Below are positions 1-64,000 of a stretch of 64,000 bases of DNA, piece after piece. Origin of the DNA: Geomonas agri. GTDB lineage: Bacteria > Desulfobacterota > Desulfuromonadia > Geobacterales > Geobacteraceae. Both the position numbers and the translations under genes were made by a program. Below the pieces are notes generated by a model. The model was not told the origin of the DNA. It searched no databases and saw only the letters and a program-made list of their open reading frames with translations. The stretch lies in the NCBI RefSeq assembly GCF_020179605.1, contig NZ_JAINZO010000001.1, positions 310,001 to 374,000 on the forward strand, in the 5' to 3' direction. The stretch's first letter is position 1; each line of letters opens with the position of its first letter.

Positions 1-1
1 G

Positions 2-259
2 GGCCGCAACGACGTGAACTTGTCAGGGGGGCAACTCGCACCGAGCGGCGAGACCGCCTGCGGCATGGTGGAGGGCGTCTCCGGTCAGATGACCCTCAGG
101 GAAGCCCGGGACAGGGTGGAACGCTACATGGTGCACGATGCCATCGAGGCTGCGGGGGGGAACATGAGCAAGGCAGCTGAAGTGCTGGGGGTGAGCCGTC
201 CCGCCCTCTACGACCTGGCCAAGAAGTACGGGCTGTGCCGGATCAAACCGCGCGGGTAG
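2..259 (+). CDS. C-terminal end of a sigma-54-type response regulator (Fis HTH), partial
   Basis: Only the last ~85 codons lie in the window; the frame is open to the left edge, so the real start is outside. The visible part ends in a Fis-type helix-turn-helix (N-M-S-K-A-A-E-V-L-G-V-S-R-P-A-L-Y), preceded by the 'LREARDRVE' helix usual in NtrC-family activators. Such proteins carry a receiver, an AAA+ domain contacting sigma-54 and this DNA-binding tail. The tail resembles the PrsR type linked to PEP-CTERM/exopolysaccharide loci, but that subtype is a guess without the other domains. Its stop overlaps the convergent HAD gene by 17 bases. Confidence 0.75.
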   Translation, partial: GRNDVNLSGGQLAPSGETACGMVEGVSGQMTLREARDRVERYMVHDAIEAAGGNMSKAAEVLGVSRPALYDLAKKYGLCRIKPRG

Positions 260-956
260 GTGAGAGCTCCACGCTCATACCGCCATCGCGCGGGATTAGT
301 TCACTGAAGTAATGAATGGAGTGAAAACTCTCCGATTGCGCCGGCGTCGCCATCGAGCTGAATCGCCCGACATGGATCAGGTAGCGGATGCCGAAGCGGC
401 GCGCGGTCTCCAAGTTGGTCTCGCTGTCCTCTCCCAGCATGGTCCGTTCCGGATCATACGGCACCTTCTGCTGCAGTTTCCCCCAGAAAAGGGGATCTTC
501 CTTAGGCAGCCCCAGGTCGTGGGCTGAAATAATCCCATCGAAGTAGCTCCCTATCCTGGTCAGGCGCAGTTTGATGTTGAGGGTTTTACTGTGGGCGTTG
601 GTCACCAGGTAGATCTTCTTGCCGTGCTGGCGCAAAAAGAGGAGGAACTCGATCACGAAGGGGTGCACCGCGATCAGGTGGTTTACCTCCTCCTTGAGCA
701 CCGGGATGTCGAGGCCGAGCTGCGCCGACCAGTAGTCGAGGTCGGTCCAGTTGAGGGTCTGCTCCTGGGAGCGGAACAAGCGGTGCAGCTTCTCCTGCGC
801 GGCGTGCTCGCTGAGGCCGTTTTTTTCCGCGTAGCGCTTGGGGACGTGCTCCAGCCAGAAGTGGTCGTCAAAGTGCCGGTCCAGCAGGGTGCCGTCCATG
901 TCCAGGTGGACGGTGTCGATAAGGTTCCAGTCTACGTGCAGGGGGGGGAGGGGCAT
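243..956 (-). CDS. HAD-family GMP/IMP nucleotidase-like phosphatase (YrfG type)
   Basis: 237-residue HAD hydrolase. Motif I is D19-M-D21-G-T near the N-terminus, motif II is the 'LVTNAH' strand, motif III the Lys of 'GLPKEDP', and motif IV the 'GEDSETN' acidic loop. Long stretches such as 'LNWTDLDYWSAQLGLDI' and 'FGIRYL' closely resemble E. coli YrfG, which dephosphorylates GMP and IMP; substrate specificity here is inferred from that similarity. The gene is cytosolic and lies 77 bases downstream of thrC on the same strand, separated by a palindrome, so co-transcription is possible. Its 3' end overlaps the convergent regulator gene. Confidence 0.85.
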   Translation of the reverse strand: MPLPPLHVDWNLIDTVHLDMDGTLLDRHFDDHFWLEHVPKRYAEKNGLSEHAAQEKLHRLFRSQEQTLNWTDLDYWSAQLGLDIPVLKEEVNHLIAVHPFVIEFLLFLRQHGKKIYLVTNAHSKTLNIKLRLTRIGSYFDGIISAHDLGLPKEDPLFWGKLQQKVPYDPERTMLGEDSETNLETARRFGIRYLIHVGRFSSMATPAQSESFHSIHYFSELIPRDGGMSVELSPTRAV

Positions 957-978
957 TGGAAAGGGTTCTCTTTTTTGG

Positions 979-1021
979 GTCGGACCTGTCTGGCTAGTTG
1001 GACTAGTCCGACAGGTCCGAC
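979..1021. repeat. Perfect 12-bp inverted repeat between HAD gene and thrC
   Basis: Arms GTCGGACCTGTC (979-990) and GACAGGTCCGAC (1010-1021) surround a 19-base centre that contains a second CTAG/CTAG pair. Neither side has a T-run placed for an intrinsic terminator on the thrC strand, so it is recorded as a palindromic element rather than a terminator. Confidence 0.8.
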
Positions 1022-1033
1022 GTCGACGTCAGA

Positions 1034-2410
1034 CTAAGCTTTGGCTTTTACGAAGGCCTTCACCAGCTCCTTGTCGGCAGCCATGATCTCGCAGCGGGTT
1101 TCCTTTCCCTGCAGGGCTGCCAACTGCGGCGGCAGCGGCGCGGGTGTCCCGATGGCGCGCTCCACGGCCTCGCCGAACTTGGCGGGGTGGGCAGTGGCCA
1201 GGCAGACCACGGCGGGGTGCCCCTTGACGCACTCGAGTGCGCCGCGCACGCCGACGGCGGTGTGCGGGTCGAGCAGGTAGCCGGTCTCCTTGTTGAACGA
1301 GGCAATGGTCTCCAGGGTCATGGCTTCGTTCACAGTGCAGCTCAGGAACTCGCTCTGCACGCGCTGCACCTCTTCGGCAGTGAAGACGATCTTGCCAGTC
1401 TGCTGCAGTTCGGCGAAGGCGCTTCTGACCCGCTCCGGGCTCTCGTTGAAGAGGTAGTACAGGTAGCGCTCCAGGTTGGAGGCGAGCTGGATGTCCATCG
1501 ACGGCGATACCGTCTGCACCACCTGGCCCAGCGAGTAATCGCCGCTTTGCACGAAGCGCGCGAGGATGTTGTTCTCGTTGGTCGCCAAAAGCAGTTTCTC
1601 GACAGGAAGGCCCATCCTCTTGGCGAGGTAGCCGGCGAAGATATCGCCGAAGTTGCCGGTCGGCACCGAGAAGACCACCTTGCCCTGCTCGGGGAGCCTG
1701 CCCCAGGCGTAGAAGTAGTAGACCACCTGCGCCAGCACGCGCGCCCAGTTGATCGAATTGACTGCGCCCAACGCGTATTCCTTCTTGAACTCCAGGTCGT
1801 TGAACAGGGTCTTGACGATATTCTGGCAGTCGTCGAAGGTCCCCTCGACGGCGATGTTGTGCACGTTCTCGTCGAGCACGCTGGTCATCTGCAGTGCCTG
1901 GATAGGCGAGGTCTTCAGGTGCGGGTGCAGGATGAAGATGTTAATGTTTTCCTTGCCGCGTACGCCGGCGATGGCGGCGCTGCCGGTGTCGCCGGAGGTG
2001 GCGCCGAGGATGTTCATCTTCTCGCCGCGCTCCTTCAGGAGGTATTCGAACAGGTTACCCAAAAGCTGCAGCGCCACGTCCTTGAATGCGAGGGTGGGGC
2101 CGTGGAACAGCTCCAGGATGTACACGCCGTCCTTCTTAACGAGCGGCGTGGTCTCCTGGTGCTCGAAGCTGCCGTAGGAGCGGTCGATAAGCGCTTTCAG
2201 GTCGGCGGTCGGGATGTCGGTGGCGAACAGGGAAATGATATTGAAGGCGAGCTCGCGGTAGGGGAGCCTGGCCCAGGCAGCAAGGGTGTCAGGTGCGATC
2301 TGCGGGATACTTTCCGGAAGGATCAGGCCGCCGTCGGTGGCAAGTCCCATCATCACTGCTTCCTTGAAGCCGATAGGCGTGATGTTTCCCCTGGTGCTTA
2401 CGTATTTCAT
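1034..2410 (-). CDS. thrC: Threonine synthase
   Basis: 458-residue PLP enzyme that converts O-phosphohomoserine to threonine, the last step of threonine synthesis, in the cytosol. It is the long form with the N-terminal 'YVSTRGN' domain shared with E. coli ThrC. The PLP lysine is K110 in 'HGPTLAFKDVALQLL', and 'GATSGDTGSAAI' is the phosphate-binding loop. The ATG at 2410 starts the conserved 'MKYVSTRG' motif, so the start is firm. A plausible sigma-70 promoter sits about 50 bases upstream. No threonine attenuator-type leader peptide was recognised. Confidence 0.97.
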   Translation of the reverse strand: MKYVSTRGNITPIGFKEAVMMGLATDGGLILPESIPQIAPDTLAAWARLPYRELAFNIISLFATDIPTADLKALIDRSYGSFEHQETTPLVKKDGVYILELFHGPTLAFKDVALQLLGNLFEYLLKERGEKMNILGATSGDTGSAAIAGVRGKENINIFILHPHLKTSPIQALQMTSVLDENVHNIAVEGTFDDCQNIVKTLFNDLEFKKEYALGAVNSINWARVLAQVVYYFYAWGRLPEQGKVVFSVPTGNFGDIFAGYLAKRMGLPVEKLLLATNENNILARFVQSGDYSLGQVVQTVSPSMDIQLASNLERYLYYLFNESPERVRSAFAELQQTGKIVFTAEEVQRVQSEFLSCTVNEAMTLETIASFNKETGYLLDPHTAVGVRGALECVKGHPAVVCLATAHPAKFGEAVERAIGTPAPLPPQLAALQGKETRCEIMAADKELVKAFVKAKA

Positions 2411-2460
2411 GTCAGTTCTCTTTCCTGGTGCTGGTTTTGGTGTGGTTGCGGCAACGCCAA

Positions 2461-2489
2461 TATATAGCAGCTAATGCCATAAAAGTGAA
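2461..2489 (-). promoter_or_regulatory. Putative sigma-70 promoter of thrC
   Basis: Reading on the minus strand, TTCACT (2489-2484) and TATATA (2466-2461) are separated by 17 bases, about 50 bases before the thrC start. Each hexamer matches the consensus at four positions. Confidence 0.5.
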
Positions 2490-2771
2490 GACATTGCTTG
2501 GAACCGCGGCACTGTCAGGGGGGCCGTGATGTGCATTGGCAGGAGGAAATGGAGCGTGGACACGAGAAATTTTAATATTGTATTAAATTTGGACAATGTC
2601 ATGGCGACGTACGGGCAGTTTTCGGTCATCGGGACAGAGGGGAAACCGTGTCAGAATCAGCCCCCGAACATGCGCCAAAGCCCCAACAACGGCTTGATTT
2701 CGCAAAAAAAGCGCTTGCATAAACGACTCTTCCATGCTAAATAATGGGTCACATGTTAATGTTCACTCAAA
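2490..2771. other. Intergenic spacer thrC/rimP with AT-rich palindrome
   Basis: No convincing gene is seen. A short frame at 2526-2744 has no recognisable product and runs through AT-rich non-coding-like sequence. A palindrome TTTAATA-TTG-TATTAAA lies at 2571-2587 and could be an operator. Near 2715-2745 there is TTGCAT followed 19 bases later by AATAAT, a weak candidate promoter for the rimP operon. Confidence 0.4.
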
Positions 2772-2799
2772 AGTGAGCTCCTCCGGCTCGCTTTTTTTT
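2772..2799 (+). terminator. Intrinsic terminator or attenuator just before rimP
   Basis: AGTGAGC (2772-2778) pairs with GCTCGCT (2786-2792) through one G-U pair, around a 7-base loop, and is followed by eight T residues (2792-2799). It ends 14 bases before the rimP start codon, so it either insulates the operon or attenuates its leader. Confidence 0.65.
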
Positions 2800-2813
2800 A
2801 TGGGAAAACGCAG

Positions 2814-3293
2814 ATGGCAAAGGTTGATGTAGTAGAAAGAGTCACAGAGATTGTCGCCGAGATCGGGGGACCGCTCGGGATTGCCCTGGTGGACTTGGAG
2901 TACAAGCGCGAGGGGCGCGACATGGTGCTGCGCATCTTCCTGGAGAAGGAGGGTGGCATCAACCTGGACGACTGCGCCGATGTGAGCCGCCAACTCTCCG
3001 ACATCCTCGACGTTGAAGACTTCATGCCGGAGCACTACAACCTGGAGGTCTCCTCACCCGGGATCTGCCGTCCCCTCAAGAAAATCGCCGATTACGAGCG
3101 CTTCCAGGGGCACCTGGTCAAGGTGAAGACTTTCGATACGCTCACCGACGACGCGGGGAACAAGCGCAAGACCTTCACCGGGAAACTGCTCGGGGTTCAG
3201 GACGGGGTGATCAGTATCGATCTCACCGAGGGACAGCACGCCTCGATCCCGCTGGACAAGGTGGCCAAGGCCAACCTCGAATTCGAATTCTAA
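2814..3293 (+). CDS. rimP: Ribosome maturation factor RimP
   Basis: 159-residue protein needed for 30S subunit maturation. The N-terminal domain holds the conserved 'GIALVDLEYKREGRDMVLRIFLEKEGGINLDDC' pattern (about residues 20-55), then 'PEHYNLEVSSPGICRPL', followed by the SH3-like C-terminal domain. Length is normal for the family. It opens the rimP-nusA-infB-rbfA-truB cluster, a very stable bacterial arrangement, with 42 bases to nusA. A terminator-like hairpin precedes its start, suggesting controlled entry of transcription. Confidence 0.95.
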   Translation: MAKVDVVERVTEIVAEIGGPLGIALVDLEYKREGRDMVLRIFLEKEGGINLDDCADVSRQLSDILDVEDFMPEHYNLEVSSPGICRPLKKIADYERFQGHLVKVKTFDTLTDDAGNKRKTFTGKLLGVQDGVISIDLTEGQHASIPLDKVAKANLEFEF

Positions 3294-3335
3294 ACTTTAC
3301 TTTGCAATTATCAGCAAGCAGAAGGAGACAGTGAC

Positions 3336-4484
3336 GTGGAAACGAGCTTTAACCTCAAGCACACGATCGATCAGATCGTCAAAGAGAAGGGTATTGATAA
3401 AGGGATTGTGGTAGAGGCGCTGGAACAGGCAGTTCTTACCGCGGCCAACAAGAAATTCCGCAATACCCGCGATCTGGAGGCGCACTACAACCCCGAGATC
3501 GGTGAGGTTGAGCTGTTCGAGTTCGTTACCGTCGTGGAAGAGGTGCAGGATTCCTACCGCGAGATCGAGTTGGACGAGGCGCGCGAGGAAGACCCGGAGG
3601 TCGAGATCGGCGACTCCATCGGCATGAAGATGGACGCTTCCGGCTTCTCCAGGATCGCCGCGCAGACCGCGAAGCAGGTGATCATCCAGCGCGTGCGTGA
3701 GGCGGAGCGCGAGACCATCTTCAACGAGTTCCAGGAGCGCCAGGGCGAGATCGTCAATGGCGTGGTGCGCCGTTTCGAGAAGGGCGACCTGATCGTCGAC
3801 TTGGGTCGGGCCGAGGCGCTTTTGCCGCACAAGGAGCAGGCCCCGCGCGAGGTGTATCGCCAGGGCGACCGCGTCAAGGCCCTCATCACCGAGATCCGCA
3901 TGACCACCAAAGGTCCGCAGATCATGCTGTCCCGCACCCATCCCACCATGCTGGCCAAGCTGTTCGAGGCCGAGGTGCCGGAGATCGCGGAAGGCATCGT
4001 CGAGATCAAGAGCGTCGTGCGCGAGCCGGGCGGGCGTGCCAAGATCGCCGTCTACTCGCATGACGGCGACGTCGACCCGGTAGGCGCCTGCGTCGGTATG
4101 CGCGGCTCCCGCGTCCAGAACGTGGTGTCCGAGCTGCGCGGCGAGAAAATCGACATCATTCCGTGGAGCGAGGATATCGCCCGCTTCGCCTGCAATGCCC
4201 TGGCCCCGGCCGTGGTGACCAAGGTGTACGTCGACGAGGAAGATTACGCCATGGAAGTCATCGTGGCGGACGACCAGCTCTCGCTGGCCATCGGTAAGCG
4301 CGGCCAGAACGTGCGCCTGGCGGCCAAGCTGACCGGCTGGAAGATCGACATCAAGAGCGAGACCCGCATGGCGGAGGCCGAGCTGCAGCAGTTCGCTTCC
4401 TACGACGGCACCGAGGTCGAGGAGGCCGAAGAGCCTGTCGAGGCTGTCGAGCCGGCAGCGGTAGAGGCGGCCGAAGAGGAATAA
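3336..4484 (+). CDS. nusA: Transcription termination/antitermination factor NusA
   Basis: 382 residues starting at GTG 3336, preceded by AAGGAGA at 3322-3328. The order is an RNA polymerase-binding N-terminal domain, an S1 domain around residues 130-200 ('[21 protein letters not shown]'), and two KH domains ('[20 protein letters not shown]' and '[13 protein letters not shown]'). It lacks the C-terminal acidic repeats of E. coli NusA and ends instead in a short Glu/Ala-rich tail. It modulates pausing, termination and rRNA antitermination. One base separates it from the next gene, so translation is probably coupled. Confidence 0.97.
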
Positions 4485-4485
4485 G

Positions 4486-5079
4486 ATGCCCAAGGCCACA
4501 CCACAGAGAAGCTGTCTTGCCTGCCGTGAGACCAAGGACAAGGGCGAGCTGCTTCGCTTCGTGCTGGCACCGGACCGCACCCTGGTCCCCGACCTGCAGA
4601 ACAAGCTCCCGGGACGCGGGGCCTACACCTGCCTGAAGGCCTCCTGTCTGAGACAGGCCGCCCAGAAGAAGCAGTTCTCCCGCGGCTTCAAGGGAGAGGT
4701 GCTGGGCGCCGACGCAGACGCGCTGGTGCAGCAGGTGATCCACAAGCTCGAGGAACGTATCGCCTCCTACATCAGCCTGGCCAACAAGGCGGGCAAGGTG
4801 GTTTCGGGCTCGGACCAGGTCCAGGAAAAGTTGAAAAAAGGGGGCGCCGGCCTGTTGTTCGTCGCCACCGACATCTCGCCGGACATCGGCGACAAATTCA
4901 GGGGGTTGGCGCAGCTCAAGCAGGTCCCCTGCATCTCCCTGTTCACCAAGGAACGCCTTGGGGAACTCTTGGGAAAGGAACTCAGAAGCGTCCTGATTGT
5001 TATGGAAAGCGGCTTCGTGGGATCGATTGGATTGGAAATGGAAAAGTACAGGAACTTCTTTGAGGAGGAGCGTGAGTAG
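4486..5079 (+). CDS. YlxR (DUF448) fused to an L7Ae-like RNA-binding domain
   Basis: 197 residues. The first ~85 form a YlxR/DUF448 domain ('RSCLACRETKDKGELLRFVL', 'PGRGAYTC'); the remainder ('YISLANKAGKVVSGSDQV', 'GAGLLFVATDIS') looks like the L7Ae/YlxQ kink-turn-binding family. In Bacillus, YlxR and YlxQ are separate genes at this same operon position; YlxR has been reported to modulate RNase P. Here they are one chain, which suggests a single RNA-binding factor. The TAG stop directly abuts the infB ATG. Confidence 0.85.
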   Translation: MPKATPQRSCLACRETKDKGELLRFVLAPDRTLVPDLQNKLPGRGAYTCLKASCLRQAAQKKQFSRGFKGEVLGADADALVQQVIHKLEERIASYISLANKAGKVVSGSDQVQEKLKKGGAGLLFVATDISPDIGDKFRGLAQLKQVPCISLFTKERLGELLGKELRSVLIVMESGFVGSIGLEMEKYRNFFEEERE

Positions 5080-7971
5080 ATGAGCAAAACCCGCGTATAT
5101 GAGCTGGCGCAGCAGATGGGGATCGACAATAAGGAGCTTATGGCAAGGTTGGCCGAGGCAGGCGTTCAGGTCAAGAACCATATGGCTGTCCTTGAGGATT
5201 CGGATATCAAGGCGGTATCCGCCCCTGCGCAGACCCCCCACAAAGAAGTGTCCCAGGAAGAAGTGAGGGTGAAACCGACCCTGATCCGCCGTCGAGCCAA
5301 GGCGGTCGAGCCGGAAGCCCCGGCAGAGGCGGCAGCACCGGCAGAGCCTGAGAAGGTAGAAGCACCGCAGCCCCCGGTGGTCGAGAAGGCCCCGGTGGAG
5401 GAGGCTCCCAAGCGTCCGGAACCGGTCCGCGCCAGGATCATCGAGGCGGCCCCCGCTCCCAAGCCGGTGGCGAAGCCCGAGGCCCCGGCCGCCCAGGCCC
5501 CGCCCGTTAAGGAAGAGAAGCCTGCGGTAGCGGAGAAGCCCGCCCCGGCGGCACCGGTCGCGGCCGAGAAGCCGGTTGTCGAGGCACCCAAAGTAGAGGC
5601 CGCTCCCGCAGCGCCGGCCGCCGCGCCGGAGGCCCCCAAGCCGGTCGAGAAGCCCGCCGCAGAAGCAGCTCCGGCCAAGGCGCCGGAAGCCGCAGCCCCC
5701 AAGGTTGAGGCCGAGCCCGACAAGCCGACCGCTACCCGCGCCAGGATCCTTGGCCGTGTCGAGATCCCGATCCCGACCCAGCGTCCGGCCGAGCGCCGTG
5801 AGTACCAGCGCCCCGCGCAGGGCGAGCGTCCGGCACCGCGCCCGGGCATGCCGCGTGGCGTCGAGCGTCCGGGCACCGAACGTCCGGCACCGCGTCCGGG
5901 GGCAGGCCGTCCCGGCGAGCGCCCCACCGGTCCCCGCCCGGACCGCCCGGCGCCGCTGACCCCGATCGAGCCGCCGCCGATGCTGGACGACCGCGGCCGG
6001 AAAGGGCGCAAGCCCGCCCCGGGTGGCGCCCCCGACTTCGGCAAGAACGCCAAGAAGGGCGGACCGGCCGCCGGCAAGGGTAAGAAAGACAGCTTCAAGG
6101 ACATGCTCGACAAGCGCGAGCGGGTTTTCGAGCCCGGTCCCCGCTCCAAGGGGAAAAAGGGCAAGTATGTCGAGAAGGTCCAGGTCGGTAAGAAAACCGA
6201 GATCACGGTACCTAAGGCCATCAAGAGGATCATCAAGATCAGCGAGTCCATCACCGTGGGCGAGCTCGCCAAGCGCATGGGGATCAAGGCTACCGACCTG
6301 ATCCGCGCCCTCATGAAGCTGGGGGTCATGGCGACCATCAACCACCCGCTGGACTTCGATACCGCGACCCTCCTGGCCACCGATTTCGGCTACGAGATCG
6401 AGAACGTGGCGCTGGACGTGGACGAGCTGCTCGAGGCCGAACCGGATGCGCCGGAGGCGATGCAGAAGCGTCCGCCGGTGGTCACCATCATGGGTCACGT
6501 CGACCACGGTAAGACCTCGCTTCTGGATGCCATCCGCCAGGCCAATGTCATCGCCGGCGAGGCAGGCGGGATCACCCAGCACATCGGCGCCTACGATGTT
6601 GAGCTCAAGGGGCAGAAGATCACCTTCCTCGACACCCCGGGCCACGAGGCCTTTACCGCGATGCGCGCCAGGGGCGCCAAGGTGACCGACATCGTCATCC
6701 TGGTGGTCGCCGCGGACGACGGCGTCATGCCGCAGACCCGCGAGGCGGTGAACCACTCCAAGGCGGCCGGCGTACCGATCATCGTTGCCATCAACAAGAT
6801 CGACAAGCCGGAGGCTAACCCGAGCAAGGTGAAGCAGGAGCTGATGGAATTCGGCTTGGTTTCCGAGGAGTGGGGCGGCGAGACCATCTTCGTTGAAGTC
6901 TCCGCGAAGAAGCACTTGAACCTCGAATCGCTGCTGGAAATGGTTCTGCTGCAGGCAGACGTCCTGGAGCTGAAGGCGAACCCGGACAAGACCGCCCGCG
7001 GCACCGTGGTCGAGGCCAAGCTGGACAAGGGGCGCGGTCCGGTGGCCACCGTCCTGGTACAGGAAGGTACCCTGAAGGCCGGCGACTACTTCGTGGCCGG
7101 CATCCACTTCGGCCGCGTGCGCGCCATGCAAAACGACCGCGGCGAGAAGGTCACCGCGGCCGGGCCGGCCATGCCGGTCGAGGTCATCGGCTTCAACGGC
7201 GTGCCCGATGCGGGTGACATCTTCGTGGCCATGACCGACGAGAAGCAGGCCAAAGAGATCGCCAACCACCGCCAGATGAAGCTGCGCGAGTCCGAACTGG
7301 CCAAGCACAGCAAACTCTCCCTGGAGCAGCTCTACGAGAAGATCCAGAAGGGCGAGGTCAAGGATCTCAACACCATCGTCAAGGGCGACGTACAGGGTTC
7401 CGTCGAGGCCGTGGCCGAGTCCCTCAGGAAGCTCACCACCGACGCTATCCGTCTCAACGTGCTGCACGCTTCCGTTGGCGCCATCACCGAGACTGACGTC
7501 AACCTGGCCAGCGCCTCCAACGCCATCATCCTGGGCTTCAACGTCCGCCCCGAGGTCAAGGCGGCTGCGCTCGCCGAGAAGGAAGGGGTCGACGTCAGGC
7601 TGTACAACATCATCTACGACGCGGTGGACGACATCAAGAAGGCCATGGAAGGCCTCCTGGAGCCGACCTTCAAGGAGAAGTACCTGGGCCGCGCCGAGAT
7701 CAGGGAAGTCTTCTCGGTGCCCAAGGCCGGCATGGTTGCCGGTTCCTATGTCACCGACGGCAAGATCATCAGGAACGCCCAGGTCCGCCTGCTGCGCGAC
7801 AACGTGGTGGTCTTCGAAGGGAAACTCGGCAGCCTGCGTCGCTTCAAGGACGACGTCAAGGAAGTGGCGACCGGCTACGAGTGCGGTATGTCGCTGGAAA
7901 GCTACAACGACCTCAAGATCGGCGACATCTTCGAGTGCTTCGAGATGGAGAAGGTTGCCGGCAAGCTGTAA
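5080..7971 (+). CDS. infB: Translation initiation factor IF-2
   Basis: 963-residue GTPase that places initiator tRNA on the 30S subunit. Residues 2-48 are an IF2-N subdomain ('[20 protein letters not shown]'). A long Ala/Pro/Glu/Arg linker (about 50-330) follows, then a second IF2-N module near 390-450. The G domain begins at about residue 471 with 'GHVDHGKT', then 'DTPGHEAF' and 'NKID'. Domains II-IV complete the protein. GAGGAGGAG at 5062-5070 is the ribosome-binding site. The extended linker is longer than in many species but in frame and with normal codon use. Confidence 0.98.
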
Positions 7972-7984
7972 GAGTCAAGCACAC

Positions 7985-8037
7985 GGGGAGAGCGGCGTCC
8001 CGCGTCCGGCATCCCGGCGGCGGAGGCCGCTCTCCCC
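7985..8037 (+). other. Strong perfect 12-bp hairpin between infB and rbfA
   Basis: GGGGAGAGCGGC (7985-7996) is exactly complementary to GCCGCTCTCCCC (8026-8037), with a 29-base loop. The downstream sequence TTATCGTTTT is only weakly T-rich, so it may be an inefficient terminator, an RNA-processing site or a stabiliser that tunes expression within the operon. Confidence 0.7.
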
Positions 8038-8066
8038 TTATCGTTTTATGACAAGAGAGAAAGATC

Positions 8067-8426
8067 ATGGTTAAACGTTCCGACAAGGTTGCCGAAGAGA
8101 TCCACAAGATCATCTCGGAACTCCTGATAAAGGGTCTCAAGGACCCCCGCATTGGTTTCCTCACCATTACCGGCGTGAAGGTTACCCCCGACCTGAGACA
8201 GGCGACCGTCTACTTCACCGTGCACGGTGACGACGCCGCCAAGAAGAACAGCGAGGCGGGCCTCAACTCCGCCAAGGGCTTCATCCGCAAAGAAATCGGC
8301 CAGGCCCTCAAGTTGCGTTTCACCCCCGAGGTGATCTTCAAGTACGACACCTCGTTAGATTACGGCCAGCATATCGAATCGATTCTGAAGGAGATTGGGG
8401 CTACGGATGACGGCAACGACAGCTGA
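8067..8426 (+). CDS. rbfA: 30S ribosome-binding factor RbfA
   Basis: 119-residue KH-fold protein involved in late 16S rRNA processing and cold adaptation. Conserved features are 'RSDKVAEEIHKIISELLIKGLKDPRIGFLTITGVKVTPDLRQA' split over residues 4-47 and 'LRFTPEVIFKYD' near the C-terminus. AGAGAGAAAG lies upstream of ATG 8067. It is separated from infB by 95 bases holding a hairpin, and its 3' end overlaps nrnA by 20 bases. Confidence 0.95.
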   Translation: MVKRSDKVAEEIHKIISELLIKGLKDPRIGFLTITGVKVTPDLRQATVYFTVHGDDAAKKNSEAGLNSAKGFIRKEIGQALKLRFTPEVIFKYDTSLDYGQHIESILKEIGATDDGNDS

Positions 8427-9375
8427 GATTAAGCGGATAGTAGCGGAGATCGAACAGGCGCAGAGCTTTCTTATCACCAGCCACGAGAGCCCCGACCCCG
8501 ACGCGGTCGGTTCTTCCCTGGCCTTGGCCAATTACCTCACCGCGCGCGGCAAGGACGTCACCGTCTACCTGAGCGACCCGGTTCCCGACAACTGCTCCTT
8601 CCTCCCCATGGCCGAGCAGGTCTACGGTGAGATGCCGGAGCGCGACTTCGAGGTCTGCTTCGTGCTGGACGTGGGCGAGTTCCGCCGCGCCGGCAAGGCG
8701 GTCACCGAGAACAAGCGCATCGGCCGCTTCATCAACGTCGACCATCACTTAGGGTGTGAGAACTTCGGCGTCTGCAACCTGATCGACCCCAAGGCGAGCG
8801 CCACCGCCGCCCTCATCTACCGGATCATCAGGGCAGCCGGCGACGAGGTCGACTACCCGACCGCACTCTGCATCTACACCGCCATCCTTTCCGACACCGG
8901 GAGCTTCCATTACTCCAACTCCGACCCCGAGTCTTTCGCCATCGCCGGCGAGATGATCGGCAAGGGGGTCAACGCCTGGACAGTGAACGAGAATCTCTAC
9001 GAGAGCGAGCCCCTGCAGAGGATCGCGCTTCTCGCACTGGCGCTTTCCGACCTGACCGTCTCTCCCTCGGGCGAGTACGCCTCGGTCACGGTGACGCTGG
9101 ACATGTACCAGAAGACCGGCGCCACCGCCCAGGACACCGACCGCTTCATCAACTACCCCCGCTCCATCAAGGGGGTGCAGGTGGCGCTCTTCTTCCGCCA
9201 GGTCGACAAGGGGACTTTCAAGGTCGGCTTCAGGTCCAAGGGTAAGGTCGATGTCTCGGCCGTCTCTGCCTCCTTCGGTGGCGGCGGGCACCACAACGCT
9301 GCCGGTTGCATGGTGCGCGGCACGCTCGCCGAGGTCAAGGCGCAGGTCTTCGACCGACTGGAGCAGATGCGCTGA
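8407..9375 (+). CDS. nrnA: DHH-family bifunctional oligoribonuclease/PAP phosphatase NrnA
   Basis: About 322 residues. The DHH domain shows 'TSHESPDPDAVGSSLAL', 'VLDVGEF' and 'NVDHH'; the DHHA1 domain has 'GFRSKGKVDVSAVSASFGGGGHHNAAG'. NrnA degrades nano-RNAs and dephosphorylates 3'-phosphoadenosine 5'-phosphate. ATG 8407 is preferred: the GAAGGAG at 8387-8393 is well separated from it, while an upstream TTG at 8395 is too close to that site. The stop codon overlaps the truB ATG (TGATG), so translation is coupled. Confidence 0.93.
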   Translation: MTATTAEIKRIVAEIEQAQSFLITSHESPDPDAVGSSLALANYLTARGKDVTVYLSDPVPDNCSFLPMAEQVYGEMPERDFEVCFVLDVGEFRRAGKAVTENKRIGRFINVDHHLGCENFGVCNLIDPKASATAALIYRIIRAAGDEVDYPTALCIYTAILSDTGSFHYSNSDPESFAIAGEMIGKGVNAWTVNENLYESEPLQRIALLALALSDLTVSPSGEYASVTVTLDMYQKTGATAQDTDRFINYPRSIKGVQVALFFRQVDKGTFKVGFRSKGKVDVSAVSASFGGGGHHNAAGCMVRGTLAEVKAQVFDRLEQMR

Positions 9376-10262
9376 TGCTGAACGGTTTTTTCGTGATCGA
9401 CAAGCCGGCCGGTGTCACCTCGCATGACATCGTGTCCAAGGTCCGTCGCGCCATCAATCAGAAGAAGGTCGGCCACACCGGGACCCTCGATCCTTTCGCC
9501 ACCGGCGTCCTGCCGGTAGCGGTGGGGGAGGGGACCAAGGCGATCCAGTTCCTGGACGAGTCGGAGAAGGAGTACCGCGCCGTGTTGCGGCTGGGGATCG
9601 CCACTGACACCCAGGACCTGACCGGAGAGGTGATCTCGGAACGGGAATGGTCGCATCTCACTGCCGACGACCTGGAACGGCTGATACCACAGTTCCTGGG
9701 ACTCCAGAAGCAGCTTCCTCCCATGTTCTCCGCCATCAAGCAGGGCGGGGTCCCGCTCTACAAGCTGGCCAGGAAGGGGATAGAGGTGGAACGCGAGGTA
9801 CGCGAGGTGGAAATCCACTCGCTGACCTTCGAATGGATCCGGCTCCCCGAGGCCTGTTTCACGGTGCGCTGCTCACGCGGCACCTACGTCAGGACGCTCG
9901 CCTGCGACATCGGCGAGGCCCTTGGCTGCGGTGCGCACCTCTTGGAGCTTCGGCGCACCCGGAGCGGGCTGTTCAGGGAGGCCGACGCCATAAGCATCGA
10001 GACCCTCGCTGAGGCTGCCGACCAGCAGGCGCTGCTCATGCCGCTGGACCGGGCGCTCGACCACCTCAAGCGGCTTGCCCTCACCGAGGCGGGTGGGAAG
10101 AAGGTGCTGAACGGCGTGGTGCCGCAGGCGCATGATTTCATTGAACCTCCGGGAGAGTTTTCGCAGGGGGAGCAGGTGCGACTCTATCTGGGGGAGCGTT
10201 TCGCGGCAGTAGCGGAGTACGACAAGCTCAAAGGGCTGCGCCTGGCACGTGTATTCAATTAG
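9375..10262 (+). CDS. truB: tRNA pseudouridine-55 synthase TruB
   Basis: 295 residues. Makes pseudouridine 55 in the T-loop of tRNAs. The catalytic aspartate is D39 in 'GHTGTLDPFATGVLP'; 'SRGTYVRTLACDIGEALG' is the second signature. The frame is open further upstream, but 'MLNGFFVIDKPAG' at ATG 9375 is the conserved family start and overlaps the nrnA stop by one base. It is the last modification gene before rpsO. Confidence 0.96.
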   Translation: MLNGFFVIDKPAGVTSHDIVSKVRRAINQKKVGHTGTLDPFATGVLPVAVGEGTKAIQFLDESEKEYRAVLRLGIATDTQDLTGEVISEREWSHLTADDLERLIPQFLGLQKQLPPMFSAIKQGGVPLYKLARKGIEVEREVREVEIHSLTFEWIRLPEACFTVRCSRGTYVRTLACDIGEALGCGAHLLELRRTRSGLFREADAISIETLAEAADQQALLMPLDRALDHLKRLALTEAGGKKVLNGVVPQAHDFIEPPGEFSQGEQVRLYLGERFAAVAEYDKLKGLRLARVFN

Positions 10263-10390
10263 TATTCCTTCTTTACACGTACTTGCTTTTGTGATAAGAG
10301 TTAAAGGTCTTGATCTAAACCGCGGGAGCAATCTCTGCGGGCAGGCATAAATAAGCAAAATAACTAGGAAGCGGAAGGGGGTGTAACCAC

Positions 10391-10657
10391 ATGCTGCAAA
10401 CGGAAAAGAAGCAGGAAATCATCACAGCTCATAAGCTGCACGATTCCGACACGGGTTCGCCGGAAGTGCAGATTGCAATTCTTTCGGAGCGTATCACTTA
10501 TCTGACTGAGCACTTCAAGACTCACAAGAAGGATCATCACAGCCGTCGCGGTCTGTTGAAGATCGTCGGTCAGAGAAGGGGTCTGCTTGACTACCTGAAG
10601 AAGAAAGACGTCGAAAGGTACAAAGCGATCATCGCTAAACTCGGCATCAGAAGGTAA
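10391..10657 (+). CDS. rpsO: 30S ribosomal protein S15
   Basis: 88 residues, the usual S15 length. It binds 16S rRNA early in platform assembly. '[19 protein letters not shown]' and '[28 protein letters not shown]' are the family signatures. A ribosome-binding site GGAAGGGGG lies upstream. The 128-base gap from truB could hold its own promoter and S15 autoregulatory leader, though no classic pseudoknot was traced. Tandem terminators follow, as in the common rpsO-pnp arrangement. Confidence 0.98.
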
Positions 10658-10659
10658 GA

Positions 10660-10703
10660 AAAGGCAGTATACCTCCCCGGGTATATTGCCTTTCCTCTTT
10701 TTC
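10660..10703 (+). terminator. rpsO intrinsic terminator 1
   Basis: AAAGGCAGTATACC pairs with GGTATATTGCCTTT (one G-U pair) around a short C-rich loop, followed by a T-rich run ending near 10703. Confidence 0.9.
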
Positions 10704-10710
10704 ATCATGT

Positions 10711-10730
10711 AAGGGCCTCGTGCCCTTTTT
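10711..10730 (+). terminator. rpsO intrinsic terminator 2 (tandem)
   Basis: AAGGGC (10711-10716), a 5-base loop, GCCCTT (10722-10727) and three more T residues form a second small terminator only 8 bases after the first. Confidence 0.75.
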
Positions 10731-10733
10731 CTT

Positions 10734-10806
10734 GTTGGGGGCGTGGATAAAACTGCCCTGCGGCGCACTTTTACGCCCGCAAGGCGCTTTTCTCGGCGGC
10801 CCCAAC
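10734..10806 (+). promoter_or_regulatory. Structured pnp leader (long-range stem)
   Basis: GTTGGGG (10734-10740) can pair with CCCCAAC (10800-10806), enclosing a GC-rich interior that itself can fold. It lies 34 bases before the pnp start. In enterobacteria the pnp leader forms an RNase III-cut stem used in autoregulation; an equivalent role here is inference. Confidence 0.45.
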
Positions 10807-10839
10807 ACCAACCGAAATACCCATATGGAGGCCGTAACA

Positions 10840-12930
10840 ATGGTACACACTGTCCAAGCAGAGTGCTGTGGCAAAACTATCACTATCGAAACAGGCAAGA
10901 TCGCCAAGCAGGCAAGCGGCGCGGTCATGATCAAAAGCGGCGACACCATGGTGCTCGTCACCGCCGTCGCGATGAAATCGGCCAAGGAAGGGCAGGGCTT
11001 CTTCCCGCTGACCGTCAACTACCAGGAGAAAGCCTACGCAGGCGGCCGCATCCCCGGTTCCTTCTTCAAGCGCGAAGGTCGTCCCTCCGACAACGAAACC
11101 CTCACCTCCCGTCTCATCGACCGCCCGATCCGCCCGCTGTTCCCGGAAGGGTTCCTGAACGACACCCAGGTCATGGCGACCGTGGTCTCCGCTGACAAGG
11201 ACCACGATCCGGGCATCCTCTCCATGATCGGCGCTTCCGCCGCCCTCATGGTCTCCGACGTTCCCTTCGCCGGCCCGATCGCGGGCGTGAAGGTTGCGCG
11301 CGTGGACGGCCAGTTTATCGCTAACCCGACTGCCGAGCAGGAAGAGAAGAGCGACATGGAGATCGTGATCGCCGCTTCCAAGGACGCCATCCTGATGGTC
11401 GAAGGTAGCGCTTCCGAAGTCTCCGAGGACGACCTCCTCGAGGCAATCTTCTTCGGCAAGGAAGCCGTCCAGGGCATCCTGGCCGCCCAGGAAGAGCTGG
11501 TTGCCAAGGTGCAGCCGGTAAAGCGCGACATCCCGGCCCCGGTGGTCAACGAGTCCCTCAGGGCCCGCGTCGATGCACTTGCCAAGGAAGAGATGAAAGG
11601 CGCTGTTCGCATCAAGGCAAAGGGCGAGCGTCACGACGCCATCGACGCCATCACCGAGAAGACCGTGGCGGCTCTGGCCGAGGAGTTCGAGGGCTCCGAG
11701 AAAGAGGTCAAGGCCTTCATCGAAGACCTTGAGTACAACCTGGTGCGCGAGCACATCATCAAGGACGGCTCCAGGATCGACGGCCGTGACACCAAGACCA
11801 TCCGTAACATCAGCACCGAAGTCGGCTTCCTGCCGCGCGCCCACGGTTCCGCCCTGTTCACCCGCGGCGAGACCCAGTCCATCGTGGCCGCCACCCTGGG
11901 CACCTCGGTCGACGAGCAGCGCATCGACTCGCTCTACGGCGATTCCAGGAAGAAGTTCCTCCTGCACTACAACTTCCCGCCGTACTCCGTCGGCGAAACC
12001 AGCTTCCGCCTCGCCCCGGGCCGCCGCGAAATCGGCCATGGCATGCTGGCAGAGCGCGCCCTGCAGCAGGTGCTGCCGAAGCACGACGACTTCCCGTACA
12101 CCATCCGCATCGTCTCCGACATCACCGAGAGCAACGGCTCCTCCTCGATGGCTACCGTCTGCGGTGGCTCCCTGTCCATGATGGATGCCGGCATCCCGAT
12201 CAAGGCGCCGGTAGCCGGTATCGCCATGGGCCTCATCAAGGAAGGTGACGACTACGCCATCCTCTCCGACATCCTGGGCGACGAAGACCACCTGGGCGAC
12301 ATGGACTTCAAAGTGGCCGGTACCGCCGAAGGCGTCACTGCGCTGCAGATGGACATCAAGATCGGCGGCGTGACCCGCGAGATCATGGGCGCCGCACTGG
12401 CACAGGCCAAAGCGGGCCGCGTTCACATCCTGGGCGAGATGGCCAAGTCGATCGCCACCCCGCGCGGCGACCTCTCCGCCTTCGCGCCGCGCATCACCAC
12501 CATCTGGGTCAAAGTCGACAAGATCCGCGACGTCATCGGTTCCGGCGGCAAGAACATCCGCAGCGTCACCGAGGCGACCGGCGTTGCCATCGACATCGAG
12601 GACACCGGCAAGATCAACATCGCTTCCAACAACAAGGAAGCCTGCGACCTCGCCATCAAGATGATCCGCAACCTCACCGCCGAGGCCGAAGAAGGCAAAC
12701 TCTACATGGGCACCGTCAAGAAGATCATGGAGTTCGGCGCGTTCGTCGAGATCTTCCCGGGCACCGACGGCCTGGTGCACGTTTCCGAGCTCGACACCGA
12801 GCGCGTGAAGAACGTGAGCGACATCCTCAAGGAAGGCGACAAGGTGCTGGTGAAGTGCATCGGCATCGACAAGCAGGGCAAGATCAAGCTGTCCCGCAAA
12901 GAGGCCCTGGGCCAGACCTTCACCGAATAA
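10840..12930 (+). CDS. pnp: Polyribonucleotide nucleotidyltransferase (PNPase)
   Basis: 696 residues, normal length. Phosphorolytic 3'-5' exoribonuclease of the RNA degradosome. Two RNase PH domains (about 1-220 and 300-540; the second contains '[19 protein letters not shown]' split around the active site and '[19 protein letters not shown]'), a KH domain ('[20 protein letters not shown]') and an S1 domain ('[20 protein letters not shown]'). The frame extends upstream, but GGAGG at 10828-10832 selects ATG 10840. It lies downstream of the rpsO terminators, so it likely has its own promoter. Confidence 0.97.
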
Positions 12931-12983
12931 TTTCTCTCATGTGAAAACTGGCAATTCATGGGTTTCCCGGTATAGTTCTAGCC

Positions 12984-14240
12984 ATGATTAAAAAGACCAC
13001 CCTAAATAACGGTATCCGCGTCATCACCGAGCGGATACCTTATGCCAGCTCGGTTTCCATCGGAATTTGGGTCGCCAACGGCTCCCGCCATGAAAGGCGG
13101 GAGTCGAATGGCGTCGCCCATTTCATCGAACACCTCCTCTTTAAAGGCACCGCCCGCCGTTCTTCATTGGATATCGCCCGCGAAATCGACTCGGTGGGTG
13201 GCGTCCTGAACGCCTTCACCAGCCGCGAGTACGTCTGCTACTACGCTAAGGTGCTGGACAAGTTCCTCCCCCGTGCGGTCGACCTTCTGACCGACATCTT
13301 CCTCCATTCAACCTTCGACAGCGAAGAGATCGAAAAGGAACGCCGCGTGGTGCTCCAGGAGATCAACATGATGGAGGACACCCCGGACGACCTGATCCAC
13401 GACCTGTTCCATCAGCATTTCTGGAAAGGGCACCCGTTGGGGATGTCCATCCTGGGCGACGCCGAGAGCGTCACCGGGCTCTCCCGCGATGCCATCATCT
13501 CCTACAAGGACCAGATGTACCGGGCCGACGACATCATCGTCACCGCCGCCGGCAATGTCACCCACGAGAAGCTCACCGCCCTTTTGGAGGAGTTCCTGCA
13601 GGGCGTGGCCCCCGGGCACGGCAGGACCGAATCCGCCCCGCCGGTCTACGAGCGCCGCATCGAGCTGGTCGAGAAGGACCTGGAACAGATCCACGTTTGC
13701 CTGGGCCTCAAGGGGGTGCAACAGAGCCATCCACAACGCTACGACGCTTTTATCATGAACGCTATCCTGGGGGGCTCGATGAGTTCGCGCCTGTTCCAGG
13801 AGGTACGCGAGAAGAGCGGCCTCGCCTATTCGGTTTACTCCTATATTGCTTCCCACGCCGACGCCGGTTCCCTGGTGGTCTACGCGGGCGCTAGCCCCGA
13901 AAACGCCAAGGAACTCCTCGAGATCATGCTGCGCGAGATCGGGCGCTTCAAGAAGGAACCCGTTCCTGCCGAGCAGCTCGAGGCCGCCCGTGAGCAACTG
14001 AAGGGGAACCTGCTCCTGTCGCTTGAATCCAGCGACAACAGGATGTCTCGCCTAGCCAAGAACGAGATCTACTTCGGTACCCCGCTGCCGCTTTCCGAGA
14101 TCATGGAAGGTTTCGATCGCGTCACCTCCGAAAGCATCCAGGAGCTGGCCAACGAGATTCTGGACAACGATGCGCTGACCCTGGTCATGCTGGGCCGGAT
14201 CGGCACACCCACCTTCTCTAATTCCGACATCAACGTCTGA
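12984..14240 (+). CDS. M16-family zinc metallopeptidase (processing-protease type)
   Basis: 418 residues. The inverted zinc motif H46-F-I-E49-H50 is present, and '[14 protein letters not shown]' supplies the third ligand region. A second M16 domain follows around residues 200-400. This is the size and placement (next to pnp and dut) of the YmxG/PqqL-like bacterial homologues of mitochondrial processing peptidase; the physiological substrate is unknown. No signal peptide is visible, so it is probably cytosolic. It ends in TGATG with dut. Confidence 0.92.
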
Positions 14241-14680
14241 TGAAAACGATCCCGATACGGATAAAGCGCCTGCGGTCAACTCCTCTCCCCTGCTACATGA
14301 CCGAGCAGGCGGCGGGTGTCGACCTGCATGCCGCGCTCGAGGAAGAATTCGTGCTGCACCCCGGCGAGCGGGCGCTGGTGCCGACTGGTATCGCCATCGA
14401 GATCCCTCCCGGCTTCGAGGCGCAGGTGCGGCCCCGGAGCGGGCTGGCGCTCAGGCACGGCATCGCCCTGGTCAACTCGCCCGGCACCATCGACGCCGAT
14501 TACCGCGGCGAGATCGGGGTCATCGTCATCAACCACGGCAACGAGCCCTTCACCATCAAGGACGGCGAGCGCATCGCCCAGATGGTCTTCGCCCGCTGCG
14601 AGCGCGCCGAGTTCATCGAGGTGGATGAACTGGGCGACACCGTCCGCGGAGCCGGCGGGTTCGGGCATACGGGCAGGTAA
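14240..14680 (+). CDS. dut: dUTP diphosphatase
   Basis: 146 residues, trimeric dUTPase type. Hydrolyses dUTP to dUMP, preventing uracil incorporation and feeding thymidylate synthesis. All five motifs are visible: 'AAGVDLHAA', '[11 protein letters not shown]', '[14 protein letters not shown]' (with the catalytic Asp), 'RIAQMVFA', and the C-terminal P-loop-like '[10 protein letters not shown]'. Its ATG overlaps the M16 stop codon by one base, so the two genes are translationally coupled. Confidence 0.97.
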
Positions 14681-14734
14681 AGGCAAGATTAAGACAAAGA
14701 TTGAGATTAAGGCTAAGACGGTTGTTCACCCACG

Positions 14735-14831
14735 CTCCTCCCCCCGGAGGGGAGGGCGGGAGGGGGGATCCAGGGCCTCAAAGGTAAGAGTTTCCCCCTC
14801 CCTGTCTCTCCCCCTCCGGGGGCGGGGACGA
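14735..14831. repeat. GC-rich palindromic repeat pair (copy A)
   Basis: Two related units, 14737-14767 and 14791-14830, in opposite orientation, each built around CCCCCGGAGGGG. They belong to the dispersed family also seen near 47.5, 48.7, 50.3, 52.1, 55.2, 61.1 and 63.2 kb. The bases just before (14683-14720) hold two copies of AGATTAAG. Nothing coding is seen in 14681-14891. Confidence 0.75.
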
Positions 14832-14891
14832 GACTGCAGCTGAAGCGGCGCATCGCAACCCACCCAGAATATTCCAGAAGGGGGCAGGCCC

Positions 14892-15993
14892 ATGAAAGAT
14901 CCTCGCGTCAAACAATTCGCCGAAGTCCTGGTCAACTACTCGGCCCGCGTGCAGCCGGGCGACGTGGTGCTCATCTCCTGCGCCGGCCTCGAAGGGGCGC
15001 CGCTGGTCAAGGAACTCTACGCCCTGTGCCTGGAGAAGGGGGCCAAGTACGTCGAGTACGAGTTCAGCATCCCGGACATCGGCCGCTACTTCTACAACCT
15101 CGCCAATCCCGACCAGCTTGCCTACTTCCCGCAGCACAAGCTCGATTTCATGAAGCAGGTGGACGTTTACTTCGGCCTCTCCGCCGCGGACAATTCCATG
15201 GTGATGGCGCAGGCCAACCAGAAGAGCATGATCGCCTGGTCCAAGGTGGTGCGTCCCATCATCGACCAGCGCGTCAAGGGGACCCGCTGGGTGGTGGCCC
15301 GCTACCCGACCCACGGCGCCGCGCAGGAAGCGCGCATGAGCCTGGATGAGTACGAGGATTACCTCTTTGCCGCCTGCTGCATGGACTGGGAGGAGGAGTC
15401 GAAGAAGCAGGACGCGCTCAAGGCCTGCGTCGACGCCGCGGACCGGGTCCGCATCAAGGCCTCGGACACCGACCTCTCCTTCAGCATCAAGGGGCTCCCC
15501 GGCATCAAGTGCGACGGGCGCCTGAACATCCCCGACGGCGAGGTCTTCACCGCGCCGGTGCGGGACTCGGTGGAAGGGTACATCACCTACAACTGCCCGA
15601 CCGTGTATCAGGGTAAGGAATTCAACAACATTCGCCTCGAGTTCGAGAAGGGGCGCATCGTGAAAGCGACCTCCCCGGGCATGGATGCGGACTTGAACCG
15701 CATCCTCGACACCGACGAGGGAGCGCGCTACGTGGGCGAGTTCGCCATCGGCGTGAACCCCAAGATCCGGGTGCCCATGCGCAACATCCTCTTCGACGAG
15801 AAGATCGGGTTCCATTCACTTCACCCCCGGACAGGCCTATGACGAGTGCGACAACGGTAACCGCTCCGCAGTGCACTGGGACATGGTGAAGATCCTCGCC
15901 GGCGACGGCGAACTCTGGTTCGATGACATCCTGATCCAGAAGGACGGCCGTTTCGTGCACGAGCCGCTTCTGGGGCTCAACTCCGGTGACTAG
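14892..15993 (+). pseudogene. M29 aminopeptidase, frameshifted near 15810
   Basis: The first frame (14892-15842) encodes 316 residues of an AmpS/M29 metal-dependent aminopeptidase, then runs into a stop after '[13 protein letters not shown]'. The +1 frame from about 15811 continues with '[17 protein letters not shown]' and '[10 protein letters not shown]' to a stop at 15991-15993, restoring the ~367 residues usual for the family. The lost part holds the conserved IHF histidine and the HWD histidine/aspartate that I recall as metal ligands, so the truncated product should be inactive. Loss of two bases from a GGCGGT-like sequence (Gly-Gly) at 15807-15810 would explain it. Sequencing error or recoding cannot be excluded. 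Confidence 0.85.
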
Positions 15994-15995
15994 CC

Positions 15996-16604
15996 ATGCT
16001 GCTTGAGATCAACCCCGACAATCCCCAACCGCGCTTGATCGCCAAGGTGGTCGAGATCCTGAAAAATGGCGGCGTCGTTGCCTATCCCACCGACACCACC
16101 TACGGCATCGGCTGCTCCATCTTCAGCAAGAAGGGGATCGAGCGCATCTACCAGATCAAGCAGCGCGACCGCAAGAAGCCGTTTTCCTTCATCTGCACCG
16201 ACATGTCGGAGATTTCCCGCTATGCCCGGGTCTCCAACTACGCATTCAAGCTGCTGCGCCGACTGCTGCCGGGACCGTACACCTTCGTCATGGAGGCGGC
16301 CACCGTGGTCCCGGACCTGTTGCAGACCAAGCAGAAAACAGTCGGTATCCGCATTCCGGACAACAAGATCTGCCTGGCGATCGTCAAGGAACTGGGTGCC
16401 CCCATCGTCACCACCAGCGCCAACCTCTCCGGTGAAGACCCGATCGGCAACCCCTGGGCGGTGGAGCACGAGCTGGGCAAACAGCTGGACCTGGTCGTCG
16501 ACGGGGGCGACCTTTCCGCTGACGTCAGTTCCGTGGTCAGCCTGATCGGCGACCGTCCCGAGGTGCTCAGAAAGGGCGTCGGGGACGTGAGCTGGTGCGA
16601 ATAG
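15996..16604 (+). CDS. Sua5/YciO/YrdC-family protein (YciO type)
   Basis: 202 residues of the YrdC fold that binds dsRNA/tRNA and, in TsaC/Sua5, makes threonylcarbamoyl-AMP for t6A tRNA. Signatures are 'VVAYPTDTTYGIGC', 'KQRDRKKPFSFIC', 'LLPGPYTFVMEA' and 'TTSANLSGED'. The start 'INPDNPQPRLI' and end 'LRKGVGDVS' match E. coli YciO better than TsaC, so a threonylcarbamoyl-AMP synthase role is likely but not certain. Two bases separate it from the M29 gene. Confidence 0.88.
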   Translation: MLLEINPDNPQPRLIAKVVEILKNGGVVAYPTDTTYGIGCSIFSKKGIERIYQIKQRDRKKPFSFICTDMSEISRYARVSNYAFKLLRRLLPGPYTFVMEAATVVPDLLQTKQKTVGIRIPDNKICLAIVKELGAPIVTTSANLSGEDPIGNPWAVEHELGKQLDLVVDGGDLSADVSSVVSLIGDRPEVLRKGVGDVSWCE

Positions 16605-16631
16605 GGCCGCTCCGGCCCGAGGGTATCATCC

Positions 16632-16985
16632 ATGCGTAAAACCACCGTCCGTCGCGGCATCAGATCCATCTGCGCCGGCATCGTCTCCCTGATCGTCGCC
16701 ACCTTCTTCCATGGCGAGATCTCCTCGCTCCTGATGCTCGGCTTCGCCGGGGAGGCGCGACTCACCTTCCTGGGCTTCTTCCTGGCCGGGATGCTGGGCG
16801 GCTTTGGCGTGCTGGTAGCTGCCCTCGGACTTTTGCAGAACGGGCAGGGTGAGCCGCGGGTGCGCCTTTTCCCCACCCTCCTGGTCCTGTTCGCGCTGGT
16901 CGTCCTCTTCTTCGTCCTCACCTACACCTGGATCACCTCGCCCCCCGTTCCGGTCCTCGCACCGGGAGAAAGCATAAGCATCTGA
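16632..16985 (+). CDS. Small three-helix membrane protein, function unknown
   Basis: 117 residues with basic N-terminus (MRKTTVRRGIR) and three hydrophobic segments at about 12-30, 43-68 and 78-102. No catalytic motif or family was recognised. It follows the YciO-type gene by 27 bases in the same direction and may be co-transcribed. Codon use matches the neighbours. It is presumably in the inner membrane. Confidence 0.6.
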   Translation: MRKTTVRRGIRSICAGIVSLIVATFFHGEISSLLMLGFAGEARLTFLGFFLAGMLGGFGVLVAALGLLQNGQGEPRVRLFPTLLVLFALVVLFFVLTYTWITSPPVPVLAPGESISI

Positions 16986-17092
16986 GCCGGCGCAGTCGCT
17001 GATGAGGGCAATGCTCGTTTGGTTCTGCTGTTTTTTTCCTGCGCATTCATGATATATTGGCCGAACTGAAAATAATGAAAAGGGAGGGTGGC

Positions 17093-17461
17093 ATGTTTCG
17101 TCTCACCATTCACACTGCGTTTGCCGCGGCCCACAATCTGATCAACTACCAAGGCGACTGCGAAAACCTGCACGGCCACAACTGGAAAGTGGAAGTTTCC
17201 ATCACCACCAACGAGTTGGACAAGGCGGGTCTGGGCATCGACTTTAAGATCCTCAAAAGGGAGACCAACGATCTCCTGAAGACGCTGGACCACAAGTACC
17301 TGAACGAGCTCGCTCCTTTCGCCAATGTTTCCCCGTCCTCGGAGAACATCGCCCGCTACCTGTACCAGGAACTGACCAAGATCTTCGGCTCGGACAAGGT
17401 CAAGGTCGACATGGTCACGGTGTGGGAATCGGACTTCGCGGCGGCGAGCTACTATGAGTGA
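17093..17461 (+). CDS. queD: 6-carboxy-5,6,7,8-tetrahydropterin synthase QueD
   Basis: 122 residues. Converts 7,8-dihydroneopterin triphosphate to 6-carboxytetrahydropterin in queuosine synthesis. Zinc-binding and catalytic residues are seen in 'FAAAHNL', 'GDCENLHGHNWKVEV' and the C-terminal 'VWESDFAAASYYE'. Upstream TTG and ATG codons exist in frame, but AGGGAGGG at 17081-17088 points to ATG 17093. It overlaps queE by 8 bases, giving a queDE operon. Confidence 0.94.
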   Translation: MFRLTIHTAFAAAHNLINYQGDCENLHGHNWKVEVSITTNELDKAGLGIDFKILKRETNDLLKTLDHKYLNELAPFANVSPSSENIARYLYQELTKIFGSDKVKVDMVTVWESDFAAASYYE

Positions 17462-18206
17462 TCTGCAGGCACCCCTGGTCGAATGCTTCTCCTCCATCCA
17501 GGGGGAGGGGGTGCTGGTCGGCTTGCGCCAGGCGTTCCTGCGCTTCTCCGGCTGCAACCTGAACTGCAAGTTCTGCGATACCCCGGGCATGTCCGCCGTC
17601 CCGGACGAGTGCCTGCTGGAGCTTACCCCCGGGAGGCGCGACTTCTTCAAGGTCCCTAACCCGGTGCCACTGGAGCGCGTTGCCACATTGATCGAAAGCT
17701 GGACCGCGGCCTGGCCCGGGATCCACCATTCCATCAGCATCACCGGCGGGGAACCGCTCCTCTTCGGGACGCTGCTCGAGGAGTGGCTGCCGGTGTTAAA
17801 GAAGTTCCTCCCCATCTACCTGGAAACCAACGGCACGCTCCCCGAGGCGCTGGCGCCGCTCATCCCGCACTTGGACAGCATCGGCATGGACATCAAGCTG
17901 CCGTCCTCGACCGGCTGTCCGGAGCTGTGGGACCAGCACCACGCTTTCCTGGAACTGGCCGCCATGAAGGAGGTCTTCGTCAAGATCGTGGTGGGGCAGG
18001 AGACTGAAGACTGGGAGATACAGCGTTCCTGCGCCATGATCGCGTCGGTGGACCCGGCCATCCCGCTCATCCTGCAGCCGGTGACCCGCGACGATGGCAG
18101 CATCGGAATCGATGCCCTGCGCACCCTGGAACTGCAGGAACTCTGCTCCTCGCTCCGGGAGGTGCGGGTCATCCCGCAGACCCACAAGTTCATGGGGCAG
18201 CTGTAG
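17454..18206 (+). CDS. queE: 7-carboxy-7-deazaguanine synthase QueE
   Basis: 250-residue radical SAM enzyme that makes the 7-deazaguanine core of queuosine from carboxytetrahydropterin. The cluster motif is C-x3-C-x2-C in 'FSGCNLNCKFCDTPG', preceded by the family's 'SSIQGEGVLVGLRQ'; 'SITGGEPL' is the SAM-contacting GGE motif. ATG 17454 lies inside queD. A terminator follows at 18232-18264. Confidence 0.95.
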   Translation: MSDLQAPLVECFSSIQGEGVLVGLRQAFLRFSGCNLNCKFCDTPGMSAVPDECLLELTPGRRDFFKVPNPVPLERVATLIESWTAAWPGIHHSISITGGEPLLFGTLLEEWLPVLKKFLPIYLETNGTLPEALAPLIPHLDSIGMDIKLPSSTGCPELWDQHHAFLELAAMKEVFVKIVVGQETEDWEIQRSCAMIASVDPAIPLILQPVTRDDGSIGIDALRTLELQELCSSLREVRVIPQTHKFMGQL

Positions 18207-18231
18207 CGTCTCACCAACAACGACAGCAGCG

Positions 18232-18264
18232 AAGGGCGTCCATTCCGGGCGCCCTTTCTTTTTT
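18232..18264 (+). terminator. queE intrinsic terminator
   Basis: AAGGGCG (18232-18238) pairs with CGCCCTT (18250-18256), with an 11-base loop, followed by TTCTTTTTT-like T-rich sequence. Confidence 0.88.
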
Positions 18265-18317
18265 GCGGGGTGGCCGTTATAATGAGTGGCTGTGGCTTCA
18301 CCCCGGGAGGTTCCCAC

Positions 18318-19259
18318 GTGCAGAAACTAGCCAAGGTAGACGAGATGAACGCGGTACTGGAGGAACTCTCCAGTCAGCACCTGAAAGGGAAGGTGAGGGC
18401 GTTGCGCCTGAGCCTGATGGCCCTTCTGACCGGCGGGCACATCCTCCTCGAGGACATCCCGGGGTTGGGCAAGACCACCATGGCCCTTGCTTTCGCCAGC
18501 GCCCTGGGGCTCTCCTTCGGCCGGGTCCAGTGCACCAGCGACCTGCTTCCCTCCGACATCACCGGTCTTTCCGTCTTCGACCGCACCGAGGGGCGCTTCA
18601 ACTTCATCCGCGGCCCGATTTTCAACAACATCGTCTTGATCGACGAGATCAACCGCGCCATGCCCAAGACCCAGAGCGCGCTCCTGGAGGCAATGGAGGA
18701 GCGGCGCGTCACCGTGGAGGGAGTCACCTACCAGCTTCCCGAGCCGTTCCTGGTGCTGGCAACCCAGAACCCGGTAGAGCAGGTGGGGACCTACCCGCTG
18801 CCCGAATCGCAGATGGACCGTTTCCTGATCCGCACCGGCATCGGTTATCCCCCCGAGGAGATCGAGAAGGGGATCCTGAGACAGGGGAGCATCCGGGACG
18901 AGATCATGCACATTCCGGCCCTGGTGCGCAGCGATGACCTGCTTGCCGCCATCGCCGCCGTCAAGGAGGTGTACGTCGGCGAGAAGGTGACTGACTACGT
19001 CTACGCCATCATCAAGGCGACCCGTAACCACCCGTTGATCCAGGCCGGCCTGTCGACCCGCGGCGGCATCGGCATGGTCGACGCCGCCAAGGCGGCCGCC
19101 TACCTGCACGGCCGCGACTTCGTGGCGCCCGAGGATGTCAGAGACGTGGCCCATGCCGTCTGCCCGCACCGCCTCATCTTCCGCCCCGAACACGAAGGGG
19201 TGGACAAGGAGCACGTATTAAACGCGATCTTAAAGGAGATCCCTCTCCCTCTCACATAA
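18318..19259 (+). CDS. MoxR-family AAA+ ATPase
   Basis: 313 residues from GTG 18318, which follows GGGAGG at 18304-18309; the frame extends further upstream without support. AAA+ features: Walker A 'DIPGLGKTTMA', Walker B 'IVLIDEINRA', sensor 1 'LATQNPVEQ', and 'ESQMDRF' arginine region. MoxR ATPases act as chaperones for metal-protein or envelope complexes and are typically followed by DUF58 and transglutaminase genes, exactly as here. Its stop overlaps the probable start region of the DUF58 gene. Confidence 0.92.
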   Translation: MQKLAKVDEMNAVLEELSSQHLKGKVRALRLSLMALLTGGHILLEDIPGLGKTTMALAFASALGLSFGRVQCTSDLLPSDITGLSVFDRTEGRFNFIRGPIFNNIVLIDEINRAMPKTQSALLEAMEERRVTVEGVTYQLPEPFLVLATQNPVEQVGTYPLPESQMDRFLIRTGIGYPPEEIEKGILRQGSIRDEIMHIPALVRSDDLLAAIAAVKEVYVGEKVTDYVYAIIKATRNHPLIQAGLSTRGGIGMVDAAKAAAYLHGRDFVAPEDVRDVAHAVCPHRLIFRPEHEGVDKEHVLNAILKEIPLPLT

Positions 19260-19303
19260 AGCTCACCAAGGGGGGCGGGCTGTACGTCGCGTCGACCCTG
19301 CTG

Positions 19304-20122
19304 TTGGGGGTGTCCGCGGTCAACACCGGCAACAACCTCCTCTTTCTCATCGTCGCCGCCATGCTTGCTTTCATGGCGACCACGGGGGTGCTGGGGTGGC
19401 TGAACATCCGCGGGCTTGCCCTCAGTGTGCATCTCCCCGATGAGGTCTATGCCGGCACCGATACCTTCCTCTCCATCACGCTGAACAACCGCAAGAGGTA
19501 CCTCCCCTCCTTCCTGATCCGGGTGACCATCGCGGGCGGCTCCACCTGGTTCCTCATGGTCGATGGCAAACTGCCGCAGTCGGGATCGCTGCTGCTTTCC
19601 TTTCCGGTGCGCGGTCCCCTGCAGCTTCCCGATGCCACGGTCAGTTCACCCTTTCCCGTCAACTTCTTCATCCGTGCCGCATCGGTGCCGGTGCACCAGG
19701 AGTGCACCGTGTTCCCGGCACCGCACCCGTTGCCGGTCCCGGCGCCGGGAGGAATACCCGATGCGGGCGAGGCGGCTACGGTCGCTGCCCCCGGCTACGA
19801 CGGCGAATTGGCCAAAATCTCGGATTACCGCGGCGGCGAACCCCTGAAGTTGATCCACTGGCGCCTCTCCGCCAAGCACGAAGTGTTCAAGGTGAAGGAG
19901 TTGACCGCATCGGCGGCGGAGCCACTGCTACTCGACCTCGACCTGATACCGGGGCGCGACCTGGAGCAGCGCCTTTCCTTTTGCGCCTTCCTGGTGAACC
20001 GCCTGGTGAGGGGGGGACGGCCGGTCGGGCTCAAGCTCGGGGAGCGCGTCATCACCCCCGGCAGCACCCGGAGCCATCGGCTCAGACTGTTAACGGAACT
20101 GGCAAATTATGGTAAGAATTGA
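19304..20122 (+). CDS. DUF58 domain membrane protein; start uncertain
   Basis: At least 272 residues from TTG 19304, the first standard start codon in frame. The upstream in-frame codons, back to 19256, read like a natural DUF58 N-terminus ('KLTKGGGLYVASTLLLG'), so translation probably begins earlier. The codon at 19256 is ATA inside the MoxR stop (ACATAA); an ancestral ATGA overlap is likely. Two hydrophobic segments are near the N-terminus and the DUF58 core is 'YRGGEPLKLIHWRLSAKHEVFKVKEL' split over its two motifs. Partner of MoxR and the transglutaminase. Function in the envelope is inferred. Confidence 0.85.
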   Translation: MGVSAVNTGNNLLFLIVAAMLAFMATTGVLGWLNIRGLALSVHLPDEVYAGTDTFLSITLNNRKRYLPSFLIRVTIAGGSTWFLMVDGKLPQSGSLLLSFPVRGPLQLPDATVSSPFPVNFFIRAASVPVHQECTVFPAPHPLPVPAPGGIPDAGEAATVAAPGYDGELAKISDYRGGEPLKLIHWRLSAKHEVFKVKELTASAAEPLLLDLDLIPGRDLEQRLSFCAFLVNRLVRGGRPVGLKLGERVITPGSTRSHRLRLLTELANYGKN

Positions 20123-21995
20123 CCTCCTATTGAGCGGGCTCACCGCCTGCATCGCGCTGATCGGGTACCTGCCTTTGCAGGCCTACCTCGATCCCTTCGC
20201 CCGCCTGTTCTTCCCGGTGGCGCTCCTGCTGGCTGTCTACCTGCAGGTCAAGGGGCGGGCCCTGCCGCCGCGGGTGTTGACGCCGGCCTCGATACTGCTC
20301 TTTCTCTACCTCGCCGCCCAGTTTTCCCTGAGCAACCTGGTGCCGGTGACGTCCGACCTGCTGGTGGTCTTTCTGGGGGTGAGGCTGATGGGCGAGCGTC
20401 TCGGGCGCAACTACCTGCAGGCCTTCGCCCTTTCCCTCTTCTGCCTGGCCGCCTCCTCGCTCTACGAGATCTCGGCGGTTTTCCTGGTGTATCTCTTCTC
20501 CCTGCTGCTCCTGGTGGCGGTGGGCCTGGTGCTCTTGACCTTCCACGCCCAGGATCCTTCTACCGTGCTGCCCAAGCAAGAAGCTAAGAGGGTCTTGACG
20601 GTCGCCGCCCTGATGCCGGTCGCATCGCTGCCGCTGCTGCTCCTTCTCTTCTTTGTCCTGCCCAGGACGCAGTACCCGATGTGGAACTTCCTGAATGGGC
20701 CGGCGGGTAAGAAGACCGGCCTGTCGGACACGGTGCAGCCGGGGACGTCATCGGTCGTCTCAGAAACCAAGGGGGTGGTGCTGCGGGCGGTCACCCCCAA
20801 GGTTCCCGAACAGAAACTGTACTGGCGCGCGGTAGTGCTGAATGCGTTCAAGAAAGATGCCTGGGTGCGGGAGAAGGTCGCAGGCGATGCTCAATCGGTC
20901 ACCAGGGGAAACCCGGTATTGCAGGAGATTTATCCCGAGCGGTCCGCTACCCCGTATCTTCCCGCGCTCAACGTGACCCGCACCGTCACGGGCCTGCGCA
21001 ACGAGGCGGCCAGCGATGCCATCTTCGTGTCCCGTCGTCCATTGGACAAGAAGGTCAGGTACCTTGCAGAGTCGGTGCTTGCCGATACGCTCCAGACCAA
21101 GCGGATTGCAAGGGACTTCTATCTTAAGCTTCCGGAGCCGGTCTCGGAACGGATGCGGGCCGAGGGGCGCACCGTGGCACGCTCCGGTCGCAATGCCGAA
21201 GAGAAGATGACGGCGTTAGAGGCATTCTTCCGCGGGCAGCACCTGCGCTACGCCAATACCGACCTCCCGGTGGGTGGCGATCCACTTGACGCCTTCCTCT
21301 TCGACAGGAAGCGGGGCAACTGCGAGTACTTTGCCTCCTGCTACGCCATCCTGCTGCGCCTGGCCGGTGTTCCCTCGCGCCTGGTTGGGGGGTATCGAGG
21401 CGGGACCTACAACGATGTCGGTGGGTACTATGTGGTCACCGAAGACATGGCGCATGTCTGGGTGGAAGCGTACCTGGACGGTGCGGGGTGGCGGACGGTG
21501 GACCCGAGTGCCTGGGCACTGGGGACGGTGCGGAGCACCCAGGCGGGAGGACTTGCCATGTATCTCGACATGGTGGGGTTCTATTGGGACAAGGCCGTGG
21601 TCACCTATGACCTTGACAAACAGATTGCCTTGGTGCGAAATGCCGGGACAAAGGCCCGGAACCTGCGTTTGCCACCCTGGTTCGGTAACGTATTGCTCCT
21701 GTCCCTTCCGGTCCTGGGGGGGGTGATCCTTTTGGCCCTCTGGTACAGGCAGCGCCCCCCAACGGTGGAGGCTCGTCTGTTGCGGCGCATGCTCCGCCTG
21801 CTGGCCAAACGCTATCCCGGCGAAATCAAAGGGGACGAGGGGCTCTTCGAACTCTCGGCGCGGCTCCACGACCGGCACCTGGCCCGTTTCGCTGCCCTGT
21901 ACGGCGCCGCGGTCTATCGCGACCGTCCGCTCACTCGTGGCGAGGCGGCGCAGCTCGAGGAAATCCTTCGGGAGGCATCCCAGGATCGGCCTTGA
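20109..21995 (+). CDS. Membrane transglutaminase-like protein (TgpA type)
   Basis: 628 residues. The N-terminal ~200 residues form several transmembrane helices (DUF3488-like). A periplasmic transglutaminase-fold domain follows with an intact Cys-His-Asp triad: C405 in 'NCEYFASCYAILLRLAGVP', H449 in 'MAHVWVEAYL' and D465 in 'TVDPSAW'. A further helix sits near 525-545, then a DUF4129-like cytosolic tail. It overlaps the DUF58 gene by 14 bases. The moxR-DUF58-transglutaminase trio is widespread but the substrate is not established. Confidence 0.92.
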   Translation: MVRIDLLLSGLTACIALIGYLPLQAYLDPFARLFFPVALLLAVYLQVKGRALPPRVLTPASILLFLYLAAQFSLSNLVPVTSDLLVVFLGVRLMGERLGRNYLQAFALSLFCLAASSLYEISAVFLVYLFSLLLLVAVGLVLLTFHAQDPSTVLPKQEAKRVLTVAALMPVASLPLLLLLFFVLPRTQYPMWNFLNGPAGKKTGLSDTVQPGTSSVVSETKGVVLRAVTPKVPEQKLYWRAVVLNAFKKDAWVREKVAGDAQSVTRGNPVLQEIYPERSATPYLPALNVTRTVTGLRNEAASDAIFVSRRPLDKKVRYLAESVLADTLQTKRIARDFYLKLPEPVSERMRAEGRTVARSGRNAEEKMTALEAFFRGQHLRYANTDLPVGGDPLDAFLFDRKRGNCEYFASCYAILLRLAGVPSRLVGGYRGGTYNDVGGYYVVTEDMAHVWVEAYLDGAGWRTVDPSAWALGTVRSTQAGGLAMYLDMVGFYWDKAVVTYDLDKQIALVRNAGTKARNLRLPPWFGNVLLLSLPVLGGVILLALWYRQRPPTVEARLLRRMLRLLAKRYPGEIKGDEGLFELSARLHDRHLARFAALYGAAVYRDRPLTRGEAAQLEEILREASQDRP

Positions 21996-22056
21996 CACGG
22001 GACCGGCTTTGATTTAGTTTTAGCATTCCGTATTTTCAGGGGTATGAGGCGTTAAC

Positions 22057-23895
22057 TTGGCTTCCAAAAAAGAAAAAATTCTGGAAAGTGCCCAGCGGTT
22101 CGTGCTGAAGGGGCAGATCGACAAGGCGATCAAGGACTACCAGCAGGTGGTGGCCTTGGAGCCCAACGATATTCGCTATCGCCAGCGTCTGGCCGAGCTG
22201 CTGGTGCGCGACAGCCGCAAGGATGAGGCGATCCAGCAGTACGAGGACATCGGCAAGCATTACGCCGACAACGGCTACTTCCTCAAGGCCATCGCCATCT
22301 ACAAGCAGATCCAGCGTCTCAACCCCGGCAACGTCGTCACTGCCCTCACCATTGCCCACCTCAATCACCAGCAGGGACTGATCGGTAACGCCTTGGCCGA
22401 ATACGGCCAAGTGGCGGCGCTGTATGAGAAGGAAGGGGCGCTGAAGGAGGCGCTCAAGGTGGTGGAAAAGATGCTCGTCGTGGATGCCGAGCATGCCGCC
22501 ACCAAGCTGAAGTACGCGGAAATCCTCTACGCGACCGGCGCAGCGGAGCAGTCCCGGGAGACCTTCGCCGCCCTGGTCACCGCTTTGCGCAACCGTGGTC
22601 TCGATGGCGAGGCGGCCTCGGTCGCAGCGCGTGCCCAGGAGCTGTTCCCGGAGGAGGAGCAGGAAACGGTCCAGCCCCCCCCCACTGTTGCCGAAGAGGA
22701 CGGGCTCGCCGCGGATGGTTTCGACGCTGGGGAAGAGGTGCCCGGGGTGCAGGCATCCCCCTGGGAGGCCGAGGTCGAAGCGCCGGTTGAAGAACCAGTC
22801 CTGCCGGATTGGGACGCTCCCGCTGAAGAACTCCCTGATCCCTTTGCAGCGCCGGCATCGACGCCGCAGCCCGAGCCCGTGGTGGCACCCCCACCGTCCT
22901 ACGAGGCTCCTGCGCCGTGGGACACCGAACAGGAAGAGACCGAGATGGCGGGGACCATTGCCTGGGAAGAGGAGATCGATCTCGACCTGGACGATGATGG
23001 CTTTGACGCCGCGTCGGCTCCCGAACCGGCGGCCGCTGTCGAGCCGCCTGCTGCATTCCCTGAGCCGGCGACACCGCCAGTGGTCGAGGTGGAGTTTCCG
23101 GCCGATTTCCCCTTGGAACTGGACTTCGAGGAGGTCGAGGAGGAACTGGCGGAGGCCGAGCCGGAAGAGGCGCCGGTACCGGTGGTGGAACTGGACCTGG
23201 ACCAGGAAGGGGAGTTGGAGTTGACCCTGCCCGACCAGGAGACCCCCTTCGGGGAATTTTCCTGGCAGGAAGAGCAAGCCGAGCTGCCGCAGGAGCCTGA
23301 AGCAGCTGAACCGGCGACGGAACTGGCCGAGTGGGAGGAGGCCGAGCTGGAACTCGAGCCGGAGATCGAACTCGACGAGCCGGAAGCGCCTGCCGTGCCA
23401 GAAGTGCCCGCCGAGCCGGAGCCGGTCCAAGCCAGAGGTTGGGAGGAAATCTTCCCGCAGGCGGCAAGCGACGCCGAGCTCGACCCCGTGGAACTCGAAT
23501 CACATTACGATCTGGGTATCGGCTACAAGGAGATGGGGATGTACGCCGGTGCCATTAAGGAGTTCGATATCGCGGCGGGGAACCCGCAGCGCCGCTTCGA
23601 CTGCCTGACCTTGCAGGCCATCTGCTACCGTGATAAGGGTGAGCCGGCCAAGGCCGAGGAGCTGTTGCGGCACGGCCTGGAATTGGACGTCATCTCCAGG
23701 GAGGAGCGGACCTGTCTCAATTATGAGTTGGCCGTGCTTGCGGAGGGAAGCGGCGCGGTGGAAGAGGCGGTGGACTTGTACCGCGAGGTGATTCGCGCCA
23801 ATCCGGCCTACCAGGATGCCTCCAGCAGGCTTTCCGCCCTTTCGGGAGAAGAGATCCCGGATATCATCGACCTGGAATTGGAAGAGGGAGCCTGA
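22057..23895 (+). CDS. Tetratricopeptide repeat protein with long acidic linker
   Basis: 612 residues starting at TTG 22057 ('MASKKEKILESAQRF'), which is the natural start for this kind of protein. TPR-like helices occupy residues 1-200 ('GQIDKAIKDYQQVVALEPND'), then a ~260-residue Glu/Pro/Ala-rich low-complexity stretch (about 200-470), then another TPR block ('LESHYDLGIGYKEMGMYAGA') to the end. No signal peptide is seen. It is 61 bases after the transglutaminase gene and ends 3 bases before the convergent TonB-like gene. Probably a scaffold protein; function not assigned. Confidence 0.8.
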   Translation: MASKKEKILESAQRFVLKGQIDKAIKDYQQVVALEPNDIRYRQRLAELLVRDSRKDEAIQQYEDIGKHYADNGYFLKAIAIYKQIQRLNPGNVVTALTIAHLNHQQGLIGNALAEYGQVAALYEKEGALKEALKVVEKMLVVDAEHAATKLKYAEILYATGAAEQSRETFAALVTALRNRGLDGEAASVAARAQELFPEEEQETVQPPPTVAEEDGLAADGFDAGEEVPGVQASPWEAEVEAPVEEPVLPDWDAPAEELPDPFAAPASTPQPEPVVAPPPSYEAPAPWDTEQEETEMAGTIAWEEEIDLDLDDDGFDAASAPEPAAAVEPPAAFPEPATPPVVEVEFPADFPLELDFEEVEEELAEAEPEEAPVPVVELDLDQEGELELTLPDQETPFGEFSWQEEQAELPQEPEAAEPATELAEWEEAELELEPEIELDEPEAPAVPEVPAEPEPVQARGWEEIFPQAASDAELDPVELESHYDLGIGYKEMGMYAGAIKEFDIAAGNPQRRFDCLTLQAICYRDKGEPAKAEELLRHGLELDVISREERTCLNYELAVLAEGSGAVEEAVDLYREVIRANPAYQDASSRLSALSGEEIPDIIDLELEEGA

Positions 23896-23898
23896 TTC

Positions 23899-24648
23899 CT
23901 ACCAGGAGAGCAGGTTGAGCGGAGGGACCAGGCGCACCGGTGCCTGGAAAAAGTCCCCGATGTAGTTGGGCGGTACCGGAGGCAGCGGGCCGGCCGACTC
24001 CAGCGTCTTCTGTACGGCCCGATCGTAAACGATGTTCCCCGAACTTTGCAGGATGGTGCTGCCGATGATCTCGCCGCTACGGGTTATGGTGAGGTTCACC
24101 ACGATCGGCGCCACCTTCTGGTCCTTTTGTTCCAGCCACCACTTCTCGTTCACCCCCTGTAGCAGCCGAATGTAATAATCCTTGATCTCCGGGCGCAGTG
24201 TTTCGCCGTCGCTGAGCGGCTTGAAGTACCCCTTGGTGAGACCCATGCCAAAGGTGGTGCGTGATTGCTCCTCCACGGAGGTCTGGCGCTGTGCCGCTTG
24301 GGGCGGGGGCGACGCGGGCTGCGCGGCCTGCACCGGCTGCGGCGTCGGGGTGGGCGGCAGCGGCTCGGCTTCTTCCTGGGGGAGTTCCGGCTCGGGATCG
24401 GGCTGGGGCTGCGGCTGCACCGCGGGAGCGGCCGGGACCGGAGCGGGGATGGTATTGAGGTCGACGAAGGTGACGGCGGGGCGGGCGGGTTCACCGCCCC
24501 CAGGGATGCCGAGCAGGGCCACCGCGCAGACCAGGTGCAGCGCCAACGAGACCGCGAGCCCGGTGAGCAACTGCTTGTTGAGGCTGGTCGGGGACTGCTC
24601 TTCCTCGAGCGGGCAGAGTGGATCGAGCGGATCTATCGCGTCTTGCAT
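23899..24648 (-). CDS. TonB-like energy transducer
   Basis: 249 residues with a TonB layout: short cytosolic N-terminus, one transmembrane helix at about 27-46 ('LLTGLAVSLALHLVCAVAL'), a Pro/Gln/Glu-rich periplasmic spacer (about 60-120) and a C-terminal TonB-type domain ('VVNLTITRSGEIIGSTILQ', 'YDRAVQKTLESAGPLPPVP'). Such proteins couple the proton-motive force through ExbB/ExbD to outer-membrane transport; no exbBD genes are nearby. Start 'MQDAIDP' at 24648. Convergent with the TPR gene with only 3 bases between. Confidence 0.85.
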   Translation of the reverse strand: MQDAIDPLDPLCPLEEEQSPTSLNKQLLTGLAVSLALHLVCAVALLGIPGGGEPARPAVTFVDLNTIPAPVPAAPAVQPQPQPDPEPELPQEEAEPLPPTPTPQPVQAAQPASPPPQAAQRQTSVEEQSRTTFGMGLTKGYFKPLSDGETLRPEIKDYYIRLLQGVNEKWWLEQKDQKVAPIVVNLTITRSGEIIGSTILQSSGNIVYDRAVQKTLESAGPLPPVPPNYIGDFFQAPVRLVPPLNLLSW

Positions 24649-24766
24649 GGCTGCTTGGGTCCTTCTCCGGGCCTGAAAAACGGGGCGTGAGGTTGGTTAG
24701 TGTCCGTCATGTATAACAAATTCGTGGCGGATCTGGCAACCAAAGAAAGACGTTTACGGAAAATGC

Positions 24767-24790
24767 GAAGGGACCCCGCGGGGTCCCTTC
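24767..24790. terminator. Perfect 24-base palindrome, terminator after maeB
   Basis: GAAGGGACCCCG followed directly by its exact complement CGGGGTCCCTTC. T-rich sequence follows on the plus strand (CTTTGTTTT) and ATTTTCC on the minus strand. It lies between the maeB stop and the TonB gene, insulating the two minus-strand genes. Confidence 0.85.
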
Positions 24791-24842
24791 TTTGTTTTGG
24801 CAGTTTTGGGAAATGGCCCATCCCACTCCTTTGCGGGAGAGG

Positions 24843-27179
24843 CTAGGGTGTTGCGGCTGGAGCGTCAAGGGGGGCGGAGCTTGCCGCAAGCGCGGGAACG
24901 CTTCGGCTGACGTTCCAGCGCAGTTCCTCCTGCATGCTCTGCGCGTCGACCACGGCGATCGCGGCCATGTTGACGATGGTGGCGACGTCATCGCCCCGTT
25001 GCAGCACGTGCACCGGTTTCTTCATCCCCATCAGGAGCGGGCCGATTGCCTCCGCGCCTCCCAACCGGTGCAGGAGCTTGTAACTGATGTTCCCCGAATT
25101 CAGGTCCGGAAAGATGAGGATGTTTGCGGGGCCGGTCAGAGTGGAGAAGGTGTAGTTGGCCAGAAGCTCCGGCGTCACCGCTGTGTCCGCCTGCATCTCG
25201 CCGTCGATCTCCAGTTCCGGTGCCCGGTCCTTCACGATCTCCACGGCGCGCTTCACCTTCTGGGTCAGGGCGTGGTTCACCGAGCCGAAGTTGGCGAAGG
25301 AGAGCATGGCTATGCGCGGCACGATGTCGAGCAGTTGCACTTTTTCCGCCGCCAAGAGTGCGGTCTCCGCCAACTCCTCGGCGGTAGGTTCGATCTCCAC
25401 CGTGGTGTCGGCCATGAAGTAGATCCCCTTCTTGAAGACCATCATGTACATGCCGTGCACCCCGGTCAGTTGCGGCTGCCTGCCTATCACCTCTAGTGCT
25501 GGCCGGATAGTGTCGGGGTAGTGGGTGTCGATGCCACCGAGCAGCGCGTCGGCGTCCCCCATGTGCACCATCATGGCGCCAAAGTGGTTGCGCGACTTGC
25601 GGCGCACGATGCGCTGCGCCTCGGTGAGCGTGATCCCCTTGCGTTGCCTCATGCGGTACAACTCCTGCGCATAGGGCTCGGTCAGTTCGGAATCTTCCGG
25701 GTCGACGATGGTCACGTTCAGTTCCATCCCCAGTTCGGCCATCTTTTCCAGTACTTTGGCGCGGTTGCCGATCAGGATCGGGTGAGCGATCCCTTCCTCC
25801 ACCAGGTGGTAGGCCGCCTTGAGGATCTTCTCGTTGTCCCCCTCCGGGAAGACGATCTTCTTGGGATCGCATTTCGCCTTGTTGATGATGGTGCGCATGG
25901 TTTCCTTGGCGCGCCCCTGCAGCGTTTCCAGCCACTCGACGTAGCGGTCCATGTCTTCGATGGGGGTGCGCGCCACGCCGCTCTCCATGGCCGCCTTCGC
26001 CACCGCCGGGGCCACCCGCAACAGGGCGCGCGGGTCGAAGGGTTTGGGGATGATGTAGTTGCGCCCGAATGAGAAGCTCTGGTTGCCATAGGCGCGGCAG
26101 ACCGAGTCGGGACACTCCTCCTGCGCCAGCTGTGCCAGGGCGAACACCGCCGCCTTTTTCATCTCCTCGTTGATGGTGCTGGCGCGGACGTCGAGAGCGC
26201 CCCTGAAGATGAAGGGGAAGCCGAGCACGTTGTTGACCTGGTTTGGATAGTCGCTGCGGCCGGTGGCCATGATAACGTCGGAGCGGACCGACAGTGCCTC
26301 TTCCGGGGTGATCTCCGGGTCCGGATTGGCCATGGCCATTATGATGGGATCCTTAGCCATGTCCCGCACCATCTGCGGTGTTACCGCACCCTTGGCTGAG
26401 ACGCCGATGAAGACGTCCGCGCCGCGCATAGCCTCCTCCAGGGCGCGCCACTCGGTGTCGATCGCCAGTCGATCCTTGTAGGGGTTCATCCCCTCGGTCC
26501 TCCCCTTGTAGATCACCCCCTTGGTGTCGCACATGCAGAGGTTTTCCGGTCGGGCGCCCAGGGAGATGACCAGGTTTGCGCAGGCGACGCCGGCAGCCCC
26601 GGCGCCGTTCACGACTATGTGCACCTTGTCGATCTTCTTCCCCACCAGGTGCAGCGCGTTGATGAGCGCCGCCGAGCAGATGATGGCAGTGCCGTGCTGG
26701 TCGTCGTGGAAGACCGGGATGTTCATGGTCTTCTTCAGCTCCTCCTCGATGTAGAAGCACTCCGGCGCCTTTATGTCCTCGAGGTTTATGCCGCCGAAGG
26801 TCGGTTCCAGGAGCTGGACCACCTTGATCACGTCGTCCGGGTCCTCCGATTTCACCTCCAGGTCGAAGACGTCGACGTCGGCGAAGCGCTTGAAGAGGAC
26901 CCCTTTCCCCTCCATGACCGGCTTGCCGGCCAGCGCCCCGATGTTGCCCAGGCCCAGCACCGCGGTGCCATTGGAAACCACCGCGACCAGGTTTCCCTTG
27001 GCGGTGTAGAGGTAGGCGTCCGACGGCCTTTGTTCGATGGCGAGGCAGGGCTCGGCCACGCCCGGGGTGTAGGCGAGGGACAGGTCGAGGGAGGTGAGGC
27101 AGGGCTTGGAGGAGATCACTTCGATCTTTCCCTTGCGGCCGGTGGCGTGGTATTCAAGCGCGTCTATCTTCTTCGTCAT
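24843..27179 (-). CDS. maeB: NADP-dependent malic enzyme with phosphotransacetylase-like domain
   Basis: 778 residues. The N-terminal ~430 residues are malic enzyme ('[15 protein letters not shown]', '[14 protein letters not shown]', '[13 protein letters not shown]' nucleotide loop, 'MANPDPEI'), decarboxylating malate to pyruvate. The C-terminal ~340 residues resemble phosphate acetyltransferase ('[18 protein letters not shown]', '[16 protein letters not shown]') and usually play a regulatory role in MaeB proteins. The length fits the two-domain type. Single gene with its own terminator. Confidence 0.95.
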
Positions 27180-27487
27180 GGCATCCTCCTCGAAACAGGT
27201 AGCGACGGTGAGTTATGCGGACTGGAAAAAACGGCTGAAACTGGCTTCGCGGGTAAAGAAGGAAACGGTACTGCCACATTGCGGTGCAGAAACAACAGGA
27301 AGTTACATGAGCTGCGAAAGTATAGCATGTCACCTGACCGGATCAATCGCCGGCCTTGTCGCCGGATCGATCTCATTCACAGCCCCGGGGGCAGCTCCTT
27401 TACTGCAATGTCAGGTCGAGGTTGTAAATTGACACAATCTGGTTGATAATCTTCGCGGCTATAACAGGAAGCGAAGGGGAGGATGTC
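27180..27487. other. Divergent spacer maeB/HIT gene, no firm element
   Basis: No gene was recognised in these 308 bases. TTGACA occurs at 27429-27434 and TATAAC at 27460-27465, but their spacing (25 bases) is too wide for one promoter. The region must contain the promoters of maeB and the HIT-ROK pair. Confidence 0.4.
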
Positions 27488-27970
27488 ATGGACAGGCTTT
27501 GGGCACCCTGGAGGGTCGAGTACCTGACGCAGCCGCCGGCGCCGGGCTGCATCTTCTGTGCTGAGGGGGACGACCGGGACCTTTTGATCATCCACCGCAC
27601 CCCGCTGGCCCGCGTCATGCTGAACCGCTACCCGTACTGCAACGGGCACCTGCTGGTTTCGCTGCACCGACATACCGCTGAGCTGGGCGAGTTTTCCGGC
27701 GAGGAGCTGCAGGAGCTCCTGCGCGTGGCGGCGCTGTGCAAGGACGTCCTGATCCGCTCCAGCAGCCCCGACGGCTTCAATATAGGCATGAACCTCGGCA
27801 AGGCGGCCGGCGCCGGCGTCCTGGATCACCTTCACCTGCACGTGGTGCCGCGCTGGAACGGAGACAGCAACTTCATGTCCGTGGTGGCGGAGGCGCGCGT
27901 GCTTCCCGAGGCGCTGCTGGCAACCTACGACAGGCTGCTCCCCTTCTTTCCCAAAACGGAGGGTGCGTGA
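27488..27970 (+). CDS. HIT-family nucleotide hydrolase/phosphorylase
   Basis: 160 residues. The histidine triad is in 'GVLDHLHLHVVPRW'; 'PGCIFC' near the N-terminus and 'NRYPYCNGHLLVSLHRH' are typical of the Ap4A phosphorylase-like HIT branch. It acts on dinucleoside polyphosphates or aminoacyl-/nucleotide adducts in the cytosol. GGAGG at 27478-27482 selects ATG 27488 over an upstream ATG. It overlaps the ROK gene by 4 bases. Confidence 0.92.
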   Translation: MDRLWAPWRVEYLTQPPAPGCIFCAEGDDRDLLIIHRTPLARVMLNRYPYCNGHLLVSLHRHTAELGEFSGEELQELLRVAALCKDVLIRSSSPDGFNIGMNLGKAAGAGVLDHLHLHVVPRWNGDSNFMSVVAEARVLPEALLATYDRLLPFFPKTEGA

Positions 27971-28866
27971 AGCGGGAGTTGTGCATCGGTATCGACCTGG
28001 GGGGAAGCAATCTGAGGTTTGCGCTGGTGGACCGGCAGGGGAAGGTGTTGGCGCGCTGTGCGGAGCCCACCCGGCCTGCGGCGGGACTGCAATCCCTGCT
28101 CACACGGCTGTTGGCCGGCGTCGAGCGGTTGCGGCAGGAAGGGGGGGGGCTGGGCTACAGCGTCGTGGCGCTTGCGGTCGGGGTCCCGGGGTTGGTCTGC
28201 AGTGACGGCGTGGTACGCGCCAGCGTCAACATCCCCGCGCTCGAGGGAGTGTCCCTCGCCCGGGAACTTTCCATCGCGACCGGGATACCGGTGGTGGCGC
28301 TCAACGATGCCAACGCCTGCGCTCTCGGGGAAAAGCGCTACGGCGCCGGACGCGGTTACCGCTCCCTGATCGCCCTCACCCTGGGGACCGGGGTCGGCTC
28401 CGGCCTGATCCTGGATGGCAAGCTCTGGACCGGGGTCGATGGCGCGGCGGGTGAGTTCGGGCACATACCGGTGGAACCGGACGGGCGTCCCTGCGGCTGC
28501 GGCAGCCGAGGCTGCCTGGAACAGTACGCTTCGGCCAGCGCCATCGCGCGCGACGGGGATGACGCCGCCGCCGTGGCCCGCAGGGCGCGACAAGGGGATG
28601 CCGCGGCGCTTGCCGTCTTCGCCGAGGCGGGGCGCTATCTCGGTATCGCGGTGGCGGGGGTTGTGAACCTGCTCAACCTGGAGGCGGTCATCCTGTGCGG
28701 GGGAGTGGCGCGGAGTTTCGACCTGCTGGAATCTTCCCTGCGTCGGGAGCTGATTTCCCGAACCTTCGCCTTGTCGGGCGGCCGGGTGCGCATCGAACCG
28801 GGGCTTTTGGGGGACGACGCCGGGGTGCTGGGGGCCGCGGTCGCCGCCTTCGGAACAGCTGTTTAG
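27967..28866 (+). CDS. ROK-family sugar kinase (glucokinase-like)
   Basis: 299 residues from GTG 27967, inside the HIT stop codon (GTGA), after GGAGGG at 27958-27963. The ATP-binding 'GIDLGGSNLRFAL', the 'NDANACALGE' catalytic Asp region, the zinc motif 'CGCGSRGCLEQYAS' and 'GTGVGSGLILDG' identify a ROK kinase. No helix-turn-helix is present, so it is the kinase and not the repressor type. Likely phosphorylates glucose or a related hexose; specificity is not readable. Confidence 0.93.
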   Translation: MKRELCIGIDLGGSNLRFALVDRQGKVLARCAEPTRPAAGLQSLLTRLLAGVERLRQEGGGLGYSVVALAVGVPGLVCSDGVVRASVNIPALEGVSLARELSIATGIPVVALNDANACALGEKRYGAGRGYRSLIALTLGTGVGSGLILDGKLWTGVDGAAGEFGHIPVEPDGRPCGCGSRGCLEQYASASAIARDGDDAAAVARRARQGDAAALAVFAEAGRYLGIAVAGVVNLLNLEAVILCGGVARSFDLLESSLRRELISRTFALSGGRVRIEPGLLGDDAGVLGAAVAAFGTAV

Positions 28867-28965
28867 AAAAACCTCTCATTATTAAAGCGCCGTTCGCGGC
28901 GAACCTATGCTATAGTTACCGCTGTCCCGCAGGGCGGGGCTTCATACTGCTACTTGGAGGCGCTC

Positions 28966-29673
28966 ATGTCGTTTAGAAGAATTTTCACAGCCCTTTTCAC
29001 CGCGTGCGTTCTGCTTGCCCTGGCGGCCACCTCGTTCGCCGCCCCCCCGGTCAAAGCGGAGGAGTCCTTCCGCAACGCGTTCCCCCAAGTTCCCTTCGAC
29101 AGCATGACGCCGACGGAAATCCCGGGACTCTACGAGGTCATCTCCGGACAGCGCATCTTCTATTACTACCCCGACAAGGAACTGGTGCTGACCGGCGAGA
29201 TCGTGGGCAAGGATCTCAAGAGCCGCACCGCCGAGCGCAAAGGGGCCCTCATGGCCAAGGTGGCTAAAGACCTGCCGCTGGACAAGGCACTCAAGATCGG
29301 CGACGGCAAGAAGGTGGTGATAGAGTTCACCGATCCGGATTGCCCCTTCTGCCGCAGGGGCGCCGAGTATTTCACCAAGCGGACCGACGTGACCCAGTAC
29401 ATCTTCTTCGCACCGCTGGCCCACCCGGCGGCGATCACCAAGATCGAGTACATCCTCTCGGCCGACAACAAGGTTCAGGCCTACGACGCCATGATGCTCG
29501 GGCAGGAGATCCCGGCCGGCGCCAAGCCCGCCTCCCCGGAGATCAAGCGGTTGGCCCAGGAGCACATGGAACTGGCTAGAAAGGCCGGCGTCACGGGGAC
29601 CCCCACCTTCTTCGTCAATGGTCAGATGGTGGTGGGCGCCGACCTGGCCCGCCTGGACGAACTGCTCAAGTAG
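28966..29673 (+). CDS. Exported DsbC-like thiol:disulfide protein
   Basis: 235 residues with a Sec signal peptide of about 26 residues ending 'LAATSFAA'. After an N-terminal dimerisation-like region, a thioredoxin fold carries the active-site motif C-P-F-C ('TDPDCPFCRRGAEYF') and the cis-proline loop 'GVTGTPTFFVNGQMV'. This is DsbC/DsbG architecture: periplasmic disulfide isomerase or reductase, relevant to exported cytochromes. GGAGG at 28956-28960 selects ATG 28966. It overlaps the convergent next gene by 8 bases. Confidence 0.9.
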   Translation: MSFRRIFTALFTACVLLALAATSFAAPPVKAEESFRNAFPQVPFDSMTPTEIPGLYEVISGQRIFYYYPDKELVLTGEIVGKDLKSRTAERKGALMAKVAKDLPLDKALKIGDGKKVVIEFTDPDCPFCRRGAEYFTKRTDVTQYIFFAPLAHPAAITKIEYILSADNKVQAYDAMMLGQEIPAGAKPASPEIKRLAQEHMELARKAGVTGTPTFFVNGQMVVGADLARLDELLK

Positions 29674-30913
29674 CCTCCTCTTCGGAGGCTGAGACCGAGA
29701 CGGTGCCGAACCTACCGTCGTAGCCCGCCTCGATCTCCACCTCACCTTTACGCATCCTGCCGATACCCGCCGCCAGAGTCGCCGTCGACCTGGCGGCGAT
29801 TTCGTTCAGGGGCGCCTCGAGCAGGATGTGGAACTCGTTGCCCAGGCCGCCCAAGAGCTGGAAGTAGAGTGCCTCGGCCTTCTTGCTGGCACTTCCCACC
29901 CGCAACGCTCCCCCGATCAGATCGATGAGCGGTATCACGGACCAAAACGATGGTGCCTGAGCCGGCTTGGCTCCGGCCGCCCGGTCGGCCAGGAGCTCGA
30001 CCCGGTGCAGCACCCCCACCGTAAGCTTGCCGCCGCAGGTGGGGCAGCGGTAGCCGTGGGCGATGGTCTCTTCAGGGGAGAACCGGATGCCGCAGCACCT
30101 ATGGCCGTCAGCGTGGTATTTCCCCTGTTCCGGGAAGAACTCGATGGTTCCGGCCACTCCCTTGCCTGTGGCAATAGCCTGGAAGACCCCGTCGTAGCTG
30201 AGTTCCGTGTCGAAGATGGTGGCCTCGCGCCCGAGTTTCGCGGCGGAATGCGCGTCCGAGTTGGAGATGAGCGTGATGCCGTCCAGGACCGACAGACGCC
30301 AGTTCATGGCGGGATCGGAGGAGAGGCCGGTCTCGATGGCATGGATTTCGGGGGCGAGTTCGTCGAAACATTCCTCCAACGACTCGAACCCGGAGCAGGC
30401 GCCGAAGATGGAGAAATGGGGGGTCCAGGCGTGGGCGGGGATGAGGAGCGCGCGCGGCGAAGCCTCGATCACCATGGCCAGGAGGTCCTTGGCGTCCAGC
30501 TTCAGGATCGGTCGGCCGTCGGACGCGAGGGTGCCGATGCGGGAGAGTTGCAGGTTCAGCCGGTGCGCCGACTCGAAGTCGGGGAGCAGCACCAGGCAAT
30601 GGACCTTCCTCGTGCGTCCACCTTTGCGGTAGATGCAGCTGATTTCGCCGCTGATCAGAAACGAGACCGGGGCGCGGCAGCTTTCCGGCACCTGGTCGAG
30701 GAGAGGCTCCCGGCGCAGGCGCAGCAGCCCCTCTTCGGCGGGCACCAGCTCTCGCTCCAGCTCGGTAAGCCAACCGGGATGGGTGCAGTCGCCGGTGCCG
30801 ACCACGCGGATCCCCTTCAACTGGGCCCACCGCCAGAGTTGCGTGAGGTCGAGATCGCGGCTGGTCGCCCGGGAGAAGCGGGAGTGGATGTGCAGGTCTG
30901 CTGTGAATCTCAT
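29666..30913 (-). CDS. Endonuclease Q-family PHP-domain protein
   Basis: About 415 residues. An N-terminal PHP phosphoesterase domain ('MRFTADLHIHSRFSRATS', 'GTGDCTHPGW', 'IPAHAWTPHFSIFG', 'ISNSDAHSAAKLGRE') is followed by a Cys4 zinc site ('CCGIRF...RCPTCGGKLTVGV') and a C-terminal domain. This order matches EndoQ, which nicks DNA 5' of deaminated bases and abasic sites; function is inferred. The frame extends to an ATG at 30946, but the family normally begins at the methionine used here, and neither start has a clear ribosome-binding site. Confidence 0.82.
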   Translation of the reverse strand: MRFTADLHIHSRFSRATSRDLDLTQLWRWAQLKGIRVVGTGDCTHPGWLTELERELVPAEEGLLRLRREPLLDQVPESCRAPVSFLISGEISCIYRKGGRTRKVHCLVLLPDFESAHRLNLQLSRIGTLASDGRPILKLDAKDLLAMVIEASPRALLIPAHAWTPHFSIFGACSGFESLEECFDELAPEIHAIETGLSSDPAMNWRLSVLDGITLISNSDAHSAAKLGREATIFDTELSYDGVFQAIATGKGVAGTIEFFPEQGKYHADGHRCCGIRFSPEETIAHGYRCPTCGGKLTVGVLHRVELLADRAAGAKPAQAPSFWSVIPLIDLIGGALRVGSASKKAEALYFQLLGGLGNEFHILLEAPLNEIAARSTATLAAGIGRMRKGEVEIEAGYDGRFGTVSVSASEEEAT

Positions 30914-30979
30914 GTGGGGAGCGGTTCCCGGCGCGCCGTGCGCCATTAGAGGGGAAGGGGGAACGTGGGTGCGGCGCCG

Positions 30980-31393
30980 TCAGGCGCCGCTGGCTCGGGA
31001 GGCGCCGAACTTGTTGACCATGTGCTGCCGGTAGCTGACGATTTCGCTGCGCAACGAGGCAAGCCTGGCCATCTTGTCGTCGATCTTCTCGATGTGCTCG
31101 TCCAGGATTTCCACCAGGCGCGGCACCATGCGCTCGGTCTGCTTGGCCTCGCCGTAGGCCGCGTAGAGATCCTGCATCTCCTTGATGGTGAGCCCAAGCT
31201 CCTTGAGCTTGATGATGAACTTGATGCGGCGCACGAAGTATGGGGTGAAGCCGCGCGTGGCACCGTCGCTTCTCGGTACGCTCTCGATGATGCCTACTTC
31301 CTCCCAGTAACGGATGGTCCTGGTAGTGAGCCCCAGCGCCGCGGCGACGTCCCCGATCGAGGTGATCTCTTCGCCGTCGTTGATGATGTCCAT
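30980..31393 (-). CDS. MerR-family transcriptional regulator
   Basis: 137 residues. N-terminal winged helix 'ITSIGDVAAALGLTTRTIRYWEEVGII' followed by 'GFTPYFVRRIKFIIKLKELGLTIKEMQDLY', then a coiled-coil. The C-terminal part has no cysteine cluster, so it is not a metal sensor of the classic type. A GTG lies 12 bases upstream in frame, but GAGG placed 6 bases before ATG 31393 favours this start. It lies 66 bases upstream of the EndoQ-like gene on the same strand and may form an operon with it. Confidence 0.9.
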   Translation of the reverse strand: MDIINDGEEITSIGDVAAALGLTTRTIRYWEEVGIIESVPRSDGATRGFTPYFVRRIKFIIKLKELGLTIKEMQDLYAAYGEAKQTERMVPRLVEILDEHIEKIDDKMARLASLRSEIVSYRQHMVNKFGASRASGA

Positions 31394-31512
31394 GAAAAAC
31401 CTCACGGTGGAAATAAATTCCCCGCTAATCTAGAACATGGCGTTCTGGGTGTCAATCGCTTTCCGGCAGGGATGAGCCACGAAAGTGAAAAGCATGTCAT
31501 ACGAATTGGACA

Positions 31513-31541
31513 TTTACAAAACAGTGTTTTTCGTGTATCAA
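31513..31541 (+). promoter_or_regulatory. Putative sigma-70 promoter of a short RNA unit
   Basis: TTTACA (31513-31518) and TATCAA (31536-31541) with 17-base spacing lie in an AT-rich island, pointing away from merR toward the structured region that ends in a terminator at 31763. Confidence 0.5.
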
Positions 31542-31547
31542 ATAAAA

Positions 31548-31763
31548 TAACGCCAGAGAGGTAGCCAGAGCACGCCGACTTTTACCTGGTAGTCGCGGAT
31601 TGTCCGCGGCATCAAAAGTGAAAGTAACGGGGGCTTGATGTGTCAAAATAGAACATGTGCTCACAGTGGCGAGGGGCGCTTGAGCGCCTCCACCGGTCTG
31701 TGATCGGCCCTTTCTGCCGGCCGTCCAACACTAGGGGCAATCGACGGGTTGCCCCTCTTTTTT
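31548..31763 (+). ncRNA. Candidate structured non-coding RNA, unknown class
   Basis: About 215 bases between a plausible promoter and a strong intrinsic terminator, with no supported reading frame. Visible elements in order: hairpin CGCGGA-TTG-TCCGCG (near 31596-31610); CATCAA pairing with TTGATG across 19 bases; an extended stem in which CACAG/CTGTG encloses TGG/CCA and GAGG(G)GCGC-TTGA-GCGCCTC; CGGCC/GGCCG; then the terminator stem. No match to tmRNA, RNase P, SRP, 6S or common riboswitch motifs was recognised by eye. It could equally be a long leader with an attenuator for the pseudouridine synthase gene. Confidence 0.45.
31733..31763 (+). terminator. Intrinsic terminator of the RNA unit
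   Basis: AGGGGCAA (31733-31740) pairs exactly with TTGCCCCT (31749-31756), 8-base loop, then CTTTTTT. Confidence 0.9.
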
Positions 31764-31905
31764 GCCCGCGTCGCTTTGCATGAGGCGAAGCCCCCGCTGC
31801 CATTGCCTGGACAGCCGCGCCATGCTATCCTGCCCCCGCGCCGGTTTCCCGGCGGCGGCCCGTTGCCGCCCGCAACGCCGCTATCTTCAGTGCCAAGGCC
31901 CCGCA

Positions 31906-32787
31906 ATGTCCATCTCCCAGTATCCGGCCAAGGTCACCATGCCCAGGCTCGAGCACCCCTACCCAACGGTGTTCGCCTTCTTGGTGGATCGTTTCCCGCG
32001 CATCCCGCGCGAGGTGTGGGAGAGCCGCATCGCCCAGGGCAAAGTGCTCGGCGAGGACGGTACGCCGGTCGGCATGGCCACTGCGTACGCTCCCCAGACG
32101 CGGGTCTTCTATTTCCGGGAGATGGAGACGGAACGGGAGATTCCCTTCCCGGAAGAGATCCTGTTTCAAAACGATGAGCTGCTGGTGGCGTGCAAGCCGC
32201 ATTTCCTGCCGGTGACGCCAGGCGGCGCCTACCTCAATCAAAGCCTGTTGCACCGGCTCCGGGAGCGCACGGGGATCCACCACCTGGTGCCGCTACACCG
32301 CATCGACCGGGAAACGGCGGGACTGGTCCTTTTTTCGGTGAACCCGAAGACGCGCGGCTGCTACGGCGGGCTGTTCAGGGACGGTCTCATCGAGAAGGAG
32401 TACCGTGCGGTTGGCGTGGGGGTGGTGCCCGAAGGAAACAGCCGATGGCTGGTGGAAAGCCGGCTGGTGCCGGGTGAGCCATGGTTCGTCATGGCGACCG
32501 AACCGGGGGCACCCAACGCGCGCTCTGAGATCCGGCTGCTCGAAGAGCGGGATGGACGAGCCCTATTCGGGCTCAGCCCGCATACCGGCAAAACGCATCA
32601 GTTGCGGGTGCACTTGAGCTCGCTGGGCATGCCGATCCTCAACGACCGGCTGTACCCGCAGCTGCAGCCCAGGCAGCCGGACGACTTTGACAAGCCGCTG
32701 CAGCTTCTGGCGCAACGGCTGCGTTTCAAGGACCCCATCAGCGGCAAGTGGCTGGAGTTCCAATCTGATCGGGGACTTTTATGGTAA
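31906..32787 (+). CDS. RluA-family pseudouridine synthase
   Basis: 293 residues. The catalytic motif is 'PLHRIDRETAGLVLF' (Asp in H-R-x-D); 'LVACKPHFLPVTPGG' and 'LSPHTGKTHQLRVHLSSLGMPILND' are the other RluA signatures. The N-terminal ~80 residues resemble an S4-like/RluA-specific extension. It isomerises uridine in rRNA or tRNA; the target position cannot be read. Frame is open upstream to 31762, but that part is Arg/Cys/Pro-rich non-conserved sequence overlapping the terminator; ATG 31906 is the better start. ATG 31939 is an alternative. Confidence 0.88.
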   Translation: MSISQYPAKVTMPRLEHPYPTVFAFLVDRFPRIPREVWESRIAQGKVLGEDGTPVGMATAYAPQTRVFYFREMETEREIPFPEEILFQNDELLVACKPHFLPVTPGGAYLNQSLLHRLRERTGIHHLVPLHRIDRETAGLVLFSVNPKTRGCYGGLFRDGLIEKEYRAVGVGVVPEGNSRWLVESRLVPGEPWFVMATEPGAPNARSEIRLLEERDGRALFGLSPHTGKTHQLRVHLSSLGMPILNDRLYPQLQPRQPDDFDKPLQLLAQRLRFKDPISGKWLEFQSDRGLLW

Positions 32788-32843
32788 TCTATAACGGTTC
32801 GCGCAGTCTCTGGTACGGCGGTTGAGTCGCGGGGAGGTGTGAG

Positions 32844-33119
32844 ATGGCGAAGAATGTGCTCCTGCTGGTCGATTACGGCGTCAACAACAGCATCCATATC
32901 GGGATGTTCAAGATCCAACTGAAGGAAGCGGGATGGCAGGAGGGCCTCGTGGAAGGGGCCTTCGAGAAGACCCTCGACCTCCCCGACTCCGTCATCGAGA
33001 AAACGGTGCAGGAGGAGGTCGACAGCGCCGCCAACCTGGCCGCCTTCAAGAAGACCTGCTGTGAACTCTTCATCACGGAGGACGAATTGAAATTCAGCTG
33101 GGACTGGAATACCCCTTGA
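32844..33119 (+). CDS. Conserved-looking small protein, unknown
   Basis: 91 residues, preceded by GGGGAGGTG, a strong ribosome-binding site. It begins with a beta-strand-like 'KNVLLLVDYGVNNSIHIGMF' and ends in Trp/Asp-rich 'LKFSWDWNTP'. There are two adjacent cysteines ('KKTCCELF') but no metal motif or family was recognised. Codon use is like the neighbours. It lies between the pseudouridine synthase and a small membrane protein on the same strand. Confidence 0.65.
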   Translation: MAKNVLLLVDYGVNNSIHIGMFKIQLKEAGWQEGLVEGAFEKTLDLPDSVIEKTVQEEVDSAANLAAFKKTCCELFITEDELKFSWDWNTP

Positions 33120-33201
33120 GCAGTTAATACCACACCCGCTTGTATCTCTGCCGATTTGAAATGTCTGGACAACCTCCCGAAACTTTAGTTACTATCCCGC
33201 T

Positions 33202-33360
33202 ATGAATAAACTCGCAGCAGTTTTTATTATCCTGTTTACCCTGGCAGTAATAAGTTTTGGTACCTGGCAGCTCTTCAAAGGGAACTTCGAGGCGGCTTTT
33301 TCTTCCTTCCCGTTCCTGTTGATTATCTACTTTTTCATCAAGCCATACCGTAACTCATAA
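33202..33360 (+). CDS. 52-residue membrane micro-protein
   Basis: ATG 33202 opens a 52-codon frame: a hydrophobic helix (about residues 4-20, 'LAAVFIILFTLAVISFG'), a short polar turn ('KGNFEAAFSS'), and a second hydrophobic stretch ('FPFLLIIYFFI') with a basic tail. This helical-hairpin pattern suggests an inner-membrane small protein. No clear ribosome-binding site is visible upstream, and no family was recognised. Confidence 0.5.
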   Translation: MNKLAAVFIILFTLAVISFGTWQLFKGNFEAAFSSFPFLLIIYFFIKPYRNS

Positions 33361-33483
33361 GGTAGAATGCCGTGCAGCTTGCGGCACCCCGTGATGCTTT
33401 TCCGGCCGCGTTTCAGTCCCGACGCCGTCGAGTGAGCGGCGGGGGGGGGGCGGTGGCCGGCGGACCTGCCGATGGGAGACATC

Positions 33484-34404
33484 ATGTCCACTTGTGCACT
33501 CGTGATCGATGATTCGGCTACTATTCGGGAGCAGGTAATACGGACGCTGCAGGACGTCGGGCTGTTCGATCAGTACCGGGAAGCCAAGGACGGGATGGAA
33601 GGGTTCAAGACCCTGATCGAGTCGAAGGCCGACCTGGTCATCTGTGACGTCGAGATGCCGCGCATGGACGGCTACAAGTTCCTGCAACTGGTGGCCTCGC
33701 GCCCTGACCTGCAGGGGCTGCCCATCATCATGCTGACCGGCAAGATGGACTTCAATTCCAAGATCAGGGGCCTGGACCAGGGCGCCAGCGACTACCTCAC
33801 CAAGCCCTTCGATTCCGGCGAACTGGTGGCGCGCGTCAAGGTGCAGATGAAGATCAAGTCCCTCCAGGACGAACTGAAGAAGGCGAACGAGCAGCTCAAA
33901 CGCCTCACCAACATCGACCATCTCACCGGGCTCTTCAACCGGCGCCACCTGGCCGAGGTTATGGAAGCCGAATTCCTCAGGGCTAAACGCAACCGTGAAA
34001 ACCTTTCCCTGGTCATCATCGACATCGACTTCTTCAAGCAGGTGAATGACACCTACGGCCATCAAAACGGCGATATCGTGCTGTCCTCCGTGGCCGAGGT
34101 GGTGCAGCAGCAGTTGCGCGCTTACGACAGCGCCGCGCGCTACGGTGGCGAGGAGTTCGTTGTCCTTTACCCCGGCACCTCGCTCGAGGGCGGGGTGGCC
34201 GCCGCCGAACGCCTGAGGCAGGCGGTCATCGATCATACCTTCCCCTATCCCCTGGAGGACCTCACCGTGACTGTCAGTGCCGGGGTCTCCACCTATCCAT
34301 CCCCGCAGGTTGACAACATCGACGCCCTATTCCGCCGGGCCGACGAGGCGCTCTACCGTGCCAAGCAGAACGGTCGCAACAGGGTGGAAACGGTGCCTGT
34401 CTGA
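33484..34404 (+). CDS. Diguanylate cyclase with receiver domain (REC-GGEEF)
   Basis: 306 residues. A CheY-like receiver (1-120) with acidic pocket 'VIDDS', phospho-acceptor D55 in 'VICDVEMPRMDG' and K in 'YLTKPF' is joined by a helix to a GGDEF domain with an intact active site G221-G-E-E-F and an RxxD product-inhibition site ('RAYD') five residues before it. It should make c-di-GMP when phosphorylated. GGGAG at 33474-33478 selects ATG 33484. No histidine kinase is adjacent. A G10-like run at 33441-33450 precedes it. Confidence 0.95.
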   Translation: MSTCALVIDDSATIREQVIRTLQDVGLFDQYREAKDGMEGFKTLIESKADLVICDVEMPRMDGYKFLQLVASRPDLQGLPIIMLTGKMDFNSKIRGLDQGASDYLTKPFDSGELVARVKVQMKIKSLQDELKKANEQLKRLTNIDHLTGLFNRRHLAEVMEAEFLRAKRNRENLSLVIIDIDFFKQVNDTYGHQNGDIVLSSVAEVVQQQLRAYDSAARYGGEEFVVLYPGTSLEGGVAAAERLRQAVIDHTFPYPLEDLTVTVSAGVSTYPSPQVDNIDALFRRADEALYRAKQNGRNRVETVPV

Positions 34405-34443
34405 CGCCTTTGCTCGAACGGTTAAAATTTTCCAAGAAAAAAC

Positions 34444-34472
34444 TTGAAAAAAATTTAATTTTTCGTTATTCC
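34444..34472 (+). promoter_or_regulatory. Possible promoter before the 61-residue gene
   Basis: TTGAAA (34444-34449), 17 bases, TATTCC (34467-34472) inside a strongly AT-rich tract after the cyclase gene. Confidence 0.35.
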
Positions 34473-34519
34473 TTACCTCCTGCATGTGCGCCCAAGGCGC
34501 CAACACGGGAGGGACTGGT

Positions 34520-34705
34520 ATGGACACGTTTGACGCGGCTTACGCCAACTACCTGAAACTGCTGGCAAAGCTTGACAAGACCGACGACATCTCGGAGAAG
34601 AACCAGATTTTTCGCCAGCTCACCCAGTTGCTGTGCGAGTTGGAGCAGGGGCTCAAGAACAGAGCGCCCGGCGGCTGCCGTGAGGAACTGGCCTACTGGC
34701 TCTAG
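34520..34705 (+). CDS. 61-residue soluble protein, unknown
   Basis: 61 residues from ATG 34520, chosen because GGGAGGGA lies at 34508-34514; an upstream ATG at 34484 lacks a site. The sequence is charged and predicted helical ('LDKTDDISEKNQIFRQLTQLLCELEQGL'), with no signal or membrane segment and no family recognised. It lies alone between the cyclase and etfB. Confidence 0.6.
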   Translation: MDTFDAAYANYLKLLAKLDKTDDISEKNQIFRQLTQLLCELEQGLKNRAPGGCREELAYWL

Positions 34706-34796
34706 CTCTCGCGCCTCACACCTGTAATCTCCCCGTAAGCTCCGGCTGTAGGCAGCACCAACCTGCCAAGACGGCGTCGCCACCTCATGAAAAAGT

Positions 34797-34824
34797 TTGA
34801 CACATCTGCTTCCTCCTTTATTCT
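34797..34824 (+). promoter_or_regulatory. Putative sigma-70 promoter of etfBA (first pair)
   Basis: A consensus TTGACA (34797-34802), 16 bases, then TATTCT (34819-34824), about 85 bases upstream of the etfB start. Confidence 0.6.
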
Positions 34825-34907
34825 CTAAGTAAGCGATATCATTCCCCGCAGAACGGGTCGTTCGCGCAGCCAGGTGCTGCCGCCCGTAACGCCGGAGGAG
34901 GTTCATT

Positions 34908-35684
34908 ATGAAGATACTGGTATGCGTCAAGCAAGTACCTGACATGGAATCGCGCTTCCGCCCCGACGCCGCGGGCGTCTGGTATGCGGAGACCGATCTG
35001 GCTTTCCGAGTCAACGAGTACGACGAGTACGCCATCGAGCAGGCGGTACTGCTCAAGGAGCAGTTGGGGGGCGAACCGGAGATCACCCTCCTTTCCGTGG
35101 GGCCGGATCGCGTGGTAGAGGCGATCAAAAAGGGACTCGCCATGGGTGCTGACCGTGCCGTGCACGTACGCGACCCGGAATCCCATCTGAAGGACCCGTT
35201 CCAGATCGCTTCGATCATCGCGGCGTATGCCAAGGGAGAAGAATTCGACCTCATCTTCACCGGCATGCAGTCCCTCGACCGCGGCTCGACCCAGGTGGGC
35301 GTAGCCGTCGCCGAGGCGCTCGGTTACGCCTGCGCTACGACTGTGGTCGCCTTCGAGTACGCCGACGGCACCGTGACCGTGGAGCGGGAGCTGGAAGGCG
35401 GGGTGAAAGGGACGGTACGGCTGAAAGCCCCGGCCCTGATTACCTGCCAGCTGGGGTTAAACCAGCCCCGCTACCCGACACTTCCCAACATCATGAAGGC
35501 GAAGAAGAAAGAGGTGAACGTCGTTCCCGTCGAGCAGTTGCTGCAGCAGGAAGCGAGGCTCGTGCTGGCGCAGTTCAGCGCCCCGGCCAAGAAGGGGGGC
35601 GGGGTGATCCTGGAAGGGGACGTTGCCGACCAGGTCGACCGGTTGATCGGGATACTCAAGGACAAGACGGCGGTGCTGCGTTAA
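34908..35684 (+). CDS. etfB: Electron transfer flavoprotein beta subunit (first copy)
   Basis: 258 residues. EtfB binds AMP or a second flavin and docks the dehydrogenases that feed the ETF. Signatures: 'ILVCVKQVPDMESRF', 'NEYDEYAIEQAVLLKE', 'FTGMQSLDRGSTQVGVAVAEALG' and 'LITCQLGLNQPRYPTLPNIMKAKKK' (split). CGGAGGAGG precedes ATG 34908. It forms an operon with etfA 10 bases downstream. Confidence 0.95.
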   Translation: MKILVCVKQVPDMESRFRPDAAGVWYAETDLAFRVNEYDEYAIEQAVLLKEQLGGEPEITLLSVGPDRVVEAIKKGLAMGADRAVHVRDPESHLKDPFQIASIIAAYAKGEEFDLIFTGMQSLDRGSTQVGVAVAEALGYACATTVVAFEYADGTVTVERELEGGVKGTVRLKAPALITCQLGLNQPRYPTLPNIMKAKKKEVNVVPVEQLLQQEARLVLAQFSAPAKKGGGVILEGDVADQVDRLIGILKDKTAVLR

Positions 35685-35694
35685 GGGGGCGACC

Positions 35695-36606
35695 ATGAAA
35701 GCGTTACTCGTAGGCGAATGCCGCGATGGAAAACTCTTGGAGTACAGCTACGAACTGTTCGGCTTTGCATCACAACTGGGAGCCGAGACCGCCATGGTGC
35801 TGGTCGGCAACGATGCGGCCCTGCCGAGCTACGGGGGGACCGTCTATCTGGCCGAAGCAGGCAAGTATGGGGAGTACAACCCGGATCTGCACAAGCGGCT
35901 GGTGCAGGCGGCGGTGGAACGGGAAAAGCCGGACTACGTGGTGTTCTTGCACACATCGTACGGCTGGGACCTGGCCCCGCGGGTCGCGGCCCTGCTCAAA
36001 GCACCGCAGGCCTCGGAAGTAGTTGCCTTGGCCGAGGGAGGTTTCGAGCGCCCCTGCTGCAGTCAGAAGATGAGGCAGGTGGTGAAGCCGGTAGGGAGCC
36101 CCGTGGTGCTCACACTGCAGGGGGGAGCGTTCCCGGCGCTGGTGCCTGGGGGGACGCCGCAGAAACAGGCGCTGGACGCGGAAGGTGAGGGGCGGACCGA
36201 GTTCCTGGGATACGAGGCGGCGGTTCGCAAGGGAGTCGACTTGACCAGGGCGGAGATTATTGTCAGTGCCGGGCGTGGGGTCGGCAAGAAAGAGAACCTG
36301 CCGGTGATAGCCGAACTCGCCAAGGCGTTGGGCGGCGAGGTCGGGGCGAGCCGTCCCGTGGTCGACAGCGGATGGATGGACGCGGGGGCGCAGGTGGGAG
36401 TTACCGGGCAGACCGTGAGTCCGAAGCTCTACGTCGCCTGCGGCATCAGCGGTGCCATCCAGCACTTGGCGGGGATGAAGAAGTCGGGGTTCATCGTGGC
36501 CATCAACAAGGACAAGGACGCCCCCATCGGCGAGGTCGCCGACGTGTTGGTGGTGGCCGACGTGATGCAGTTCGTTCCCGCACTAACCGCAAAGCTGGCC
36601 AAATAG
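35695..36606 (+). CDS. etfA: Electron transfer flavoprotein alpha subunit (first copy)
   Basis: 303 residues, without an N-terminal ferredoxin domain, unlike the second EtfA in this window. The C-terminal FAD domain is clear: 'IIVSAGRGVGKKENLPVI', 'VGASRPVVDSGWM', '[28 protein letters not shown]' (split) and 'AINKDKDAPIGEVADV'. GGGGGCGACC precedes ATG 35695. Receives electrons via EtfB; the partner dehydrogenase and quinone reductase are not next to it. Confidence 0.95.
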   Translation: MKALLVGECRDGKLLEYSYELFGFASQLGAETAMVLVGNDAALPSYGGTVYLAEAGKYGEYNPDLHKRLVQAAVEREKPDYVVFLHTSYGWDLAPRVAALLKAPQASEVVALAEGGFERPCCSQKMRQVVKPVGSPVVLTLQGGAFPALVPGGTPQKQALDAEGEGRTEFLGYEAAVRKGVDLTRAEIIVSAGRGVGKKENLPVIAELAKALGGEVGASRPVVDSGWMDAGAQVGVTGQTVSPKLYVACGISGAIQHLAGMKKSGFIVAINKDKDAPIGEVADVLVVADVMQFVPALTAKLAK

Positions 36607-36631
36607 ACAGCAAAGAGCATCGCTGAACAAA

Positions 36632-36664
36632 AAGGGCGCGGCAACCGTCAGGTGCCGCGCCCTT
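36632..36664. terminator. Bidirectional terminator etfA/ligA
   Basis: AAGGGCGCGGCA and TGCCGCGCCCTT form a perfect 12-bp stem with a 9-base loop. On the minus strand it is followed by TTTTTG, giving a strong end for ligA; on the plus strand the T-run is short. Confidence 0.88.
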
Positions 36665-36691
36665 GCCCGTACTCGTTCCTGCACTCTGCAA

Positions 36692-38905
<2,214 letters not shown>

Positions 38906-38907
38906 TC

Positions 38908-40944
38908 ATGCTCGACCTGTCTCGTCTCAATCCCGAACAACTTGCCGCCGTGAAGCACACGGAGGGGCCGCTCCTGGTCCTCGCCGGCGCCGGGTCGGGC
39001 AAGACCGGGGTGATCACCTACCGCATCGCGCACCTGATCCTGCACAAGGGGGTGCCGCCGGACCGCATCCTCGCGGTGACCTTCACCAACAAGGCGGCCA
39101 AGGAGATGAAGGAGCGGGTGGAGCACCTGGTCGGGCGTAAGGACTCCAAGGGGATCGTCCTCTCCACCTTCCACTCCCTGGGCGTGCGCGTCCTGAAGCG
39201 GGACATCGAGCGCCTGGGCTACAAAAAGAACTTCTCCATCTACTCCACCGCCGACCAAGTGGGGCTCGTGCGCCAGATCGTGCGCGAGGTGAACACCGAC
39301 AGCAAGAAGTACGACGCGGAAAGTATCATCTGGCGCATCTCCGGCGCCAAGAACAAGCTGATCCCCGCCGACCGCTTCGCACCCAACCCGCTCGACGACA
39401 TCGACATGATGGCGGCGTTGGTCTACCCGCGCTACCAGTCGGCGCTGAAGGCGTTCAACGCCATCGACTTCGACGACATTATCATGCTCACCGCGGAACT
39501 GCTGCAGCATCACCCGCCGGTCCTCAAACACTGGCAGGAGCGCTTCAGCTACATCATGGTCGACGAGTACCAGGACACCAACTCGTCCCAGTATCTCCTG
39601 GTGAACCTGCTCGCCGCGGGCTGCAAGAACCTTTGCGTGGTGGGCGACGACGACCAGTCCATCTACGGATGGCGCGGCGCGGACGTGGGCAACATCCTCG
39701 ATTTTGAGAAGGATTTCAAGGGGTGCCGCACCATCAAGCTGGAGCAGAACTACCGCTCCACCGGCAACATCCTGGACGCCGCTAACAGCGTCATTGGCAA
39801 CAACAAGGTGCGCAAGGCGAAGCGTCTCTGGACTGCCTCGGGTCAGGGGCCGCTCATCGATCTCTGCATCGTGCAGGACGACGAGGAGGAGGCGACCAGC
39901 GTGGTCGAGCGCATCCAGTTGGAGCGCTTCAAGAAGGACACCCCTTACAGCGACTTCGCCATCCTGTACCGCACCAACGCGCAGAGCCGCGCCTTCGAGG
40001 AGCAGCTCCGCTTCGAGGACATCCCCTACGTCCTGGTCGGCGGCACCCAGTTCTTCGAGCGCAAGGAGGTCAAGGATTCCCTCTCCTACCTGAAGGTGAT
40101 CGCCAATCCCCTCGACGAGGTGGCACTCCTGCGCATCGTCAACTTCCCCAGGCGTGGCATCGGCGACAGCACCGTGATCCGCATCAACCAGTGGTCGCTG
40201 GAAAAGGAGATCCCCCTGTTCGAGGCGTTCAGCCGGGCGGGGGAGATCGAGGGTATTTCCGAGGCAATCCGCGACAAGGTGCTCGCCTTTCACCAGGCGC
40301 TGCTTGACGCCGCGGGGGACTTCCGGGCGGAAGGGGGGCTGGCCGAGAAGGGAAAGGCGCTCTTCGAGAAATTGAAGATCGAGGAGGAGATCTTCCGCAC
40401 CATAGATGACCCCAAGGCGGCGCGCCGTAAGGTGGAGAACGTCGAGCAAATCATTAACTCTATGGCGGCCTACGAGGAGCGGGTGCCCCAGGCGACGCTT
40501 GGGGGATTCATCGAGAAGGTGTCGCTCATGGACGAGGACCGCTTTTCCGGCAAGGACAAGAAGGATCACGGCAAAGATGCGGTGACGCTCATGTCCCTGC
40601 ACTCCAGCAAGGGGCTCGAATTTCCCTTCGTATTCCTGGTCGGCATGGAGGACGAGATCCTGCCCCACCGGCGCGCCATCTACGAGGACGACAGCATCGA
40701 CGAGGAACGGCGCCTGTGCTACGTCGGCATCACCCGCGCGCGGCAGCAGCTGGTGATGACCCGCACGCTGTTCCGCAAGAAGTACGGCAAACTGGAGGAA
40801 CGGGTGCCGTCGCGTTTCCTGGAGGAGATCCCGGCCGGGGTGTTGAACGTGCAGCAAAGCGGGGTGGTGAAGGAAGTGACGCCTGAGGAAGCGGAAAAGA
40901 CAGCGGAGGATTTCTTCGCCAAGATGAAGGCGATGATGGGGTAG
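38908..40944 (+). CDS. UvrD/Rep-family ATP-dependent DNA helicase
   Basis: 678 residues, superfamily 1A 3'-5' helicase. Motif I 'LAGAGSGKTGVITYRIAHLI', Ia 'VTFTNKAAKEMKERV', II 'IMVDEYQDTNSSQY', III 'VGDDDQSIYGWRGA', V/VI 'TLMSLHSSKGLEF' and 'LCYVGITRARQQL'. Works in nucleotide excision/mismatch repair or replication restart; PcrA, UvrD and Rep cannot be told apart from motifs alone. GAGG at 38899-38902 selects ATG 38908; the open frame starts further upstream. Confidence 0.94.
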   Translation: MLDLSRLNPEQLAAVKHTEGPLLVLAGAGSGKTGVITYRIAHLILHKGVPPDRILAVTFTNKAAKEMKERVEHLVGRKDSKGIVLSTFHSLGVRVLKRDIERLGYKKNFSIYSTADQVGLVRQIVREVNTDSKKYDAESIIWRISGAKNKLIPADRFAPNPLDDIDMMAALVYPRYQSALKAFNAIDFDDIIMLTAELLQHHPPVLKHWQERFSYIMVDEYQDTNSSQYLLVNLLAAGCKNLCVVGDDDQSIYGWRGADVGNILDFEKDFKGCRTIKLEQNYRSTGNILDAANSVIGNNKVRKAKRLWTASGQGPLIDLCIVQDDEEEATSVVERIQLERFKKDTPYSDFAILYRTNAQSRAFEEQLRFEDIPYVLVGGTQFFERKEVKDSLSYLKVIANPLDEVALLRIVNFPRRGIGDSTVIRINQWSLEKEIPLFEAFSRAGEIEGISEAIRDKVLAFHQALLDAAGDFRAEGGLAEKGKALFEKLKIEEEIFRTIDDPKAARRKVENVEQIINSMAAYEERVPQATLGGFIEKVSLMDEDRFSGKDKKDHGKDAVTLMSLHSSKGLEFPFVFLVGMEDEILPHRRAIYEDDSIDEERRLCYVGITRARQQLVMTRTLFRKKYGKLEERVPSRFLEEIPAGVLNVQQSGVVKEVTPEEAEKTAEDFFAKMKAMMG

Positions 40945-40977
40945 GGGGCGGAGAGCAGCCCGCCCCCGTGATGACGG

Positions 40978-41610
40978 CTAGGGTTGTGGCCTGCCGAGGG
41001 TCTTCTGGCCCGGCTTCCACCCCAGCGGGCAGAGCGAGCCGGTCTGCAGCGCCTCGAGGACACGCAAGGTCTCCTCGACGCTGCGGCCCACGTCGAGGTT
41101 GTGCACTACCTGGTACTGGAGCACGCCGTCCGGGTCGATGATGTACAGGGCGCGTAGTGCCACCCCTTCCTTCTCGTCCAAAGCGCCATACTTCTCAGCC
41201 ACTTCCTTCTTGATGTCTGACAGCAGGGGAAATTGCAGGTTGCCCAGGTCGCCGCGCTGCACCCACGCCAGGTGCGAGTACTTGCTGTCGGTCGAGGCGC
41301 CGAGCACCACGGTGTTCAGCTTCTCGAACTCGGAGAGCGCCTGGTTGAACCCCTTGATTTCGGTGGGGCAGACGAAGGTGAAGTCCATCGGGTAGAAAAA
41401 GAGCAGCACCCACTTGCCGCGGTAGTCGTCAAGCGAGATCTGCTTGAACTCTTTACCGGCGGTGGTGCCGACCCAGGCATCGAGCTTGAAGCCTGGCGCG
41501 GGATCACCGACCTTAGCGATCTGCTGGTCCGATGCGGCGGCTGCCGGCAATGCAGTGGTGAAAGTGGTGAATGTCAGTGCAGCTAGCAGGGTGATGGTGG
41601 AAACTTTCAT
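40978..41610 (-). CDS. Exported 2-Cys peroxiredoxin
   Basis: 210 residues. A Sec-type signal peptide (about 1-26, 'STITLLAALTFTTFTTALPAAAA') precedes an AhpC/Prx1-type domain with peroxidatic C81 in 'DFTFVCPTE' and resolving C194 in 'GSLCPLGWKPG'. It should reduce peroxides in the periplasm, an unusual place for this class, which is normally cytosolic. AGGAG lies 8 bases before ATG 41610. Reductant is unknown; the DsbC-like protein elsewhere in the window is only a speculative partner. Confidence 0.9.
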   Translation of the reverse strand: MKVSTITLLAALTFTTFTTALPAAAASDQQIAKVGDPAPGFKLDAWVGTTAGKEFKQISLDDYRGKWVLLFFYPMDFTFVCPTEIKGFNQALSEFEKLNTVVLGASTDSKYSHLAWVQRGDLGNLQFPLLSDIKKEVAEKYGALDEKEGVALRALYIIDPDGVLQYQVVHNLDVGRSVEETLRVLEALQTGSLCPLGWKPGQKTLGRPQP

Positions 41611-41804
41611 TCGAAGCGCTCCTGTGGATATTTTAATACTATGGCTGCATTGCAGAGTCAGTTCTGGTAGAATCACTGACTGTACATGATACCGTAGCTA
41701 CATCACTCCAACCAGTAAAAACTTCCCACATACAGCTTTGTGTGATATTGAAGACCGCTGCAACTCGGAAAGGTGTATCAAACCACATATAAAGGAGCAA
41801 TATA

Positions 41805-42320
41805 ATGACTGAAGAAAAAAATCCCGTAGTCGTCATGGAGACCTCGATGGGCACCGTTAAGATCGAGCTCTTCAAGGACAAGGCTCCCATCTCCGTTCGC
41901 AACTTCCTTTCCTATGTCAAGGACGCCTACTACGACGGCACCATCTTCCACCGCGTGATCAAGAACTTCATGGTCCAGGGGGGCGGGCTCGACGAGAACA
42001 TGCAACCGAAGAAGACCAAGTTCGCCATCAAGAACGAGGCCACCAACGGCCTGAAGAACGTCCGTGGCACCCTGGCCATGGCACGTACTGCCGTGGTCGA
42101 CAGCGCCACCTCGCAGTTCTTCATCAACGTAGTTGACAACGCGTTCCTCGATCACGCCGGCAAGACCCCGGACCGCTTCGGCTATGCCGTGTTTGGCCAG
42201 GTCATCGAAGGGATGGACGTGGTTGACGCTATCCGCGAAGTGAAAACGGGCAACAAGGCCGGCCACCAGGACGTGCCTGTGGAGCCGGTCTTCATCAACT
42301 CCATCAAGCTGGCCGAGTAA
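41805..42320 (+). CDS. Cyclophilin-type peptidyl-prolyl isomerase
   Basis: 171 residues, single cyclophilin domain without signal peptide, so cytosolic. Family signatures: '[15 protein letters not shown]', '[20 protein letters not shown]', '[20 protein letters not shown]' and '[17 protein letters not shown]'. The catalytic Arg is in FHRVI. AAAGGAGC precedes ATG 41805. It lies divergent from the peroxiredoxin gene; the spacer holds AGTCAGT/ACTGACT inverted arms at about 41658-41685. Confidence 0.95.
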
Positions 42321-42359
42321 GGTAGAGACGGATAATTCCCCGCTGGGAACGAGACGGGT

Positions 42360-42390
42360 GAGCGGCTGGCGCGAGATGCGCCAGCCGCTC
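42360..42390. terminator. Perfect 13-bp hairpin at the convergent gene ends
   Basis: GAGCGGCTGGCGC, GAGAT loop, GCGCCAGCCGCTC. It touches the stop codon of the lipoprotein gene and lies between convergent genes, but there is no T-run, so its terminator activity is uncertain. Confidence 0.6.
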
Positions 42391-42904
42391 ATTGCGTTTG
42401 CAGGGTGAGTTTTCCGGTGATGCCCGGGATGACGGCGCCGTTGGCGTCGCGGGCTGAAAATGTTTCCAGCGTGAAGGCGTTCACCGTGGGGGCTGTGACC
42501 GCGGCGACCTGGCAGGTAAGGGTCGCCAGTGGGCCGACGATGAGTCCGCCGGGATGGGCGACGTTCACCAGCAGCAGCGGCCCGGACGCGGCGCCGGCGG
42601 GTTCCAGAAAGCTCGCGCCGGCGTAGCTGCCGCTGACGGCCGGGACCAGTACCCCATCGGGCAAGAGGTTGCTGCCGCTGGTGGTGGGGAGCGTGACCCC
42701 GGCAGGGAGGCGCAGGGTGAACTGTGCCGCGTAGAGAACGGAATCCGGGGCGGGTCCCTGGGCGCCGATGCTGAGCCGCGCCGTTGTGACCGTGGGCTCC
42801 GGGGTGAGCACGTTGCCATCGTCTCCGGATGTGCCGTTCGAACCCGAGCCTCCGCCGCATGCTCCGATAAAAAGGCATAGCATCACCAGCCACAAGACTC
42901 TCAT
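42389..42904 (-). CDS. Lipoprotein with cohesin-like domain, unknown function
   Basis: 171 residues. A lipobox signal ('LWLVMLCLFIGAC', Cys about residue 16) is followed by a Gly/Ser-rich linker and a beta-rich domain ('DSVLYAAQFTLRLPAGVTLP', 'LLLVNVAHPGGLIVGPLATLTCQVA') reminiscent of cohesin-type or invasin-like folds found in exported Geobacter proteins. GGGGAGG precedes ATG 42904. Presumably anchored in the envelope. Function not assigned. Confidence 0.7.
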   Translation of the reverse strand: MRVLWLVMLCLFIGACGGGSGSNGTSGDDGNVLTPEPTVTTARLSIGAQGPAPDSVLYAAQFTLRLPAGVTLPTTSGSNLLPDGVLVPAVSGSYAGASFLEPAGAASGPLLLVNVAHPGGLIVGPLATLTCQVAAVTAPTVNAFTLETFSARDANGAVIPGITGKLTLQTQ

Positions 42905-43022
42905 CGCATCCTCCCCTGGAAGATCTGCACCATTCTCTCTAGTACCAATGCCGGGCGCAGGCAACGCCCGGAGTGGTTGATGGGAAAGATTGTATCGGGA
43001 AAATAATTTGAAGCAATTAATT

Positions 43023-43118
43023 ATAGTTTGGCAATCATGATATTACTGAGCGACGCGGTGAAACTGGTTGATATTGGTCGCATTTAATTATTGACAAAGG
43101 TTATTGCCAACTATACAA
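43023..43118. promoter_or_regulatory. Inverted repeat framing the metK promoter
   Basis: Left arm TATAGTTTGGCAAT (from 43023) and right arm ATTGCCAACTATA (43104-43116) are complementary except for one extra T on the left, and lie ~65 bases apart. The right arm covers the spacer and start of the -10 box. TTGATAT occurs between them at 43068-43074. Confidence 0.55.
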
Positions 43119-43119
43119 T
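43091..43119 (+). promoter_or_regulatory. Strong sigma-70 promoter of metK
   Basis: Consensus TTGACA (43091-43096), 17-base spacer, TACAAT (43114-43119), about 50 bases before metK. Confidence 0.85.
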
Positions 43120-43170
43120 CTGCAGGCTTTAGAGCTACCTGATTCACACTTCGTTAGGGGGTTTTACCTT

Positions 43171-44340
43171 ATGGAAATGAAGGACTTTATCTTTACGTCC
43201 GAGTCTGTTTCTGAGGGGCATCCGGACAAGGTTGCTGACCAAATATCCGACGCCATCCTCGATGCTATCCTGACCCAGGATCCCAAGTCCCGCGTGGCGT
43301 GTGAAACCCTGGTGACCACCGGCATGGCGGTCATCGCTGGTGAAATCACCACCAATGCCGTTATCGACTACCCGAAGATCGTCCGTGAGACCATCAAGGA
43401 AATCGGCTACAACGATTCCGCCATGGGTTTCGACTGGGAAACCTGCGCGGTCCTTACCTCCATCGATAAGCAGTCCCCCGATATCGCCCAGGGTGTCACC
43501 GAGGGCGAGGGGATGTTTAAGGAGCAGGGTGCTGGTGACCAAGGGCTCATGTTTGGTTTTGCCTGCAACGAAACTCCGGAGTTGATGCCGATGTCGATCC
43601 TCATGGCGCACAAGCTGGTTTCCAGGCTTGCCGACGTCAGGAAAAGCGGCGTGCTCGACTTCCTCCGTCCCGACTCCAAGTCCCAGGTTTCCATCCAGTA
43701 CATCGATGACAAGCCGGTCCACGTCGATACCATCGTCATCTCCTCCCAGCACTCCCCTGAGGTCTCCTACGAGATGATCAAGGAAGGCATCATCGAGGAA
43801 GTCATCAAGAAAATCATCCCGGCTAACCTGATGGACGCCAACACCAAGTTCCTGATCAACCCGACCGGGCGTTTCGTTATCGGCGGCCCGATGGGCGACT
43901 GCGGTCTCACCGGCCGCAAGATCATCGTCGACAGCTACGGCGGGCACGGCGCCCACGGCGGCGGCGCGTTCTCCGGTAAGGACCCCTCCAAGGTTGACCG
44001 TTCCGCGGCCTACATGGGACGCTACGTCGCCAAGAACCTGGTCGCGTCCGGCGTTTGCGAGCGTTGCGAAGTGCAGGTTGCTTACGCCATCGGCGTTGCC
44101 GAGCCGGTCTCCGTCATGGTTGACTGCAACGGCACCGGCAAGATCCCGAGCAAGCGCATCTCCGAGATCGTGCGCGAGGTGTTTGACCTCCGTCCGCGCG
44201 CCATCATCGAGCAGCTCGACCTCTTGCGTCCGATCTACAGGAAGACCGCGGCGTACGGCCACTTCGGCCGCGAACTCCCCGAGTTCACCTGGGAGCGCAC
44301 CGACAAGGCGGCACTCATCAGGGAGAAGGCGGGCATTTAA
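43171..44340 (+). CDS. metK: S-adenosylmethionine synthetase
   Basis: 389 residues. Makes SAM from methionine and ATP. Signatures: '[21 protein letters not shown]', '[18 protein letters not shown]' and '[25 protein letters not shown]' (cited in parts). GTTAGGGGG is the ribosome-binding region. It is a single gene with a strong promoter and terminator; together with sahR-ahcY 4 kb away it covers the SAM cycle. No SAM riboswitch was recognised in its short (~45-base) leader. Confidence 0.97.
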
Positions 44341-44361
44341 TCGCCGCTGCCATCTGAAAAG

Positions 44362-44393
44362 CAAAGGGCCCTCCGGTAACGGAGGGCCCTTTG
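44362..44393 (+). terminator. metK terminator hairpin
   Basis: CAAAGGGCCCTCCG and CGGAGGGCCCTTTG form a perfect 14-bp stem with a GTAA loop; the T-run after it is short. Confidence 0.82.
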
Positions 44394-44434
44394 TGCGTCT
44401 GGCATGTGCCAGTCGCAAAGGCCGAACTGTCTAT

Positions 44435-45172
44435 CTACTCGGACAGATCTGACTGAAGTGATGGTGCTGCTGGCTTTCTGCTGAACCGGTACCCTACGCC
44501 GCGCACGGTTTGGAAGAACACGGGGCGCGAAGGTTCGGGTTCGAAGTACTTCCTGAGCCGCACGATGAAGTTATCCAGAGTCCTGGTCTCGGCATCGGTT
44601 GCGTAGCCCCAGACGCTCTCCAAAATCTCGCCGCGGGGTATGGCCTCGCCTTCGCGATGGAAGAACAGGGACAGCATGCGCACTTCCAGGTCGGTGAGAT
44701 CGATCTCCCCCTGCCTGGTCTTGGCGCGGTAGGAAAGCAGGAATACCTCGTTGTCCCCGAAGCGATATCCCTCCTCTACCGGCTCCGGTCGGTACCACGC
44801 GCTGCGGCGCAGCATCCCGGAAACCCGGAGCAGGAATTCCTTCAGGTTGAAGGGCTTCACCAGGTAGTCGTCGGCACCGGCGGCGAGCCCCGAGATCCGG
44901 TCTCTCTCCGCGGAGCGCGCCGTCAGCATCAGCACCGGTACCCGCGAATCGAGCACCCGGATTTTCTCGCAAACATCGAAACCGCCGATGCCCGGCAGCA
45001 TCACGTCCAGGATTATCAGGTCGAACTTCTCCACGGTGACCTTCTCCAGAGCCTCTTCGCCGCTCTCGACGTGGCTCACCAGGTAGCCTTCCTGTTCCAG
45101 GTTGAAGGTGATGCCCCGCGCCAGGTGCATCTCGTCCTCAACCAGCAGTATGTGCGGTTTTTCGCCGGACAT
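44435..45172 (-). CDS. OmpR-family response regulator
   Basis: 245 residues. Receiver domain with acidic pocket 'LVEDE', phospho-acceptor D56 in 'DLIILDVMLPG' and K in 'YLVKPFNLKEFL'; C-terminal winged helix with 'LTDLEVRMLSLFFHREGEAI', 'VWGYATDAETRTLDNFIVRLRKYFE' and 'TVRGVGYRF'. It sits 2 bases after the histidine kinase gene stop in the same operon (kinase first). Its target genes are not readable. Confidence 0.95.
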   Translation of the reverse strand: MSGEKPHILLVEDEMHLARGITFNLEQEGYLVSHVESGEEALEKVTVEKFDLIILDVMLPGIGGFDVCEKIRVLDSRVPVLMLTARSAERDRISGLAAGADDYLVKPFNLKEFLLRVSGMLRRSAWYRPEPVEEGYRFGDNEVFLLSYRAKTRQGEIDLTDLEVRMLSLFFHREGEAIPRGEILESVWGYATDAETRTLDNFIVRLRKYFEPEPSRPVFFQTVRGVGYRFSRKPAAPSLQSDLSE

Positions 45173-45174
45173 GC

Positions 45175-46134
45175 TTAACCTCGTTGCTGCCTGCCCTGGA
45201 GTGGCAGGGTGATGTGGAAGGTGCAGCCTTTGCCCAGCCCCGGGCTGTCGACAGATATCTTGCCACCGTGGGCGCTGACCACAGACCTGACGATGTAGAG
45301 CCCCAGGCCGGTCCCCCTGATGTTCTCACCCGGTGTGCGCACCCGGTAGAACATGTCGAAGATCTTCTCCACCTCGTTTTTCTTGAGTCCCTTGCCGTTG
45401 TCCTGGAACTCGAGTTGGCACTGCCGGCCGCTCATGCTGCGCCTGAGCGAGACCCTGATTTCGGGCGAGACCGGCGAGTAAAGCAGCGCGTTCTCGAAGA
45501 GGTTGCGCAGCGCCATCTCCATCCCCTCGACGTCGATGGTGGCGTTGATGTTGGGTTCGATTTCCAGGGTGAGCTTTCCTCCCTCGGGGAGGTCGCTGCT
45601 TTTGCCCTGCAGGTAGCTGGTGACGAACTCGGAGAAGTCGATCTTCTTTGCCTTCTCGCCCAGTTGGCGGAACTCGATCTTGGTGGCCATCAGCAGGTTG
45701 CTGATCAGGATATTCAGGCGATCGGTGTCCGAGAGCATGGTGTCGATGAAGCCGTCGAGTTTTTCCTTAGGGAGATCCCGCATCTTCACCGTCTCGAGGT
45801 GCAGCTGGATCGAGGCGAGCGGCGACTTGAGTTCGTGGGTCAACTGGGAGATGTAGCTGCGCTGCTGCAGGTAGAGATTGGCCTGGCGGCGCCAGTAGAG
45901 GAAGATGACATACACGCCGGCCAGGATGGCGATCGCCATCAACAGCCCCTCGACCAGGACAATCCACTCCATTCCCTGGGTCAGCAGTTCCGGCTTGTAG
46001 CGTAAGGCGAGGTTGCGGAACTCTTTGCTCCTGCCGATGAACCAGTAGATCCAGGAGATGACCATTACCACCCAGATCAGCTGGATCCCTATCAGTGCAA
46101 TCAACGGGTTGGATAGTTTTCGGTGCATTTTCAT
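45175..46134 (-). CDS. Sensor histidine kinase
   Basis: 319 residues. Two transmembrane helices (about 9-33 and 57-80) flank a short periplasmic loop of ~25 residues, then a HisKA dimerisation helix with H100 in 'QLTHELKSPLASIQ' and a HATPase domain ('NLFENALLYSP', 'DNGKGL', 'GTGLGLYIVRSVVSAHGG'). The tiny loop suggests it senses through the membrane or a partner. ATG 46134 is preferred; ATG 46128 is a close alternative and the frame runs further upstream. Confidence 0.92.
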   Translation of the reverse strand: MKMHRKLSNPLIALIGIQLIWVVMVISWIYWFIGRSKEFRNLALRYKPELLTQGMEWIVLVEGLLMAIAILAGVYVIFLYWRRQANLYLQQRSYISQLTHELKSPLASIQLHLETVKMRDLPKEKLDGFIDTMLSDTDRLNILISNLLMATKIEFRQLGEKAKKIDFSEFVTSYLQGKSSDLPEGGKLTLEIEPNINATIDVEGMEMALRNLFENALLYSPVSPEIRVSLRRSMSGRQCQLEFQDNGKGLKKNEVEKIFDMFYRVRTPGENIRGTGLGLYIVRSVVSAHGGKISVDSPGLGKGCTFHITLPLQGRQQRG

Positions 46135-46277
46135 GCCCCACTGGTAGCATCGCTGCCCGCATTTTGCAAGGGGTATCTGTGAGGTGGGAGGCACCTTTGT
46201 TTTACACTACTATTACAAAAGAATTTGAGGTTCTCTGCTAATGTGTTTACGGTGCAGTCAGACAGTCAGGAGGACAC

Positions 46278-47369
46278 ATGTTCAAACCGTTGCGCATTGG
46301 CAAACACGTGGCACGTTACCCGCTGATCCAGGGCGGCATGGGGGTTAGGATTTCGGCAGGATCTTTGGCCGGGCATGTTGCCAAGTGCGGCGGCGTCGGT
46401 CTGGTGGCATCCCCCGGCATCACCTTGAACAGCGAGTTCTTCGACGGCAAGAACTATCTCAAAACGAACTGCGTGGCACTGAAAGACGAGATCCGGAAGG
46501 CGTACGAGATCGCCCCGGACGGCATCATCGGCGTCAACGTGATGGTAGCCCTGTCCGATTTCGAAGAGCTGGTCGTCGCCGCCGTCGAGGCGGGAGCCAA
46601 GGTGCTGGTCTGTGGCGCCGGTCTGCCCATGACCCTGCCGGGACTCACCGCACACGCGCCGGACGTGGCGCTGGTACCGATCGTCTCTTCCGTCCGTGCC
46701 GCCCAACTGATCGCAAAGAAGTGGGACAAGACGTACAACCGTCTCCCCGATGCCGTCGTCGTAGAGGACCCGGACACCGCAGGCGGTCACTTGGGCGAGA
46801 AGATGGAGAATATCGGCACCGGCGAGTACGACCAGTACGAGACCGTGCGAGGCGTGAAGGAGTTCTTCCGCTCCGAATACGGCCTGGACATCCCAGTGAT
46901 TGCAGCAGGCGGCATCTGGGACCGCGCTGACGTGCTGCACGCCCTGGCTGAAGGGGCCGATGCCGTGCAGATGGCGAGCCGCTTCGTCACCACCGTCGAG
47001 TGCGACGCCGATGATGCCTTCAAGCAGGCCTACCTTGACTGCAAGAAAGAGGACATCGGCCTCATCATGAGCCCTGCCGGTCTCCCCGGCCGCGCCATCC
47101 TCACCAACCAGGAAGGGATCGTCTCCTACGACCGCGATCACGGTTCCGTCTGCTCGTACGGCTGCCTCAAGAAGTGTTCCTACAAGGAGAGCGGCGAGCG
47201 TTTCTGCATCGTTAAATCCTTGGACCGCGCCCAGCGCGGCGAAGTCGACTCGGGCCTCATCTTCTGTGGGACCAACGCCTGGAAGGCGACCCGCATCGAG
47301 ACCGTCCAGGAGATCTTCGACGAAATCTTCGCCGAGGCGGGCGCGGTTACCGAGGACCAGGCGGCCTGA
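46278..47369 (+). CDS. Nitronate monooxygenase-family FMN protein
   Basis: 363-residue TIM-barrel flavoprotein of the nitronate monooxygenase/FabK family: 'PLIQGGMGVRISAGSLAGHVAKCGGVGLVAS' (cited in parts), 'VVVEDPDTAGGHLG', 'PVIAAGGIWDRADVLHALAEGADAVQMASRFV'. The C-terminus carries a cysteine cluster ('SYGCLKKCSYKESGERFC'), not typical of simple nitronate monooxygenases, which may indicate a metal site. AGGAGGAC precedes ATG 46278. Exact substrate unknown. Confidence 0.85.
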   Translation: MFKPLRIGKHVARYPLIQGGMGVRISAGSLAGHVAKCGGVGLVASPGITLNSEFFDGKNYLKTNCVALKDEIRKAYEIAPDGIIGVNVMVALSDFEELVVAAVEAGAKVLVCGAGLPMTLPGLTAHAPDVALVPIVSSVRAAQLIAKKWDKTYNRLPDAVVVEDPDTAGGHLGEKMENIGTGEYDQYETVRGVKEFFRSEYGLDIPVIAAGGIWDRADVLHALAEGADAVQMASRFVTTVECDADDAFKQAYLDCKKEDIGLIMSPAGLPGRAILTNQEGIVSYDRDHGSVCSYGCLKKCSYKESGERFCIVKSLDRAQRGEVDSGLIFCGTNAWKATRIETVQEIFDEIFAEAGAVTEDQAA

Positions 47370-47398
47370 TAGCCAGCTCATCGAAGTTGAGATCATTC

Positions 47399-47432
47399 AT
47401 CCCCCTGTGGCTTATGCTGCAGGGGGATTTTT
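47399..47432 (+). terminator. Terminator after the nitronate monooxygenase-like gene
   Basis: ATCCCCCTG (47399-47407) and CAGGGGGAT (47420-47428), 12-base loop, then TTTTT. Confidence 0.9.
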
Positions 47433-47522
47433 CGTTTTGAAGGCAATGGCTACCGAGAAATCTGAGGAAATCTGAGCAAAGCAAAACAAAAGAGAATCCT
47501 ATTGTCCCACTGACAGCGCAAA

Positions 47523-47632
47523 CCCTCTCCCCCCGGGAGAGGGTGCCCGAAGGGCGGGTGAGGGAGGTGGCAACTCGAGTGCAGGTTCCGTTGCCCTCAC
47601 CCCCGACCCCTCTCCCGGTGGGCGAGGGGGGC
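47523..47632. repeat. GC-rich palindromic repeat pair (copy B)
   Basis: Units at 47523-47565 and 47593-47632 are inverted relative to each other; the first reads CCCTCTCC...GGGAGAGGGTGCCCGAAGGGCGGGTGAGGG (cited with gap). No gene is seen in 47433-47769 apart from this element and the sahR promoter region. Confidence 0.8.
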
Positions 47633-47723
47633 AGCCTCCTCGGCGGAAGGCGCGGCGGGATCAGGTCCAATGAGCAGGAAATAATATGGTTTTTACCTTG
47701 CCAGCAGCGGCACGCCATGTTAT

Positions 47724-47739
47724 ATCAAGAAAACTTGAT
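47724..47739. promoter_or_regulatory. Palindromic operator candidate upstream of sahR
   Basis: ATCAAG-AAAA-CTTGAT, a perfect 6-bp inverted repeat in an AT-rich stretch 31 bases before the sahR start. A further TTGATAT half-site lies at 47758-47764. Autoregulation by the gene product is inferred. Confidence 0.65.
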
Positions 47740-47769
47740 TTAAGAAAATCGCGAAGGTTGATATAGCCT

Positions 47770-48687
47770 ATGCTGGAACTTTTCAAGGCGTTGGCCGACC
47801 CCTGCCGACTGCGGCTGGTGGCGGTGCTGCTCAACTCCGAACTTACCGTCCAGGAACTGACCCAGATCATGGGGATGGGGCAGTCGCGCATCTCGCGACA
47901 CCTGAAGATCCTGGCGGAGGCGGGCGTGCTGTCGGTGAAGCGCCAAGGGACCTGGAGCTACTATCGCGCCGGGGAGCAGAATCTCTTCTTCTGTGCCATA
48001 CGCCCGGAATTCGAGCGCGCGCTGGAACAGCTTCCCGAGCGGCGCAACGATCTTGCGGCCGTTGCGCAGGCACTTGAGGCGCGCCGCAAGCGCAGCCTCG
48101 AGTTTTTCGACCAGCACGCGGCCCAGTGGGACGAACTGTCGCGCACCCTGCTGCCGGTGCCGGAGTACCAGGAGAGCCTGCTGGCACTGGTTCCCGAGGT
48201 TGCCGTGCTGCTGGAGATTGGGGTCGGCACCGGGATCTTGATGGCGCAACTGGCGCGCAAGGCGAGGCTGGTGATCGGCGTGGACCATTCGCCGGCCATG
48301 TTGGTGGAGGCGCGACGGCGCCTGGTCGAGGACGGCGTCCCGGGGGCGGAACTGCGCCTGGGAGAGATGACCCATCTTCCCATCGCCGACGGCGGTGCGG
48401 GGTGCGTCGTGGCTAACATGGTGCTGCACCATGCTCCTGATCCGCAGGCGGTGCTGGCCGAGATCGTCCGGGTACTCCAGCCGCAGGGGACAGTGGTGCT
48501 GGCTGACTTGGCGCGCCACGAGCGGGAGTGGGCCCGGGAGCAACTGGCCGACCAGTGGCTGGGATTCGAAGAGGACGAACTCAAGGCGTGGCTGGCAGGG
48601 GTGGGGCTTTCCGAAGTCACCGTCGTGCGTGTCGCCGCCGCAAACGGTGCTGAGGACGTGCTGCTGGTAAAGGCGGTAAAAGAGTAA
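47770..48687 (+). CDS. sahR: ArsR-type regulator fused to methyltransferase-like domain (SahR)
   Basis: 305 residues. Residues 1-~100 are an ArsR winged helix ('LFKALADPCRLRLVAVLL', 'MGQSRISRHLKILAEAGVLSVKRQGTWSYY' in parts). Residues ~130-305 are a SAM-methyltransferase fold with motif I 'LLEIGVGTGILMAQL' and 'VVANMVLHHAPDPQAVL'. This architecture next to ahcY matches SahR, described in Proteobacteria as a repressor of SAM-cycle genes that responds to S-adenosylhomocysteine. The methyltransferase fold is then a ligand sensor. The same architecture could also be an ordinary methyltransferase fusion; context favours SahR. Confidence 0.88.
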   Translation: MLELFKALADPCRLRLVAVLLNSELTVQELTQIMGMGQSRISRHLKILAEAGVLSVKRQGTWSYYRAGEQNLFFCAIRPEFERALEQLPERRNDLAAVAQALEARRKRSLEFFDQHAAQWDELSRTLLPVPEYQESLLALVPEVAVLLEIGVGTGILMAQLARKARLVIGVDHSPAMLVEARRRLVEDGVPGAELRLGEMTHLPIADGGAGCVVANMVLHHAPDPQAVLAEIVRVLQPQGTVVLADLARHEREWAREQLADQWLGFEEDELKAWLAGVGLSEVTVVRVAAANGAEDVLLVKAVKE

Positions 48688-48800
48688 GCCCTCTCCCTTT
48701 GGGAGAGGGTGCCCGAAGGGCGGGTGAGGGGCCTTTTCAATGGATGGCGTAGCAGATGGCAGCGCCATCACCCCTGCCCCTCTCCCGGAGGGCGAGGGGA
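48688..48800. repeat. GC-rich palindromic repeat pair (copy C), between sahR and ahcY
   Basis: Units at 48688-48731 and 48768-48800, inverted relative to each other and nearly identical in the core to copy B (GGGTGCCCGAAGGGCGGGTG). It fills almost the whole sahR-ahcY spacer. Confidence 0.82.
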
Positions 48801-48847
48801 TTGTAACCAACCAACGTGGAAGTTAACTCATCGAAAGGAGAAGTAAC

Positions 48848-50242
48848 GTGACCAAGGATTACATCGTAAAGGACATGTCGCTGGCCGATTGGGGCCGTAA
48901 GGAAATGATCATCGCTGAGACCGAGATGCCGGGCCTCATGGCGATCCGCGAGGAGTACGCCGCGGCTCAGCCGCTCAAGGGGGCACGCATCGCGGGCTCG
49001 TTGCACATGACCATTCAGACCGCGATGCTCATCGAGACCCTCACGGCCCTCGGCGCCGAGGTGCGCTGGGCTTCCTGCAACATATTCTCGACTCAGGACC
49101 ACGCCGCCGCGGCCATCGCAGCCGCTGGTATCCCGGTCTTCGCGCACAAGGGTGAGACGCTGGCCGAGTACTGGGACTACACCCACAAGATTTTCGAGTG
49201 GCACGACGGCGGCGCCCCGAACATGATCCTCGACGACGGCGGCGACGCGACCCTCCTGCTGCATCTGGGCAGCGACGCGGAGAAGGACGCATCCGTGATC
49301 GCCAACCCGACCTGCGAGGAGGAGCAGTTCCTGTTCGCGGCCATCAAGAAGCGCCTGGCCGAGCAGCCGGGCTGGTACTCCAAGACTGCGGCCTGCATCA
49401 AGGGTGTCACCGAGGAAACCACCACCGGCGTCCACCGTCTGTACCAGATGTTCGAGAAGGGCACGCTGAAGTTCCCGGCCATCAACGTCAACGACTCGGT
49501 CACCAAGTCCAAGTTCGACAACATCTACGGCTGCCGCGAGTCCCTGATGGACGGCATCAAGCGCGCCACTGACGTCATGGTGGCCGGCAAGGTGGCGGTC
49601 ATTTGCGGCTACGGCGACGTCGGCAAAGGGTGCGCTCAGGCGATGCGCGGGCTCCAGGCTCAGGTCTGGGTCACCGAGGTCGACCCGATCTGCGCGCTGC
49701 AGGCGGCCATGGAAGGGTACAAGGTGGTCACCATGGAGTGGGCGGCCGACAAGGCTGACATCTTCGTCACCACCACCGGCAACATCGACGTCATCACCCA
49801 CGACCACATGAAGGCGATGAAGCACAACGCCATCGTCTGCAACATCGGTCACTTCGACAACGAGATCGAAGTGGCCAAACTCAAGCAGTACAAGTGGGAG
49901 AACATCAAGCCGCAGGTCGATCACGTCATCTTCCCGGACGGCAAGCGCATCATCCTGCTCGCCGAGGGGCGCCTGGTTAACCTCGGTTGCGCCACCGGCC
50001 ACCCCTCCTACGTCATGTCCTCCTCCTTCGCCAACCAGACCCTGGCGCAGATGGAGATCTTCTGCAACCCGGGCAAGTATCCGGTCGGCGTCTACATCCT
50101 GCCCAAGGAACTGGACGAGAAGGTGGCGCGCCTGCAACTGAAAACTCTGGGCGCCATGCTGACCGAACTGACCGATGCCCAGGCAGCCTACATCGGCGTC
50201 AAGAAGGAAGGGCCGTACAAGTCGGAGCATTACCGGTATTAA
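48848..50242 (+). CDS. ahcY: Adenosylhomocysteinase
   Basis: 464 residues from GTG 48848 after AAAGGAG. Hydrolyses S-adenosylhomocysteine to homocysteine and adenosine using bound NAD+. Signatures: '[15 protein letters not shown]', '[16 protein letters not shown]', the NAD loop '[18 protein letters not shown]' and C-terminal '[10 protein letters not shown]'. The ~40-residue insert typical of the longer bacterial form is present. Probably driven from the sahR promoter, although the repeat element between them could affect read-through. Confidence 0.98.
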
Positions 50243-50284
50243 AAGGGCAACTGACGTTCTACGTTCTACGTTTCAGGCTCTCTT

Positions 50285-50434
50285 CCCCCCTCTCCCTCCG
50301 GGAGAGGGACGGGGTGAGGGCGTTGCAATCGGCGCCATGATCGCTTCGTGGCACACCCCTCACCCGGCCTTCGGCCACCCTCTCCCGGAGGGCGAGGGGA
50401 CGGAATTTGAGGCCCGCACTCCAGGGCGAGGGGA
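50285..50434. repeat. GC-rich palindromic repeats (copy D, pair plus fragment)
   Basis: Units at 50285-50321 and 50353-50400 in opposite orientation, with a third partial unit (CCAGGGCGAGGGGATAATA) at 50421-50439. No gene is seen in 50243-50546 outside this and the terminator. Confidence 0.8.
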
Positions 50435-50449
50435 TAATAAAATAAAAAG

Positions 50450-50479
50450 AAAGGGCGCCTGCTTCAAGCGGCGCCCTTT
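50450..50479 (-). terminator. Terminator of the moeA/micro-ORF transcript
   Basis: GGCGCC-centred stem AAAGGGCGCC / GGCGCCCTTT with 10-base loop; on the minus strand it is followed by CTTTTTATTTTATT, a strong T-rich tail. Confidence 0.88.
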
Positions 50480-50546
50480 CTTATCCTTCCTGCTCTTTTT
50501 CTTCTTCCGTCTTTTCCCCCCGACCGGAGGAGCATGCGGGAGACAT

Positions 50547-50636
50547 TCACGTCTCGATCCCCATGCTGGGCAGAATGAAGCGCTGCAGCACGATCCACCC
50601 CACCACGACACCACCTAAAATCAACATTTCCTGCAT
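50547..50636 (-). CDS. 29-residue single-helix membrane micro-protein
   Basis: ATG 50636 follows GGGAGGTG by four bases, an excellent ribosome-binding site. The 29 codons encode one hydrophobic helix ('MLILGGVVVGWIVLQRFIL') with a short polar end. It lies 100 bases downstream of moeA on the same strand and just before the minus-strand terminator, so it has its own place in the transcript. The small size means chance cannot be excluded; function unknown. Confidence 0.6.
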   Translation of the reverse strand: MQEMLILGGVVVGWIVLQRFILPSMGIET

Positions 50637-50736
50637 AGTTCACCTCCCGAATCCTACCATAGGATTTATCGCATATTCGGGATGGAAAATATACCAAATT
50701 AATTATTATTATGACCCGTTCAGTTTTGGTTCGGCT

Positions 50737-51978
50737 TCAGGAGCAGCACCTTATGCCGACTTCTCCCTCGCTTAACAGGTCCACTTCCCTCATCAGCGCC
50801 AGGTCTACTTCGCTTCCTGCCGGAATGAAGGTGGCGTCGCAGGGGAGGGCGGCCAGGGCGTCGCACCTGGTCATGGTGCTCAGGATGGCGGTGTGTTGCT
50901 CGCCGGCGCAGTAGGCGACGTGCCTGCCATGACGCTTCTTCACCGTGACCCTGATGAAATGCAGCTTGCCGGGCTTCTTGTGCGCGTCCTCGGCAAGGAT
51001 TCCTTTTACGAAGGGGGGAAGCACCCGGTGGTGCCCCATCATCTTCAACAGGGCGGGCTTCACCAGCAGCTCGAAGGTCACCATGGTCGACACGGGGTTC
51101 CCCGGGAGCGAGAAGATCGGCTTTCCCTGCCAGACCGAGAATGCCGTGGGGCCGCCCGGCTTCATCCCGATCTTCCAGAACAGTTCCTCTGCACCGAGGC
51201 TCGCGGCTACCTCCCGGACCAAGTCGCGGTCACCGGCGGAGACGCCAGCCGAGGTGATCAGTGCATCGCAACAAAGACCTTCCCGCATCTTGTCTTGGTG
51301 ACTCTCCAGGTTGTCCCGCGCGATCCCTAGCAGCACTGGCTCGGCGCCCGCCTCGCGGACGGCGGCGGCCAGCGACAACGCATTGGAGTTGATCACGCTG
51401 CCGGCCTTGGGGCTCTCGCCGAGTTCGATAAGCTCGTCCCCGGTGGACAGTATCGCCACCCGCGCCTTGCGGTAGACCGGCACCAGCGCCTGCCCCATGG
51501 CCGCCAGCATGCCGACCTCGGCGGGGCGAACCTGGCTGCCGGCGGGGAGGACCTGGGTGCCGCAGGCTACGTCGTTTCCTTTGCTCCGGACGTGCTGCTT
51601 GGGGAGCACCCTCTGCTTGATCACGACGTGGGCCCCTTCCTGCTCGGTTTCTTCGATGGGTACCACTGCATTGCATCCAGGGGGGATGGGGGCGCCGGTC
51701 ATGATGCGCACGGCGCAACCGACGGATACGGTCGGGCAGTCCGCGCCTCCGGCGGGGAGGAACCCGGTGATGAGAAGACGGGCGGGGACCGAGGTGCAAT
51801 CGGCGGCATGCACGGCATAGCCGTCCATGGCGGAATTGTCGTATTGCGGCAGGTCCCAGGGAGCGATGATGTCTCTGCTTACCACCCGCCCCAGGGCGTC
51901 CGACAGCGCTACGTTTTCTTCGCCCAGCGGGGCGACGTGGGCCAGTATGATGCCTCGCGCTTCTTCAAAGCTTGGCAT
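50737..51978 (-). CDS. moeA: Molybdopterin molybdenumtransferase
   Basis: 413 residues. Inserts molybdate (or tungstate) into adenylated molybdopterin. Family features: 'PQYDNSAMDGYAV', 'GCAVRIMTGAPIPPGCNAVV' (in parts), 'ILSTGDELIELG', 'SAGVSAGDRDLV' and 'FSLPGNPVSTMVTFELLV'. Start at 51978 ('MPSFEEARGIIL') is conserved. It lies downstream of the MoeB-like, MoaD-like and AOR genes on the same strand, suggesting a role in making the AOR tungsten/molybdenum cofactor. Confidence 0.95.
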   Translation of the reverse strand: MPSFEEARGIILAHVAPLGEENVALSDALGRVVSRDIIAPWDLPQYDNSAMDGYAVHAADCTSVPARLLITGFLPAGGADCPTVSVGCAVRIMTGAPIPPGCNAVVPIEETEQEGAHVVIKQRVLPKQHVRSKGNDVACGTQVLPAGSQVRPAEVGMLAAMGQALVPVYRKARVAILSTGDELIELGESPKAGSVINSNALSLAAAVREAGAEPVLLGIARDNLESHQDKMREGLCCDALITSAGVSAGDRDLVREVAASLGAEELFWKIGMKPGGPTAFSVWQGKPIFSLPGNPVSTMVTFELLVKPALLKMMGHHRVLPPFVKGILAEDAHKKPGKLHFIRVTVKKRHGRHVAYCAGEQHTAILSTMTRCDALAALPCDATFIPAGSEVDLALMREVDLLSEGEVGIRCCS

Positions 51979-52054
51979 GATGCACCTCGGTGCTCTATGC
52001 GGCGTCGTCGACGGCGTCGCTTGTTTTTTTAGCGGCAGCGTTGCCGCTTTGCTT

Positions 52055-52093
52055 CTCCCTCACCCTTGGCCCCTCTCCCGGAGGGCGAGGGGG
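52055..52093. repeat. GC-rich palindromic repeat, single unit (copy E)
   Basis: CCCTCACCCTTGGCCCCTCT followed by CCCGGAGGGCGAGGGG, the half-element of copies C and D, between the MoeB-like gene and moeA. Confidence 0.75.
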
Positions 52094-52106
52094 GGGCGCG
52101 GAGCGA

Positions 52107-52958
52107 TTAGGCGGCGTCTACCAGGGTGACCGGGGCCGGAGCGTAGGATATCTCCTGCATCTCCATTTCCAGCAGGTCAATCGTCAGTTTGCGGTTTCTG
52201 AGCGGCTCACCCTTGCCGAGCAGGATCTTGCAGACTTCGGCCACCTCGAGGCTCGCCACGACGGCAGGTGTGAAGGAGGGGTTGCCGAGCTGCTGCTCGA
52301 TCCCCTTGCCCGCGACCCAGTGGCGATAGATCTGCTGCACCGTGGTCTCGCCGGGGAACTGGGAGGCGACGTGTCCGTACCAGCCGCCGATGGCGCCGTG
52401 CACCATGGGGATGCCGGCTACGTTGCAGAACTCGGCCAGCTGAAGCCGGTACGAGATGCTGTCCAGGGCGTCCACCGCGATCTGTGCTCCCGCCAGCAGC
52501 TCGAAGCCGTTAGCCAGGCAGAAGTAGTCCTGGATGGCGGTGACCGTGACGGCGGGATTCACCTGCGCCAGCCGTTCGGCAGCTACCGCCGCCTTGGGCT
52601 GTCCCAGCAGGGCAGGGGTGGAGAGGATCTGTCGGTTCAGGTTGTGTTCTTCGAAGATGTCCGGATCGACGGCGATGATCTGCCCGACCCCGAGGCGGGC
52701 CAGCTCTTCCAGGACGTAGCCGCCCAAGCCGCCGCAGCCGATCACAGCGACGCGGCTTTGGAACAGGCACAGCTGCTCGTCGACCTGGATCATGTTGCGG
52801 TTGCGCTGGTAGCGCGCCGGATAGAGGCCATTTTGCAGGGCAAGCAGTTCGACCGCTGCGTGGCTCAGGTTGAAGCGCTTGGCCGTCGCATCCTGGGCGC
52901 TCCAGGGAAGCAGGCCGTCCTGCGCCTGCTCTTTCAGAAAAGTGATCACCTTGCGCAT
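52107..52958 (-). CDS. MoeB/ThiF-family adenylyltransferase
   Basis: 283 residues. Nucleotide loop 'VAVIGCGGLGGYVLEELARLGVG', 'VDPDIFEEHNLNRQIL', and 'VDALDSISYRLQLAEFC' identify an E1-like enzyme that adenylates the C-terminal Gly-Gly of a sulfur carrier. It lacks the CxxC zinc pairs of standard MoeB, so it belongs to a divergent branch. GGAGGAGG precedes ATG 52958, and the stop of the MoaD-like gene is at 52960, so the two genes are translationally coupled and the carrier is its obvious substrate. Confidence 0.9.
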   Translation of the reverse strand: MRKVITFLKEQAQDGLLPWSAQDATAKRFNLSHAAVELLALQNGLYPARYQRNRNMIQVDEQLCLFQSRVAVIGCGGLGGYVLEELARLGVGQIIAVDPDIFEEHNLNRQILSTPALLGQPKAAVAAERLAQVNPAVTVTAIQDYFCLANGFELLAGAQIAVDALDSISYRLQLAEFCNVAGIPMVHGAIGGWYGHVASQFPGETTVQQIYRHWVAGKGIEQQLGNPSFTPAVVASLEVAEVCKILLGKGEPLRNRKLTIDLLEMEMQEISYAPAPVTLVDAA

Positions 52959-52959
52959 A

Positions 52960-53184
52960 TCAGCCTCCTCCAACCAGGGGAAAGAGCGAAAGGGTATCGC
53001 CCTGGTTCAGTTTGCTGTCCAGCTCACCGTGCCGGCCATTCAGCATGACGATACCGATCTCCTCCTCGGTGAGCCCGAGGGAGAGCACCACCTGGCGCAC
53101 GTCGGTCCCCTCGGCGAGCTCCTGCTCGGCGACTTTGAACCTGCCGTTTCTGAATGTGGCGAAAAGCTTGAGAGTTATCTTCAT
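52960..53184 (-). CDS. MoaD/ThiS-family sulfur carrier
   Basis: 74 residues with a beta-grasp pattern ('MKITLKLFATFRNGRF', 'VMLNGRHGELDSKLNQGDTLSLFP') ending in the functional Gly-Gly ('LVGGG'). After adenylation and thiocarboxylation it would donate sulfur to molybdopterin synthase or a pterin-related step. It lies between AOR and its E1-like partner, so it is likely dedicated to the AOR tungstopterin. The frame extends upstream but ATG 53184 fits the family. Confidence 0.88.
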   Translation of the reverse strand: MKITLKLFATFRNGRFKVAEQELAEGTDVRQVVLSLGLTEEEIGIVMLNGRHGELDSKLNQGDTLSLFPLVGGG

Positions 53185-53212
53185 GCGGCACCTGCGTGTT
53201 AGGCTCAAACGG

Positions 53213-53243
53213 AAAAACCCGGCGTGACTTCCGTCACGCCGGG
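53213..53243 (-). terminator. Intrinsic terminator between AOR and the MoaD-like gene
   Basis: CCCGGCGTGAC and GTCACGCCGGG form an 11-bp perfect stem with a TTCC-type loop; on the minus strand TTTTTCC follows immediately. AOR messages should mostly end here. Confidence 0.85.
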
Positions 53244-53257
53244 CGTAGGAAAAGTTC

Positions 53258-54988
53258 CTAGAAGTTCCAGAACTCGTCGATTTCCTCGTCGGTGAAGTCC
53301 CACACCGCATTGTGCGGTGCGACCGGCTCGGTCTTGAAGAAGTCCGGCAGACGGTCGTGGACGTTGGTGAGACCGGCTTTCTGGTTGAACTCGCGCTCGG
53401 TCTTCAGGATGTACTTGCCCAGGTTGGTGACGTCGTCGCCGGTGAGGGCGATGCCGAAGCGGGCGTTGATCATGTCGATCAGGGCCGGGAGGCACTCCGG
53501 AATGTCCAGCGCCGGGAAGGCAACGAAGATGCACATACCGGTGGAGTCAACCGCGGCGGTAGCGATCTGCAGGGCACGGGAGAGCTCGACCTGACCGTCC
53601 TTCTTGAGCGGATCGACGTAGCCGCCGACGTTCAGGATGTTGGTGGCGATGGTGTAGCCGGAGGTGTGGTCGGCGCCCATGGTGGAGGTGGCGTAGGTGA
53701 TGCCGATGCCCTTGACGGAGCGCGGGTCGTACGCCGGGATGCCCTGGTTCTTGACCACGGGTACGCGAGTCACACCGTAGGTGCGGCCGACGGAGCCTGC
53801 GCCGCCACCCAGGACGCGGCCCAAAGCGGTGCCCTTGGCGATTTCGTCGGTCAGCAGGCGGAGCATTTCCTTGGAGTCGCCCCACTTGAGGATGCCGGCT
53901 TCCATGGCCACGCCGAACATGACGGCGGTTTCGATGGAGTCGATCCCGATGTCGTCCATCAGGTTGTCGGCGCGGGCGATGTCGTCCAGGTTGTCGATGC
54001 AGCAGTCGGCGCCCAGGCCCCAGATGGTCTCGTACTCGAAGCCGGAGGTGACGTACTTGCCGTCCTTGTCGTGATAGACCTGCGAGCACTGGATGATGCA
54101 GCCGGCATGGCAACCATGTTTGGGTTTGCCGCCGCGCGCCACGATGGTGTCGTGCATGGTCTCGCCGGAGATCTTGTCGTGCCCTTCAAACTGACCGGTG
54201 GTGAAGTTCTTGGTCGGCAGGCCGCCAGCTTCGTTGAGGATGTTGACGAGGACGTTGGTGCCGTAGGTCGGGAGACCTTCGCCGGAGACCGGGTGGTCGA
54301 GAAGCGCCTTGGAGAACGCCCTTGCTGCGGTTTTGAATTTCTCCGGATCCGCGATGGTCACGGGTTTCGCGCCTTCGCCGTCGATGGAGATGAACTTGAT
54401 CTGCTTGGAGCCCATGACTGCGCCCAGGCCGCCACGGCCGTGGCTGCGGATCTTGCTGTCCGGGTCCTTCACGGAAATGTTGGCGGCGGTCATCTTCAGT
54501 TCGCCGGCCGGGCCGATGGTGAGGACGCCGGTCTTTTTGCCCAGGCGGGCCTCGACCGCGTCGATGACGGCGAAGTTACCCAGGCCAAGCAGTTCCTTCT
54601 CCTCGTTGATGGTGACGCCGTTCACGCCCACCGCCAGGTTGTACCATGCGCCGGTTTTCGGTGCGCCTTCGATGATGATGGCCTTGATGCCGAGCTTAGC
54701 CAGCATCTGTGCCGCGGTGCCACCTGCGTTGGACTCCTTGATGCCGCCGGTGAGCGGGCTCTTGGCGCCTGCGGAGAGACGGCCCGAGTTCGCTGCAGCG
54801 GTGCCGGTCAGCAGGCCCGGTGCGAAAACCAGCTTGTTGTCGGCGGAAAGTGCGTGGCAGGTCGGCGGTACTTCGGCGGCCACGATGGTGGAGGTGAGGC
54901 CACGGCCACCCAGGCCTGCCCATGCTGCCGGAACTTCTTCGATCTTGGTGGTGAGGTCGGTCATGTTGACGCGAAAAATCTTATCCAT
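53258..54988 (-). CDS. aor: Aldehyde:ferredoxin oxidoreductase (tungsten type)
   Basis: 576 residues. Oxidises aldehydes to acids, reducing ferredoxin, with a bis-pterin tungsten (or molybdenum) centre and a [4Fe-4S] cluster. Cluster ligands are in 'HGCHAGCIIQCSQ' plus a C-terminal Cys ('STGMCIFVAFP'); 'AGAKSPLTGGIKESNAGG' and 'SHGRGGLGAVMGSKQIK' are AOR signatures. ATG 54988 is chosen over TTG 54997 on ribosome-binding-site spacing. Together with the Fe-ADH it gives alcohol to acid oxidation. Confidence 0.96.
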   Translation of the reverse strand: MDKIFRVNMTDLTTKIEEVPAAWAGLGGRGLTSTIVAAEVPPTCHALSADNKLVFAPGLLTGTAAANSGRLSAGAKSPLTGGIKESNAGGTAAQMLAKLGIKAIIIEGAPKTGAWYNLAVGVNGVTINEEKELLGLGNFAVIDAVEARLGKKTGVLTIGPAGELKMTAANISVKDPDSKIRSHGRGGLGAVMGSKQIKFISIDGEGAKPVTIADPEKFKTAARAFSKALLDHPVSGEGLPTYGTNVLVNILNEAGGLPTKNFTTGQFEGHDKISGETMHDTIVARGGKPKHGCHAGCIIQCSQVYHDKDGKYVTSGFEYETIWGLGADCCIDNLDDIARADNLMDDIGIDSIETAVMFGVAMEAGILKWGDSKEMLRLLTDEIAKGTALGRVLGGGAGSVGRTYGVTRVPVVKNQGIPAYDPRSVKGIGITYATSTMGADHTSGYTIATNILNVGGYVDPLKKDGQVELSRALQIATAAVDSTGMCIFVAFPALDIPECLPALIDMINARFGIALTGDDVTNLGKYILKTEREFNQKAGLTNVHDRLPDFFKTEPVAPHNAVWDFTDEEIDEFWNF

Positions 54989-55271
54989 GCTTTTCAAGCT
55001 CCCTGTTTTTGTTTAGTTCTACCGGCAGTGCTGACCGCCGGGACTCCTTTCCAAGAGGGAGGCTCCGCCGTTTCCAGCGAAACCCGTTGGCCTGGAGCCA
55101 TGAGGGAAGTTCCCTTTTAGGCTGCGACGGCTCGGAGATTTTTTGATGCGTGACTGACCCGACACCGCTTACGCATCTCTTGCATGTGCTCGGGCCTGCG
55201 CGCCGGTCGGGCCCGCAGGCGGTTTCAACTTGCCCCTCCCCCGGGGGGGAGGGGATCATGCTACTACGGTA
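54989..55271. other. Spacer Fe-ADH/AOR with repeat and hairpins
   Basis: No gene seen. It contains a GCCTGCG/CGCAGGC stem (55194-55220), the palindromic repeat copy F (GCCCCTCCCCCGGGGGGGAG, 55232-55254), and no clear promoter. If AOR is co-transcribed with the upstream Fe-ADH, this spacer would be part of the message. Confidence 0.5.
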
Positions 55272-56435
55272 TTACATTGCGTCCTTGAAGATCTGGATGA
55301 CCTGCTCGAGGGTCGCTTTGCGCGGGTTGGTGAACTGGCAAGCGTCCTTCTTCGCGTTTTCTGCCATGATGGCCAGGTCCTCTTCCTTGACATTGAGGGC
55401 CTTGAGGCCGGTCGGGATGCCGATGGAAGCGGAGAGGCTGCGGATCCTGTCGATGGCTTTCTGGCCAGCTTCGGTCACGGACAGACCGTCGACGTTCTCG
55501 CCGAGAGCCTTGGCGATGTGAGCGAAACGCTCCGGGCAGGCGATCAGGTTGTACTGGCTGACGGCCGGCAGCAGGATGGCGTTGCAGACGCCGTGCGGCA
55601 GGTTGTAGAAGCCGCCCAGCTGGTGAGCCATGGAGTGGACGTAGCCCAGGGACGCGTTGTTGAACGCCATGCCGGCCAGGTACTCGGCGTAAGCCATCTT
55701 GTCACGTGCCTCGAGGTCTTCGCCGTTAGCGACAGCCTTGGAGAGGTAGGTGGCGATCAGTTCGATGGCCTTGATGGCGCATGCGTCGGTGATCGGGGTA
55801 GCGATGGTGGAGACGTAAGCCTCGACAGCGTGGGTCAGGGCGTCCATGCCGGTTGCAGCGGTCAGGGCTGCCGGCTTGCCGACCATGAGCAGCGGATCGT
55901 TGATGGCGATGTTCGGAGTGCAGCGCCAGTCGACGATAGCCATCTTCACGTGGGTGTCGGTGTTGGTGATGATGCAGAAGCGGGTCATCTCGGAAGCGGT
56001 GCCTGCGGTGGTGTTGATGGCGACGAACGGCGGCATCGGTTTGGTGGACTTGTTGATGCCTTCGAAGTCGCGGATGTGGCCGCCGTTGCCGATGACCAGG
56101 CCTACACCTTTGGCACAGTCATGGGAGGAACCGCCGCCCAGGGAGATGATGGCGTCGCAGCCGTTGTCCTGGTACACCTTCACGCCGTCGTGCACGTTGG
56201 TGTCGGTCGGGTTGGGCTCAGCGCCGTCGAAGATGATGGCTTTTACGCCGGTAGCTTCTACCTGCTCCTTGATCTTGTCAGCAACGCCCATGGCCGAGAG
56301 GCCCTTGTCAGTGACGATCAGCGCCTTGGAAGCGCCCAGTGCCTTAACCTGGTCGCCGGTCTCTTTAGCGGAGCCGATGCCCATCAGTGATACCGTCGGG
56401 ATGTAGAAACCGTAAGTCTGCTCTCCTAATGCCAT
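55272..56435 (-). CDS. Iron-containing alcohol dehydrogenase
   Basis: 387 residues, typical group III Fe-ADH. 'GGGSSHDCAKGVGLV' binds the nucleotide; metal ligands lie in 'DPLLMVGKPAALTAATGMDALTHAVEAYVS' (in parts) and 'GYVHSMAHQLGGFYNLPHGVCNAILLP' (in parts). Oxidises short alcohols such as ethanol with NAD+, giving the aldehyde for the AOR downstream. GGGGGAA lies 7 bases before ATG 56435. A sigma-54 promoter match lies ~110 bases upstream. Confidence 0.95.
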   Translation of the reverse strand: MALGEQTYGFYIPTVSLMGIGSAKETGDQVKALGASKALIVTDKGLSAMGVADKIKEQVEATGVKAIIFDGAEPNPTDTNVHDGVKVYQDNGCDAIISLGGGSSHDCAKGVGLVIGNGGHIRDFEGINKSTKPMPPFVAINTTAGTASEMTRFCIITNTDTHVKMAIVDWRCTPNIAINDPLLMVGKPAALTAATGMDALTHAVEAYVSTIATPITDACAIKAIELIATYLSKAVANGEDLEARDKMAYAEYLAGMAFNNASLGYVHSMAHQLGGFYNLPHGVCNAILLPAVSQYNLIACPERFAHIAKALGENVDGLSVTEAGQKAIDRIRSLSASIGIPTGLKALNVKEEDLAIMAENAKKDACQFTNPRKATLEQVIQIFKDAM

Positions 56436-56540
56436 TTTCAATTCCCCCTGTTGTTTTTCCGGGCTGGACCCGGTTCTTTTTGTTTTTAAGAAGGTGGTGC
56501 CGTGCTGCATACACTTTCCTAAAACGGTTTTCTACGCTAT

Positions 56541-56556
56541 CGCAAGGGGCGTACCA
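56541..56556 (-). promoter_or_regulatory. Sigma-54 (-24/-12) promoter of the Fe-ADH gene
   Basis: Minus strand TGGTACGCCCCTTGCG: GG and GC are exactly 10 bases apart, and the sequence differs from TGGCACG-N4-TTGCW at only two positions. Transcription would start about 95 bases before ATG 56435. Confidence 0.75.
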
Positions 56557-56684
56557 GAATTTGCTGTAAACACAATTTTTCGGGATACTGAATAATATTC
56601 ACAGGATACCGTATACTTAACCAGCGCTGTGTTTGCTGCCTCCACTATCCCCTCCGAAGTTGCGTCCTCAAATCGAACAGTTGC

Positions 56685-56722
56685 AACGTTCCACAATGGA
56701 ACGTTTGCTCTTTTGTGGAACG
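56685..56722. promoter_or_regulatory. Palindromic upstream activating sequence for a sigma-54 activator
   Basis: A perfect palindrome at 56685-56705 (arms AACGTTCCA and TGGAACGTT, centre CAA) is followed by a second TGGAACG half-site at 56716-56722. It lies ~130 bases upstream of the Fe-ADH promoter and ~165 bases upstream of the moaA promoter, as expected for an enhancer-binding protein site. Confidence 0.7.
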
Positions 56723-56870
56723 CACGTTTTGCTGTGCCAACCGTCGTCACACTCCCCGCCTGTATGTTGAATTCAAGAAGACAAAAATCGGTTCGTTTCC
56801 CATGTATTCACCAGCTTAGTTGCTCCCTCATTAGTGGCTGATCTCCCTTTTTGCTCCGAATCGGGACAAT

Positions 56871-56886
56871 TGGTATCGATATTGCC
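56871..56886 (+). promoter_or_regulatory. Candidate sigma-54 promoter of moaA
   Basis: TGGTATCGATATTGCC has GG (56872-56873) and GC (56884-56885) with 10 bases between and an intact TTGC box; about 40 bases before the moaA start. Confidence 0.55.
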
Positions 56887-56925
56887 TTTGTATACGGCGA
56901 GGCGTGTTTCCGAAGGGAGTAAGGC

Positions 56926-57906
56926 ATGGCACTGATCGATACCTACGGCAGGCGGATCAACTACTTAAGACTCTCGGTCACCGACCGCTGCAACATGCGC
57001 TGCTGCTACTGCATGCCGGCGCAGGGGGTGGCGAAGCTCGGGCATAAAGAGATGCTGAGCTACGAGGAGCTGTACCGCGTCTCCGCCGCGTGCGTGGAGC
57101 AGGGGATAGAGAAGATCAGGGTAACCGGCGGGGAGCCGCTGGTACGGAAGGGGCTGGTCGATTTCCTGGGACGCCTTTCGGCGCTGCCGGGTCTGAAGGA
57201 ACTCGTGCTGACCACCAATGGACTGCTGCTGGAAGAGTTGGCCCAGCCGCTCAAGGATGCCGGGGTCGCCAGGCTCAACATCAGCCTCGACTCCCTGCAG
57301 CCGGAAACCTTCGCCCGGGTTACCCGGGGTGCGGACCTGAACCGGGTGCTGGCCGGGATCGATGCGGCACAGAAGGCTGGCTTCGGTCCGCTCAAGATCA
57401 ACATGGTGGTGATGCGCGGGGTGAACGATCACGAGATCTTGGACTTCGCGGCGCTGACCCTGGAGAAGCCGTTCACGGTTCGCTTTATAGAGTACATGCC
57501 GACCCTTCAGGACGAGGAGTGGGGCGCCCAGAGCATGCCGGGGAGCGAGATCCTCTCCACTATCGGCGAGCGGTATCCGCTGCTGCCTCTGGTCAGTTCG
57601 GAGATGGCGGGGCCGGCCAGGAACTACAAGATACAGGGGGCGGCGGGTGCCATCGGGATCATCACCCCGGTCTCCGGCCACTTCTGCGAGAGCTGCAACC
57701 GGATCAGGATCACGGCGACCGGCCGGGTGCGCGGCTGCCTCTTCTCGGAACAGGGCACGGAGCTGAAGCCGCTCCTGGCCAGCGAGGACCCCGAGGCGCT
57801 GCGGCAGACCCTGCGCAGCATCGTGACCCAGAAGCCGGGTAGGCACCATATCGCCGAGGAAGGATCTGAACAGGCGGTGGTCAATATGTCGAGGATTGGC
57901 GGTTAA
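56926..57906 (+). CDS. moaA: GTP 3',8-cyclase (molybdopterin synthesis)
   Basis: 326-residue radical SAM enzyme, first step of molybdopterin synthesis. N-terminal cluster C-x3-C-x2-C in 'TDRCNMRCCYCMPAQG', 'RVTGGEPLVRKG', and the second, substrate-binding cluster 'CESCNRIRITATGRVRGCLF'; ends in the essential Gly-Gly. GAAGGGAG precedes ATG 56926. Divergent from the Fe-ADH/AOR genes, whose AOR requires the pterin. Confidence 0.97.
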   Translation: MALIDTYGRRINYLRLSVTDRCNMRCCYCMPAQGVAKLGHKEMLSYEELYRVSAACVEQGIEKIRVTGGEPLVRKGLVDFLGRLSALPGLKELVLTTNGLLLEELAQPLKDAGVARLNISLDSLQPETFARVTRGADLNRVLAGIDAAQKAGFGPLKINMVVMRGVNDHEILDFAALTLEKPFTVRFIEYMPTLQDEEWGAQSMPGSEILSTIGERYPLLPLVSSEMAGPARNYKIQGAAGAIGIITPVSGHFCESCNRIRITATGRVRGCLFSEQGTELKPLLASEDPEALRQTLRSIVTQKPGRHHIAEEGSEQAVVNMSRIGG

Positions 57907-57983
57907 AGGCAGGGGCTAGGGGCTGGCGAAAGGCTGCCAGGGGACTGGTTCCGCAGGTGCCCCCCCTTAACACGGAGGAAGCA

Positions 57984-58415
57984 ATGAGCGCATCGGTAGT
58001 GGCGGTCAACATAAGCCGCAACAAAGGCGAGAGGAAGAAGGCGGCGCCGGAGGTACACCTGCGGGAGAACTTCGGCATCATCGGTGATGGGCACGCGGGG
58101 GACTGGCATCGTCAGGTGAGCCTGCTCGCCCAGGAGAGCATAGACAAGATGGTGCAACTAGGGCTGTCGGTCGGCGCCGGGGACTTTGCCGAAAACATCA
58201 CCACCCGGGGCATTGACCTCATGCACCTCCCCGTCGGTACCCGGCTCGGCATCGGTCCGGCGGTGCTGGAGATCTCCCAGATCGGGAAGGTCTGCCACAC
58301 CCGCTGCGCCATCTACTACCAGGCCGGCGACTGTGTCATGCCCAAGGAAGGTGTCTTCGCGACTGTGATTAGCGGCGGGGTGGTACGCCCCGACGATGAG
58401 ATCGAGCTGCTCTAA
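57984..58415 (+). CDS. MOSC-domain protein
   Basis: 143 residues. Conserved MOSC features are 'GIIGDGHAGDWHRQVSLLAQESI', 'GDFAENITTRGIDL' (in parts) and the cysteine-bearing 'GKVCHTRCAIYY'. MOSC proteins bind or carry molybdenum cofactor or sulfur for it. CGGAGGAAG selects ATG 57984. Placed 77 bases after moaA, fitting pterin handling. Confidence 0.9.
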   Translation: MSASVVAVNISRNKGERKKAAPEVHLRENFGIIGDGHAGDWHRQVSLLAQESIDKMVQLGLSVGAGDFAENITTRGIDLMHLPVGTRLGIGPAVLEISQIGKVCHTRCAIYYQAGDCVMPKEGVFATVISGGVVRPDDEIELL

Positions 58416-58458
58416 ACGCAGCATATTTTCAGGACCAAAAAGAAGGGGAGAAGAAGTC

Positions 58459-58632
58459 ATGAAGGACAGAAGCCAGAAAAAAGTGAACATCATCTCAATC
58501 CGTATGAGCGACGACGAGCGTGACGCAATCCAGAAGCTGATGGACAAGAGGGGGAAGAAGGCTTCCTTCATCATGCGCGAGGCGTTCGCACTGTTCAGGG
58601 AGCAGTGGGAGCTTTCCAGGGCTAGCCACTAA
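58459..58632 (+). CDS. Ribbon-helix-helix DNA-binding protein
   Basis: 57 residues. The pattern is a basic strand ('KKVNIISIRMSDDERDAIQKL') followed by a second helix ('KKASFIMREAFALFREQWEL'), typical of CopG/MetJ-like regulators. GGGGAG precedes ATG 58459. It lies 43 bases after the MOSC gene on the same strand and may regulate this operon or the following etf genes; a toxin partner is not present. Confidence 0.8.
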   Translation: MKDRSQKKVNIISIRMSDDERDAIQKLMDKRGKKASFIMREAFALFREQWELSRASH

Positions 58633-58641
58633 GCCAGAAGC

Positions 58642-58659
58642 CACCAAAACCTATGTGGA
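58642..58659 (+). repeat. Short direct repeat before etfB2 (copy 1)
   Basis: CACCAAAACCTATGTGGA, repeated with one mismatch at 59586-59603 in front of the second etfA, each followed by GTGGAC-rich sequence. Nothing else was recognised in the 58633-58768 spacer. Confidence 0.7.
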
Positions 58660-58768
58660 ACCAGGTGGACGTGGTGGACACGAGTGGGCTGTGGCTGAAG
58701 GCAGGTTAAACGCTGGACGGAGAGTTGGCTGAGAGTTCGAAACTGCTTGCGGAAGGAAAGGAATTTAC

Positions 58769-59581
58769 ATGTACGTAGTGGCTTGCATTAAACAGGTGCC
58801 GGATACAACCCAGGTGCAGATCGACCCGGTCACTAATACGCTGGTGCGCGATGGCATTCCCTTCATCGTCAACCCTTACGACACCCACGCCGTCGAGGAA
58901 AGCCTGCGCATGAAGGCCCGCTACGGCTTCAAGGCGGCCGCACTCTCGATGGGGCCGCCCAACACGGAGGCGACCCTCCGTAAGGCGCTGGCCCTCGGGG
59001 TGGACGAGGCGATCCTCTGCTCGGACCGCGCCTTCGGCGGCGCAGACACGCTTTCCACCAGCAACGTGCTGGCGGCGGCGATCAGGAAACTAGCCCAGGA
59101 GGACGAGGTGGGCATCGTCTTCTGCGGCAAACAGACCATCGACGGCGATACGGCCCAGGTCGGCCCGGGCATCGCCATCCGCCTCGGATTCTCGCAGCTT
59201 ACCCTGGTGGACCGGATCGAGCACCTCGACTTTCTTGCCAAGAAGATCCGGGTCCGGCGCAAGCTGGAAGGTCGCTACGAGATCGTGGAGGCGAAGCTGC
59301 CGGCGATGATCACGGTGGTGCGCGAACTGAACCGCCCGCGCTACCCGACAGTCCCCATGCGGCTCAAGGCTGCCAAGGCGGAGGTCAAGGTCTGGGACAA
59401 TAAGGAACTCCAGCTGGACCCGAACAGCGTCGGCCTGAAGGGCTCGCCCACCTGGGTGAGCAGGATCTTCTCGCCGCAACGCGCGGCGGGCGAGATCATC
59501 GGCGACGGCCTGGGCGACCCGGCGGGCACCGCCCGGCTGTTGCTGGAGAAGCTGGTTGCCAGCGACATGCTGGCGGTGTAG
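58769..59581 (+). CDS. etfB: Electron transfer flavoprotein beta subunit (second copy)
   Basis: 270 residues. 'YVVACIKQVPDTTQVQIDP', 'NPYDTHAVEESLRMK', 'GKQTIDGDTAQVGPGIAIRLG' and 'ITVVRELNRPRYPTVPMRLKA' (in parts) are EtfB signatures. It resembles the EtfB that accompanies ferredoxin-bearing EtfA in obligate anaerobes, and differs clearly from the first copy at 34.9 kb. GGAAGGAAAGG precedes ATG 58769. Operon with etfA2 and the EMO-like gene. Confidence 0.94.
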   Translation: MYVVACIKQVPDTTQVQIDPVTNTLVRDGIPFIVNPYDTHAVEESLRMKARYGFKAAALSMGPPNTEATLRKALALGVDEAILCSDRAFGGADTLSTSNVLAAAIRKLAQEDEVGIVFCGKQTIDGDTAQVGPGIAIRLGFSQLTLVDRIEHLDFLAKKIRVRRKLEGRYEIVEAKLPAMITVVRELNRPRYPTVPMRLKAAKAEVKVWDNKELQLDPNSVGLKGSPTWVSRIFSPQRAAGEIIGDGLGDPAGTARLLLEKLVASDMLAV

Positions 59582-59585
59582 GCGT

Positions 59586-59603
59586 CACCAAAACCTTTGT
59601 GGA
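59586..59603 (+). repeat. Short direct repeat before etfA2 (copy 2)
   Basis: CACCAAAACCTTTGTGGA, matching 58642-58659 in 17 of 18 positions. Confidence 0.7.
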
Positions 59604-59662
59604 CTGAGCGGACACCGGTGGCCCCGGTGGACCTGATGGACGTGACTAGGAGCGGGGGAAAG

Positions 59663-61012
59663 ATGGCTGAAGCTAAAACTAAACTGAAAAAGCCGCGCGG
59701 GAAGGTTCGGCTCATAGAGGGGAAGTGCATCGCCTGTGGCGCGCGCTGCCAGAGCAGCTGCCCAGTGGACGGCATCCAGATGAGCGACGCGGGCGAACCG
59801 CAAATCGAACTCTCCAAGTGCATCGGCTGCCTTAAGTGCGTGAAGGCCTGCCCGGGTTCGGCCCTGGAGATCTTCTATTCACCGGAGGAACTGGAGATCC
59901 TGGCGCAATTGGCCGGACAGCAGGACCTGGCGGAAGAGGACGCGGACCCGGAAGAACTGGCGCGCCGCGAACTGGTGGCGGCTTACCGCGGGGTCTGGGT
60001 TTTCGTGGAACAGACCGAAGGTGAGGCGGCCCGCGTTTCCTGGGAACTGATGGGCAAGGGACAGGAGCTCGCGGCCAAGCTGGGCGTGGAACTGTGCGCG
60101 GTGGTCATGGGCGACCAGGTGGAGCATCTGTGCCGCGAAGCCTTCAGCTACGGCGCGAACAAGGCCTACCTCATGGATCAGCCGGTGCTCAAGCACTACC
60201 GCACCTACCCGTACCTGGACGCCCTGTGCCACCTGATCGACAAGTACAAGCCGGAGATCGTCCTCATGGGCGCAACGGGCATGGGGCGCGACCTGGCCGG
60301 CGCCGTGGCGACCCGCGTCAAGACCGGCCTCACCGCGGACTGTACCGGGCTGGACATCGATGCCAAAAGGAACCTGATGCAGACCCGGCCGGCCTTCGGC
60401 GGCAACATCATGGCGACCATCATGTGCGACCGGTTCCGCCCCCAGATGGCGACGGTACGCTCCCACGTGATGCCGATGCCGGCGCAGATGTCGGGGCGCA
60501 CCGGCAAGATCGTCCCGGTCAGCCTCCCCATCTCCGAGGCGGACATTTTCACCAAGGTGCTCCAGGTGATCCGAGACAAGAAGGCGGGTGATGTCGACAT
60601 TGCCGGCGCCGAGTTCATCGTCTCCGGCGGGCGCGGCATGATGGCCAAAGAGAACTTCGCCATACTGCAGGAACTGGCCGACGAGCTGGGCGGTGTCGTG
60701 GGTGCCTCGCGTAGCGCGGTCGATGCGGGCTGGATGCCGGGCGACCGCCAAGTCGGGCAGACCGGCAAGACCGTGCGTCCCAAGATCTACATCGCCTGCG
60801 GCATCTCCGGCGCCATCCAGCACCTGGTGGGGATGCAGGATTCCGACCTGATCGTCGCCATTAACCGCGATAAGGAGGCCCCGATCTTCGAGGTGGCCAA
60901 CTACGGCATCGTGGGCGACCTGTTCGAAGTGGTCCCGGCCCTCACCACCGCCTTGCGCGAGATGAAGACGAGCAAGGGGCCGGCCGAGGTCAAGGACAGC
61001 AAGGCGGCGTAG
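59663..61012 (+). CDS. etfA: Electron transfer flavoprotein alpha subunit with 2[4Fe-4S] ferredoxin domain
   Basis: 449 residues. An N-terminal ferredoxin domain carries two cluster motifs ('[16 protein letters not shown]' and '[15 protein letters not shown]'), then a ~110-190 linker and a normal EtfA FAD domain ('[18 protein letters not shown]', '[12 protein letters not shown]', '[14 protein letters not shown]', '[17 protein letters not shown]'). The extra clusters give electron paths beyond flavins. CGGGGGAAAG selects ATG 59663. Works with the EtfB before it and passes electrons to the downstream EMO-like protein. Confidence 0.95.
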
Positions 61013-61048
61013 AGACGGCTTCTCCCGCCTCAACCAGCTTGCAGAAAC

Positions 61049-61162
61049 TCTCCCTCGCCCTTCGGGAGAGGGTAGGGGTGAGGGCACGGCTTGCCGTGGA
61101 AATGCGTCGACGTGGGGTTGAGGCACCGCCCTCACTCTGGCCCTCTCCCAAAGGGCGAGGGG
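61049..61162. repeat. GC-rich palindromic repeat pair (copy G)
   Basis: Units 61049-61084 and 61128-61162 in opposite orientation (CTCCCTCGCCCTTCGGGAGA and the mirror GCCCTCTCCCAAAGGGCGAG). The 61013-61230 spacer holds no gene. Confidence 0.8.
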
Positions 61163-61230
61163 AAGTGGACGTCGCACGATCTAAAGGGTGTGAACGCTAC
61201 CGCTGACAAAACATTTACAAGGACATGTAT

Positions 61231-63201
<1,971 letters not shown>

Positions 63202-63218
63202 CGTGAAACAAGGCGCCT

Positions 63219-63408
63219 TGCCCCACCCCCTAGCCCCCTCCCGCGAGAGGAGGGGGAACCAGGGGGCGACTTTCCACTCCGAAAGAACGTAACCATAAAG
63301 GGGGCCGGGACCGGCTCCACCGAAACTCTCGCCCCCCGGAGGGCCGGACGGGACGTCTTGACGCGGGCGGCACCTCCCCGGTCGGACCCCTCCGGGGGGC
63401 GGGGGGAG
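63219..63408. repeat. GC-rich palindromic repeats (copy H)
   Basis: A unit at 63219-63267 (CCCCCTCCCGCGAGAGGAGG core) and an inverted pair with arms at 63328-63348 and 63382-63408 (CCCCCCGGAGGG / CCCTCCGGGGGG cores). The 63202-63431 spacer holds no gene. Confidence 0.72.
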
Positions 63409-63431
63409 CAGCGGACCAAGAGGATCAACGG

Positions 63432-64000
63432 ATGCAAAGCAACGCAGCGGCGCTGTCTGAATTCATGCCTGCCAACGAGCCGGCCTTTCGTGAGTACCCT
63501 TCCAAGCTGTTCGTGGAAACCACCAGCCGCTGCAACCTGAACTGCGTCATGTGCATGAAGCAGAACGGGGACGGCAGCCGGGCCAAGGACGGTGACCTCG
63601 ACCTCGCCACATTCAGCGAACTGGAACCGGCGCTCCCCAACGTGGAGGCGCTGGTGCTCAACGGCGTCGGCGAGCCGCTCTTGAACACGCGGCTTGAACA
63701 CTTCATCAGCCGGGCCAAGAAGCTGATGCCGGCAGGAAGCTGGATCGGCTTCCAGAGTAACGGCCTGCTCCTCTCGCACCTGCGCGCCGTGTCGCTCTTG
63801 AACGCGGGCGTGGACCGGGTTTGCCTCTCCATGGACGGCGTGGACGCTACCACCTTCAGCTCCATCCGCTCGGGGAGCCAGCTGGTGGACCTGGAGCACG
63901 CCCTGAACGCGCTGGGCGCCGCCAAGTCCGCCTGCCACCGCCCCGACATGGAGATCGGCGTCGAGTTCGTGGTGATGCGGGATAACCTGGCGCAGCTCCC
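63432..64000 (+). CDS. Radical SAM protein, partial at window end
   Basis: At least 189 residues, cut by the window edge. ATG 63432 follows GAGG at 63419-63422. The cluster motif is C-x3-C-x2-C in 'TTSRCNLNCVMCMKQNGDG', followed by 'VLNGVGEPLLNTRLEHF' and 'VCLSMDGVDATTF', typical of the SPASM/MoaA-like radical SAM group (heme d1, peptide or unknown modification). No specific substrate can be named from the N-terminal part. It starts in the spacer after repeat copy H and is probably separate from the etf operon. Confidence 0.88.
   Translation, partial: MQSNAAALSEFMPANEPAFREYPSKLFVETTSRCNLNCVMCMKQNGDGSRAKDGDLDLATFSELEPALPNVEALVLNGVGEPLLNTRLEHFISRAKKLMPAGSWIGFQSNGLLLSHLRAVSLLNAGVDRVCLSMDGVDATTFSSIRSGSQLVDLEHALNALGAAKSACHRPDMEIGVEFVVMRDNLAQL

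Follow-up and report, generated by a model that had tools for sequence, protein, structure and literature searches.

A divergent intergenic region with two sigma-54-type promoter boxes and a three-site operator array between alcohol/aldehyde oxidation and pterin cofactor genes in Geomonas agri

Genes of the Locus

The window (the whole analysed stretch of 64,000 nucleotides of Geomonas agri, G000:C1:310001-374000) holds a 490-bp intergenic region from which genes are read outward on both strands, with alcohol and aldehyde oxidation genes on the minus arm and moaA as the first gene of the plus arm. The start of the alcohol dehydrogenase gene was placed by matches in relatives, and the genes are as follows:

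50737-51978, minus: MoeA-like molybdotransferase, possibly a separate unit
52107-52973, minus: MoeB/ThiF-like adenylyltransferase, below model cut-offs
52960-53184, minus: MoaD/ThiS-like sulfur carrier, ThiS above cut-off (internal ATG, counted by hand)
53258-54997, minus: aldehyde:ferredoxin oxidoreductase (AOR), Pfam AFOR_N and AFOR_C above cut-off
55272-56435, minus: Fe-containing alcohol dehydrogenase (ADH1), first gene of the minus arm, matching Fe-ADH models, none above its curated cut-off
56926-57906, plus: moaA (GTP 3',8-cyclase), first gene of the plus arm, TIGR02666 at 384 bits (cut-off 284)
57957-58415, plus: MOSC-domain protein, Pfam MOSC above cut-off
58459-58632, plus: 57-aa protein between MOSC and etfB, without NCBIfam or Pfam match
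58769-59581, plus: electron transfer flavoprotein beta subunit (etfB), below cut-offs
59597-61012, plus: electron transfer flavoprotein alpha subunit (etfA) with a ferredoxin-like stretch, below cut-offs
61225-63201, plus: iron-sulfur protein with CCG domains (Pfam CCG, Fer4)
63495-64000, plus, running off the window end: radical SAM/SPASM putative metalloenzyme maturase TIGR04311 (full gene G000:C1:373495-374766)

The TIGR04311 protein scores 623 bits against a cut-off of 400, is the sole match of its model in this genome, and would presumably serve a metal enzyme. A preliminary description of this DNA had equated the divergent arm with moaA, which is indeed its first gene here, but the arm also carries the MOSC, electron transfer flavoprotein, iron-sulfur protein and TIGR04311 maturase genes. 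On the other arm, a strong terminator-like hairpin with a T tail (53244-53217, minus) lies between AOR, which it directly follows, and the MoaD-like gene, so that moaD and thiF may be partly uncoupled from the ADH promoter. No strict sigma-54 box of AOR's own was found, and we therefore suppose that its transcription starts at the ADH promoter. By eye, the 57-aa protein may be ribbon-helix-helix-like; small proteins resembling it are found on the divergent arm at two other loci (L037, L039), and in L039 it is joined to a MOSC-like start.

Promoter Boxes and Operator Sites

The intergenic region contains the following elements:

56542-56556, minus: sigma-54 -24/-12 box of the ADH/AOR arm, TGGTACGCCCCTTGC, GG-N10-GC
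56664-56678: operator site 1, GTCCTCAAATCGAAC, degenerate in this genome
56685-56705: palindrome with 9-bp arms, AACGTTCCA-CAA-TGGAACGTT
56688-56702: operator site 2, GTTCCACAATGGAAC, the core of the palindrome
56707-56721: operator site 3, GCTCTTTTGTGGAAC, whose good half is the earlier-noted half-site TTGTGGAACG at 56713-56722
56871-56885, plus: sigma-54 -24/-12 box of the moaA arm, TGGTATCGATATTGC, GG-N10-GC

Both boxes have the GG-N10-GC spacing of sigma-54 promoters together with the TGGYAY/TTGC consensus, and they point outward from the central palindrome. When both strands of the 64-kb window were searched with TGGYAYN5TTGC, these two boxes were the only matches, while 20 dinucleotide-shuffled windows gave a mean of 0.3; one box on each strand was obtained in none of 2000 dinucleotide shuffles of the intergenic region. 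The outward-facing boxes with exact spacing, as initially described, are therefore confirmed. RpoN itself is encoded in the genome (one PF04552 match, G000:C3:71230-71706).

The operator between the boxes consists of three 15-bp GTTCCANNNTGGAAC-type sites with centres 24 and 19 bp apart, and GTTCCAN3TGGAAC arose in none of 2000 dinucleotide shuffles of the region. The palindrome and extra half-site noted before are both present; the operator is nevertheless larger than they implied, and among relatives only the GTTCCA-N3-TGGAAC core is kept, not the 9-bp arms. Site 1 had been overlooked because it is degenerate in this genome, and better forms of it occur in relatives. The centre of site 2 lies 139 nt from the near end of the ADH box and 176 nt from that of the moaA box, which agrees with the expectation that activator sites stand at the usual distance of about 80-200 bp.

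A search for TGGAACG palindromes, suggested as a way to the activator's regulon, found CGTTCCA-N(0-24)-TGGAACG at one place in the 4.68-Mb genome. Allowing one mismatch, GTTCCANNNTGGAAC was found at 17 places in the genome against 2 for the reversed control, and over ten genomes at 102 against 35; with two mismatches (158 against 92 for the control) the search was of little use. A strict sigma-54 box within 400 bp of a site was present at 3 of the 19 loci of this genome that were examined (the region itself, the promoter of a second Fe-ADH described below, and L097), so no wider regulon is claimed, and defining one by the motif alone was rejected. At L097 (G000:C2:397384), a possible further target, 50 bp separate the one-mismatch operator site from its strict sigma-54 box. 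One more site, close to a different regulator (C1:1777273), was taken as chance, since it lies inside the adjacent kinase match.

Comparison with Relatives

ADH1 at 78% identity or more was present in 34 of the 78 genomes searched, and 38 of its loci were compared: 30 from as many genomes, the principal copy in each of G022, G026, G030 and G043, and a second copy in four genomes. The two boxes, together with the three-site array, were found in 34 of the 38 loci, namely in the principal locus of every one of the 34 ADH1 genomes. The four loci without the region are the second ADH1-AOR copies L044, L046, L055 and L056 (in G023, G037, G041 and G022), which must therefore be controlled otherwise. 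In the 34 loci, the ADH-arm box lies at -105 to -129 and the moaA-arm box at -425 to -451 from the ADH start, and the array (spacing 19 and 24) scores 22-31 of 36, whereas the best of 1020 mononucleotide-shuffled regions scored 20; the weakest arrays are those of L028 (22, with a poor site 1) and L022 (25). An alignment of 23 ADH1-moaA intergenic regions contained both boxes in every row with operator-like sites between them; a stretch at about 56503-56532, downstream of the ADH box, is also well kept, and no second operator kept in all rows was seen. Loss of the palindrome in relatives that keep the genes, named beforehand as evidence against the proposal, was thus not encountered, since the core array is present in 34/34 ADH1 genomes.

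The divergent gene is more variable. It is moaA in 25 of the 34 genomes, and in the other nine the box stays and other genes stand there: the first sizeable frame is a TIGR04311-type radical-SAM protein in three (G028, G026, G043) and etfB in one (G033), small or truncated frames precede other genes in four (G057, G065, G076, G066), and in G039 the contig ends before the first gene can be assigned. A TIGR04311 gene lies within 10 kb of ADH1 on the divergent strand in 22 of the 34 genomes; of the remaining 12, three (G008, G016, G066) have no match and the rest have it on another contig. In G066 a frame at 777-1172 from the ADH1 start on the divergent side (L040) is a fragment resembling the TIGR04311 end and a possible remnant.

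The genome has two moaA genes, and the ADH-linked one is a second copy. In a tree of 25 linked copies and 11 unlinked rows, the latter a sample of the unlinked copies, a branch sets all 25 ADH-linked moaA genes apart from the unlinked ones; its support is modest (84/77, found in 80% of 200 bootstrap trees). Within 450 bp upstream of the unlinked moaA genes, neither a strict box nor a site with up to two mismatches was found in any of the ten examined.

Two other genera of the family (g4 and g12) have a second layout. All eight loci taken from them have one sigma-54-like box, called by a loose pattern, upstream of a 70-71% identical ADH, and a GTTCCAAAATGGATT site about 100 bp above that box; only one operator site was found in these loci, not three. 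ADH is followed in one direction by AOR-moaA-MOSC in six of the eight, the other two contigs ending within AOR. A one-component activator is encoded directly upstream in seven; the contig of the eighth stops about 0.9 kb before ADH on that side. As the same ADH-AOR-moaA grouping recurs in this second layout, the link between enzyme and cofactor supply is supported more than by the divergent layout alone. The original proposal of a sigma-54 divergon with such a link is strengthened by the 34/34 conservation and by the one-box layout of these genera, but its moaA part has to be narrowed, as moaA is absent from the divergent arm in 9 of 34 genomes.

Candidate Activators

None of the 49 Sigma54_activat matches of this genome lies within the 64-kb window. 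A second Fe-ADH gene (ADH2, 46% identical to ADH1) has a one-mismatch operator site about 260 bp upstream, and this site led to an operon, 1.1 Mb from the ADH1 region, that encodes ADH2, a GAF-PAS histidine kinase of 555 aa and an NtrC-type response regulator:

G000:C1:1493041-1494606: NtrC-type response regulator, likely activator, encoded with ADH2 and the kinase

By Pfam, the regulator has a receiver, an AAA+ sigma-54 interaction domain and a Fis-type HTH, and the GAFTGA motif is present in it. The best family of ADH2 is ErcA (NF041833), with 482 bits against a curated cut-off of 550, and we therefore call it only ErcA-like. It retains the aligned Asp and His residues that serve as iron ligands in the Fe-ADH family.

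The regulator (E up to 1e-130) is present in 28 of the 34 ADH1 genomes and in none of the 44 others (Fisher p 1e-15, with kinship ignored), and outside the genus in 11 of 17 ADH1 genomes against 0 of 42 others (p 4e-8, likewise with kinship ignored). In six genomes the ADH2/kinase/regulator operon lies near ADH1, either on its divergent side with other frames between (G057, G065, G076 and G066; the G065 contig ends after the kinase) or convergent, just behind thiF (G016, G008). From this co-occurrence and placement, the NtrC-type regulator encoded with ADH2 and the kinase is the likely activator of the region, and it would bind the array at 56664-56721. At the promoter of the ADH2 operon, a strict sigma-54 box was found in 8 of the 10 genus loci (L054 and L109 lack it) and in none of the 11 loci outside the genus; six of the eight boxed promoters (not L110 and L113) also have an operator-like site with up to three mismatches within 300 bp upstream. 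The occurrence of box and site in some loci only suggests autoregulation of the operon in part of the genus. At L117, the ADH2 promoter has two operator-like sites 23 bp apart.

Six ADH1 genomes lack the two-component regulator, and four of them (G023, G028, G033, G043) have another sigma-54 activator near ADH1. A search with the last 107 residues of the regulator, in which one protein per genome was counted at E up to 1e-4, returned one protein in each of these four (E 2.5e-8 to 1.9e-11), namely a GAF-PAS activator of about 650 residues located 6-12.5 kb from ADH1 and split into two frames in G043. In the reversed search with the HTH of the one-component activator, the regulator was the best of 30 of the 49 activators of this genome that were compared. 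Weaker HTH matches to other activators were found in G004 (2.6e-5) and G017 (3.9e-6), both without ADH1, and in G039 (2.5e-5), and the last 107 residues have two weaker matches in the regulator's own genome. G026 carries both the two-component regulator and the one-component activator, and neither was found in G030 and G039, ADH1 genomes that are 85% and 70% complete.

Several genera that retain the operator have this GAF-PAS activator close to ADH1, for the most part in genomes that lack the two-component regulator. The single activator that had been proposed is probably the two-component regulator in most genomes, but in some it would be this different protein. Copies of it are at L043 1371-3329, L045 16739-18688, L051 6018-7964 and L128 6405-8360, and the best NCBIfam model of the L043 copy is DhaR, below cut-off. 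G017, which has no ADH1, encodes a sigma-54 activator in a 665-residue frame (L123, G017:C221:19208) about 4 kb from a TIGR04311 gene (G017:C221:13987-15255).

Discussion

The boxes, the array, their conservation, the synteny and the co-occurrence with the regulator are all legible in the sequences. We consider it quite probable that this is a two-way sigma-54 region, in which one enhancer-binding protein acts on the array and both arms are induced together, with the NtrC-type regulator as the likely activator. The phosphorylated regulator would assemble on the three central sites, loop the DNA either way, contact sigma-54 polymerase at both boxes and open both outward promoters. The minus arm would then yield Fe-ADH and AOR, with the MoaD- and MoeB-like partners downstream, while the plus arm, induced alongside, would supply moaA with the MOSC, electron transfer flavoprotein, iron-sulfur and TIGR04311 maturase proteins; each arm would be co-transcribed. 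The inducer would be an alcohol or aldehyde, probably sensed by the ADH2/kinase pair, the metal would presumably be tungsten, and in some relatives the GAF-PAS one-component activator would take the place of the two-component regulator. Taken together, the conservation, the second layout and the co-occurrence of the regulator make joint induction of the enzymes and their cofactor supply well supported by comparison, as far as genomes alone can indicate.

A regulator other than the ADH2-linked one could act on the array, as there are about 49 sigma-54 activator matches in this genome. The ADH2 operon is 1.1 Mb away here, its promoter does not carry the box and sites universally, and a different activator is encoded near ADH1 in G023, G028, G033, G043 and G026, all of which would fit such a reading; we nevertheless judge it unlikely, given the co-occurrence of 28/34 against 0/44 and the six genomes in which the operon lies close to ADH1. 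The sigma-54 promoters could also be real but answer to different activators or at different times, with the array serving one arm and the divergence reflecting gene packing. This would agree with the slightly shorter distance from site 2 to the ADH box (139 nt, against 176 nt to the moaA box) and with the change of the divergent gene in 9/34, but the boxes vary little in position (-105 to -129 and -425 to -451) and are kept despite that change, and no second operator was seen to run through all 23 aligned regions, although 56503-56532 is well kept. Service of one arm only is, in our estimation, quite improbable.

A role of the palindrome as terminator or RNA element, or control of moaA by a molybdenum-cofactor riboswitch, appears very improbable. 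The palindrome at 56685-56705 does score as a weak terminator-like hairpin, but conservation is limited to the inverted GTTCCA/TGGAAC cores, which occur as three spaced copies, and no annotated-size gene ends just upstream of it. A molybdenum-cofactor riboswitch or other structured RNA was rejected, as no Rfam family matched at E up to 1 over 55900-58900.

Beyond the two-way region itself, a fuller reading can be offered tentatively, with slightly less than even confidence: ADH2, which is of catalytic type, would sense alcohol or aldehyde for the kinase and the NtrC-type activator, and one three-site operator would switch a probably tungsten-dependent pathway together with dedicated second-copy cofactor and maturation genes. 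The divergent genes would change, and a GAF-PAS activator whose DNA-binding end is similar would replace the sensor, without loss of the operator or of either promoter.

The supply of pterin metal cofactors has mostly been described as matched to their enzymes via metal-sensing repressors and riboswitches. If the proposal is true, a dedicated set of cofactor genes would answer, through the shared operator, to the inducer of the enzyme itself. The candidate activator, the binding sites, the predicted regulon and the swap of sensors lend themselves to direct tests in culturable Geomonas and Geobacter relatives, and the proposal hints at what the TIGR04311 maturases, so far uncharacterised, may do.

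The open-licence PMC literature yielded no description of the region, which does not prove that none exists. DVU2405 of Desulfovibrio vulgaris is, we assume, an alcohol dehydrogenase. The operon DVU2405-DVU2399, labelled 'energy metabolism', is the target of the response regulator DVU2394 (PMC4641369), so that, like here, a two-component sigma-54 regulator goes with an energy-metabolism operon; the likeness is one of description, and the description given in that source includes no cofactor gene or divergent arm. In the same species, sigma-54 and a single cognate regulator jointly control the divergent orp operons (Fievet et al. 2011, cited in PMC10084766), as proposed here for two divergent arms, but the genes are others; here the pairing is of a catabolic enzyme with genes for part of the cofactor it needs, and the likely activator gene lies elsewhere in the genome. 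Going by what these sources describe, neither sigma-54 divergons nor the control of energy genes by two-component sigma-54 systems is new (PMC10084766, PMC4641369).

In Geobacter metallireducens, the ethanol dehydrogenase Gmet_1046, the AOR Gmet_1045 and the Fe-ADH Gmet_1053 (PMC7324539) are by their description probably the same enzyme pair as here, and no regulator or promoter is given for them in the part of the source that concerns them. The AOR of Pelobacter carbinolicus likewise belongs to alcohol oxidation and is tied to cofactor or tungsten status (PMC3543383, PMC4275255), but its genes are described with a predicted molybdenum-cofactor riboswitch (PMC3543383), whereas none was found here by the Rfam search. 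For the proposed sensor, the nearest counterpart is in Pseudomonas, where ErcA/YiaY and a co-cistronic histidine kinase are described as acting upstream of the ethanol oxidation genes (PMC12997753); ADH2 is similarly an Fe-ADH paralogue co-encoded with a histidine kinase, and by analogy with what is discussed there for YiaY/ErcA the pair may report alcohol or aldehyde. The Pseudomonas pair is described as acting on AgmR and the PQQ system (PMC12997753), whereas the third gene here encodes an NtrC-type sigma-54 activator.
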